DNA of 64,000 bases, from positions 10,711,872 through 10,775,871 of the forward strand of contig NC_058499.1 of NCBI RefSeq assembly GCF_020382885.2, read 5' to 3'. Below the pieces are notes generated by a model. It was not told the DNA's origin. It worked only from the letters and a program-made list of their open reading frames with translations, and searched no databases. This document shows, in pieces, positions 1-64,000 of the stretch; position 1 is the first letter of the stretch, and each line of letters starts with the position of its first letter. Origin of the DNA: Scatophagus argus (taxonomy: Eukaryota > Chordata > Actinopteri > Scatophagidae). The translations under genes and the position numbers were made by a program.

Positions 1-274
1 TTAGGGTCTCCTTAGCTATGAAAGACATTGATAGTTCTTTATTCCTTAAAGCATCATTTTTTTGGGATGTTAAACTCATCGTATTGTAATGTAGCTTATG
101 ACACACTAACCCATGTACAGGTAAATGATTGTTTATTCCTGAAGAGCAAAGGCCTCTCTGTGTGTTCGTATGCTCAAGCAGTTAATAATTTACTCCATTT
201 TATTACAAAGTTGGACCGCTTTTATCATGAAGCTGACTCTCACCTGATGTTTTGTGACCTTTGTGGTATTTCAG

Positions 275-1353
275 AGGCTGTTGAAAATCCCTATGGAGAG
301 GATGACAGTAAAAGTCCGTTTCCTGTGCAGCCCCAGGTCAAACGAAGCTATGCCCAAAATGTTACAGTGTGGATAAAGGCCAGTGGATTACAGGTACAGA
401 AAAATCTATAATCTATAAACAAATTGTGAAGTGAGAAATGAGGATTGGTTTCAGTTGGAGGGGGACATTTTCACAAGGTGTCTCCATAGTCTGTGCTCCC
501 AAAATCCACAAGCCATGGTACTTCAGAGAAACTGGAGAGACGGTCATCCCATTGTGTATTGTAGGTAGTACGTTTCAGATCTAGTATTAACCACAGTGTG
601 AGTGGTTCCTTATGAAGACTAGCAGACACTATGTGGAAGCTGAGACCAAGTCTGATAGTCAGTGTAATTAAACCTACATTTAATGGATATGATGTTATAT
701 TATAGATGCACAGTATTTCAGTGCAACCAGCTCTACATCCTGATGTCATCATGGGAATCTTTCCCATCTCTACCATCTATCTCATGTGATGTGAATGTGG
801 CACAAGGCAGTGTGGTTAGTGAGATATTCAGTTGGAGGCTTAACCATAGTTTAAAGGAGTTCTTAAATGATGATTATTCCTCAGTTTCAATACTGTGACC
901 ATTTTGATTACTGAGTCAAAACATTTTTGTGGGTCATTTCTGGTCATTGAGTTAAGTTTATTTATGCTGTCTTTCTACAGACTGATGTGCAGAAGATCCT
1001 GAGGAATGCAAGGAAACTGCCAGATAAAACTCAAACCTTCTACAAGGTAAACTTTGCTGCAACTGACTTTAATCTTTGATATTTTTCATATTTTAAATTG
1101 CTGTATCTGAATCTTTCAGGAGCTGAACCGTCTCAGGAAGGCTGCCTTAGCTTTTGGTTTCTGGGAGCTCCTGAAGGGGGTGGCTGACCTTCTGGAGAGA
1201 GAGTGCACCCTGCTGCCGGATTCGGCCCATCCAGATGCTGCTTTCCAACTCTCCCATGCTGCGCAGCAACTCAAACTGGCCAGCACTGGTGACTCCCAGT
1301 ATGCTGCTTTTGATCACAACATTGCTCCCATGCACACTGACTTCTCAAGCTGA
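275..1353 (+). CDS. INTS14: Integrator complex subunit 14, C-terminal end (partial)
   Basis: Three coding exons are visible: 275-393, 981-1046 and 1120-1353 (stop TGA). All have GT-AG borders and join in frame to give about 140 residues. The rest of the gene lies left of the window. INTS14 (also VWA9) is a subunit of the nuclear Integrator complex, which cleaves snRNA and paused Pol II transcripts. Its N-terminal VWA domain is not in the window. The visible part is the conserved C-terminal region, with stretches such as SYAQNVTVWIK, KTQTFYKELNRLRKAALAFG and LLERECTLLP, and it ends HTDFSS. I recognise these from memory as the vertebrate INTS14 C-terminus. The converging neighbour HACD3 supports this, because INTS14 and HACD3 are also tail to tail in human 15q22. 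No convincing exon is seen in 1-274. Confidence 0.86.
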
Positions 1354-1613
1354 GCTCCGTCTGAATTAGTTAAAATGGACTGATGTGAAGCAGCTTCAGC
1401 CTGTGTGGACCAAGGTGGAGACAGCAGCTGTGTGCGCTGAATGTTGTTTAAAGAACTCGGAAACCTGACTTACACTTCCTCTTTGACGCTGCCTACACAA
1501 GGCAAAACATACGTAATAAGGTGTTTGTAAGATGTTCATGTATATATATGTATATTTTTTACGTATTCCTTTGTAGGATCTTTTTCACAAATTGATTAGA
1601 TTTTAATTTTGTC

Positions 1614-1619
1614 TTTATT
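1614..1619 (-). terminator. Candidate poly(A) signal of HACD3
   Basis: TTTATT on the plus strand reads AATAAA on the minus strand, about 560 bp past the HACD3 stop. It lies inside the presumed INTS14 3' UTR, so the two converging transcripts may overlap at their ends. Transcript ends were not observed. Confidence 0.3.
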
Positions 1620-1715
1620 CATTGTCAGGTAACTCACATTTACAGAAAACCTGCAAAATGATGGTTATGTTGGCGTTTAAAATTCAGTTAAGTATCAGAA
1701 CAAGGAAGGGACATA

Positions 1716-1721
1716 AATAAA
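1716..1721 (+). terminator. Poly(A) signal of INTS14
   Basis: AATAAA lies about 360 bp after the INTS14 stop and runs into an A-tract. The sequence 1354-1740 is taken as its 3' UTR. Confidence 0.5.
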
Positions 1722-2179
1722 AAAAAAAAAAGTCATAGCTGGTTATTATTGAGCATAAGGGGGACAAAATGCTCTTAATCAACAATACGACCTTCCCTGA
1801 GGTTTGTGGGGCAGTTCAGAAATCTGGAATGATAACAAATACAGCATTTGTTGGGAACATTCATATACAAATGAAGAATCAAGATCAAAGAGAAAAACAA
1901 AGCAGTATCACACAGGATATCAAGTTATATGGCTTATTACAGCTCTTAACTATTCTACAAAATACAGACTGATGTCTAAGAGAACTAAGTCACCAAATGA
2001 GTAGGATGTTCATGTTGACCATAAATGAAAATATTTTAGACCAATCAGGTTGTGGAAAATTAACTTCTTCATAACAAAAACTATAAGTGGTTTGACTGGA
2101 GATTGTTCGCAAGAATCATGTCAAAAAAAGAAATAAGTAGGCAGCAAGGGTGTTTGAGAAGTGTGGTTGACGCTGAAGC

Positions 2180-5100
2180 TTAATTTGCTTTCCTTTTCTT
2201 GGTACGGAAACGCCTCTTCCTCTGCTTGTAAAGATGACGGAAGTTGATAAAAAGTCCTGAAGAGGGGGAGTTATGACCAGAAGGTTTATTAGAACAAAAA
2301 ATGCCATCAGTAGAACATAACATAATATGAAATGTTTTATCTGGACACTTACCCAGAAACATGAGAACTAGATAAACGTGCAGGAAGTAAGAGAAGTTGA
2401 TAGAGGTGCCGATGGCTTTTGGCAGAGGAATGCTGAAGAGTTTGGTCTCATCAAAGATGGGAATGGACTGTATCACAGCAACAGCTGCATGGGATTGGGA
2501 GATGAGATCACTTTTCAAACTTTAATGTGAAGAATATCTACAAATTCTGAGAAAAAGAAACAAGCTCACCTTCAGCTACAACACCTAATGGGTACAGTGG
2601 TATCCAGATTGTGTACCGCAGCCATGTTAGAGTTTTCCACTCTGTATTGAAACAGCCCAGCATGTAAAATGGATACCTGAAATTGAATCATCATGTTAGT
2701 TTCATAGCAAGAGGGTTCCAGGTTCAAATCCCGGTCTGGGACCTTCTATGTGGAGTTTGCATGTTCTCCCTGTGCCAGTGTGGGTTTTCTCCAGGTACTC
2801 TGGCTTCCTCCCACAATACCAAAAACATGCACATTAGGTTAATTGGCTACTCTACATTGCCTCTAGGTGTGAGTGTGTGCGTGAGTGGTTGTCTGTGTAT
2901 CAGCCCTGCGATTGACTGGCGACCAGTCCAGGGTGTACCCTTCCTCTTGCCCACAGTCAGCTGGGATAGGCTCCTGCCCCCCCCCCCGTATAGAAAATGG
3001 ATGTTAACTGACTGACTCGGAAAACAGTGTAAAATGTTCATCACAGTATCCCACAGCAAAGGTTTCCCCTAGTCATTTGTTGAAAAAAATAAATAAAACA
3101 AATAACGTTCGGCAAGCTGATAGCTGACTTAACGTCTGTTCCTCAAAGAGGCCAGGCTTATTTCTAACTCATCTTCCAGTTCATTTCTTTCCATAAAGCA
3201 AATTCAGCACAGTTCAAGTTCAGTTACTATGGCAACTTGTGATAGGAAACTAAGGTTCGGGCAGAGTAACTGTCAAGCTAAGCCTGAGTTGTTGCATTAC
3301 TGGAGTTCCTGTAACACTGACACAGCAGACCCAGCTGTATTACCTTTTTTGGTTATTGGGTGTCTGAATTCTTCATGTATTTGTGATAGTAAGCACTGCT
3401 TGGTGCTGTTAACATAATCACTCTCTTTATCGCCATTGTTGGTCTACATTTGACCTTTCGAGGTGCTTAAGAATAGCATGAACTATTGACCTTTATGCAA
3501 CCACTTTAGTCACAACTGATATGTTAGGTTCATTCATTTCAGGCGTTGGATTTTAATGCATGCTTTTCTTAGCTTGCTTCGTGGACCAGACTCCTGGTAG
3601 TGTGTGTGCACCAGCAGCAGCCTCAGTTCAGTTCCAACCTGCAACCCTTAGCCGCTTCTCTTATCTCTCCATGTTTCTTGTCACTCTCTACAAGCTGTCC
3701 TATCCAATAAAGGCTAAAAAGCCCCAAAAATAATGTTCATCAATGATCAAAATAGTTGCCAATTAATTCTCTTTCAGTCAACTGAATAATAGTTGGAATA
3801 CTTTAAGACCAAAATGTTTTTGAACAAGTAGTATCAAGCTGAAAACGACAATAATCTATTTACAATCTATTTACAAACTGCTAAATCATATTGACAACAA
3901 AATCATGTAAACAACAACAATGGCGTGATTGGAAAATATTACTCAGTCCATTTGCATGACTGTTCACCATCATCAGTGACAAAGCAGATTCATACTCACC
4001 TAAAAATCTCAATGGCACTCCACAGATAGAAAACGAAGAACACAACTGGCTTGCTGTGCATTTCCTCTAAACTACCAAAAATGATGAAGAGGACAAAATT
4101 TCTTCCGACCACCTAACAAAAGAGCAAAATTCACAAAGGCACGTAATAAGAAATTAGCACTTAAGCTTGAAATGCATTGGTACTCCTTCTGTTAGACACA
4201 TTTTTTTTCTTCTCTGTGAAAAGCAGGTGTCACTGCACATCATGAAATTCAAATTCAAATGAGCATCTCATACCTGAATAAGAGTTGGAGTAACACCTGT
4301 GCGGACTACACCAAAAGCAGCATTGAGGACCTCTACTGCTGCCAGGATCTGGCAGAAGAACATCACGTCGGATATGGTGTGAAATGTGTCGTAGAGAGAA
4401 TCTGAAATGAGAGCAGTGGTAAAAATGACAGGTCTTACAAAGTTTTTGAAGTAACTAATCAGTGAAGGAAAAACAATGAGAAACTTTAAGCCATAACTGT
4501 TTCGTGTTTCCTCACCTTGGCCAAAAATGAAGAGCCGTACAGTCATGTTGACAAAGATCCACGAAAAACCAAGAAACTGTACCAGGTTATACACAAACAA
4601 AAATCCAGTTTTCGGGCTGAGAAACCCTGAAACATTTTAAAGAGAAAAAGAAATCTCACTGAGGCACCTGACACAAACAACTAGCAAGTGCAACTAACAA
4701 AGATGCTGTTTATACACATTAACATGCATTTTGAGTGATCCAGTCAGAGGTGGGCAGCTTTAAGTATGTCAGATCACACTTAGCATTACAATCTAATGCA
4801 ATGCAATCTCCACATAACTCTTGAGTGACCATTTGTGATATGATCTGAATTCCCATTTGGTTACTCTTTAGTGTATTTTAAAAATTTGCCATGTTTACCA
4901 TCAATTAAGTGTCATCTTCTTTCAAAATTTGGTATAAATTGTGAAATCAGCAGAAAATGTTTTTTAAAATTTAGACACGTAGTAGCCGACAGGCCAGTAG
5001 AAATGCTGCAACACACTTACAGTGTTTTTCAGAAGGAAAGAAACAACTTAATGATTGCATTTCAGGTCTAATTAAAGATGGCTTGAACGATTATGAATTG

Positions 5101-7682
5101 ACTAAAGTCACATCTCTGAAAACTGTATGACTTTTGGAGGAAATCCAGGAATATTGTGTTTATTAAACTCCTCATTTATTCGAATCAGCTGAAACAGAAA
5201 CAGTGCGTTCATAAACATCTACTACTTGTCTTGACAGGAAGGACAGCCCTAACACCTAATTTACATGACAGCGAACCAAATGGAAATCAGACAGTATGCT
5301 CTGTGTGTACTTACAGAGAACATCAGCTGATTTGGCAGTCCTTCAGTGTGGCCCAGGACACATTTGCATACATACTGCTAAACAAATGTGGATCTGTGTG
5401 CCCCAGACCACCTGTGGTCTGAAGTGTTTAAGCTTCTGCACATCTTGGGTGCATCAACACCTTTGCTTAGAGGCATCAGCTTGTGATCGGATCACCCAAG
5501 ATGCATATGTATGCCAGGTGTAAACTAGGCCATAGATATGACAAAAATCTACTGCCAAAAAGCTCTTTAGAGACTTTAAAGAGACATGCACCAAGACAGA
5601 TTTGTACTCACCTTCCTCTTTATGCCTTGAAGCCTTCAGCCTGTTCCTTTTCTCCTCCTTTTCAAAGTTGAAAAATAACAAAAATATTTGTACAAGTGTT
5701 CAATCTTTGCCTTTAGTAACAATAGTGCAATTGGATAATATTAACATTTTGCAATATTGAGTATGTTATGGCATTAACACAGATGCTAAATATAACCGGG
5801 TTTCACATGATAATAATAAAACAATCCACTGATGTCAAAACCCAAAATTCACCTTCTCCCGGATCTCCATCTCAGCATCCGACTCATCCAGCCAGCGGTC
5901 AAAGTCAGGTGCCAGAAAGACCGGTTTGCGCTCCTGTACCGTCAGTCTTTCCCACCAGCCTCGCTGCTCTTTCTGCACTGTAATGTTTACCTGTCGCTGT
6001 GTGGACTTATGGCTCACCTGGACACACAGGTTGATTTAATGAGCACAGTCTGCAAAACTAGAAGACATAAATAAGGAACAAACAGTAGAAATCTAGGACT
6101 GGTTTTAAAATGGATACACACCTCCGTCTTTACTGGCAGAAGAAACTCCAAGCTGAACTCATATTCATTTTGTCCCTTTGCACCATGGCCCTGGGCTACA
6201 CACAAAATACCATAAATTATGTCACAAATCATGAATTTTTCAAAAATATTTTCCTCGTCAAATGAATATTGTTGCGGAAAACCTTGAACTCTGATGAGAA
6301 AAGGAGACTCTGGAGACACTGATGTCTTATGATGAAGTACTTAATGACACTCGGCCAAGAAGAAATAGCGTTAATATAGAGCCGATGTTACTCAGCGCAT
6401 TGCCACGCCAGTTCTGTTCTGTATTCTACTCTTCCAGTTTGGGTACATGTATACTAAACTTTAGACATTAATTGCATATCACCATTACAAACCTCTGCCC
6501 CCAGCAAAGATGACAAGCGTGAAAGAGTGTCTCCCACTAGGATTTGTGGTAAAGTCGTAAAGCACAATTAGTCTATACACCAAGACTGTTGGCACCCCAG
6601 TGAGATATTGCCACACTATAATCCCAGACAGGTGGCGCCCCAGTGAGATATTGCCACCTGAACAGTGGAATGCACTTCTGAAGAGATTAGAGATTATCTC
6701 TAAGCAATACAGATAACAGGGAAATGTTATTACTCCTTTCCAAGGAGTTAGCCTTGAGATGAACTGCCCCAGCAAGACCTGTGGCATAGTAATAGAGACT
6801 AAGGGCTCCATAGTTCAGAGGTAGACATAAGTCTCTATGAAAGGGCCATAACTCTGTATGAGATTAGAATAATTCTCTAACAAATATAAAATGTGTGTTA
6901 CCTCTAAACTGGAGCACTTTTTCATGTATATGGACTTCAATATTCTGCAAAAACAAACAGAGAGGCAGATGATGAGTTTACTTCCACCTACAGAGTGAGA
7001 ATTCAGTCATTTTGTTACTACCTGTGCACAACACTAAACAAAGAAGCGATACACAGGGCTGCACAAACAAACCATATAACTACTACGCTACAAATTTAGA
7101 CAGGAGTAAATAAAAGTGGGTTAAAAAGGATCTCTCCTGCAGACTGAAGTGACAACTTTGTGAATACACCACCTCCAAACTCATGAGTGGAGGGATGTGG
7201 TAGTGTTACCCCACACCTGCGAGTTTTATTGCCTCTTTATTCAAATGGGAATGCGTACTGCAACAGGCATTTTTTTAAGTCACTTTTTTAAAAAAATATT
7301 GATTTTGATTAAATTTCATAAACTCAAGGCATAACTGAACAGGTGGGATCAACCCTTGACAGACGATTACAGATCTTAGCAGGTAGGTTTGCAAAAACCA
7401 GCTATCGCGCAAAAGGATCTCTCTGTTTATCCAATATGCAAAGTGTACAGCTGCTCAACGGTGTCGCATTTATAAAAATCTACACCCTTCATTTGCATCA
7501 TTTAAGATTTTTTTCACAGTTCAACACTAATTCCGGATGGAGGGTGTGAGTGTAGGCAGTTCGTGTTACCACAAACTCTGTCCAGTACAATCGAGTTAGC
7601 TCACCTGAGCGTCTGTCAGCTCCACTCGGAGGTAAATTTCTTCATGGCGTTGAGCCCAGTAAACGAGAGGTGTTAGTATCAT
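2180..7682 (-). CDS. HACD3: Very-long-chain (3R)-3-hydroxyacyl-CoA dehydratase 3
   Basis: Eleven coding exons on the minus strand: 7605-7682, 6902-6944, 6122-6195, 5853-6017, 5612-5657, 4516-4626, 4274-4401, 4000-4112, 2570-2676, 2353-2484 and 2180-2256. They sum to 1074 nt (357 aa; the human protein is about 362). The N-terminal p23-like CS domain spans roughly residues 1-110 (start MILTPLVYWAQRH; also FLAPDFDRWLDESDAEME). A short charged linker follows. Then comes the multi-spanning PTPLA/HACD domain, with LVQFLGFSWIFVN, FFVFYLWSAIEIFRYPFYML and IPLYPLGVVAEAVAVIQ. The Tyr of YPLG and the following Glu match the catalytic Tyr/Glu pair of the family. The lysine/arginine-rich tail (KQRKRRFRTKKRKAN) resembles an ER-retention tail. 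The enzyme performs the third step of ER fatty-acid elongation. The acceptor of exon 6122-6195 was chosen because it restores the AQGHGAKG motif in frame. The intron 2677-3999 holds a SINE. Confidence 0.97.
2700..3018 (+). repeat. tRNA-headed fish SINE copy
   Basis: A B-box-like GGTTCAAATCC stretch is followed by the body found in two other places in this window (34871-35125 and 47674-47835): GGAGTTTGCATGTTCTCCCTG, AACATGCACATTAGGTTAATTGG, then CAGCTGGGATAGGCTCC and a C-run. It lies in the HACD3 intron 2677-3999, antisense to the gene. The A-box end is worn away. Confidence 0.75.
6591..6657. repeat. Short direct repeat, 24 bp twice, period 43
   Basis: Positions 6591-6614 and 6634-6657 are identical apart from one base (core CCCCAGTGAGATATTGCCAC). 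The pair is in the HACD3 intron 6196-6901, which is otherwise unremarkable. It may be part of an unrecognised mobile element. Confidence 0.6.
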
Positions 7683-7967
7683 TGTTCTGTTTTTATTAAG
7701 CTTTGTTTCAAAAAAATAACAGGCTGAGCAGGCAATGAATGGAGCCTCCACTCCTCATGCTAGCCGTCCCGAGAAGCTACAGCAAAATACCCAGAATATT
7801 CTGTGAACGGGCGCGCTCACCGTCTGTCAGCGTACGGACGTGCTCGTGCAAGAGGCAGAGCCGTTTGTTGCGCTCCACTCTGATTGGCTGGCGAAAAATA
7901 TTTACGGAAGTGGTGTACACTAGCGCCATATGGCAGTTTGTCAATCTCATCCTGATGATATGCTAAT
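7683..7967. promoter_or_regulatory. Bidirectional promoter of HACD3 and PPCDC
   Basis: Only 285 bp separate the start codons of HACD3 (minus) and PPCDC (plus). The interval is locally CpG-rich around 7805-7875 (GGGCGCGCTC, GTACGGACGTGC). It carries an inverted CCAAT box (GATTGGCTG, 7882-7890) and no TATA box that I can see. ZNF143-like sequence (TACCCAGAATATTC, 7788-7801) is a weak match. The shared-promoter role is inferred from spacing and composition. Confidence 0.6.
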
Positions 7968-10900
7968 ATGCAGACAGACAGTCGTGTTCCCTGTCTAAAG
8001 ACTGAGTTGTTGAGATCTTGCGGGACATTTCGTGTTCTTGTTGGCGTGACAGGAAGTGTTGCAGCCTTGAAACTGCCTCTTTTGGTATCGCAGCTTCTTC
8101 AGCTCCCTGGGGTGAGGTGCCTCGTTTTTATTTATTTTGTACTCTGAGCCTACTTTTAATCACCGTTTCTACTGCCTGGTTACTTTGTCTATACACCACA
8201 TATATGCCCAGTTAACCGCACATTTCATTGCTTCTCTACCTGGCACAGCGCGCATAAATTCACCCACCTTTACCGCAAGATGGAGCTGTAGCTGTTAGCC
8301 GCTGTTAGACAGCCGGATAAAAACGCAGCAGTACACCGGTAATTTTTGGTTAGAAATGTATAAACCTCATGAGATGTATCATCTCGTTTTCAAGGGGAGG
8401 TCCCAAACAAACTCTCACAAATGGGAAACAAAACAATACGATGGGATATGTAACGCAACAGTAACAACACAAACAGCCAGCACATGTTGTGAATATTGTA
8501 AAGTATAGGGTTAGTAGTAGTAAAGTAAAGTAGTAAAGTAAACAACAAAAAGTTCAAGTATAAGAGTAAAAGAATGACTGATTTTCTTATTTCAGATCAG
8601 ATGCTGTCCAGAACTCGTTTTGGTTTCTTTGTACCCTGTTTTTGCAATAAGAACTCATCTACACTGAACTCTGAGAGATAGTTCTTTCACTTATTGAGCT
8701 GTATTGAAGACCATAATGTGGATGAAGATCTGAGCTGTCAGGCCCAAGCAAAGATTTTTCACCTCCACACAAACAAAGAACCAAACTAACTAACAAGCAA
8801 AATAAGAAAGAGCAAAAGGAAAAGGTTACGACCTTAGAGCAGACACAACTACTGCAACTTTTTACCATTTGTTAGACAGTGTAATGGAAATTCTCAAAAT
8901 TAGCATCTAGCATCTTACTATGAAATACCACATATTTCATCATGTTTTGTAACCACAGGTTGAGCACCTTGGTCTTAGTCCACATGTTAGCAAATAAGCT
9001 GGTTGTGGGAGCTTCACTCTCTGTCTGTGTACCATGTGTCAGCAAGAACAGATTGCCACCATATTGTGTCTTAAGATGCTGTTTTTGCCTTACACGGGCA
9101 GGACAATGTGTAACTGTGATAGACAAAGTGACTCACAGAAACAATTACAAAAAAAAAAAGAAACACATGCCTTTGTTCAATGCTCATTTGCTCATCTCAT
9201 ATTTGTGAGTGCTGTGGGACAGTTTTCAAATGTTTGAGTGGAACTTGCAGGAAGATGAGTTGGCTCTGTGTTTCAGTCAACAGAAAATTGTCATTGCAAT
9301 AGCTACTGGTTTACAAAGAGGATCTGATTATTGATCATTATTAACAATAATAACAATATTAAACGATTGATTTCTTAATCAGTTATGACAGTTAGTGATA
9401 TTTGACAAGCTGAGACTTGTCTTTCTCTAAGTTTAATTTAACATCTGCTGATGGACCCACCCATACAGTCAAAGGCATGAGCTCAGCAATGAACACAGGA
9501 GATGTTCTTTTATACTCACTGGCGAACAAGGCGTGTATTAGTCATTATCTTTGACTGCTGTAAAACAGGTTCTTCAATGATATAACAGAGCAATCCTAAC
9601 CTTGTCCCATGCTTGTCAGTTCCTGATAACCTGTTGCTTCACACTTCTTATTATAAAATTTCCATTATATTTTCCCTCATTAAGTCCACCAAGACCACAA
9701 ACTCCATCCCTCAGGTGCTTGTGACTCTGCTTTTCTCTCCATGCAATAAATCATTCATTGAAAAATGCTGATTGAATGCACATGAAATAAGTGTAGAGAT
9801 CATTCAGTATTCAGTATCAGCAATATCAGCATCAGGGGAACATTCGCCTGAGGTATGAAATATATTTTTTACTTTTGAATTGTTTTGAAACTATCCATTA
9901 TACATTCTTTGTATTCACTGGATTCAGCATTTCTGTTCTGGGTCTTGATACTGCTGATATTTCTCAACTGTTTGAATGTTTCCCTGTCACCATGTTTCCT
10001 TGTCAAATAAAATCCCTCTTCCTAAAACAAGTTATGAGTTCTGAATTGATCAAAGATATTGTTTGCAATCAGGTGCAGTTTGAGCCTAAAGTACACTGGG
10101 ATTAAAGTAGCAAAACAGTGGTTGCAAACTAGAAAAACAATGCTTGCAGTCTGGAGAAGTAGCAAAAGCTGCATACTGATAAAACCCTAAATATGTTGTC
10201 AGTGGGGAAACTAAAAAAGTGAAGTGAAAATGTTTTTTGGGTTATTATACACTATAGATTTTGCAATGCATAAAAAAGAGATGGTGTTAAGACTTTTTAT
10301 TGTTGAACTAAACACATCTGAGAAATATTTACTGTTATTAAACTGTGGTGATTGTACAAAGCAATTAAAGTATTCATGTTACTTCACATTTTTAGGTCTC
10401 TCTCCTTAGTTTTCCACCTCTTCAGCACTATAGCGAAACCAGGAAGTTTCCCTGAGGCAGTCACTGTCTTTTTTTATGCTTTAGGTGGATGTAAGAGTGG
10501 TCACCACAGAGCATGCCAAGCACTTCTACAATCCTGCAGAGGTTTCAGTAAAAATCTACAGTGACAAGGATGAGTGGGAGGTAACAATGAACTTGTCAAA
10601 TGTCCTAGTATAGCCATTGTTAGCTGACAGTCTATAGCAGAGTTTCTCAAACTTGGTGCAAAGTATAAGCATTGTGCAAGGTTTCTAAAAAATATATATT
10701 TTAATAATATGTGAAATGAGCATGCAGAGTATCGTTGTGTTCGTGCAGTCCATTTGAAGCTGCCTGCCTCTTGAAATTAAAATATAAAAGAATTGTAAAT
10801 CACACCGAGTGAGTTACAGTGTGGCATGAGATGGTGAGTGTTTTCATGGCGGCTTTCCAGCTGCTGAGGTCATCAGAATTTTTAGACCTAAAAACATGGT

Positions 10901-13900
10901 CAGCTGCCAGAAAAGACTGAGAAACCATGGTCAAAATTATCACCAAGAAAGGAAGTGAGGAAGTAAGCCTTTCAGTTTAGCTGTGCCTAACTGCATGTCT
11001 GTGTTCTAGCTGTGGACTGAGAGATCTGACCCTGTGCTACACATTGAGCTAAGGCGCTGGGCAGACCTGCTTGTCATTGCCCCCCTTGATGCCAACACTC
11101 TTGGAAAAATTGCTAATGGAATTTGTGACAATCTGCTGGTGAGGATATGACATTGTTATCCAGTTACCTCCAAAATGTTATGGCAGATAATTAATAACGC
11201 AAATTCTATAATTTCAAGTTCATTAATCTCTGTCATTGGCAGACATGTGTTGTAAGAGCATGGGATACCAGTCGTCCTCTCCTCTTCTGCCCTGCAATGA
11301 ATACAGCTATGTGGCAGCATCCCATTACAGCCCAGCAAGTATCCAGGCTGACAGAGTTTGGATACGTGGAAATTCCCTGCATTTCCAAGAAGTTAGTATG
11401 TGGAGATGAAGGTGGGTTTTAATGCCAGAGGAAACACAAACATATTAAGAATCTACCAGTATTTACTTTCACCTTAAAAAAATTATTGAGTGCAGGACCC
11501 TGTTGGTATGACCAAAACCAAAATACATTGGAAACATGAAAGGTAAAAAAAAAACAATAAACAAAAACAAAAGAGCTGATCAGTTCTAGCATGATCTGTT
11601 TCCTCTCTATAGATTCATCATGCATACATCATTCTTTTCATTTTAACAGTTTTTAAATATGCAGGTCAATTAAGAACTAATTCTTATCTTAAATTACACG
11701 TAAGTCATCCTTAAGGAGAGTCATTGTAAAATAACAGTAGTAATAGAACTACATGATATTTCACTTCAATTATATAAATGTAAGTAAACTAGTAAGACAT
11801 GGAATAAAACATGGAATAAGAACAAGACCCAGTCACATTTATACACATTTGTGTACTGAAATGGGTTACCGATTGAAAAAACAAACAACAGATTCAGAGA
11901 CCAGTTTCGCTGACTTCCTCAAAAATATTATGTATGTTAGCTGTTGTTCTTGATGTACATTGTAGAGCAACTTAACACTAGTTGAAAATTCTTCTCCAGT
12001 GGTTTCTGTAGTTTTGTGGAAGTATATATACTCCAGAGTTTGGCAGTACACTATGACACCTCTGTCAGAGGTGCAACAGACGTAAAACTATTCTATAGCC
12101 TAAAAATACAGATAATAAAGATATAAACTACATTGTTTCCATAACCCTGGGTCAGTACACCAAGGCCTGTGCCTTCACCTTCTACTTGGCTGGCACTTCA
12201 CCAAAGTGTTTCTTGTGGCTGGCGGGACTACACAGTAGTAATGCCCACATTGTGATAGCCTTGGGCATGCCCAGGCACTAAATGTTTAGAAGGTGACCTG
12301 GATTTCTCTATTCTTGACAAAATCCCGTATATTAAGGCTCTTCAATTGCTATTATATATCCATTCTGACTTCAGAATACCTCAGGAACTACCATCAGAGA
12401 ACAGAGGGAAAAGGTAATCAGTTTATAAGAAACTCATGTTTGGATAATGTTGAGAAAAAGATAAGTAGTTAAGATAGACACTGTCAGATTCTTCACAGGA
12501 ACAAGTTAAACTATTGCCAGAGCAGCTAAATAACAAAACAGCTGGCCTGATATCAGCAGAGGTGACTCCGAGTCAGTCTGGTTGGAAAGTCTTGTTTGTC
12601 AGGTTGTTGGCATGCTGCGGCAGTCTACCCTGTTTAATGTTTTCTGAGACTGGCTCCAGTATGGATCCTGGTGCAGAGATGAGGAGATGGTGATAGACAA
12701 ATGGCCCAGTATGTTTCTGATCAGTTCTTCACTCCAAGATAATTGGACTAGAAGACCATGTGTACACTGTACAGCTTCTACTGTCCCTTACTTATCTGTG
12801 TTTTTAACAAATTTAATGAGGTTGGCCTAGATTGTAGGATGGGCAACTCCTTTTTTCTAACAACATCCATGAACAGGATAGGAGTGTTTCATCTGAGACG
12901 AAAAGTATAAATAGGGTTAAAACAGCTATGCAAGGAGGGTACAGGAGAAGACAAACTGCTGCCAAGAATGTTGCTTTTGGGAAGAATATTCGTCTGTGCA
13001 GGTAGTCTTTCACGCATATCAACATGCTGCACAATTTCATGTATGCCTTATAAACTACCTTTTCTTGTGGCTGGTGGGACTACACAATAGTGGTGTCCAC
13101 ATTGTGATAGCCCTGGGCATGCCCAGCCTCTAGGTGTTAAGAAGATGGCCTGGATTTCCCTATACTTGACTAAATCCTCTTCAATTGCTACTGTAATCGT
13201 TTGGCATTACATGTCCAATCTGACTTCAGAATACTGCAGGAGAATTAGAGCCAGGCCTTTTTTTGAGAACCGAACAGATAGGAAACATCTGGAATATGAG
13301 AGCCAGAGTGAGTGCCAGGTCACTATGGCCTGGACTGATGTTGAATTGGTGTCACATTTGGAAAAGAGCAAAAGCACACACCACACACACACACACACAC
13401 ATAGGGATAGGTTGCCGATCTGTTGTCTAGAAATGGCAATGTACTAGTGCCATATTTGGGAGTGTTTACTGCAAATGTTCACCTCCGATCTCTTGGCCAT
13501 AGCTCAAGATAAACGAAACTGCGTAAAAGATAAATCCCCCCTTCTTTAGATTTTGGGAGCCAAAGAGTCTGATAAAATTGAAGCCTAGCCAGCACACACA
13601 CACACACACACACACAGGGCCTGTTACAGTATAAAAAGGGATGTCACGTTCTGTATTGTTGAAAGATTCTCTGACTACGTTGTTAGAAGGGCTGCTGTGA
13701 ATGAAGAGAATCCCCATTCAACACCTGTGTCTCGACCATCTGATTCCTCTGTTGATCCATCTCTTTCTGCCACAACAATACCACGGGATTGTCAGCAAAA
13801 GCTTAGAAGAAATGGCAGCGCTTATGGCTGTGCTCCCTTGTTAGGCGAACTGCCACCTAGGCATGGATAACAACTTCTTTGTTGTTTGTCTTGTGGTAAG

Positions 13901-15187
13901 GCACTATTGAAAATGTTTTTTTAAAAAAAGAAAAAACCTGTGTATTGTGTGTGTGGTCCAGTCTTTCCAATATCTATTTTCGATGGATTTTGATAGATTA
14001 TACTGCGCTAGTCTGTTGAAGAAAAACTGTATTTTAGAAAGAGGAAAAGCATTCAGAAACTCATGCACAATCTTAAAAATAATGTGATATTCATTCAATT
14101 GAATTCAATATGACAATCAGAAATATGAGTAAGTGGTAACAACAGTAGTTGGTGTCAAGCAGGACCACAACAGGAGGTCCAAACATGATCCATGCGAAAC
14201 TGCGAGATGAGAAACACCAAAGAAGTCAGACCCGGGAAACCCATGGATACCCATACTGGAAAACTTTTACATGAAACAATTGCAACAGGAAGTGTTGGAC
14301 ATGCATGCTCAATACTGGCAGTATGTATATCGGTAGACCCTTCTTTTGCCCAACAAAAAAGAACTAAATTAAAAACAAAATCTTTGTTTCTATAATGTAG
14401 CAGAATATTGCTGTACATATACTGCACTGTAAAACACCAACAGGGACTTTAACGACATTGCATTCTAAATACGTTGACAGCTTCTGGAAAGACTTTCCAT
14501 GAGATTTTGAAGTGTTGCTCTAGGAATTTTTGCCCACTCATGCAGTAGAGCATTTGTGAGGTCAGGCACCGATGTTGGACAAAAAAGCCTGGCTCACAAT
14601 CTCCGTTCCAGTTCATCCCGAAAGTGTTTGATGGGGTTGAGGTCAGGGCTCTGTGCAGACCAGTCAAGTTCTTCCACATGATCCAACCATGTCTTTATAG
14701 ACTTTGCTTTGTGCACTGGCGCACAGTCACACTGGAATAGAAAAGGGCCTTCCCCAAACTGTTGCCATAAGGTTGGAAGAATAGCATTGTCAAAAATGTC
14801 TTAGTATGCTGAAGCATGAAGATTTTCCTTCACCAGAGGTAAGGGGCCAAGCCAAGCCCCTGGAAAAACAGCCCCATGAATAGATGTGCCTGGATACTTT
14901 TGTCTATATAGTGTACTTGTACTTAACAAGGTTGTTTCTCTGGGCTCTTGAAAAGCTTTTTTTTTTTCACGATACAAAGGTGATGAGAGTTTATGGGATA
15001 CAGTGCGTATGCTGAAGCATGTATATGTAACTCTGATTCTCTTTTTGTTGCAGGTAAAGGGGCCATGGCAGAGGTATCAACGATTGTCAGTGTTGTCAAA
15101 CAGTATCTTCAGACACCAGATGAGTCATCTCCCACATCAGACTTATCACATCATATTGCAGATGCCTCTGTCACCAAAGACAAATAG
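7968..15187 (+). CDS. PPCDC: Phosphopantothenoylcysteine decarboxylase
   Basis: Five coding exons: 7968-8111, 10485-10580, 11010-11138, 11243-11411 and 15054-15187, giving 672 nt (223 aa, slightly longer than human). This HFCD-family flavoprotein decarboxylates 4'-phosphopantothenoylcysteine to 4'-phosphopantetheine in cytosolic coenzyme A synthesis. The Rossmann-like start RVLVGVTGSVAALKLPLLVS binds FMN. THe ERAKHFY-like segment is TEHAKHFYNP. PLDANTLGKIANGICDNLL follows, then the family signature PAMNTAMWQHP, and the substrate clamp with the conserved Cys, LVCGDEGKGAMAEV. The start ATG at 7968 is the first in-frame Met before RVLVG; the 22 residues before that motif are not conserved in my memory, so the exact start is less certain. 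The last intron (11412-15053) holds repeats and a dead Tc1 copy. Confidence 0.96.
8112..10484 (+). other. PPCDC intron 1, no gene seen
   Basis: This 2.4-kb AT-rich intron holds GTTAGC-type words near 8295-8310, a small AGTAGTAAAGTAAAGT run at 8515-8545 and an A-run at 9149-9160. The short open frames in it show no recognisable protein. Confidence 0.6.
12211..12390 (+). repeat. Dispersed/duplicated repeat, copy 1
   Basis: About 180 bp here are repeated in the same direction at 13063-13240. Shared words include TCTTGTGGCTGG, CCACATTGTGATAGCC, TGGGCATGCCCAG and TGACTTCAGAATAC. Both copies lie in the PPCDC intron 11412-15053. The family is not recognised. Confidence 0.75.
13063..13240 (+). repeat. 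Dispersed/duplicated repeat, copy 2
   Basis: Second copy of the repeat at 12211-12390, 852 bp downstream, diverged by substitutions and small indels. The two CA tracts at 13375-13402 and 13591-13616 follow it. Confidence 0.75.
13375..13402. repeat. CA microsatellite
   Basis: Nearly pure (CA)n tract in the last PPCDC intron. Confidence 0.95.
13591..13616. repeat. CA microsatellite
   Basis: Pure (CA)n tract about 190 bp after the previous one. Confidence 0.95.
14430..14915 (-). mobile_element. Truncated, dead Tc1/mariner DNA transposon
   Basis: Read on the minus strand, this begins with the terminal repeat TACACTATATAGACAAAAGT (up to 14915). It continues into the C-terminal third of a Tc1-type transposase, with FQCDCAPVHKAKSIKTWL then WSAQSPDLNPIKHFRDELE. 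The QSPDLNPI block before the final catalytic acid is clear, but the Glu expected after NPI is Lys, and an in-frame stop follows shortly. The N-terminal DNA-binding part and the first catalytic Asp are missing, so this is an internally deleted copy of about 0.5 kb instead of about 1.6 kb. The left boundary is approximate. It cannot move on its own. Confidence 0.85.
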
Positions 15188-16035
15188 AAAATTAACATGA
15201 TGTTTTCAAAATTAGTTTGTGTTCAAACCCTCAAGGGCCTATACACCCAAGATAAACACTGTTGCTTTCAACTATGTTAGTAGTTCATTGTTAGTAGTTT
15301 ATGGGATTGCATGAATGTGTGCAGATGATTATTTATGGGCCTTTCCCTGACTCTGTTTGTTGCACCTGTTAGGGCAGGGCATCATGCACCTTTACTCTTC
15401 TTATTAGTTCATGGACTTTGGTGGCCTCATGCAATTCGTTGCTCATTCAAGAGCAACCTCTGCAACCTTAGTATCCATGTTAACAAAAGAATGACATTTT
15501 AGCTGTTGCCAGCGGCTGTTGGAGCTCATTTTTTTAACAGTTTAGTGCTTGATTTTATATGTATCATTTGTTCATGTGGTTCCTACTCACATAATTAATC
15601 TCTTGTTGCAGCAAAAATACCCATTAACTGACCCAACTACAGTGGGTGATTTCTGTGTATATTTGTGTTGTTGACAAAGCAGCATGTCATTGGTGACATT
15701 AGGGAAAACTGACTGTTCTTTGCATCACTTCCCGATAGCAGCACTGTGAAAAGGCTTTTCAAGGAAAACATTGTGTTCCTTTGAATTTTTCTTTCACTGT
15801 TTTTTGTTTAATATAGCTGAGCAAACAATGTGGTTGGTTAGTAATGATGTGTAAAATATGGGCGTATTATTTGTTTGTTCAAATTTCTGTATAATTATGG
15901 AATAGAAAACTAACTCAACTCAAATATTCTAGCTTTTTCGAAAAAGGGATGATTATTCCAGGGATGTTAACATTGCTTTGCTAATGTGTGTGTCACAACA
16001 GAATTGGATAAATACTGTCAGTGTCAAAAGTAAAA

Positions 16036-16053
16036 AATAAATAATTAAATAAA
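16036..16053 (+). terminator. Poly(A) signals of PPCDC
   Basis: Two AATAAA hexamers at 16036-16041 and 16048-16053, about 850 bp after the stop. The sequence 15188-16060 is taken as the 3' UTR. Confidence 0.5.
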
Positions 16054-16060
16054 CAGTTTG

Positions 16061-19000
16061 CAAATTAAAGCTTCAATGATGTTTGTGATTTTTATTTTCA
16101 ATTTCTTGATTTTTGTTTTTAGTTTTGTATTAAAAGATTGGGTTTCACTGGCAATAAGTGGCACAATTTGGTTGACATTTTGTAGTTTTTAGAGATAACC
16201 AAAATGTTCACTGTGATTAAAGCGACACAGATATACTTCAGAAATTTGGGCATAATGCAACAAAAAGTCAGGAACAACATTATTAGTATTTGAGTCTGTA
16301 GAAGCTGTCACGGTTCCTAGGGGGTTAATTATGTGACATAAAGCAGTGGAAACTGTTTTCCCACAAGGCACTTTGACACACTGGCTTGACTGCAGGACAC
16401 ATAACATAAACTTGTCATCTGAAGGATGGGTGTCCCACACTTAGTCCCTATTGAGCAGTGGTAGCGTCTTATTGTTGTAAACATATGCGCTTTTTTTATT
16501 TATTTGTGCAAGCAGTATTTATGTTTAATACTTTTGAAAGATGTACAGTGTTGTGGCTTAATGCTTTAAAAGATGTACCAAGGAGAGGTAGATGTATTTT
16601 AAAAATGCCTCGAACATCAGTGGTTACTCATCATGAATCCCGTGGTTCACATGGTTCACATAGTGTTCAGCATGTTTATCTTTGTAAAAACCCTCCACCT
16701 CCTAACAAAGAGAAATGTACCAGTCTGGATTTTGTCATGAGGAGACAGATGAGGGAATGTCAAACCAAACCAGACACCCGTTTGTTTATATTATTGAGTG
16801 GAAGCAGACAGTAACAATTGTTTTACAAGAAATAAACGAAAAGGAACTGAACCTTGTAGGTGGCAATCTTCTAGGTATATCTCCTCTGCAATATTATCTC
16901 CTTGGACAAGTAGTACTATGTAACACTTTAGAATATGTATTTCATAAGAGGTCAAGATTCAAATACTTAATACTTACTGTTACCAACAAAATAGTTGTAC
17001 AGTAGATTCAGATTTCAAATATAATCTGAATCATAATTGTCAGTATAAAGTTGATAAATAAAATTCTTCTTCCTTACGGCTAGATATCTTTTATTGTTTT
17101 ACAGCAGTCTCAAGCAAACATAAAAGTTTTCCAGGTCACACGCATCACTGGTGAATCACAAATTGCATTTCCTTGTAATCAAACTGTAAACCCATTTATT
17201 TATCTAAAGCAATGAAATTTCTCTTCCTTGAAAGAGTAAACCAACATGTGGATGCTTATGTTGCCTTTCGTTTCCTCCATACTGTCCAGGTAATTATGTT
17301 TTATCTTAGTTTATCTCTCTTCCCACCAAATTAAAGGGAGATGGGGGAAATTTGGCTTGCAAATACCCGGGGGCATTGAAACTGTGGAGCAGTTGATTTT
17401 GCAGCACGTGGAGCCATGTGAATGGCTCTCCAAACAAAACATCCTTCCCTGAGCCATAACTTATCCCACTACTATTGGCTGTCGTGTGATTCTGTTAATC
17501 ATGCCAGAGGAACATTACATCAGCCACACCGAGTGGGGAGTGTCATCAAGGCCTTGGCAGCTCTTGTGTGCAGCCTGCAGGCACACCTACTGGGAATAAG
17601 CACTGTGTTCTCACGGCTATGAACAAACCTTCAAAACTTCAGACAGGCTGTAGTGAGATTCCATGCTGTATATTCAGTTGTACACTTTCAAGACCAATAC
17701 TAATACCTCTTTTCTCTGCTGCCAATTCAGTACCTTATTTATCAAAAGATGTTTACTTACTGTACAGTCTGCTGAAAATATTACAAGCTCAAATTTTAAT
17801 AAATAGTTTCAAATGAAAGCTAATGTAACATGATCAAACATCATAAATCATAAAAAATGATGAAGCGTCACTCATGCAATAAAGTGATGTAGCACCATAC
17901 CAAAGAATCATCAAACTGCTTTCATACTTCACTGTCACTAGTGATGGTTGTTCAGTCTTAATCGAAAGGGAACTAAAAGTACTGCTAATTATGTAGTCGA
18001 GAAATGACAGGTAGATAATATGTTAGCCATGTTAGATATTTAACAGAAGTGTCAGACTCCGTGATGTCTGCCTGCCTCCGCTCAGTCAGGCTGAGCAGAG
18101 GCACACAGGGAGAAGTTGAAACCTGAACTCTGACTGTATTTACACAACGTGACATATTTATCTGTGCTTTAGAATGTATCTGCTGTGAAACATTCAGAAA
18201 TAATATTTTTATTTTGCCTTTAAATGTATATGAGCTATTTAAACAATATAGTACTATGTTTGGCTCAGTTATTTTTCTAATTATTATTATCATTCTAATC
18301 TCAATTTGAGAGAACTGTTCAAATGTGTTGACGCTGATCACTCATACTTTCAGATATTACTAACTTCAGTTTATAAGGTATTCCCATGGAGATCGTAAGA
18401 CGCGCAGATAAGAATTCACTGAAGTTAACTGAACATAACCCTAAATTTATATAGAAAGAGATTCATGACATCATAGTGAATTTGAAAATGTATTTAGTTT
18501 TTTATTTATTGGCTATAATGTACCAGAATATACTTAGACTTAATATACTTAATTAGCTAAAAATACTGGAGTAGCTACTTCATATTTTTCATATTTTTCA
18601 TCATATGATTCTCTGTGTCAGTATGTGTGTCTTGGTTGCCACTCATACACTCTCTAGGCTCAACGTCTAGGTTCAGTCCTCTGGGAGAGTGGAGCTGGAG
18701 CAGTGTTTCATCAGACATCCTGAGAGATCACCTGCTCTACTCCATGTGTCACCACAACTCACCTGATTGACTCTCAGATGTTTAAAAGTGGTAAACACCT
18801 TGTGCATTCACTTCAAGATGGTATACTTTACAATTATACTTTACATACATATTACACCGTCATTCAAAATATAAATAATTTATGGTAAAAGTGATTTGTT
18901 TTATGTTTTGTGTCACTGCTATGGGTGAAAAAGATCTGAGCTCCACATGGAACAAATACAGTTAACTAACAAACTATTTTACTTTTCTTTGTAACAGCAT

Positions 19001-20450
19001 AACTCCTTCTATACACGACATGAACTCTTTGAACTGAAAATGTTACCCATATTGATAGCCCCAGGGAAAAACAACCCATTTTCGATATAATTTGTTTGCC
19101 TTAGAAACAGTTGAAGTTATCTGCTAAATGTTTGTTCCAGATTATTATGTATTTATGCATATTAGATATTTAACATAGGTCTCACGGAAGGAAGGAAACA
19201 TTAACAGCAGAGTGCTGCGAACAATGCAGTCGGAGATAAAAGGTAAGGGTGTCTCTTTAAAAGAAAAACAAATAATTTTTAATTTTATAACATCATGTTT
19301 GATTTGACAATTTATAGACAGGTTTCTAATAACAGAGTAAAATATTCAGAAATGTCTTTAGTGCATCATTGTCACCCTGTATGTTTGAAGATTTGTGTTG
19401 CTTTACCCATACAGCACACAGTTAGACCCTTGACGCTTTATGTTGGTTAGCCTTAAGCTGTAATGCCATGGTAACTGGAAATGGGAGAGATGTGAAAGAG
19501 CTCCGTGGGGAATGGTCCCTGCTTGTTCTCCTCAGTCAAACCCCCTGATGAGTGCCTCTTTACCTGCGAGACCACAGGGACTGATGGAAGCCACCAACTT
19601 GTCTAGACTAAACTGTGGCAGTCCCACAGGATGCACATAATAAACCTCCAGTTCGCAGGTGATGTGGGACTGGTATGATGCAAGTGCAGCAAGAAATGAA
19701 CTCATCCACAGGGTAAAACAAGCAAGTGGAAGAATTTAGGTTTAAAATAATGTTGGACTGGCAGCATTTCACTAGAATGATCTTTTTTAAAAGAACTCAT
19801 GCTGCTAAAAATCGCACATCGGAATTGCTTTGTAATGCTACACTACTACAGGGTTTTACTAGAGATAAAACACAGCTTGCCCAAGGTAATGGATGACCCG
19901 ATTTAAACTTTGGTCAAACGTAGTCAACCATTAACTAGGTAAGGAAACCTGGTGGTGATTCTGAGCTGCAGCACTCCTTCACAACATAAGTTACATTATG
20001 TTGTTATTTTATTTACTTAGTGCCTTTTCCTTAACTCTCTGTGGTTCACTGGTTCATTGGTTCTGTGGTTCAAAAGCTGTGCTGGTTGAACGGTGAACCC
20101 CAAAAATAATTCAAGATCAGGTTCTGAAACCGTATGTGAATGAGCACCAAATTAAAAAAAAAAAAGAAAAAAAGATGTCTTACATTAACTTCCATAGAGT
20201 GGTTTGGTATTTACAGGGAGGACTGTGCAAATCAGGCTACAGAAATCAACAGCACCAAACACACACTCTTGCGTTTTCTTTCGCCGCATGAGTAAAAAGT
20301 CTATGAGTTCACTTAAGGTGACATCAGCAGCCAGCTGGCAACTGGTTATTAGACACAGCCAATAAAAGTGAGAAAGTGGCCAGCTGGAAAACGTTAGCCT
20401 ACATATGTAGAAAACACAGGCATGGATAGACAGTGGGTGTGACTCCGCCT
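16061..20450. other. Spacer between PPCDC and C15orf39
   Basis: About 4.4 kb of AT-rich sequence. The open frames at 16189-16440 (minus) and 16458-16814 (plus) have no family features I recognise and no splice context. I see no gene here. Confidence 0.55.
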
Positions 20451-20499
20451 ATTGATCAAAGACCATCCTCCTCCTCCCTTTTGTCTTTTTTTCAGTTTG

Positions 20500-20700
20500 T
20501 TAACTTCTCGAAAAGCCGCGTGGACCTCGGGCAAGCCGCTTCAACCTTTTGGCAGGCTTTCATTTGGGTCAAATTCTGGCACATCCGGGCTGACCGAGTG
20601 CAATAACACGCAACAGAAGAGGACTTTCCCCCCTCTCTTCTTAGAAGTTGTGTTTCATGGAGTCATTGTGGAAATCGTTTGTTGTCACCACAGCAGCGTG
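20500..20700 (+). other. C15orf39: Probable untranslated first exon of C15orf39
   Basis: A donor AGCGTG|GTAAGA at 20700/20701 fits splicing to the acceptor at 23438/23439 just before the long coding exon. The 5' limit is not visible; the sequence just upstream is locally GC-richer. The exon carries an ATG at 20657 in good context (TTCATGG), which opens a short upstream frame described under findings. The exon is inferred, not confirmed by transcript data. Confidence 0.45.
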
Positions 20701-21372
20701 GTAAGAAAACATATTTACTTCTCAACCTTGAAATGTCCAAATGAACGCGGATCGCACACAAGCGTATCTTTTTAAGGAACCTTAACAGATTATCAACTAT
20801 TTATCGCAGGCAAATCAGTGCACCTGAAGTGTTTGAAACTGTCCCCCCCTCTCAGTGTGGTTTACTTGAACCGTGGGTTACGTCGCTTTCGCTGCCTGTA
20901 AGGAAATTACATGCACTGTTGTGATCGAGCTCTTGAGCGTATTTAATTTCCATCTTATTTGCGTCCTATTAAGTTCTTGCAGGTAGGACAAAAAGGTAAT
21001 GGCCTTTATCCCGTATAAAAAATATGTTTGTGTGTGTGATGACTTCCCTGCCTGGCAAAAGAAACTGCGAAAGAAAGAAAAAAGAAACTTTTTCGCAGGG
21101 TTTAAGTTCCGTTTTTATGTGTGAGCTGAGTCATTTTTTTATTGGTTACTATGAGCAGCTTTCCGGATAGAAACTATTGCTTTTTTTCCCCTGCGTGTCC
21201 CCGTGTCATGTGAACTTTTCTACGACCTGAGAGACCCTACTTGTGATCTAAATGATTTAGCCTGTAGCTTTTAAATAGCTTTCCTTTCCAACGTGGTTTG
21301 AAGCTCAGCAATTTGGACTGTTTAGCTCTCGGAACTCTCCATCACCTTTGCTTTACGGATCTAAGAGTGTCG

Positions 21373-21404
<32 letters not shown>

Positions 21405-23438
21405 ACACGCTTCAGAGTGTGCAGCTTTCAGTCCGTGAACATCGTCCTCCGCAGTTTCCTTCGCGCACATGAAAACTGCATTTCTCCTCGCTATATGCAG
21501 ATGAGCCATCGCTTTGTACTTAATCGAAAGGTGTCAACAGGATGAAGTGATAACATCTGTTAGGGTCTGTGTGCTGCTGCATGAGGCTGACTTGGTCTTA
21601 AGGTAACCCGTGTGGGCTCATCTCAGCCTACACAGATATGTCGTCTATGTGAGAATAATTAGTCATTTTTATTTTTATTAAACATTTTCACTCAGTTTGT
21701 TAGATGCGTTCAATGGATCTAGTTGTTTCAATATATGTTGGCTGTGCTCTGAATTTGGCTGACAGGGATGTTTGGCCCTGGAGAGCACTGTGTGGCAAAA
21801 GTTATATATTCATCACATGTCGTGAGGTCATCGGCCGTAGTTGGTGAATTATACTGCCGGTTGGAAAAGCCAGAATTAGGCATTATGTATACAGAGATTT
21901 TATCATGAAAGGGGCACATGCAGGTGTAGTATCTGGAGATTAGGATGAGTGATGTTTTTCTGGGGCCTCTTGGTATGTATGACCTCGGCTCCAAAGGTAT
22001 ATGTTACACAGGAAAATGGAATTTCCTTTCTTTCAGTGTCTTGGGAAGGTCATTGGTCAATTTCCAGATGTTATCCTCCCCTTTGTATGTAAACAACCAA
22101 CCTATATAAGCAGGTGATTCGAGATGTTTATGTAGAGTGATCCATATTGGCCGGGATCCTCTCACATGCGCGTGCTTAATTTGATGCTGAGCTTTTTGTA
22201 CTAAACTTGTTTTACAAGCAAGAAGGTGTCAGCGGAGATCTTTTTGAACATCTTCACATTATTGCTATCCAATATACAACACAGATTTAGCAGGCATTTT
22301 CACTGGTTATTTTTCCAAATTAGATTTTAAATAATCTGCTAATTGACAGAAAATTAATCAGCAACTATTTTGATAATTTATCACTAATTTATGTCATTTT
22401 TTCTTAGCTCATTGAGCTCACATTACTTACAGCTCTCAGTGGTGAGGATTTGCTGCTTTTCTTTCTCTTACATTATTAACTTGATATCATGATTTAATAG
22501 TGAGATAAAAGTAAACGTTTAAATGTGTCTTTGAGGTGCTTTAATAGACCTTGATAGAGCCAGTAAACAGTATAACAAATAAAAAAAAATCTGTGTATTG
22601 TTCATAAGCTCTCAGGGATGTCACATGTTGCATTATCTGGCACAGACTTCGAGGGGCAGAAAGCTTGAGAAGAAGCAGGGAAAACAGGGAACCTTCTGCA
22701 TCTCAAGTCAGAAAAGTTAAATGTATTTATTTACATCTGATTATTTTTATGATAAGCTAATTTACTGATTAGTTGACATGCTTTGATGCTTTTTTTATTT
22801 CACATTATTTTCAAGAACAAAAAATTATAAATAGACTATATGTATGTATATATACACATATATGTATAATGTGATGGTGATGACACATTTTGACATCCAA
22901 ATGAGCAGTACTAAGACCACAGTGCATTGAATATGAGTCAGATAACAGTATTACAGTCATCTAGTCCCATCATAATTTTCATATATGCAGCCTTGAAGTG
23001 AAGACCGCTTTCAGTCACACATGGATATTATATCATTACCATAACTGGTAATGTCAGAGGCTGCACCACGCAGGCTGGTTTGTTTATTGCAACACAGCAG
23101 TGGTCACATTGGCTCTTGGCCTTTGTCATTCACTAATATCTCTTGCATGAGTGTGAAGTTATAGATCATCCCCACACATTCCTACTTTAATTTCTTTGCC
23201 ACTTGTTGCATTTTGTTTCCATCAGTGTGCATCAACTGACGAGGGTGTATGTGACATACATGTGATGATGCCTCAAGCTAGTTGTTCTCCAACATTGACT
23301 CCATTATGTGTTTCTCTTCCTGTATTCTGCTGATGGGAGTTTGGTTGAACTAGCTAAAAACATGGATCTTTTTAACTAATCTTTCATAGAAATTAATTAA
23401 TGAAGACAGATTTTTAATTGTTGTTTTTATATTCTCAG
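20701..23438 (+). other. C15orf39 intron 1
   Basis: A 2.7-kb intron with an AC microsatellite at 21372-21409 and a TA-rich, palindrome-like stretch at 22840-22870. No coding exon is seen. Confidence 0.45.
21372..21409. repeat. AC microsatellite
   Basis: (AC)n tract with one interruption. Confidence 0.95.
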
Positions 23439-23480
23439 GTCTGGAGCCAAATCCCTGCACGGTCAAAACAAAGTTACTAC

Positions 23481-26400
23481 ATGATGAGCAGCCAGTCGAT
23501 GCAGAACCTCATTAACCCGGAGTTTCAATGCAAGATGCCATTATTCGATAGGACCCTAGCACCCACAGGACTGTCAAAACCAAGAAATATGTCTGATTTC
23601 CTGGGTAAGCACACGCTGCAGTACAGCGGGACTTATGACAACAGAGGAAAAGACAGAGCAGGATTCATTCCTCCTTGGAGCAGCTCAAAGATGTATCTGC
23701 TGGATGGCAGAAATCCTGTGAGTCACCTCTCTGGCAGAGAGGGAGAAAACCACATAATATACAGGCAAGACAGCAATTCTTCAGAAGAAGGCAGTTCTCA
23801 TTCTTCATCTCTGCATCACGCCCCAGTGAAACAGGGCTTTACATTATACAATAAAAGTCCTGGTAACAGCAGTCCTGTAGGTGCTACGTCAGTAGTGATT
23901 GGAAAACAAAAAAATGGAGGTGGCACTTCATCTCCCCCATCTGAACACTCTGTTTACTTAGCTATTCCTAAGCCAGTTTATGGACATAACCCATGCTGTG
24001 ATGAACCGGGTTGTGTGATAGGACAACGATACAGCCTCGAACGTGGCTCTCCGAGGATACCAAACACTCTGTATGAGCATGATTGGATGCAAAGTGATGC
24101 TCGCTATGGTGAAAGAATACCCATCCAGAGGAAAGCACAGAACGCATTGCCGCAACAGAGAGGTTTACAGTTTGAACCCAGCGCAGAACCACTGAAGAGG
24201 ATGCCTGTGGAGGCATACAGCCCTGGTAGAACAAGGACTTTGCCTGCTATGATTGAGCCAAGCTACAGTTACCCCTGCACCCTGACTCGACCACTATTTG
24301 GTTCTTTAAGTGAACAGAGTCAGCAGACCTCCCCCAGAGGCTACCCTAGCTTATACCCCTCCAATCATACATATGAGCATATGACCTCAGAGGTTTATCA
24401 GGAACATTCTCCCATGTCCAAATATGGTCATATAACACAGCACCCAATGTTTTACTACCCCCAGGCACATGTAGAGGTAGAAAACAGGACACAGTGTAAA
24501 GATATCAGCAGTAAGCAGAGAGAAGATGTCTCGGTTATTCTTAAACACGCAATCTCAACCCCCCGGGAGCATTACATTGTGCCTCCGTCGCTTCATGGTG
24601 AAATTCCTTTGCCTTTCCCTAGCCCTGAAACACTGCAAAATCATTCCGTAATGCGGGGTTTTGACTATCCATATTATGGAGTTCCTCGATTTACTTTGAA
24701 TGCAAGCCACATCAGACCACCCCTAAAAAGGCTACTTGCATCGCCTAGCTTGCACTCTAATCACATGAATGTTTCCCCATCCAGGCAATGTGTGGATCAC
24801 CCCAATGCCTCTACAACAAAGCTACACAAAGACAACCCCAACATCAGGCTGCTTGTTGGTCAGTCACACACCAACTCACCATTCCAGCGTGTGGACCAAA
24901 CCAGTCCTACCAGACACGCAAGCCTTCCTAACATCCCACCGTCCAGCATACAATCTAGCAGATTTTTTCCCCCACTCACTGGCCTGCACGTACACCGACC
25001 TGTCCTTCCATCAACTGGCTTGAACATGGACAGACTCTTGAACTATTCCTCCTGTGAAACCCAGGTTAGGTGCCCAAAACAGCCACAAGACCTTCCTGTT
25101 TCCCCAGCGGCACAGTTGCCCCAGTCACCCCATCAGGGCTCAGATCGAATCAACCCACCTGTGCATAGTAGTAGTGCAGATGTTAGAAAAGTTAATTATT
25201 TGCCCGCTGTTGAACCAGGAAATAAACACAGTGGCCCATTGTCTAGTTCAGGCCCCACAGTTCTTAAAGGGTGTTTGAAGAGAAGTAATTCTCACTCATC
25301 TTCACCCATCAAAATAAAAGAAGAGGATAGATATTTATGTGAAGTGGAACTCTTTAAGAAACGACAAAAGGTAGAAATGGAGAATGTACAGGGAGGAAGT
25401 AAAAGTGAGTCTCCTCCTATGCCAGTTATTGACAATGTCTTCAGTTTGGCACCTTACCAAGCATACCTGCAGGCCTCTGGCGTGTTATTTCCAGGCAGAG
25501 TACCACAGGGACCCATCCAGTTGTCTGAGCAGCTTGAAGTCAAAATCATGCCAGACATCAAAGAGAAAAGACAAGATCCAGATGAACAGCAGTCTGATGC
25601 CTGTCAAGTTTCCAAAGAAATCTATGCTAATACGCCAACAGAGAAGCCTATTGTAGAAGTCCTTGAACCTAAAAATATTAAAGTAGAAAAAGAAGATCAG
25701 TCGGACACCGATAACTCTGTAGAGACGCCTGTGAGTCAGAGGGACTGCAGTGAAATGGCAATCAAAAAAGAGCCTGAAGAGACTGCTTCATCCAACAGTG
25801 GGCAAATGTTGGTGATAAAGAAATGCGACCCCGATGAACTTGAAAGGAAACCATCATTAACGGATAAAACCGAGACATCAGATGAGTCCAGACCTGGTGA
25901 AGTGACTGCACGCATGAACTCATCTCCTCACAGTGATATAAACACACCGCCTGAACAGGTGTTGACCCAACAACCCAAATCCATTACTGAACCTCAACCA
26001 CCTGAACGCAGACTAGATTTCAAAAACATTCCTCCACACTGTCTGAAGCTTTCCACCTACAATATTGTTCTCTGTGATACAAAGCACTCTAGCCCTGTTC
26101 AACCCCCAGAGAAGCCACCTGTGCAGCCGACAAATGAATGTACACCAAAACTAGAGCTTCAAATGCCAGTCCGCAAGCACTTCTTTGAGTTGCACCATTC
26201 CCTCTACCAGCTAGTGTCCAAATGTGTGCAGGCCTCTTCAGAGCAGGAGCTCAGAACCTGGTTGTCTCAGCTAGACATGACTGAACCATCTGCTCCTTCA
26301 ACCAAAGTCCAGAAAGTGTCCTGTTTGTTGGGGATAAAAGCCAGAGAGGAGTGGCTCAATGAGGAGATAAAGTCAGCACTCCATAAGCTCCTCGAGAGGT

Positions 26401-29400
26401 TGAGAGAGTACACTGCCCAGAAACACTGTCCTTTTCCACACGTCATGCGGGCGGGGGCAGTGTTCCTCCCCATGCTGGTAGTGAAGGAGCTGCTGTTTCC
26501 AATGGTCCAGGGCACCCTCATCAACCAGGTCCTGCAAGAACACAAAGTGGAGCTCCGGCCCACCACGCTCTCTGAAGAAAAGATCCTCATCCAGCTTCAT
26601 AAACGAGCGTGCTCCTCCAGGCTTAGGAGACTCATGTCCCTCAAACACCTGCCCGACGTCTATGCTGACGTGATCAACCTTTTGTATTACACCTGTGTCT
26701 GCAAACATCTGGGTAAGTGCTTACTCTGAGTTACTGGGACAGTCTAATCTAGTTTCCCTTTAAAATTGCATTTATGATATTTCTAGTATTATCAAGCCAG
26801 ATAAATTTAGAGGTAGCAACAGTTTTGTTAAATAATCAACTTTTCACCTCAGTCATGAATCAAAAGTATAAAATAACTTATGAAAGGTAAGGTTTAGGTG
26901 TCATTTGTTTTTACTGTTATTCGTGATAGATCACAGGACTCACTGTAGTAATTCATTATACTGTTTCCATAAAATCTTTTTTGGACACATGATAATGTTA
27001 TATCTCCAATTTGATCATTTGAACAACAACAGTGATATTGCAACAGTATTTCCTGCCTTTCTAAGTAGATTTTGGAAAATCCCCAATGAGTGGACAGTAC
27101 GAATTTTTTTTTTTTTTTTTTTGATTCTTCTGGATAATAAGAAGTATCATATTTTGACTGTTTACTGTATCATGGTGTCCCCTCAAACAGTCTTAGCGGC
27201 CCTTTTTTTGTAAGAAATGAATCACAACCAACAATAAATATTCAATATAAAATCCATTTATTTTTTACAGAATCAACCTCACCTGATGTCCAAAAGAGAG
27301 CCCAGGTATATTTATTTTTTTTATGTTGTCCCTTAATCTCTACTCTTTGCTTTTTCTGATTAGAAATCAGGACCCTTATGCTAACTTATTGAATTAACTA
27401 ATCACAAAAAGCTGCATGATAATTTTTTAGTATACACATACTAAATGGGTGGGTGGAGGGAAGGGCACTGAGCTGGGCTATTTGTGCTTTTCCATGATTC
27501 TCTTTGATAGCATTAGTGGACCTTAAGGAATGTGAGGCAGGTTGTTCATCACATTATCAGAGGAAGGAAGTGACAGCCTGCCACACACAGGGAGATTAAC
27601 CGCAGCAACCCTTCGAGTTGAAGAGGAGGTCATGTTTTCAGAAGATGCAGATCATCGTCTTCAACATGCATCTGTGTTTAGTCATAGAGAGGGGTGGGAC
27701 TAAACAATAGGGGTTGGTTTTTGTCTTTTCATTGGAATTTGGTGACGTTAACAAACATATAGAATATCTTCAGGCCTGTCATTTAAATCGCTTTTAGTCC
27801 TTTAACAACTGTCATTTTATTTGGCTTGTGCATTTGACTTTCTGTTCTCTTATGGCATTATTGACTGCTCACATAGTTTGACATCTGAACATACCCTAAC
27901 ACCTTGGAGCAGCTGACTTTTTCCCCAGCCTTTTTCGTGTGTACTCCCACAGCCGTCTGTCTCTGCTGAAATGGTGTTTCATGGTGGAGGATCACACTGT
28001 TCAATCACCATGTCTGCTGATCTTTATACAGTAGTTCGTTGTTGTTCTTTATGTGCTGAATAGGCACTACGGGAGCACTGATTTGTCAACCTGTGTGGAG
28101 GTGATGGAGTGGTTGCTAGCTTGATTAATGAATTTATATTTGTTTGAGTCAGAATTCCTTACATCTGCTTGTTTATGGTTCTCTGATTACTCCATGAATT
28201 CTTTAAACTCTTACATTTCCAGTCCATCAGTAACCTCATTTTTATATATCTGGAATACTGGGATTTTTTTTCATTATTATTCATGTTGACCTCCCCTAAT
28301 CACCAGATTCCCTGTCTTTCAGGATTAGATGTGGATGATCCTGCCTCCAGAGAAAAAGACAAAGGCTGTGAGGAGACTATCAGCCGAACTCCTGGATTTT
28401 ATGACCTCATTGCCTCTCCAGCCTCACCTGCAGAGTCGCACCCACTGAGACACTTGAAGGACAAAGAAGCAAAATCTAATTTGAACAGGAACAGAGCAAA
28501 ACGTAGGGTAAAGAGCCGTTCAAGACGTATGTTTCTGGACGACAGTTTGTCAGATGAGGATAAAGCATTTGATGTTGCAGGTGTGAGTGATGGGAGTGGC
28601 CATCAGTCTGAAGGGACTGACAAAAGAGGAAAAGACCAGATAGATTCAGAGGGGAATTCTTCAGTCATTCCACTATGCACCACTTCCGAGAATTCATGGA
28701 CATGTCCTTTAATCTTGGACGAGCTATCTCCTTGTCCCAGTGACTCAGAGACAAGAGAATCCTCCAATCTGCAGCCCGTTAGTCAGTCCTCAGAACCAGT
28801 CAAATCTCTGGTTAAGTCAAACAGTTGTTCAGGTGTGATTCTCAAACTGAGGAGGATGTTTAGCGAAGGTCTAGGCAGAAAAAAGGCCCGCTACCAAGCA
28901 GTCTCAGATTCAGGGACATTTGCTGATTCTTCCCTCTCGCAGACTGATGATAGAGAGGGAGAAGTGAGCAATGAGATGGACCTTCACAGCAGGACGCCCT
29001 CAGTAGCCCACAGGTGGCAGAGAACAGGAGGCTTTTCTCACACCTTAAGACCCCTTAGCCGCTCTTCTAAAAGAAAACACAGATCACTCTTAAAGATAAA
29101 ATATTGCCCTTACTTGTCTGCTTGCCACAGCGCTGAACACAGGAGGCGCTGGGTCCTGCGTTCAGCTGTCCAGAGAGCTCAGAGGGTCATGAGGTTCTAC
29201 TACCCAGACCTGGTGGGAAAGAGGATCCGCCATCTGTATGAAGAAGATGACAAATCAGAAGTGTGGTACAGAGGAGAAGTGCTGCGTGTCCATGAGGCCC
29301 ACACCAACCCTCTGAAGACTATATTTGAGGTCAGGTATGACAGTGAGCCAGAGTGGAAGTATTACCTGGAGCTGCTGATAGACTACAAAAAAGGCTGGCT

Positions 29401-29416
29401 CAAGATTGAAGACTAG
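23481..29416 (+). CDS. C15orf39: C15orf39-like protein (DUF5525 family)
   Basis: Two coding exons, 23481-26712 and 28323-29416, join in phase 1 to give 1441 aa; the human protein is about 1047 aa. Its molecular role is unknown. The long N-terminal part is Ser/Pro-rich and probably disordered. The block SPPMPVIDNVFSLAPY (about residue 650) and the helical domain with CPFPHVMRAGAVFLPMLVVK then LQEHKVELRPTTLSEE (about residues 905-1075) match human C15orf39 closely from memory. PPCDC is also its neighbour in human. Three PsiKxE-type motifs (IKEE, IKVE, IKKE) suggest SUMOylation. The last exon encodes an acidic/Ser-rich linker and ends in a region of about 95 residues (YYPDLVGKRIRHLYEE, WYRGEVLRVHE, FEVRYDSEPEWKYYLELL) that I do not recall in the human protein. 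The start is the first Met of ATGATG at 23481; an uncounted upstream frame ends across it. Confidence 0.93.
26713..28322 (+). other. C15orf39 intron 2
   Basis: A 1.6-kb intron with donor CTGG|GTAAGT and acceptor CTTTCAG|GATTAG. It contains a T-run at 27103-27121. No coding exon in it keeps the frame. Confidence 0.7.
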
Positions 29417-29629
29417 TTTCTGCACACAAATATGTGTGCAAGTTTTTTTTTGTCACATCACTGAGTGCAATGACAGTTTTAATGATTTCTTTTTGTACTT
29501 GCAAACAACAGGCTAATATCTGTCTAATCATCTTCCTCAGGAATGAAGTTGGACTGGATATTTGTTTTGTAATGAGGTCGGGTAAATATTCTTTGTCACT
29601 TGATAGCTACAGGGTGGTTTATTTTTATG

Positions 29630-29633
29630 TGTG

Positions 29634-29666
<33 letters not shown>

Positions 29667-29668
29667 CA
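29630..29668. repeat. TA/TG microsatellite
   Basis: Compound (TA)n(TG)n tract in the C15orf39 3' UTR. Confidence 0.9.
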
Positions 29669-30235
29669 ATGACTTTTATGTTTACTCACAAATTGGATTC
29701 TGGTTATGTGACAGAATTGCCACAACTTTGCATAATTTGAAAATCAGAAAAAAGTGACCCCCTCACTCTAATTGTAAGTAACCATAAAGTTAGTTGTGTC
29801 ACTTGTAAGACAAGTTATTCTGATTAATATTAGTGACTGTTAGATAGTTTTTTGGAATTAAGAAAAGAGAAACCAGCAAATGACATTAGGACATTTTTGA
29901 ATGGGTTTTACTGTCAAACAGTGCCAGCCATATGTATATAGGTTTAAAGTAACAGTACAAAATTTATGTCATTATAGAGTGATTTTTACGCTGAAGATGG
30001 TGTTTGGTGTTTTACTGTGTATACCTGAAAGTCAGATAGGCATTAATGTAGTTCTGTACCAAGCTGCTCAAGAGGTCTTTTAATGGCAAAGTCTGAGATG
30101 TCCCCATGTGAGTAATCACTGAACCTTAAGACGTTCAACTCAAGTCAGATGTTTTTTAAATTTTTTTTCTATCATTTCACTGCACTTATGCAGAGTGAAA
30201 TGTTAAAACGTTGTTTTCATTGTTTAGCTGTATTA

Positions 30236-30241
30236 AATAAA
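30236..30241 (+). terminator. Poly(A) signal of C15orf39
   Basis: AATAAA about 820 bp after the stop, followed by a T/C-rich stretch. Transcript end not observed. Confidence 0.5.
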
Positions 30242-30259
30242 TGGTTGTGGTGATTCTTT

Positions 30260-33138
30260 TTTTCCCCCCTTTGGGATTACATTGTACAACTTCTTCTTTG
30301 TTCCCAAGTTAAATTCCTAAATTCCAACCCCTAATCATTACCAGCGACACCTTCTCAATTCAGTAGTTAGAGGATGGAAAATTAGATGTTTTGAAAAATC
30401 AGTTAATGCGTGTCTTTGTCCCCATCCTGTGGCAGAATTTGTAGTTGCACGTTCCCTTTTAAACTGTCCAAAGAGATGTTAAGTTGAAAATTGCATTTCC
30501 AGTGGTGGGTTTGGCTTCTCTTCTTAAGGACATGGTTAAAACACAGCTTACATGTTGAGTACAGGGGAAAAGTTTGTTTTGTTTGGGTTTTTTTTCGAAT
30601 GGAACCAACTGCTGCCACAACAAAAACATTGCGTCCATTTTCAAACAACCACCCATGCCAGAACAATGTTTGTAACATTTTGTACTTTAATATTTTCTCC
30701 AAAAACAGACAACTATTTTTTTTCCCACATTTTTACACTAATAGGAAATAAAACACCTTTGATAGCATAAAGAAAAGATATGTAGAAAAGTATTAAAAGT
30801 TTTTGGATGTCTCAATTTAATGTAAGTAGCTGCTTCTGTTACTTCAAAGGTTATGTTGAAATGTTTATGAACTACTAGCAGACACAATGAGAACAGAGTG
30901 AGCCCTGGAGAGGATATTAGTCTATGATCACAGCTATAGCTGGAGTGTTACCTGCAAGACAACTCAGAGAAAATAGCCCACCTTTGTTATTATCCATTCA
31001 ACTTGTGTCGTCATTGGTTTGTGACTTGAGAAAAAATGAATTCAAAAGTGACATACAAACAACCACCTGATCTGTATCATACAATCGGCAAGTAAAAGTG
31101 GTGCATAAAAGCTAACATTTTGCCTAAAATCAAAATTACTCAGTGAAAGTTACCAAATTAACTTGCAAGCGATTTTGGAAGACACAGCTCTGCAAAGGTC
31201 TGTAGGACACTACATTGCAAAATACATAGCGCAGAAATGCATCATGGATGTCTGGGTAATTAATATGACTGAGACCAAACCTACTCTAATGACTCACACA
31301 GTACTCCCAAAAATGAGATTTCTCATGACATTTATTCAAATAAACAATACAGTTCATAATTTGCTAGGATAAAATAATAAGTCTGAACACATAAGAAGCA
31401 TGTGGGCGAGAATTCCCCAAATATCTGAAACTGGATTAAAGGATGCGTTTTAATGAAAGCTGACACTTTGGTGTCATCATCTGACTTGCATCAGTGCCTG
31501 TATATTCATGTCCCCTCCACTCAACCGTGTGAAGACTGCCATACTGCAGACTGAGACATGAACGAGCATTTACAAGCAGAGAGCTTGACAACCAGTGCAA
31601 CCACCACATTGAACAATGCAAAAACTGGAGGGGCACTGACATTTCCATGTCGAATCCTCCTCAACCCATGTGCGAAAATAGTCTTTAATGCAAAAGCAGA
31701 ACAGCGTTATAAAACAGTCCTATAACCTTTAGAAGTTCGCCCTATATTCATCATCTGCCTTAGGATCACACAAGTCCATCTGTGCCGCTTGGTTCAAAAG
31801 CAATGTTCAGTCTCACTGCAAGGTGAGAGATCTCTTCAAAGAGGCATGGCCACTATCAACCCCATGCCATCCAAGATTTCCTTGCAAGAGAGAGGCAAAT
31901 GCTTGACTCTGTTTGACAGTGATCCAGCCCAATTAGCAGCACTACAAAGCTGTGCTGTCAGTACATTCTATTATCCTCATTCAATCCCCAAGGTGCAAGC
32001 CGAGCTTTACGAGGGCTACCTCAAGCCACGTCGGGAAAGAGAGCAAAAAAAAAAGAAAAAGAGTGAATGTCACTCAGTTTGGCTCTTGCAAACAATTAGT
32101 AATGTGTTTTAAATGTTAAACACCTCTAAAAACAACTAAGGGGGTACGGCAAAAGGTTAGAATAGAGGGACACTGGGCCGGAACATTCTACCTTACCTTT
32201 GAACTGTAAAAATGTTTCTGCTCTTGGTTTTCTAACTCTTCGGTGCACTTTTCACTGATCTGATTCATCTGATCACATGGCAACCAAGAGAAATTCTTTC
32301 TATCAGTCCCCATTTAGAGTTACTGATAAGGTGTAACTTGTGCACTGCTCTGAAGAGACTGGGGATGATAGGGCGAATGCCTTATTGCCAAAGACCTCCA
32401 AACTCCCACACACTGTAGAGGGAGTACATAGACTCAACCTACATGGCAAAAGTACACCCTTTTTCAATATTGGTAAAGAATAAATATTTCAAAATTTAAA
32501 AATTATGCAAACACGTGCCACTCTTGCTCTTTAACTTCCATGCATATGGACTATTTACAAATTGAAAAATACAGACTTTCTATTTTGTTCTTTTGATGTT
32601 TTTTTTTTTCGGCTTTTCCCCCCTGAAATGTCTTTGCCCCTTTGTAATCAGCCTATCAACATTCAACCACCCAGACAAGGATCTCACCACATATTGCAGA
32701 CATGGCCAGGACAATTAAAGCTGTGTTGAAAACATTTTCACACAAATGGGAAAACATAAGTCAAAATCAAAACAGAAGATTCACAAGCAAAAGAAAAAAA
32801 AAAAAAAGAAAAAACAGGAAAATATAATAATAGTTCAGGGAAGATGTTACAATACAAGCCAAAGGGATGTATTTGTTTAAGATGGATTTTCTGCTTTCTC
32901 AAGACTCCACTCTGTTGCTAACAATACTGTAGTACACTTTCTTTTTATTACTCTACCTTTTCTTTAAATATAATTTACTTTGAAGATTTTGTTAAACAAA
33001 TCCAAGAAAAAAAAAACGATGCAAAAGTGGTTGGTTTGCCAAAGGAGAGGCGGCAGAAGGCCCGTGCTGCCCTGTTAAATTGCATCAGCGCTCTAGTTTG
33101 TCAAGATACTCAAGAGTCCGTTGCATTGGGACGTGTCC
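30260..33138 (-). other. Tail-to-tail region, mainly ARIH1 3' UTR
   Basis: This 2.9-kb stretch separates the converging C15orf39 and ARIH1 genes. The human ARIH1 3' UTR is several kb long, so most of it is probably ARIH1 3' UTR. It is AT-rich with A-runs near 32045 and 32790. The open frames within it are not recognised as proteins. Confidence 0.45.
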
Positions 33139-36100
33139 TCAATCCTCAATGTACTCCCACAGGTCCTTCTCATAGCCTTCATGCACGTGCTGTAGCAGCA
33201 CTCTTCGCCTGCTCTCACAGTATCTGTAAAGACAGCAAACATTGTTGGAGTCCAAGAACACAACAGCATAACAGTACTAGGCAGCGATTACAATTCTTCC
33301 TTCACTGACCTGTACTTATCTTGTACTTTCTGCTTGATGTCCTGCAAGGAATCCTGGGAGATATCCCGCTCTAGGTAGCCAGAGAGCACCTCAGTGGCAT
33401 TTTCCAGGTCTGCCTGGTTGTTCTGATGAACAAAAGAAAATAAATTATGGCTATTATCATTATCAGTTATTCATGATAATGTGCCCTAAAATTCAGTAGT
33501 TCACCTACCCAAGATCCAGGTCAGACTGCAGGAAGCCCCTAACAACAATAGTATGACTAATTTGTTTTTGAGCCTTTGTCAGTGAACTAGTTCTGCTGGC
33601 AAAAGTCTTTGGCATTCAGCCATCTCTCAAGTAACCACGTAACAACCAAGTGATCACACTGTGTGTGAATCAAAGAAATGGTGAGAGATGTGTGTCAGAG
33701 AAAGCAAAGGGTGGCATGATGTAATATGATGCACTAAGATAATTTTTATTTCTAATCTTGTGTTTGACAAAGTGTCTATTCGTGCAAAGACTTAGTTTTG
33801 CAATTGTTTAAAATTTTAAAAGTGCCTGTAATCTGAGAATGACATAAGTATCTATGATTAGAAAATGTTTGCCAAAGAAGATCGTTATTGTTGCACATGT
33901 AGTGCTGCCTTGATGTGGCACTACAAACACTCTTCCTGAACAAAATTCTAGTACAAGGATAAATTCCTTATTTAATGGCGGTTTACTGACAATATTAACA
34001 TTTCACATCATAACTACTTTGAAAAACTGTTTATCACCATCTGCTCACATTCATGACATCTGAGCCAACACTTTCTCTTTTATCATACCTCAAAAATAAT
34101 GGACTGGTTGTTCTTCTTGAGGTAGAAGGCAAAGACGTAGGTGAACATGAGTGTGGAGCGGCACTGACACAACACATCCACAGCCTTCTTCAGAAACTGC
34201 ACTTCAATCCAGGACATGTTGTGCTGCTGCATCTCCTCCATCTTCTGCTTGACCTGAGCATAGAGCTTGTGCTCAAAGCGCAGGCTCTGCATGTGGTTCA
34301 TGTAGCGGTTGCAGTAGAACAGGTACCTCTGCAAGGCGGCCCTGGAGCGCTGCACACACAGCATGGAGCTGGTTTTAGCTCAAGCACACTACATGACTTG
34401 TAAGTGACCATAAAACTTCAAACACACTGAGAACTTAATCATCAGCAACATATAATGAAAGGTCTAAATTGTATTCTGCAGGTATTTCAGCAAATAAAGC
34501 CAAAATAGGACCATTTCCTGTATTATTTACACCCCAATGAGTCAACTGTTTTTACATAAACTTAGCCAGGTTACATGAAAAACTGTCAGTTGTATGATTA
34601 GCTGAAATGGGCTACATTCTCATAATTCTATATTCTCACCTGTGGCAAATATAGATAAATGCTGCACACTGAAGAAGAGCATCATATACATACAAAACAT
34701 AAATAAAATGGCATACAGATGTACGATAACATTCCTCAAAACTGGATACTTGCAATAAATAAACGATAAACAACTATTCAAGCAGTCAAATTATCTCTTC
34801 TCTTCTTCCTCAGCCATCACCTTTTATAAGAAAGTTATATAGTACTGCAACTTCAATACAAATATTTCACTGGCACGGTGGTGCAGTGGTTAGCACTGTC
34901 ACCTCACAGCTAGAAGGTTCCAGGTCTGGGCCTTTCTGTGCAGAGTTTGCATGTTCTCTGTGTGTCCTCGTGGGTCCTCCAGCTTACTTCCACGACCCCA
35001 AAAACATGCACATTACATTACACAGAACTCTACATTGCCCCGAGGTGCGAGTGTGTGCATGAGTTGTTGTCTGTCTTGTGTGTCAGCCCTGCGAGTGACT
35101 GGCGACCCCACCTCTCACCTACAGTGAGTATATTTATTGCGCATGTTTATATGGTGATGACAATTAAATATGATTTATTAGTCAACACTAGTACAAAAGG
35201 TTCTAAAATGTGTGTATATATATATGCATAAATAATATATATATATATATTATTTATGCATATGTATGTGTACGTATATATATAATTTATTACCTCTTGA
35301 GCATCTCTCGCTGCCTTTGCATCATCTTCATTGTAGCGATTGCAGTTGTACCTGAAATACCAGTTGGGTCACAACCATCAACAATGTTTTCCAGAATACC
35401 ATAAGACACATTACTATTTCTGAAAGTATTTTCTGATTTCATACTTTCTCACATGCAATTTGTAACATTGCAGATGTTGAATATGTATTTTAGACATGAA
35501 ATGGCAGGAAAGAGTGGAGCTGACACCATCAGAATCAATTACTTTATAAGCCATTGGTTCTTACCATGCTGAGCCGTGAGGTTCCCATGGACCCAGGCAG
35601 ACCCAGCAGAACTCAGCTTTGCAGTTCTGGTTTCGACAAACCATGTGGTTGCATCCGCCATCTTTCTCAATGGTGACATGGCATTTTGGACACTCCTGTC
35701 AGAAGAAGTAATGATTTGTCTAAGTTTCATAAAAAACTTATTTAAAAGTCTGTAAATTTTTTGATTTAAGAAATTTAAAAATGACATGGGTCTAAAGGTG
35801 GGTCTGAAACATTAATAAGGGACTGATAACTTGGGACCAGAGAAATGCAATTCAAACAAATGAGCTGTTTCATTTGGGTCAACACTTGACACAGTCAGCG
35901 TAAAAATATGAAGGAAAAATAGGCACACTGTTTGTCTTACATCTTACTATTCAGTATGATCAGTAATTCAACATCTGAAATGTTTATGTGTTTATATGAT
36001 CATCACAGCAAAGGGTGTATTCACACCTGTGGTTTCATTTTAGTGTTGCAGTTCAGTTCTGGTGCAGTTCCTGTTCACACCGACTACAAAGCCACAGATG

Positions 36101-39100
36101 TAAACAGACTGATAGGTGACTTGTTGACCCGATAGTTTTCGTGATTGTCACCATCAGGACCCACACGGGGAAAACAAACTCTGGTGATTGACACAAGTTA
36201 ATGCTGTACTTTAATACCTCTGATGTGTATATTTATATATTTATATTTATTTATGGTGTCACAAAGTGCTGGCAAATCATCCACATTACGAAAAATAAAT
36301 AACAGGCAGAGACAGCAAGAAAAGGTGTCTTGTACAGTAATGATTATAAAGATCAATTATAACATTGCTTCCTGAACAATTTCATGATCACAAGGGTCGC
36401 CGGTTTGATTCCACCCCGGACTGGCAGAAAAATTTGCCTGTGGTGAGTGATTGATGAATGCCCAAGGCTGGAGATGAGCTGTGAGATCACCCTGTTTTTT
36501 GGTTATCTTGACCTACTTGTTCTGTCTCACATGCAAATGCTACTGCTGTGTGCACACATACCTAAACAAAGTGATCTCTGGGTTCAAATGCTCCCCAGTT
36601 TTGAGTAAACGACTCCTCCTAATAAATCAAGTGTGAATATAGCCTAAGCCACTTTGATTCCATACCTTAGTATTTGCTGCAATCCAGTTCGAAGTTTCAC
36701 TGTCATCATCACATTTCTTAATCCATTTTCTCAGCCACTACAGAAGGATTTGAATAAGAATAAAAAAATAATCATGCTGACAACGAATGCTAATCTTAAC
36801 AGAATTTCACTCAAGATGCTGGAGAAATAGGTTGGCATTTCTTTAATTCCCGACTGGCTTACCTTACACTTCACAGGGTCATGCCAATTCTCTCCACAGT
36901 TGAAGCTGCACCAATAGGAGGCATAAGAAGTCAAATTCACACAGTATGTAATAGTTATGATTAAACTTACAGAGTGAACTGTAACCCTTAGTTCACATTA
37001 GTCAATAGTCACTGTTTTTTTTTAAAAAGATTTCTTACCAGAACTGACGGCCACACTTACACCTCACTGGCTTGGCATCTGGATACTGGACTTTGACAAC
37101 ATGATGGCAGTCTGGTGCAGGGCACCACTTTAACAGTCGATTGCACTTAAAAGAGTAATGAGAGACAAAAATATAAACTCATAGTTTCATGGACGCTTAA
37201 GTACAAAGAAGGTTCCTGTTTGTTCAAGTTGTGAACACAGGGTAACCTAACAGCTCAGCATTATAAATCAATACTTTATATTCCATTTCAACATATTGTT
37301 AAGGAGTGAAAAATCTCAAAGCTTACCTCTACAAAACTATTTGTAATTAAATGATGGTACTTCAACTTCACTTTTGAATCGGTTATGAGGCGCCTAAAGG
37401 AGAAGTCAAATCATTTATTAACTGAGAGAAATGAAATTGTGAATTCAGATTACAGTAAAAATATTCATTTTTCTGAAATTGACCAACTATTGACTAACCA
37501 TTTTAATTAATACAGGTTACTACCTATGTGTCATTTCATGGGGAGAATATTTAATTTCATGAAACAAAATACCGACATGGGATGAATATTCTTCTGCAGT
37601 GTTACACCCTAAACTGATCAGGGTTAGGTGTCTTGCTAGCTGGTCAGATCAGAATGTAGGTCAAGACAATTACTGTCAGCTTAACAGCTGGTACATTAGG
37701 AGATTAGGGTCCATGCTTTCAATATGGAGGTATATTTCACTGCACAACAGACTGAGCATCAACATTATACAAAAGTGGAGATGTAACAAGATGGCCCTAC
37801 ATTAAAAACTTAAAAGGCTATTTGTTTATCCAGTTCTTTCAATTTAGTTTCTATTCCTGTTAAATGCACAAAAAGCTATAGCATAAATAGAAAAGCATGT
37901 TTGATTTCACAGTGCTGACTTTCAATTTATTTGGATTTAATAATTAAGTCTGAGTTCCTTATTATTTGATAAAACTGTATGACTGACTTTTCAAGCTGTT
38001 TTGGCAATAATTAGTAGTAGTTTGTTAGTGAAGGGTGTCTGTCTGTGTCCACAGTTCATGTCACAGTTCATGTTTTTCATAACTGAAAAAACAAAAACGA
38101 GAAATCATTTATTTCCTGCTCTTTTCATTGCCAGAAGGGATCAGTTGCACCTACGTATTCTACTGACCGATGCGCAAAGAGATACCAAAACAAATAGAAG
38201 CCCAGACAGATACTCACATGACTGTGTTATCATCAACCAGAATGTCACAGTTATGAGCAGGACAAGAGATGGTCTGAGAAAGCAAAACACAAGGCAAATT
38301 TTTAGATGGCTAATAATATACTAACAGTGACTTGTGTTATAAAACAAATATTAGCTGGTACCTGTCCCATTCCTTCCTCTATGATTTTGGTGGTCAGGTA
38401 ATCTCCCCAGCATTGCATGCAGAATTTGTGTCCACACTCAAGGCCTGTAAAATACTGTAAGAGGAAGTATAGTATATATGTATAGTATACATATAGTAAA
38501 TATGATCAACCAGACACCACACCGTTTTAAGCATATGTACTTCTGCTAACCTGGCAAGTTAAAGCCTTTAGAGTGAGGCCATTCAGAGGAAAAAATAATA
38601 TATTCTAGATGAAAATCATCTGGATCACTCTGTTTTCTCCCTGAACAACAACTTAATACCATTCCCAAAACATTTACCAGCCTGGCCTTCATAATATTTA
38701 GACAATTCACAATATACTTTAACTACACATACTCTGCCATTTCAATAAATGGTAGGGATCTGTCTTTCCATGATGTTAAAGTTCTTTCTGTTGATAAAGG
38801 TACACAGTCAGTACCCTCATTTAAATTTGGGTTTAATTTTTTTTCTTTGAGTGTTAGTAGACCCTCGTTAAGAGAGATCTTGTAACACTCTCACAAAAAA
38901 ACACCGTCATTACTACAGCTTTTCCTTTTTACACTGAACCTAACAACACCAGTATATTGTTGCCCCAGTATGTGATTTTAGATTTTTAGATAACAAAATA
39001 GGTGCACCATCTAACAGAACAGCAAGTGTCCTCTCTTGGGTTTCTCACCCTTTTCACACACTATATTCGTTGCCATCTTAAAGGTGGAAAAACAGTGCAT

Positions 39101-42100
39101 TCCCATAAGCGCTGGTATGACGACTGTATGGGAGTTATTGCTGTACTGTAAATATATTACTTGGATATAACTTTTTGACTCACCAACTAAGTTGACTTTT
39201 AGATGAGTAACATATTTCGTATTTTTTATCAAACAAAATGTATGCATATTGGATATGACTATTTTTAAAAACACTGCAATAAAATAACTTTTAGAGCCTA
39301 AGTATTAAAAATGCAGTGTTTATAGAATTCTGAGTTTTGCCATACGGTGCCTTCCTTTTCTTCTAACTGTGGGCTGGTAGAAAAAAATGATCAGGATAAC
39401 AACATAGAACTACATATAGGACTAACAGAGACAAGGACAGTCGATGCAACTTTTGTTGTGCTCTCTTTATGGATTGTCATGCTGCTTGATGCTGGAGTGC
39501 TGCTTGTGAACCTATCTCTGTGGGACAGTTGCATAGCAAAGTTGTTGACACGTTACTCTGGATACTACAATCTTGGAGTGAACTTGATGTCAGTCCCACA
39601 TCGAGATTACTTTTACTTTGTGTATGGAGCCTCCATGCAAAACCGTGACGTTAAGTCCTTGCATGTCTGATGGAAGCTGCACCGTCACACACAAAAATTA
39701 CAGCCAAGTTCCATCTATTAAGTTAGTTTTTAAATGTTCTATTGACGCCAGTTAACTGGCAAAACTGATGAATCGGTCAACCTCTAATGGTAAAAGAATG
39801 AAATGTCACCATCTGTAACAAAGCCTCAGTTAGGGACTGCCCTGTGCAACGTAAACTATGCCTTAAATCGCCACTGCAGTATTTTGTCAAGACACAGCTT
39901 TTTTTTGTCTAACAATTTTCAACAAAATGCCTATTGTAACTTCACAATTTAGACCAGAATATACATTCACCTGGGCCAACACAACTTTGTGTCATAATGG
40001 TACTCACAGAGTTGGGGAAGTTTAGATAGCAGATCTGACATGGCATGTCCTGTGCCGATGATCTAGTGTTGATTGGAGGACGGATCCGAGGCTTCTTACT
40101 GGGGTTAATTACATGACACTCTGAGAAAAGCTTGTCAAGGTTACCATCAAAATACCTGCATAAATTGAGTCAAAAAAGAAAATCACAGTGTTAGAAAAAG
40201 CACAAAAATATGAGCCCTTCCAGTATATTCTCAGCTAACATAGCCGTTAGTTAGCAAATTAAAAGTGGCAGAAAAAGACAGAATGCACTGAAGTCATTCT
40301 TACCTTTCCATAAGCTTTTCTTTATCCCAGTTGAAGTGACTGAGAAGGATGCGTGTTATTGTTGCAGGATTCTAGAGGAGCAAAAAATGGTTAGTAATAA
40401 ATAAATCTGAATTTGAAAATTAACCACACTCTCAAGTCATAAGAACTTACATACAAATAAAATGTCATTACAAACTGCAGCCAAAGAAGCCCACTCCTCT
40501 CCGACACCAAATCAAGAAACTGTTAAAAACCGATTGGTCCTTCTACTGGATTGTATTATACTGCAGAAGAGTTTCATTTTCTCTTTTTTTCTGTTAACAG
40601 TACTTGCTCAAGAGGAGGCAATGAAGCCCAGCATTACATTCCATATGAAATGCTATGCTGTGTCTATAGACATATCACAGGTAAAATGTTTATGACATCA
40701 CAAACCTCTAGATAAATTATGGACAATGCCAATATATAGTTTTTTAAAAAAAACCACCAAACATCAGCCCTATTTCTGATGTAATCCAATCTGCATTTAT
40801 ATTTGCAACACTGATCCCACAATGTCCATATCTTAGGACGGCTCCATAGACGTGCACCATACTGTAGAGCACTGCAACAGCAGTGATGATGTGCTAAAGC
40901 AGATAAGTTTCAAATTTAAAGCTGGCTTGAAAAGTCATTGGAAAGATGCAAACAAATGCAAACTAATCACTGAAGTTCATCAAGTTGAAAATGTTTAATC
41001 TAAAACAAAACATCTGCAGATAATATGAACTGTAATATACAATTCTGCTTTCTTAAGCGAAAGAGACTGTACAGCGATTAAAAAGAAAAGGGTCTGGAGG
41101 GGTAAAAACAACTAGAGTTTCACTAAATTTTAGATCAGAGTATGTGCTCTCATACACACCTATATATTTACAAATTCACATATGTCTGTGTGCATTGTTA
41201 GAGAAACAGTAACATCCTATTGGTCAAGAAAAATCCAATTTTTTTTCTTTTTTGTAGCCAGCAGACTCATGACAGGGCTCCAGCAGGAAAATTCCCTTGA
41301 ATAACAAAGGACAAAAAGTTGTTTTGCATTGTGTTTGAATGCAGTTAGCTTTTGGGAGCCGTATAGTACAGAGAACACAATGCACCAGCTTTTAAAAAGT
41401 CGCTCCACATTAAAAGCAGAAGTCACATTAATCATTGTTACTGTGATTAAATAAAGGATTTCTTTAGGAATAACGTAAGTAAACGGCTCAACAACAAATA
41501 TAACAAATGACCGATAGCTTTTAGACATTTTATTGCACAAATGCTACATATTATATTTCAAACCTCCCTTTTTAGACTGGAACAAGAGTGCGGTTGAGTA
41601 CGTTATTGTACAGTCTCATAGTTCCACTGTTTAAGCAAAGCACTGGGGACTGTTCTCAGCAAATTGCAAGATTAGATAAGTGAAATGTTTCAATGTACCT
41701 CTTCAAACATACAGTGTTTATTTCACTCCACCCTGATGTAATTAGGTGTAGAAATCACAGGGAAATTCAAACACAACATTATTACAGTACAGTGTTCAAT
41801 AACGTGTGCAATAGCAGAAAACCTGTTAGTTGAAGATATATTATTTGTGTAAATGAAGTGACAATGCTTCACTAACATACAGCCACATGAACACACATAC
41901 TGTCACCTAAAGAGGTTGAGCTGTGACAAAGAATAACACTTTCTGGATAAACACTGTAATTGAACATGCAATTAAAGCTGGATATAGTTCAATGAAACAA
42001 AGCATGACATTCATTTGAGTGTATCAATAACATATGACAAGAAAAAGCATGAAAATATACTCAGTTTCCAGTTTACATCCACCTACCCAAACTAAATCAG

Positions 42101-43839
42101 TCTAATACAAGAGAACTGCAATGAATACTACCTTTATTATAGTTTTTATTGATACTGTTTTAAAGGGGTGTTCATTCAGTTTTATACTAATTTAAGAGAC
42201 TGTAGTTCGTGGTGCTGTTGAACTGCACTGAGATACCGCGAGGTGTTTCAGGGAAGACACATGGGGAAAGGCAAAACATTGGAAATATCTCTCAGTGTAT
42301 TCATAGACAATATTAACTAATCTCCGACAGTCTACGAAGATTCTACGGATGACAAAAATCCATCGGCTACTTGTAATTTAGCCTTTGTGGTGTCTTCAGA
42401 GCCTTGGCAAAGCCAGTCTCACTCGACATGTGAAGGCTATCCAACTAGCCTATTCTCCACATAAAAAATAAGGAGAATAATGATGGTAACATTTAGGCTA
42501 CTTAGGAAAAATTATTTGCGGGTGCAGCAAAACCTAAAAATTATGTATACTTAGGTAGACCTAAATACTATTTTTAGAAGAATCACCATGTCAGTTGTCT
42601 CTGCTGTGGAAACAACTGCCATGCCGCTGTACTGTATCCACCGTACCATTTTGGTTTCCCCATTTTGGAATATGCAGTCGTTTGGGGCGAAATTATGACA
42701 TTCAAAGACACTTTCTTGTATAAAATGCAACGCTATTTTTTACAATCGCAAATGATGACAGGTCTATCAAGACCACTTTCCTTTTTATTATCTACCCAAC
42801 TGTAGATAACTGAAAGGAAATGGAGGCCCAACTTGACGATAAGCCGAAGGGCTCCACTGAGTTTACCCCATCTACTTAATTTAAAATACAGCTCTTGCCA
42901 AATTATGACGTTGATTCGTGTGATCCATCCAAACTATTTTGTATGTCATGATAAGATAGCTTGTGAACGTCAACATAAATAAGCTAGCATATAACTTGCT
43001 AAGCAACTCGATGACCAAGCCTTTCGTCTAACATTACAATAACGTCAACGTTTATGTTAGTTCACACATTTTGTAACGTACAGTTTTTATTCCTTGGATA
43101 ACAAACCCCTGCTGCCGTCTAGGAGGAGTTGGCAGTTTTTTAATTCTAGAACTAAAGACACTAACGTTGTGCTTTTCCGGTGAGGTGCTAGGTTAACGGT
43201 TGCAGTTGGCTAGTTAGCAAGCAAGCTAGCTAACTTGCAGGCTAACATTAGCTTAGCAAACGTTGCTGGCAACTTCAATAGGGATTAGACTACTTCCTGG
43301 AAAAATGTATCGAAACTGATTATTAAATATACACATTTAATGTTGCCCATATTTCCATATTAAGTGTTGCACAGTTAAAGGGAATTCTACGTGAAAAAAC
43401 CTAAATGTTATCACTGTTGTGAAACTGCCAACTTCCAGTACGTAAACTATTCCTCCAAAGCTAACCGCTAAGCTAATGTCCAAGGCCTGTTTACGCTTCA
43501 CCCAAATCTGGACCCCGGTTTTTCCTGACACTGACATGCCAAAATACCTACCTGGATGACCTCGTTGACCTCCCTGATACACTCCACCATATGCTGGAGG
43601 ATCTGTTCGGCAGTCAAAACCTCGAAGCGGTAGTCCTCCTCCTCTTCCTCACCAGGACCGTGGCCACCTCCACCAGTCTCACTGCACTCATCTCGCTCTC
43701 CACCGGCCACCACGGGATCGACCAACTCCACCTCTCCGAGCTCCAGGGTGTCGTCCTCGGGCTCCTCTTCGGCGCTGTCCTCGCTACATTCCTCCTCTTC
43801 GTCGTCGTATTCATAGTTATAACCCTCGTCTGAGTCCAT
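33139..43839 (-). CDS. ARIH1: RBR E3 ubiquitin ligase ariadne-1 (HHARI)
   Basis: Fourteen coding exons on the minus strand: 43552-43839, 40304-40371, 40008-40155, 38362-38454, 38218-38273, 37327-37393, 37039-37145, 36863-36905, 36666-36737, 35565-35695, 35294-35351, 34089-34349, 33310-33422 and 33139-33223. They sum to 1590 nt (529 aa; human 557). The order is: acidic N-terminus ([17 protein letters not shown]), UBA-like domain ([20 protein letters not shown]), RING1 ([21 protein letters not shown]), IBR ([29 protein letters not shown]), RING2/Rcat and the C-terminal Ariadne domain. The catalytic Cys is present in [12 protein letters not shown], and the RFEHKLYAQ element of the autoinhibitory Ariadne domain is intact. 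The shorter length comes from a reduced Gly-rich N-terminus. The enzyme is activated by neddylated cullin-RING ligases and primes their substrates with ubiquitin. It is head to head with HEXA, as in human. Confidence 0.99.
34871..35125 (+). repeat. tRNA-headed fish SINE copy
   Basis: It starts with a tRNA-like A-box (GGTGGTGCAGTGGTTAGCAC), has a worn B-box (AAGGTTCCAGGTCTGGG) and then the same body as the copies at 2700 and 47674 (GAGTTTGCATGTTCTC, AAAAACATGCACATTA, TGTGTCAGCCCTGCGAGTGA). It lies in an ARIH1 intron, antisense to that gene. Confidence 0.8.
35222..35263. repeat. Perfect 42-bp AT-rich palindrome
   Basis: Every base from 35222 to 35242 pairs with 35263 to 35243, with no spacer and no mismatch. 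The ends are ATATGCATAAATAATATA and its complement, around a TA core. It lies about 30 bp past the donor of ARIH1 exon 35294-35351, on the intron side. Confidence 0.95.
36385..36485 (+). repeat. Probable second type of tRNA-derived SINE fragment
   Basis: The sequence GGTCGCCGGTTTGATTCCAC contains a B-box-like GGTTTGATTCC and resembles the head of common fish SINEs. It lies in the ARIH1 intron 35696-36665. The body and limits are unclear. Confidence 0.45.
40372..43551 (-). other. ARIH1 intron 1
   Basis: A 3.2-kb first intron. Toward its 5' end (42970-43470) it holds many GCTAGC, GCTAAC and TTAGC words, for example at 43210-43265. No coding exon or recognised repeat is seen in the rest. Confidence 0.6.
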
Positions 43840-44603
43840 TCCTAGGGTGGTTATCAACTTGTGACAAGCACACCTAAAGGTCTAGAGTGTGTGAAATCTT
43901 GATTGCGGAACAATACGAGAATCAAAATTATCCGAGCCTGTTTTTCAGCTGCAGCGAAAATAACAACAAAACGTCGCCGCTGCTAAGCCAACAAAGAGGC
44001 ACAGCGTCACCAACTGACGCCGGCCTTACGTCAGATGGGCTGTACAAGAAAATGTCAAAAATATTTTTTTTATATGACACATTTTTGTTTTCACATTGAT
44101 ATTTTTCAAAACGTTTTTAAAATACGACAAGCTAAAAAGTGAGTGTTTTTTCAACTGAAACTTTACAAGTTACGGGGCTTCCAACGGTAACTTGTAAAAT
44201 ACTCAAAAATGACGACGAATAGCCGAACTATACGATTTTGACATCGCTTGCAGTTGGATTGAGAAAGTCAAAAGAAATGACTGTCATATTTTATCAGCGA
44301 ATATGCTTTCAAGCAAGCATTTATTTTCTAGCCTACGTGGTGATTTTTTTTGTTTCCAACAATTTTCTGTTGAAATTATGTAACTGCAAAGCTATACAAA
44401 AACAAAATGAACCCACAGAATAAGCTTCCATAATTAAATATAGAATTATATGGAAAAAACAACAATTATTTCACCTTTTAATTAGGGGGGGGGGGGAAGA
44501 CAACACCCACACCTTGTGGCTCCCATGTGATCATGTGACTGCGTGCCGTGAGGCACCTGACCTGACACCAGCACAGTTTGACAGTGCAGTATCATCCGAT
44601 ATC
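43840..44603. promoter_or_regulatory. Divergent promoter region of ARIH1 and HEXA
   Basis: The 764 bp between the start codons of ARIH1 (minus) and HEXA (plus) carry a CRE-like TTACGTCA at 44026-44033, CpGs around 43970-44035, a G12 run at 44485-44496 and two E-boxes close to HEXA. The head-to-head order matches human 15q23. Exact transcription starts are not visible. Confidence 0.55.
44523..44539. promoter_or_regulatory. Tandem M-box/CLEAR-like E-boxes before HEXA
   Basis: Two CATGTG cores, 44524-44529 and 44532-44537, are 8 bp apart (CCATGTGATCATGTGAC). The second is a full M-box (TCATGTGAC), the kind of site bound by MiT/TFE factors such as TFEB. HEXA is a known member of the TFEB-driven lysosomal (CLEAR) network. 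The sites lie 65-80 bp before the chosen HEXA start codon. Binding is inferred. Confidence 0.55.
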
Positions 44604-47600
44604 ATGGACGTTATGTATATGGTTAGTTCTGGGCGACATACTCGTCCAAAGTTGTATTTACCATTATTAATTATACTCCAGTTTGTACTGCAGACAGTGG
44701 AGGGAGTTTGGCCATTACCACAGGCCATCACTTCCTCAGCGGAGCGATACTCACTGAATTCACAGGCTTTCTATTTTGGTTACGGAAGACAATCAGCCGC
44801 ACAACCGGGTTGTTCTGTTCTGGATGCTGCATTCAAGCGATATTTTTCTCTTATTTTTCCAGACCACACTTCTGGTAGGTGATAAAATGAGGTGGAATTA
44901 AGACTGTGGTTAAACAAGAGAGTTTAAACCTTTATGGGGTGAAAGGTGCGGTCATACTGACAAAACACTCACGAAGGTAGTCCGATTCAGGTGTTATATT
45001 GATACCTAAATATTGGGACAGCACTAGTCTATATATCATACTTTAAACAGGATCAGAGTTTTTAATTTTATATAGAATATATAAATTATATGTAATGTAA
45101 ATTCTGGCTTTTTAAATTCTAGACCGAGCATTGAGGGTAGATGATTTGGGAATTTGCATGTGTGAGACAGCATTATGAAGGGACAAACAAATAGAGCAAA
45201 GGGCTAGCTGTTGTTCTTTGAATGTTCTGTTTGTCCCGTTGGCTTTTAAATTTGATCAATGGGCTTTGTAGAGACAGCAGTTCATCAGTCAGATAGTGAA
45301 AGTTTACCTACTGTAAACCCCTCCCCCGCCCAATGACAATGGCCCACAGTTTTGCTGTATCATTGTCAAAATGAAAGTGCAACGGTGCACTTCTATAAAA
45401 CTTAAAGGCAGCATCTAGTGTCTAATAATTTCACTTTTATGGCCTACAGCAAATGGTGCTCTGCGATTCAGTGACAGTAAGCCATTCACACTTGACATCA
45501 GTGTTGACCATGATGACTGTGAGAGTTACCCAAATGAGGAATCTTCCGAGAGATGTAAGTATCAACACAGTTATCTGAGCCAGCTCATTGCACATAACAT
45601 TGGCAACAATGGCAACCCAACCGGTAGAGTTAGATGCATTATTTAACTTACTCGCATTTGTGTTCCAGACAGTCTGAATGTCTCTGGCGGACAAGCATCT
45701 CTCAATGCGGAAACCGTGTGGGGTGCTGTAAGAGGTGATTGTAGCCGATACATTATTGAAAAACGTACAAACAAAATAAGAACGTGTGAGCAAAAATACA
45801 ATACAGCAAATACAGTTAGCAAAGGAAAGGCTATGTTCCATTAAAGCCTGTTTAGCAAATTATACATGATTGCTTATGCTACCCACCATTTAATAACTGA
45901 TTTAAGTATCCCACTGTTATCTGTGCAGATTATAATGATTGCTGAGTATACACTGTGTATCTTCTGATTAAGCATAGGTCTGGAAACCTTCAGTCAGCTG
46001 GTGTATCAAGATGATTTTGGCTCAGTAAGTCAGAATTTTTCAAATTTATTGGGCCTCATTAGTCATTACTTCTTTTTTTGTACAAGCAGTAGTAACATGT
46101 TTTTATAGAGCTTGATTGATGTTTGGGATGGATCAATAAAAGCAAGTAACGTTTTTTCTGGTTGTTTCATCTTTTAGTATTTTGTGAACAAGACTGAGAT
46201 TGAAGACTTCCCCCGTTTTCAGTTCAGGGGAATTTTGTTGGACACTTCACGTCACTATTTACCTGTGCAGACAATTTTAAAAACCCTGGTAATAAACAGA
46301 TAACATAATATGAACCTCTGCCTTCTGTTTCATTTATCACACATCTGTGGTATTAACATACATTTTTCTTTTTAGGATGCAATGGCCTACAGTAAGTTCA
46401 ATGTGTTTCATTGGCATATTGTCGATGATCCCTCCTTCCCTTACCAGAGTGGGACTTTTCCAGATCTTTCTAGTAAGGTACGTCATGCCAACCTTAAATA
46501 ACAAGAAGTACCTCAAATCATGTGCACTATGACTCTGCACATTCATTGTAATTTACCTTGTACAACGTTTAAACATTTTAATCCACATTTCAGGCGATAA
46601 AACTGTTTTATCTCTAACTATATTATTTTACATTATCATAGTTTATTTAACTTGGCCTCCTTCATGAGGTTGGAAAATTCTGAAAGTTGCATCCACTCTG
46701 AACAAAGGCTTCTGGCTCTGATTCAGGGGGCTTTCCATCCGATGACTCACATCTACACACAGTCAGATGTGAGAAGGGTGATCTCATATGCCAGGCTGAG
46801 GGGAATAAGGGTCCTTCCTGAGTTTGATTCACCCGGCCACACCAAATCTTGGGGCAAAGGTAAAAGTCAGAACCCACAAGACGCATTTACTTATAAATGA
46901 TTTCATGTAAGTGATCTCAGCTTCTCGATGTTCAACATCTTAAGTACTTGGCATTGTGCCTGGTTTGGTTTAACAGGGGCCGTGTCTGCAAAGCAGGCAG
47001 GCCAAGACTCTAAATGGAAATGTCCCAAATCTTGAGCTTGACTGACGTTATATCTGGAAGACTCTTAATGGCTACACGAGTAGCAACAAGCGCCTGCACT
47101 CAACAGACAAATCAAGAGATATATGTAAACAAAACTGTATTTTATTGATTACCATCTGTTCCTCAGGACAACCCGACCTCTTGACTCACTGCTACAGAGG
47201 GAGCATCCCTTCAGGTACTTTTGGTCCTGTGAATCCAACGTTACCCTCCACCTATCAGTTCATGGCAAGACTATTTAAGGAGGTGTCATCAGTGTTTCCT
47301 GATAACTATATCCACCTAGGAGGGGATGAGGTGGACTTCACCTGCTGGTGAGCTGAAATGTGACACATCATTTAAATTCTTGCTGATTAATGATTTCAGC
47401 ATGTCCCATTCTTTGTATGCGGACAACTCACTTATCATGATGAAGATGTTTAAAATGAATCTGAACTCATCTGTTGTCATAGCAACAAGTCATTAAGGCC
47501 AAACCTGCAAAAGCGTGGGTGTATTGCAGGTAGCTGGAGCATGCGTCACTGGTTCACACACAAACTAATTTTCTCTCTTGCTTTCATAGATTTGCAACAA

Positions 47601-50600
47601 GTGTTGATCTAAATATGATTTTAGTTATAATCTCTTGATGTTGTTACCACAATTTTCATAATGTCTTCTCACAGCAAGAGGGTTGAAGTTTCGAATCCCG
47701 GTCTGGGCCCTTCTGGGTGGAGTTTGCATGTTCTCCCTGTGCCCGTGTGGGTTTTCTCCGGGTACTCCAGCCTCGTCCCCCGATCCCAAAAACATGCACA
47801 TTAGGTTAATTGGCTACTCAACATTGCCATGATTTGGCAGTTTCGTGATTTGAGCACATTTTGTCATCATCATCTTGTAGTGGATTCAGTTCAAAAGTAA
47901 AATATCTACTTTTAATGGATATCTATGTAGAAGTCCAATTCTGTTGATTTGACCCTTTGAACTTTAAGCTTTAAAAATGTGCATAAACAATCAACATAAT
48001 GCATACTGATAAATAACTTCCACTACTTGTTTCTAAAGGAAATCTAATCCTGATGTCCGAGCTTTCATGCAGAAGATGGGATTTGGAGCAGACTTCACCA
48101 AACTGGAAGCATTCTACATAGAAAAGTAAGTCGTAAAGGGGAATAGAAAGGGTAAACGCAGCATTCAATACTTTAATGATACAAATGTCTTAATGTCTCT
48201 ATTTCCAGCATTGTGAATATTACTTCAGCTCTTAACAAGACCTCTATTGTGTGGCAGGATGTGTTTGACTACCATGAGCGAGTAAGTACACCCCAGCAAA
48301 TATTGCTATTAAACAAAACAAATTGTGTTCATGTAAGCTTAGAAGCTTTTTAGATATTTATATTGTTATTCCATATTGATGCACATAAGACATCCCAGAT
48401 CATGTAATGGATTTTCTTTTAAAAAAAAAGCTCATTTGAAAACTTCAAGATTCTATAGCTCTACTCAAAATACTTTTGTTTGGCTATGAATATTTGAAAA
48501 TGAATATTTAGACCTCAGAGCTAAACATCAAAGCGAACCAAGGGATAATTTGCAACATGTATTCACATAAACTTAAAATTGCAGAATGTTTCTTAAACAT
48601 CCTCTAATATGTTCAATATCTTTGCTTTTTCAGGTAGAAATAATAAAAAAAAATCATCTTGTAAAAATACATTTTTTTTAACAGCACATTGTTTCATAAA
48701 GACGAGCTAACGTATCAAGCACTTCATGTGAGTCTGATAGTCTACAGCATTGTGTTGCAGCGTAGCTCTCTATCAGTGGTGGAGGTATGGAGAGAGGGCT
48801 GTTACCTGTGTGAAGTGCGCAGAGTGGCTAAAGCAGGGCTCAAGGTGATTCTAGCCGCTCCATGGTATCTGGACAAGCCAGGACCCACACACAACTGGGC
48901 CCGTTACTACACTGTGTGGCCCCTCGCCTTCAAGGGTCAGAAAAGAACCTGTGTGCTGTGGCTGCTTGAAGTTGTACTTTCTGCTGTGGTTTTTGTCTCT
49001 GATAACAATTTTTTTATAGATAAAACTTGGTTTCCTTTTGACTGTTACGGCACCATGGAATTTTCTGTTTGTAGATACAGCAGTAGGTGGCAGTGATGCT
49101 GTTGTCCATTACTCAATTTTGCAGACATTTTGTGTCCCGATCCTATATGGTATACTAATGGCATAGAAAAAGTACTGTGCATAGAAATCAATTTTTTTTT
49201 CATATTTACATTGTGAATACATAACAAATAGTACTCAGCATCAGTATAGTATTGGGACACAGCTACAGAGAGGTGCTGTGGCACATGCTCACAATGCTGT
49301 ACAGCCCTGTGGCTAACATGTGTGATGAAATCAAAGGCAAACCAAAAAAGAACAACAGATGTGTGTCTGCTGACTATAGATGTTTTACATTTAGGTTGCT
49401 TATCAGATGAACTGCCAAAAAAACCTTTTGCCATTCTGTTGATTTACTAAATATTCAAGCTATAAAAACTTGCGGCCTATTGGAAAATTCTTTTGAATTC
49501 TTTGATTTTGATCTTGTCACGCATACATGCTCCAGTCCTCACCATTGACCTCTAGATTTATATTCTCCTTGGTTAGCTCCATCATGTAGTGTGTGCAGCA
49601 TGTTCCAAGATGGTGACACTTTGGAGAAAGGATATTCTGAAGAGTGTGTTAACAGCCTAGTTTTAAAGAACACTATATGCTTTTGCATCATGAAAACCAA
49701 TTTAATGAATCCAAAATTCATATCCTTTGTCTCTTACTGTAGGTTTACAAATTTGGTGAAGCATGTCTTGCCTTTACTGGTAAAAGATCATTACAGATTT
49801 TTTAAACTGGTCTATTTTATCAATAGAAAACAGCTTCTAAACAGATTATTCAATACAAAGATACAGCAGGCAGACAGAACAGTAGCAACATAGCACAGAA
49901 GAACAAGACAGCATGTTGTTTGTCACTCTGCTCAGATTCCTAAGGACACAGTGCTGCACATCTGGAAGGGCGTCCCAGCTGAATATGAAGCAGAGCTCAG
50001 CAGGATGACCCAAGCTGGCATGAGGGTTGTGCTGGCTGCTCCCTGGTACATCAACCATATTTCCTATGGGCAGGACTGGCGCAGCTACTACACTGTGAAA
50101 CCACAGAACTTTTCTGGTGTGTTCATAGCCACACAGTATCACATACTATTATAACTGACTCAGTGTAGTGCTGGTGATTAGTTATATGGGCTGATTCAAA
50201 GATTGACTTGCTGAGTTTTGACTTGAAGTGGTGTGGAAAATTTGACGTGAAGGTTCTGTTTGGTAGTAAACTCATTGCCAGTTTATTTTACACATCGTGC
50301 TATTGAAGCAAATATTTTCACCGTTCATTCACAGGTACCGAGGAACAGAAGAAGTTGGTGATAGGGGGTGAGGTCTGCATGTGGGGGGAATATGTTGATG
50401 CCGCCAATCTCACTCCACGTCTTTGGTAGGAGACTGAAAACATATCTACAATAACATCACCAATCTAGACAACCTGAGATAGCGCAGCAACAATTGAATT
50501 AAATCATTCAGTATAATCACTGGTTATCACTGGTGAAATCACAGGCCAAGAGCAAGTGCTGCAGCAGAGAGGCTGTGGAGTGATGAGAAACAGACATCCA

Positions 50601-50843
50601 GCGTGGACCAGGCATTTCCTCGTTTGCAGAATTTTCGCTGCAAGCTCCTGAGGTACTTTTTCTTGCCACCAGAACCTTTTAAGACATTAATGCTTTCATA
50701 CCTCAACAAAATACTGGGTTTTTTCTTATAATGTTTACTTTATCACATTGTGATATTTCTGCTTGCCTTTCTTCTCAAGGCGTGGCATCCAAGCAGAGCC
50801 TTTGTATGTTGGACACTGCAAGTACGAGTACCAGGATATTTGA
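44604..50843 (+). CDS. HEXA: Beta-hexosaminidase subunit alpha, with two alternative exon 11 copies
   Basis: Coding exons: 44604-44874, 45450-45554, 45669-45734, 45978-46024, 46178-46288, 46376-46477, 46727-46859, 47167-47347, 48039-48125, 48209-48281, then either 48761-48935 (11A) or 49936-50116 (11B), 50335-50425, 50545-50652 and 50780-50843. The product is 537 aa (11A) or 539 aa (11B). This lysosomal GH20 enzyme removes terminal N-acetylhexosamine and, with the beta subunit and GM2 activator, degrades GM2 ganglioside. A signal peptide ([14 protein letters not shown]) precedes VWPLPQ. Active-site motifs are [10 protein letters not shown] (Arg), HIVDDPSFP (Asp), SPGHT (His), [12 protein letters not shown] (catalytic Glu) and CMWGEYVD. 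The alpha-specific loop [13 protein letters not shown] is kept, which makes this HEXA, not HEXB. An in-frame Met at 44514 exists, but 44604 (ATCATGG) lies nearer the signal peptide. Confidence 0.96.
47674..47835 (+). repeat. tRNA-headed fish SINE copy, 3'-truncated
   Basis: A near-perfect B-box region (AGTTTCGAATCCCGGTCTGG) is followed by the same body as the copies at 2700 and 34871. It stops after ATTAGGTTAATTGGCTACTC. It lies in the HEXA intron 47348-48038, on the gene's strand. Confidence 0.8.
48761..48935 (+). other. HEXA: HEXA alternative exon 11A (beta-like pocket)
   Basis: This 175-nt exon enters in phase 0 (TTGTGTTGCAG|CGT) and leaves in phase 1 (AAGG|GTCAGA). It encodes 58 residues, including VEVWREG (human Trp392 position), [11 protein letters not shown] (human Tyr421 then Asp-Lys at 423-424) and [12 protein letters not shown]. 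The loop usually reading ISYGxDW is PGPTHNW here. The frame is fully open and remains open on both sides. It is homologous to exon 11B. Confidence 0.8.
48936..49935 (+). other. Intron between HEXA exons 11A and 11B
   Basis: Exactly 1 kb, AT-rich. The middle (about 49120-49330) has wording such as GTGTCCCGATCCTATATGG and GTATAGTATTGGGACACAGC, which resembles ends of a small non-autonomous DNA transposon of fish, but I cannot name it. The minus-strand open frame here is not a gene. Confidence 0.4.
49936..50116 (+). other. HEXA: HEXA alternative exon 11B (alpha-like pocket)
   Basis: This 181-nt exon enters in phase 0 (CTCTGCTCAG|ATT) and leaves in phase 1 (TCTG|GTGTGT). It encodes 60 residues, including [25 protein letters not shown] and [11 protein letters not shown]. 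It looks like the canonical vertebrate exon: the ISYGQDW loop is intact and Asn sits at the human 423 position. Confidence 0.92.
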
Positions 50844-51403
50844 GGATATTGGATGGATCAACACTGCAAGAGTTTTCTGGAGGATGTTTGAATTATTCAG
50901 TTTCATACAGCAATTACCTTTAGTTGATTCTGGAAAAAAATCTTGTGTGATGGATTTAAAGTGGTATTGTTTCCCAAGTGTTAAGTAAAATACCATTATG
51001 TACGCACTGCTTTCTCAGGGAGTTATCTCATTATCTATATTTTCTCATTATCATTTTTTGGAATAAGTATTTGAGTAATATGATTTTTTTTCCATATAAA
51101 GTAATCACAATATAGACGCGTTTACAAAAGCCCTCCTTAGAGGGAACTCAGGTGTTGCAATGCCATGTTGAATTTTAATTGAAGCAAATGAATGACAAAT
51201 ATAGAATGTACATTTTAGATTTAAATATTAATACTGGCTGTGTGCTGTACCTTCTTGTCTTGCATGGAAATGTAATAAGATAATGTTGGTGTGGAGAAAA
51301 TGTCTTTTTTTTTTAAATAGCTGTTATTGTAGCTATTTTAAAAAAATCCTATACCAATTCTCTTTGTCCCTGCGCATACTGTGATTTGATAGGCTTCCAG
51401 TCT

Positions 51404-51409
51404 AATAAA
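51404..51409 (+). terminator. Poly(A) signal of HEXA
   Basis: AATAAA about 560 bp after the stop; 50844-51430 is taken as 3' UTR. Confidence 0.5.
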
Positions 51410-51769
51410 AATAAACACATGGCCTTTATCACACTTAATGGAATTTCAGCTTTCTAGGTTGTCCATCTATTACTTCTGTGTGGAGGAAAAAAGCCTACAG
51501 AGGAAACCCAGAACTTACGCACTAAACAAAGAAACTCAAGTCAAATTAATTTTTGTTATAGCAAAATATGCTATAAAACATTGTTTGTTTGAAAGAGTTC
51601 TATAAGTTGATCAACATATGACATTTTCACCTTCAGAAACAAATAAGGAACTCCACATTTTATTTGGGAAAAACTGGGAAAATCCTCAGAAAGAAAGGAA
51701 AAAAGAAAGGAACAGGTAGTAACAGCAACAACAGCAATACTGTATTTAAAAATGAAAGGGTTAAGTTGA

Positions 51770-51874
51770 AAACACCCTTCTGTGAACAGTTAAAATACAA
51801 GGAAAGTACTGAATAATGGAAACACCCTTCTGTGAACAGTTAAAATACAAGGAAAGTACTGAATAATGGAAACA
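51770..51874. repeat. Perfect tandem duplication, 50 bp twice
   Basis: Positions 51770-51819 are repeated exactly at 51820-51869, and the first bases of a third copy follow. The lack of any difference points to a recent event. Confidence 0.95.
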
Positions 51875-52204
51875 TTCACTGGGAAGAGGGGACCTCTTCC
51901 TAGGCTTGCAGGTGTCATGAAAGTAACAATAACCAAATCTACAGCAGCAAAACAAGACAAGAGAGACAAGACAAGTCCCTGCTCTATCAAAGTTCAAAAT
52001 ATCATATAACCCTACAAGTTCGCTGTGTGCCTGCCAAGTGTTCGGTCCAGCAGGTTCTATGCAGAAACCACGTTCTAGAGTGATATAAAGGGCAGGATGC
52101 ACCTCATGTCATGGCCACACGTTGAGAGTGAGAGAAAAAGAATCAGTGAAAAATAATAATATTGCGGTTGCTAATTTAAATAGAAGTGCCACAGTCATGT
52201 GTCA

Positions 52205-52805
52205 TTGTCTGGTATGGTTGAGCAACTAAAAGGACAGGGACAGACTGCAATGGACAATCAGGTCTGCAGAAAAGATCACTGGTACCAAATTGCCCCTCAT
52301 CCAGGACTTGTACACCTCCAGGGCGTACCACACCCTAACCACACCCTGTTTGAACTTCTCCCCTCTGTACGTGTGCCTAAACAATCAGACTCAAGAACAG
52401 TTTCTTCCCCCAGGCCATCACTTTATTAAACTGTTAATATGTAAATAAGGGATTTGTATATAGTACTGTAAAGCAAATGATGTACACTTTCATCCATCCT
52501 CCCTCCACCCAGTACAAAGTATTGTTCCTTTGTCTGTTTAGTACTTCTCATTTGTCCTTACTTTGTTATAGTTTTATGTCTTTCTATGCAGATACTGAGA
52601 GCAAGTGTGACCAGAGTCAGATTCCTTGTATGTGTGAACATACACATAGAAGATTCTGATAAAGACATATATTGATCTATTTTTTGTTTTACATTTTTCT
52701 TTAATTGTAATTGTACATTTTTACTTATACTCTTTGTCACACCTCCAATTTATTTATTATTACTTTCTCTATTTTATCTGTATTTATGCACCCAATAAAT
52801 TTCTC
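52205..52805 (+). mobile_element. LINE 3' end (non-LTR, L2/Rex1-like)
   Basis: At 52220-52440, words such as GGACAATCAGGTCTGC, CCAGGACTTGTACACCTCCA and AACAGTTTCTTCCCCCAGGC are typical of the last part of the reverse-transcriptase ORF of common fish LINEs. The following sequence, up to CACCCAATAAATTTCTCC near 52800, looks like its 3' UTR and tail. The reading frame is broken and the 5' part is absent. The clade assignment is from memory and uncertain. Confidence 0.65.
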
Positions 52806-52829
52806 CTCTGGAGGTCAACCAAAGCTTCA

Positions 52830-55370
52830 ATCTTAAATTTTTCCCTGACACTGTTTTGAGCAACAGGGAAAACAAACTGGGTCTAATTTTAAAGATGGAT
52901 ATGACCCCAAAAAAATCTTATTACTGTAACTATACTTTCATTTGTAAGTGTCCCAGTCACACATCAGCTCTCAACAGCTGCATGGCCTGAGATCACACTT
53001 TGAAAACAGAGTCAAGTGGCGTCTGTCTCCCCCTAGAGGCCAGCCCGGGATAGACAGTGTTGATTAAGATGTTATCCTTCAAAAGTGACAAGTTTCAAGA
53101 CTCACCATCTGGAACCTCGATACAAGTGCAGAAAATGTATCATGCCATACTTGAAGCTGAGATTACACTATGACTTAAACTTCACAAGACACAAATAATT
53201 ATCTTAATTTGTGACTGGTTACGTGAAACCTCCTGGATATCTCAGCAAAGTGAGAGGGACCAGTTTCTGCCTTCACTTTCTGTCGTACTTCTATCAAAGA
53301 ACATGTAGGCCGAGACATTTTATTGTAGCTGATTTTTGGTTTGTTGGAAGCACTTGTGTGGTGACTTGAGTTGTGTTAAATAATTTACTTTGCTGTCAGT
53401 GAGAGTAGAATCCAAATCTTATTTCAAACATAAAGATTTTTGCTTCATTAGTGCTTCAGGGCATGCTGGGCTCTCTTTTTAATATGTACTGAGAATATCA
53501 TAGGACAGCACAAAACACACATGGGTTTTACAGTCACTGTGGTGTTAATTTACCTGTTGGATTGACCAGACGTTTGATGTGGACTGAGACAACTGATTTC
53601 CTCATTGTGTGGATTACAGTAATGGCAGCAGATGGCGAGGCGGAGTTGGGGCCATAGTGCTGACATCTCAATCCTTCCACTACATCAGACTTGGGGGGTT
53701 AGCAGCAAATGCTGAACTGAATGTAGCAAAGCTTAACTTAAATGGTTAAGCATTCATAAACCATTAGGTTTGTACCAAAACAGGTTTTTCACACATTATT
53801 TCAATGAAGATTTTGTCCAATTTTGGTTTTGTAATGCCAGAGGTTGTACAACTAGATACATTGTTTTACCATAGTTCTAAAAGTAGATTAGCATAATTAA
53901 ATGTCTGTTTTTATTGATTCGGTTGATGGTAGTTAAAGTGCGAGAAGCGAAGGAAACCAGATTTCTTTTAGGTTGTTTCAACAATTTAAAAGAAAATCTC
54001 AAAATTAAATATAATTAAAAAGTACATGATCAATTATGGCATGTTGTGTGTCTTACAAAGTTGAGACACCTGCTTCCTTTGCATAAAGACGACAGCAACA
54101 AATCTAAAAGTTAATCTCACTCTTTGACGATAGCTGACATTGAAGGAGATTATATCAAAAAGCTGCTTATACTGATACAAAGATTTGTGTACTGGCATTC
54201 AAGGGCATCACCTGAAGGACAATAAAATTATACCTTGCAAATTTGTGCCTGCTCTAGTGCATGTGCCTTCAATGTACATTTGAAAATATGTGGAAAGGTA
54301 ACAGCACTCTAATGAGGAGCTGATCTGTCTGATCTGCCAAGCGACTGAGCGAGGGTTTTATCGGTGACGTGAAACGGGTCGCTGTCAGGGCCCTGTCATC
54401 AGAAATGTTTTCACTAAATACATAATCATCCATCTGGCCCATGGCAGCAGGCTGCTAAAGATTGGTCGCATCTGCTCAACAATCACAGAGCTGTGGAGTG
54501 AAGAAACGTGACAGTTATCCCTGTCAGGCAAAATCTCAAAGTAGCACTTTGCTGATGGCAGCAGCATCTTAACCCGTCCTGACAACTGGAGAGTCAGGCA
54601 GCCAAAAAGACAGAACGGATTACTACATGCCTGTGGTGTAAAGTGTGAACATTATGCTTTCGCTTTACGCAAACCAACTGAGGCAATACACATAATATCA
54701 CTGATACTTATCACGTTCAGAGTTGAAATGAGCGTCTAAAGTTCATCCTCAAAGATGACCTTTGAGCGTGCACCTTAGAGGCAAATTTCCTTCCTAATAG
54801 TGTGAAGAACAAGATAATCAGCTCACACCTGACATGTGAGTAACACCTGCGTTACGTAATCTGATATGATACTCCAGATTAACATGCTCAATACCGCTTA
54901 GGTCAGTATAAATGTGTATTTTCGGCTTAGCCACAGAGGGGGTTGAGATGATGTTTTCAGTGTAAATTCTTACTGCGACCAAGCAAATAGAGGAATGTAA
55001 ATATACATTTACAGTGCAAATGGGATTTCCAGTGGTTGTTTATTATGTCAAATGTCACATTTCTCTTCAGTGGCTGTCTGACTGAACACAACCAGAATAC
55101 AAGCTGATGCCAGTTTCGAACCCCGTGAAACTGATTTTAATGGCTTCACAGCCAGTCTGGATACAAAGTAACAGGCCTGTGGCAGAACTATGGTCATTAT
55201 GGAGTTCATTTCTACATAGTAACAACGTGCACTAAATGCGGTTTCAGTGTGTTCTGATCTGAGCTAAAATTTTAATATTTATGATGCAGCATTTTCCTTA
55301 AAAAAACAGCAAACAAACAGAGAACAGACTCATAAAAGAAAAATCCCTCTCAGATACTGCACTCTTCCTC
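52830..55370. other. HEXA-NR2E3 spacer, first part
   Basis: About 2.5 kb of AT-rich sequence with scattered short frames. I see no gene or named repeat. Confidence 0.5.
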
Positions 55371-55384
55371 TGTTTTATTTTATT

Positions 55385-55460
55385 CTTCTTATCATTTTTT
55401 TATTCAAGAATTTCCCTCCAGGGATTAATAAAGGAATTCTGATCTGATTCTGATTAGTAT
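55385..55460 (+). mobile_element. LINE-type 3' tail
   Basis: The stretch AATTTCCCTCCAGGGATTAA followed by TAAAGGAATTCTGATCTGATTCTGATT is the common fish non-LTR 3' tail ending in short TCTGAT repeats. Only the tail is present. Confidence 0.6.
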
Positions 55461-55499
55461 TTTGCCTTTGGGACATTTCACTGTGTTGTCAGTTGTGCT

Positions 55500-57432
55500 G
55501 AAAGAAAGTCTCACTCCCAAATTGTCAGCCAGTTTTGTGTGTGTGTGTGTATGTGCTACATTCAGATAGCCACTAGTCTGTAATCCTTTTATACACCAGT
55601 TTAGGCTAACAGAAAGAACTCTGTTGTCAGTACCACATTGTTTCTTCAGAATCAAGAGTGACTTAAAAAGGATTGCAGACTTGATAGAAACAATCTGTGG
55701 ACATGGGGCATCACTATCTTTAGTGTCTTTGCTACTTTTGATCTGATTACAGAGTTGGCCTTGATGTTGCTTACCGTATGCAATAATCACAACAGTTACC
55801 ATTGTAGTGTGCCTCTGTTAGTAGTGTACCTGGGTCACTAATTAGGCAGACGAACCCTCTGGAGAAAAGTCACCATATGGCAGAAGAAAGGAATTAAGGG
55901 TCAACTTGTTGCTGCTCCCTCAATCTTTGCACTAATTGTTTTTTTTTCTCAACACCCCCTTTTGTTATCCCCCTTCAAGAAGGAGGCCGGATTTCATGTA
56001 AGCTACTTTGCTGATTTGGAGTGGATGTATTCTTCTGAGGCTGTTAGTATCACTGATAAGGATAGTATGGCACAGAGGGAAAATCTCAACTACCCTGTTA
56101 ACCACATTGCACTGTTAACAGGAAGGCAAGGAGCACAACTGTACTCACAGTGGCACAAATAATTTAATGTTTTGTGGCAGAATCTCTTGTTGGTTAGCTC
56201 TCGTCACACAGTTTTGGCTCATTCCCCATTAGCACTCACTGTTCAAAGCTCGCACACTCTGAGTCCACTCCTTTGGCTTTGTGTCCTTTCTCTGCAACTA
56301 ATAGTCAATTACCAAAAAAATTAAAAAAAATAAAAATAAAAACAGGCATCTTTGCCTGTGTACATTTACTTTAAACTTTCTTGTCATATCCATTAATGTC
56401 AACAAAATCTGTATTTTACACACCTAAACAGACGTGCACACAATTTCATTTGCACTTGTATCCAAAAGTAAAAGTTAGCAGAATGGCCTCCTGTGGGTCT
56501 TTTTTGGTGACAGTCTGATCAGTGATAACAAGTAAACTTTAACTAGTCAATGAGTAGCGAATTGAATGACAGAGAAAGAATTTGCAGATCACTGCAGTAT
56601 TATTTTGTCAACAATATTAAATGCGTTACTGTCATTTTTTTTTTGTTTCTAACAATACTACAATTGTATTATTTACTTTTTATTTTTAGATTTCACACCA
56701 TATGATAAATCTCCATTAGATTACAGAGCCTGGAGTTCGGATGAGACATCTCTGGATGTACTGGATGTGAAAATAAATCTCCCTCTGGAGCAATCAGCAG
56801 AAGATGGGTTGTGTAGTACAACAAAGAGAAATTATTCAAAATATCTTAAAGCAGTAATAAAGTGTCAAACGAGAGGTGATGATTTATGATAGTACATTGG
56901 TCCTTTTCTTTTTCAGCGTTCACCCTTGTTGGATGTGGTTATGTGGTGTGACTGATTGATTTACCCTTAGAGACGGTAAAGATTAAGAGGATGACAAATC
57001 AGCATTTGCTTACACAGCGCCTGGTGCTAATCTCCTTGTCTTCCTTCAGAAAGAGCCCAGACGACTCAGACTTGCACATTCATTCTGGCAAGGAAAGAAG
57101 GAGACAAGAAGTAACTCTACTGACCTCCTATTGCATCAGAAACGACCAGTAAAAGGACAACAGGACTGGATCAATATCATCGAGCATTCCCGAGAAATTC
57201 TGTGATGTTGCTTTAACTTTAAGCTTTAGTGGAAACAATTTCAAATTCCTCATTTTTTGTGTTTTGGGGGCATCAGTATGTGCCAGAGCATCACATGAAA
57301 AAATGCTTTGATTCAGCCAAGCAACTACACCAAAATCACTTAAAGCAGAAGAGGAAATACTACAGGGAATAATCTTATATTTGTCTGAAACAAGTTGTTA
57401 AGTGAAGGTCAGATATTAGAACATTTTTCAGA
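55500..57432. other. Upstream region of NR2E3
   Basis: It contains a short GT tract at 55537-55556 and an open frame at 55962-56162 with no recognised family. The acceptor-like TTCCTTCAG at 57041-57049 could begin the NR2E3 5' UTR exon that runs to 57508. No separate gene is supported. Confidence 0.45.
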
Positions 57433-59706
<2,274 letters not shown>

Positions 59707-59980
59707 ACACACGTCAAGGGAAACCCCGCTAAGAGAACATACTATACCAGGCCTCAAGTAACATGCTGGCTTGCTGTATATTTTGTATTTATGCCATTTT
59801 AAATAAGTAAGCACATAGCGATTAAGTGGTCATTATTTTCCTCATGAATTTTGTTGTAAAGAACCACAGAAATACATTATTTTCTGTTGGTAGTTGTAGG
59901 TTAGTTGCATGGAAAAGCATTTTTATCACAGTGAGATATGAAAATAAGCCTATGCATTTCATGTGTAAGCATTTGTCCCA

Positions 59981-59986
59981 AATAAA
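59981..59986 (+). terminator. Poly(A) signal of NR2E3
   Basis: AATAAA about 275 bp after the stop codon. Confidence 0.45.
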
Positions 59987-60413
59987 TACAGAAATTTTGT
60001 TTTATTTACATTTGACAAGCATGTTCATCTTAGGTCATTGTTTCCATTCTTTATTTGGTTTTACAACACAAAAGTCAATAACAGACACTATGCAGATCAC
60101 ATCCGGTCATTTTATTAATGTTAAGCTACTTATTGTGTGTTACAGATATATTGGTAATGTTGTATATGTTAGTCAGTATGCAATAAGACTGTTGTTACAT
60201 ACTGTCACACTCTTTAGTAACATGTCTCGGTCACCAATATTTAATAACCATATTTTTGGATGTTTGTCGTGAAAAAAGGACTCTACAATCATTTTCTAAA
60301 AACTCTTTAACATCAATATTAGACTCAGAAATACAGTGCTGGTTTGGATCTAATTTGATTTGTCTGCTGGACAATATGACAACAATCATCACAGCTAAAG
60401 AGGCTTAGGCCTA

Positions 60414-60484
60414 CTAAAAGATAGGATCAGCAGTTTTCTTTCCAGACAGGGTTCCTGGATACTGTTGGAGGAACTTTTCCTGGC
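60414..60484 (-). other. Unassigned terminal-exon-like open frame
   Basis: On the minus strand a strong polypyrimidine tract and acceptor (TTTCTTTTTTCCTCCTAG) precede a frame entered in phase 1. It reads QEKFLQQYPGTLSGKK then TADPIF and a stop. It looks like the last coding exon of a small gene, but I do not recognise the protein and found no matching upstream exon between here and STOML1. It may be chance. Confidence 0.25.
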
Positions 60485-60569
60485 CTAGGAGGAAAAAAGA
60501 AAAGAATAAATTTCACTGTGCAGTCAGCACAGTAAAAACCTGACCACTAAAATACTCGTTAGAGACCAT

Positions 60570-60850
60570 GGATGATGTCAACTTGGGGCTATGTCCTGGA
60601 TTAGTCCCTACAGTTTCGGCTATTTAACGTTAGGTGGCGGTAATGACCACGTTCACAGATGTGTTGGTAAGTAAATACCCAGAAGAAGAGCTGGAACAAA
60701 ACACGGAAGAACGTTACGCTAGCTGGTTAGCTAAAGCTGTAGTAATAAACGTAACTATTTTGTTTACGTTAACTAGGCGAATTTGGCTAGGATCTACAGC
60801 TGGTAATTAATATGAACTGAAAAAAGAAATGGCTGTTGTTTTTACAGACA
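60570..60850. promoter_or_regulatory. STOML1 promoter/5' UTR region
   Basis: It contains TTAGGTGGCGGTAATG at 60630-60645 and CAGAAGAAGAGC near 60681, a pairing I associate with a dispersed element often found at teleost transcription starts. GCTAGC/GTTAGC words follow at 60717-60735. A possible 3' splice site (TTTTTACAG) ends at 60847, just before the start codon, so the 5' UTR may be spliced. Assignment is inferential. Confidence 0.35.
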
Positions 60851-63603
60851 ATGTTTAGCAAGTCGTATCAGCTTCTCCCTCAGAGGGACCCAAGAAGTAC
60901 GAGGAGTCCTGGCTTGTTTGTCGATCATGATGGCTTTACCGAGCCCGGCTACCATAAAGGACTTTCTTTTGACAACATGCCCAACGTCTCTGAAAATGAC
61001 TTCACTGGTAGGCAGAAAACAGCAGTTAATTACACTTACATTAACTATAGCAGTTATGATTATTTAGAGTCCTGTCGTAATAAATTATTTTAAGGATGGG
61101 CAAGGCAGTGGGATTAAGTTTAACAAAGTGGCTTCAAATAGTCTAATTAATATAATTAGTATTCCACTTTACCGATTTCTGTGTCTAAATATGAGTGTTT
61201 TTACCCTTTATGACCGACAGATGTCACCGTGTTCCTATTAGCTCTTCAGTTGTTTGGGTTATCTTTAATTTCATTTTTCACAAAGCAGTTTATTTTTCTT
61301 GCAGACAGGTGAAACGCAGTACAAAGGCTCAGACTGAGACTGATACTCTTTTTTTTTCTTTCTTTTTGTTAAGATACCTCCCAAGGATGGCTGTCCTGGT
61401 TTTGCAATCTGATTGTCATCTCCCTTGTCTACATCTGCACCTTTATAACATTTCCTATAACAGGATGGTTTGTCCTGAAAGTAAGCTGAAATGATGTCTC
61501 ATCAGTTACACCAACAACATGTCCACTCACTTGATGAGAATAAATTCAAACAGATGTGATTCATTTTGTTCATAGACTGTGCCTAACTACCAGAGGATAG
61601 TAGTTTTTCGTCTGGGTCGAGTGTGCCCTCCCAAGGGCCCTGGTATTGTTCTCGTGCTGCCCCTCATTGACCAGTGGCAGAGAGTAGACCTGCGTACTCG
61701 TGCTTTCAACATCCCTCCTTGCCAGGTAAACCACTTTTCTCTGTCAGCTGTTGTAATAGACAACTTGTTCAAGTCCCTAAATGCCAAAAAATGCAGACTG
61801 TGGTCAGACAACTGTGGTCATGAGCAGTTTCCCTCATATTCTCCTACAGCTTTACCAGAGAAATTTTTAAAAAGGTAAAGGATAGGTTCATTGTTGAAGT
61901 CATAATTATCAGGTTCCCATGTGGACTTGGAAACAAGTTTTGATAGTTGGAATTATTCACTTTGCTTATACTGGAAAACAACAATTTGGTGTGTTTAACT
62001 CAGACAACTGAAGCTTCATGAAAGCTTCAGATAAACTTTTTAATATATTTTTGCATGGACGGAGGACTGTAGTTCTTGCCCCTGTTGAAGATGTTTAGAT
62101 GTTTGCTGTAGAGTTGTGTGATTTTACTGAATCATGCCGGCTCACTGGTGAACTTCAAGACAAAGTGTGATTTACTGTGTCCTGCAGGGGGCACTCTTTT
62201 CCCTCTGTGAAGCTGAAACTGGAGAAAGTAAACTAATCCTGGGAGACCAGTCGAACAATGTTTTGCTTTCAGTGTTGTGTCTACGTCTTTGCTTTGCTTA
62301 GCCTTTTTCTAAATGTATATTCATCCTTACACAGTGAATATGACTTGTCAGTTCCAGCTTTATATTCTTTGAACTGTTACAAATGTTACATGGCCAGTGT
62401 TTGGTCTAACACTTTTATGAAATGCAATTTTGTATATACTATAGGTGACTACACAGGATGGCGGTGTGTTATCAGTGGGAGCAGACATTCAATTTAGGAT
62501 CTGGAACCCTGTCATGTCAGTAGTATCAGTCCAGGACCTTAATGCCTCCACCAGGATGACGGCACAGAATGCTTTGACCCACAGCCTGGCCAGGAAGACT
62601 GCAAGGGAGATCCAAACTGAGAGAGTTAAATTGGGAGAATATCTCGGGGTGAGACTACACTGGAGCTCCTCTCTGCTGCCTTTCTGTCATAGTACGTAAA
62701 ACTTACACCCTGTCTTGCTCTGTACAGATGGATATAAATGAGTTGACTCGGCACTGGGGGCTGGAGGTGGATAGGGTGGAGCTTACCCTGGGCTCTCTAC
62801 TGAAAGCTCCAGATGATGGCACCTCTGGACCCCTCATCATGCCTCCCTCTGTGCCTGGACTGGAAGGCCTCACTGGCCCCATTCAGCAGTTGGCCATGCA
62901 CTTTCTGGGCCACAGTGCCAGTTCACAGCATAAACAAGGTATGAACCCAACACACAGACCCCACCCCCCCCCCACACACACTGTTAGTTTAACATGTGCC
63001 CATTATACTAACGTTGTGCAATACATCTTTGTCTTTTGCTCCTCAGAAGACAGCATAACTTTTACAGATGAGCTCAGCAGTGTACCCCACGTTGTTGTGG
63101 CCACACCAGGTTCTGTTGAAGAGCTGCTCGATGCGGTCAAGCTCCTGCTCTCTGAAACTTTGGTCTGCCAGATTGGGGCCAGCTTCCAGTTTGACATAAG
63201 TTCTGAAAATGGACAGAATCGCACTTACTATGTGGATTTGAGCCAAGGTGATGTTTGATGTATTCCTGTGAATACTCCACAAATACTCCACAAGAGCATT
63301 GCCTTCAAGATAAATCCAGCAACTGAATGCAAACTGTTTAATTATGCTCAAAGCTATGGTTACATAAATATCTTATATCTATCATTGCTCTGTGTCTCTT
63401 CTGTAGGTAGTGGTGCAGCTGGAGCAGGAACCTTGTACAGAGAACCAGATGTGACACTGAGTATGAGTGATATGGACCTTCTGGCCTTGTTCCAGGGTGA
63501 GCTACGGCCGTTTGCCGCTTACACCAGTGGCAGACTTAAAATCCAGGGAGATATTAAGACTGCCATGAAGTTGGAAGAACTCATAAAACTCCTTAAGAAA
63601 TAG
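60851..63603 (+). CDS. STOML1: Stomatin-like protein 1 (SLP-1)
   Basis: Seven coding exons: 60851-61007, 61374-61480, 61576-61725, 62445-62648, 62728-62938, 63047-63247 and 63407-63603. They give 1227 nt (408 aa; human 398). STOML1 is a late-endosomal/lysosomal membrane protein linked to cholesterol traffic. The N-terminus has a YxxPhi sorting motif (YQLL in SKSYQLLPQRD), comparable to the GYRAL motif of the human protein. A hydrophobic hairpin follows (CNLIVISLVYICTFITFPIT, residues about 63-82). The SPFH/stomatin domain has YQRIVVFRLGRV, GPGIVLVLPLID and DLRTRAFNIPP. The C-terminal half is an SCP2 lipid-transfer domain (SETLVCQIGASFQFDI, then GRLKIQGDIKTAMKLEELIK), the hallmark that separates STOML1 from other stomatins. 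The start is the first ATG in frame. Confidence 0.96.
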
Positions 63604-63707
63604 TGATCACAGTAGCATTTCTAAATATTTATTAAATCCTTAATAATGTTAAATCCTTAAAGTGTAAAGTGAAAGTTTTCTTAATGTATGTACTGTAATA
63701 TAAACTG

Positions 63708-63713
63708 AATAAA
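63708..63713 (+). terminator. Poly(A) signal of STOML1
   Basis: AATAAA 105 bp after the stop codon. The remaining sequence to 64000 contains a T-run at 63941-63959 and no recognised gene. Confidence 0.55.
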
Positions 63714-64000
63714 CTGAATTTTCTCTCACACAAATCTCTTTACAAATTAAAGCAAATGCTTGTTTAGAAAGGCAACAAACTTTCAGAAGTCTCATGACCT
63801 GGTCTCTCAGAAGTCCTCGACCTGGGGCTGACTGAGTACACATTTTGGTGGATGGTAGTTTCAGTGTTCTCCATCAATGTAAAGCTTTGTCTCCAGACAT
63901 TCAAACTCCTCTGACCCGACCTGACTTGAAAGCCTTCTTCTTTTTTTTTTTTTTTTTTTAAACCACATCTCCAAAGTTGAATCGGAGAGCCTTGATCAGC

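Follow-up and report, generated by a model that had tools for sequence, protein, structure and literature searches.

The HEXA gene in this stretch of the Scatophagus argus genome raises the question of why it has two homologous copies of exon 11, and whether a transcript takes one copy or the other. In the window (the whole stretch of DNA analysed, 64,000 nucleotides) HEXA lies at 44604-50843 on the plus strand, with ten exons 5' of the exon-11 pair and three 3' of it. The gene model and its neighboring marker are as follows (window coordinates; position 423 in human alpha numbering):

44604-44874, 45450-45554, 45669-45734, 45978-46024 and 46178-46288, plus strand: HEXA exons 1-5; open joined frame, AG/GT splice sites, common to both isoforms
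46376-46477, 46727-46859, 47167-47347, 48039-48125 and 48209-48281, plus strand: HEXA exons 6-10; open joined frame, AG/GT splice sites, common to both isoforms
48761-48935, plus strand: HEXA exon 11A, 175 bp; beta-type as judged by Asp at 423 and a short loop; reads WYLDK and is without ISYG (PGPT instead)
49936-50116, plus strand: HEXA exon 11B, 181 bp; alpha-type as judged by Asn at 423 and a longer loop; reads WYINH and keeps ISYGQDW
50335-50425, 50545-50652 and 50780-50843, plus strand: HEXA exons 12-14; common to both isoforms
43558-43839, minus strand: first coding exon of ARIH1, a syntenic marker upstream of HEXA (ARIH1 match E 7.3e-26)

We concluded that the window gene is HEXA because its constitutive exons (those outside exon 11) cluster with human HEXA (AU p 0.998; each alternative 0.002 and rejected) and because ARIH1, near which human HEXA also lies, adjoins it. 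The GH20 domain profiles PF00728 and PF14845 were each found in all four predicted isoforms (4/4 and 4/4) of this gene and of HEXB in the same genome, described below. The genome has one further GH20 match, the third and a weak one, at C21:4029600-4030001; it possibly represents a HEXD-type gene.

An earlier note on this DNA had reported two homologous, phase-matched exon-11 copies, of 175 and 181 bp, between exons 10 and 12, and its description of them was borne out. Both 11A and 11B are entered in phase 0 and left in phase 1, and the 58 whole codons of 11A and the 60 of 11B are free of stops. The intron reads attgtgttgcag up to the acceptor border of 11A and gtcagaaa from its donor border; the corresponding edges of 11B are cactctgctcag and gtgtgttc (AG/GT in both exons). 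With 11A alone the full-length frame gives 537 aa and with 11B alone 539 aa, whereas inclusion of both copies leads to a stop after 452 residues and omission of both to a stop after 400. The aligned motifs named in the note are present in both exons. The homology of the two copies is beyond chance: in searches of the 570.7-Mb genome, 11A was recovered with 11B as the query at E 1.6e-6, and 11B with 11A as the query at E 1.1e-6. Of the aligned residues, 21/58 are identical (36%). At 48894-48916 in 11A and 50075-50097 in 11B, 23 nt are 83% identical, in exons that are otherwise far diverged; this segment may mark a local exchange.

The arrangement was found a second time in the genome, outside the window. 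A genome search with HEXA-11B matched four places, two in HEXA and two in a gene on C20; HEXA-11A matched the same four places and one more at E 5.35, which was taken as chance. In bit scores of this search, the HEXA-11A query gave 39.3 with copy A of the C20 gene, 38.0 with its own 11B and 24.5 with copy B of the C20 gene, and the HEXA-11B query gave 69.2 with copy B of the C20 gene, 60.4 with copy A and 37.2 with its own 11A; the same-type copy of the other gene ranked first for both queries. The C20 gene is the HEXB orthologue. Outside exon 11 it clusters with human HEXB, both other groupings being rejected (AU 0.002 each), and a frame of 57 aa beside it has a match to mitochondrial ribosome-releasing factor 2 (E 2.5e-18), the product of GFM2, which is the neighbor of human HEXB. 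As read, the 5' end of the gene is incomplete. Its two exon-11 copies are:

C20:4268241-4268415, minus strand: HEXB exon 11A, 175 bp, phase 0 to 1, AG/GT borders
C20:4267432-4267612, minus strand: HEXB exon 11B, 181 bp, phase 0 to 1, AG/GT borders; reads WYLNR

The HEXB pair equals the HEXA pair in order (A then B), lengths (175 and 181 bp) and phases, and double inclusion or double skipping of exon 11 breaks the frame in HEXB as well. It spans C20:4267432-4268415 (L006:4432-5415, minus strand). When three of the four isoforms were searched against both gene regions, a second match within the gene was obtained for exon 11 only.

Judged from these sequences, it is probable that HEXA 11A/11B and the HEXB pair are tandem-duplicated mutually exclusive exons that switch a subunit between a beta-type and an alpha-type site. 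The case for mutually exclusive use, which the earlier note had made for HEXA, is stronger because HEXB carries a matching pair with the same order, lengths and phases. Such use appears likely for the pair as a system and less certain for HEXA-11A; HEXB seems to fit the exon-switch model best. Each transcript would contain one exon-11 copy, and transcripts with both or neither would have a broken frame and would presumably be removed by nonsense-mediated decay. The frameshift and early stop upon double inclusion speak also for 11A as a poison or regulatory exon, whose joint inclusion with 11B would lower HEXA output. A poison exon, however, need not keep a 58-codon open frame, its aligned residues or its length, and HEXB-11A resembles an ordinary beta-type exon (36/58 residues identical to human HEXB), so that we regard this role as improbable. 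It is more improbable still, to the point of being hardly credible, that 11A serves as an alternative last exon for a truncated protein: its frame does continue for 53 codons beyond codon 58 before a stop, but this use is disfavored because no polyadenylation signal follows 11A (AATAAA and ATTAAA are absent from 48936-49935), the HEXB copies run into a stop four codons beyond codon 58 or 60, and the donor and phase of 11A fit exon 12.

If the two exons exclude each other, a splicing regulator would be needed: at 1000 bp in HEXA and 628 bp in HEXB, the intron that separates A from B is longer than simple steric exclusion permits. No splicing regulator or RNA structure was identified at the exon-11 pairs. 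Scored with a donor matrix, the donors of the four exon-11 copies rank as weak at the level of the group only (p 0.035, one-sided; ranks 3, 4, 6 and 17 of 28, lowest first, with rank 17 belonging to HEXA-11B), which is slight evidence for the mechanism. Both isoforms may well be present already among the predictions of genome annotation pipelines. A 14-nt inverted repeat (48477-48490 in intron 10 versus 50122-50135 just after the 11B donor, 93% complementary) was considered as a splicing structure and rejected as probably meaningless, since by a rough estimate about one such pair per 2 kb occurs by chance.

What a switch of exon 11 would exchange can be described in human terms. Exon 11 encodes W392, the IPV398 loop, W420-Y421, N423-R424 and Y427 in human alpha numbering (chain 2gjx_A plus 22, in agreement with IPV398 and N423-R424 in PMC3587417), which links the exon to substrate-specificity residues, a link absent from the earlier note. 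The difference between alpha-N423-R424 and beta-D452-L453 is the primary determinant of anionic-substrate specificity; beta does not encode the IPV398 loop, whose role in GM2-activator binding has been described as not confirmed (PMC3587417). At the human alpha-423/beta-452 position, Asp is present in both A copies and human beta, and Asn in both B copies and human alpha. The residues after PWY are LDK in HEXA-11A, INH in HEXA-11B, LDY in HEXB-11A and LNR in HEXB-11B, compared with LNR in human HEXA and LDL in human HEXB. At position 424, HEXA departs from the human charge pattern because HEXA-11B has His and HEXA-11A has Lys; HEXB-11B has Arg, and its motif WYLNR is that of human alpha. At the IPV398 loop, the B copies of both genes have two residues more than the A copies; human alpha has three more, and human beta has the A length (a 58-residue exon).

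Under the exon-switch model, the pocket formed with copy A (Asp at 423, short loop) would be beta-type and repel acidic sugars. The pocket formed with copy B would be alpha-type, with Asn at 423, a longer loop and, in HEXB, Arg at 424 as well, and would accept GM2 or sulphated GlcNAc. Splicing could then set the substrate range of each subunit, a job that humans split between two genes, with the B-type exon in HEXA and the A-type exon in HEXB. The link from residues to specificity draws on human mutants and structural work rather than on fish enzymes. At the GM2-activator site, encoded in exon 8 (47167-47347 in HEXA; L006:6539-6719, minus strand, in HEXB), both fish genes have an alpha-like loop: GSIPSG in fish HEXA and GSKLSG in fish HEXB, where human alpha has GSEPSG and human beta RQNKLD. 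Fish HEXB looks alpha-like at this site too.

Overall similarity follows the types less closely than the diagnostic residues do. HEXA-11A scored up to 45.8 bits against human HEXB chains and 38.7 against HEXA; HEXA-11B scored 59.9 bits against HEXA and up to 59.6 against HEXB. In aligned identity, HEXA-11B shares 28/60 residues with human HEXA and 29/58 with human HEXB, and HEXB-11B 30/60 and 31/58, respectively; by these measures copy B is not clearly closer to human HEXA than to HEXB. Among 72 bacterial GH20 sequences, those that could be aligned among the best 80 of 483, with many close Vibrio and Aliivibrio relatives, position 423 is Asp in 63, Ser in seven and Asn in two, while Trp392 is kept in 71/72 and Tyr421 in 72/72. 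From the prevalence of Asp in this set, the A-type is probably the older state and the B copy derived.

HEXA-11A is the weakest of the four exon copies. In a codon model of the four fish copies, omega was 0.10-0.12 overall, with saturated branches and the HEXA-11A branch length at its upper bound (one-omega fits). Neutrality was rejected at 5% under both topologies for HEXA-11B (2 delta lnL 11.0 and 7.7), HEXB-11A (4.2 and 4.1) and HEXB-11B (3.9 and 4.9). For HEXA-11A it was not rejected, with 2 delta lnL 3.56 (p 0.06) or 1.79 (p 0.18) depending on topology. HEXA-11A has also changed at 7 of 18 residues that are invariant in the other five sequences, five of the seven in the ISYG.D block, and has lost the residues aligned with the dimer-contact residues beta Ile454 and Tyr456, whose equivalents are contacts tied to subunit pairing (PMC3587417). 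Because dimer-contact residues are lost, an alpha subunit with 11A may show altered pairing; it may be a specialized or weakened form, or the exon may be in the process of being lost.

In the rival reading, close to the alternative named in the earlier note, 11A is a decaying relic, HEXA transcripts using 11B only and HEXB still using both copies. The loss of the ISYG block, the changed invariant residues and the branch for which neutrality stands all favor it, as do a donor ranking 6th lowest of 28 (by the same matrix) and an acceptor pyrimidine fraction of 0.55, below which just one of the 14 HEXA acceptors falls. Against it, 11A has no stop and no length change relative to HEXB-11A (175 = 175) at 47% nucleotide difference. 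In 5000 runs of a neutral simulation from HEXB-11A to the same difference, a crude one that places all change on one branch and has no indels, 8.4% remained stop-free, and residue identity averaged 24% (99.9th percentile 38%) compared with 43% seen. The GC content of 11A is 0.566 versus 0.294-0.376 in the three introns around the pair, and the equivalents of Trp392 and Tyr421, PWY and the splice borders are intact. A recent loss of use would leave all such features in place, and we consider the relic unlikely but far from negligible.

Human HEXA and HEXB have one exon-11 copy each, and this fish has two in each gene. Each human gene matches one exon type in length/indel and residue 423, HEXA the B-type and HEXB the A-type. 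A common origin of the pair before the HEXA/HEXB split appears somewhat more likely than repeated duplication because the indel, residue 423, order and lengths agree by type. In its full form, this history would have a single HEX gene of an early vertebrate ancestor with both exons and specificity set by splicing; the line leading to this fish would have kept both exons in both genes, and the human lineage only B in HEXA and only A in HEXB. We put forward this full form tentatively, as a scenario that comes near to an even chance.

The competing history is that exon 11 was duplicated independently in each gene, with the A/B resemblance due to convergence or to copying between paralogues and with no ancestral pair; we regard it as quite possible, though clearly short of even. 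The exon quartet had a slightly better likelihood grouped by gene (0.75-1.28 lnL in three models), as did the codon model (lnL -774.9 gene-wise versus -775.7 type-wise), but grouping by type was not rejected (AU p 0.41-0.47). Residue sites supported gene, type and crossed groupings 3, 2 and 0 times, and nucleotide sites 10, 6 and 2 times. HEXB-11A and HEXB-11B are identical at 34/58 residues, the two B copies at 26/60 and the two A copies at 25/58. Gene-wise sites could also result from exchange within a gene, for example in the 23 nt at 83% identity in the HEXA copies. With human exons added, the HEXA quartet was best with 11A beside human HEXA, by 0.13 lnL, whereas the HEXB quartet was best type-wise, by 0.26 lnL (neither significant). 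Convergent evolution of tandem exon duplications is the subject of a section in PMC9741552, which lends the independent history some plausibility, while the fact that copies of one type share their place in the order, their exact length, their state at the two-residue indel and their residue at 423 (D or N) counts against it. Exon 11 is too short for tree tests on it alone to decide the history. A search of viral contigs gave no relative.

The wider finding, as we read these sequences, is that HEXA and HEXB share a matching pair of exons, which coincides with the specificity difference between alpha and beta. Whether a subunit of human hexosaminidase accepts GM2 and other acidic substrates is decided by residues in exon 11, and splicing could let one fish gene make an alpha-like or a beta-like active site, which humans divide over two genes. 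If fish choose exon 11 by splicing, alpha/beta function need not follow gene identity, and results from fish models of Tay-Sachs and Sandhoff disease would need to be interpreted isoform by isoform. Zebrafish that lack Hexb activity are viable and were described as the first vertebrate, among those tested, not to succumb (PMC6772114); the word 'isoform' is absent from the main text of that paper, and its hexb exon passages concern exon 1. A true switch would also provide a natural alpha-like HEXB to set beside the engineered form that has been proposed as a therapy, and genomes of fish, sharks, lampreys and tunicates would allow a direct test of how the alpha/beta division arose. Should the ancestral pair be real, the division that underlies Tay-Sachs and Sandhoff disease would have begun as a choice in splicing and been turned into two genes, and HEXB of this fish alone could still form a homodimer whose site is alpha-like, closely resembling the engineered hybrid.

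In that engineering work, human beta received D452N and L453R for alpha-like specificity (Hex H1/H2; Table 1 in PMC3587417), and H2 additionally received the alpha loop (PMC3587417). HEXB-11B carries the equivalent of D452N and L453R naturally, as an exon. Because PDB chain 5bro reads GSEP and WYLNR, we take it to be a hybrid beta subunit of this kind. The titles and opening parts of abstracts obtained in searches of open-licence literature do not describe a paired exon 11 in HEXA or HEXB. The gene hexb is differentially spliced in the reef fish Acanthochromis polyacanthus during a heatwave (PMC8933327), which is a weak lead for an exon switch; labels of differential splicing or MXE do not show homologous exons, because pig HEXB has MXE as well as intron-retention (RI) events, in unnamed exons (PMC8411529).

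Closer in form are the tandem duplicated exon substitution events of PKM, ACTN1/4 and OGDH, in which, as in the fish pair, adjacent homologous exons change one functional segment and one exon is used per transcript (PMC9741552; PMC7969005). PMC9741552 treats human events with fly comparisons, and a word search of its main text gave neither HEXA nor HEXB. The fish pair differs from PKM-type events in that it occurs in both paralogues and matches a difference between the human paralogues. In human HEXA and HEXB, exon 11 is a homologous segment at the same place, B-type at 423-424 and in the IPV loop in HEXA and A-type in HEXB. The gene mitf in fish is one of several cases in which the alternative exons of a single gene have been partitioned between duplicates. 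The hexosaminidase genes resemble these cases in that splice isoforms of one gene are separate genes elsewhere; unlike in mitf, both fish duplicates keep both exons, and the division is found in human.
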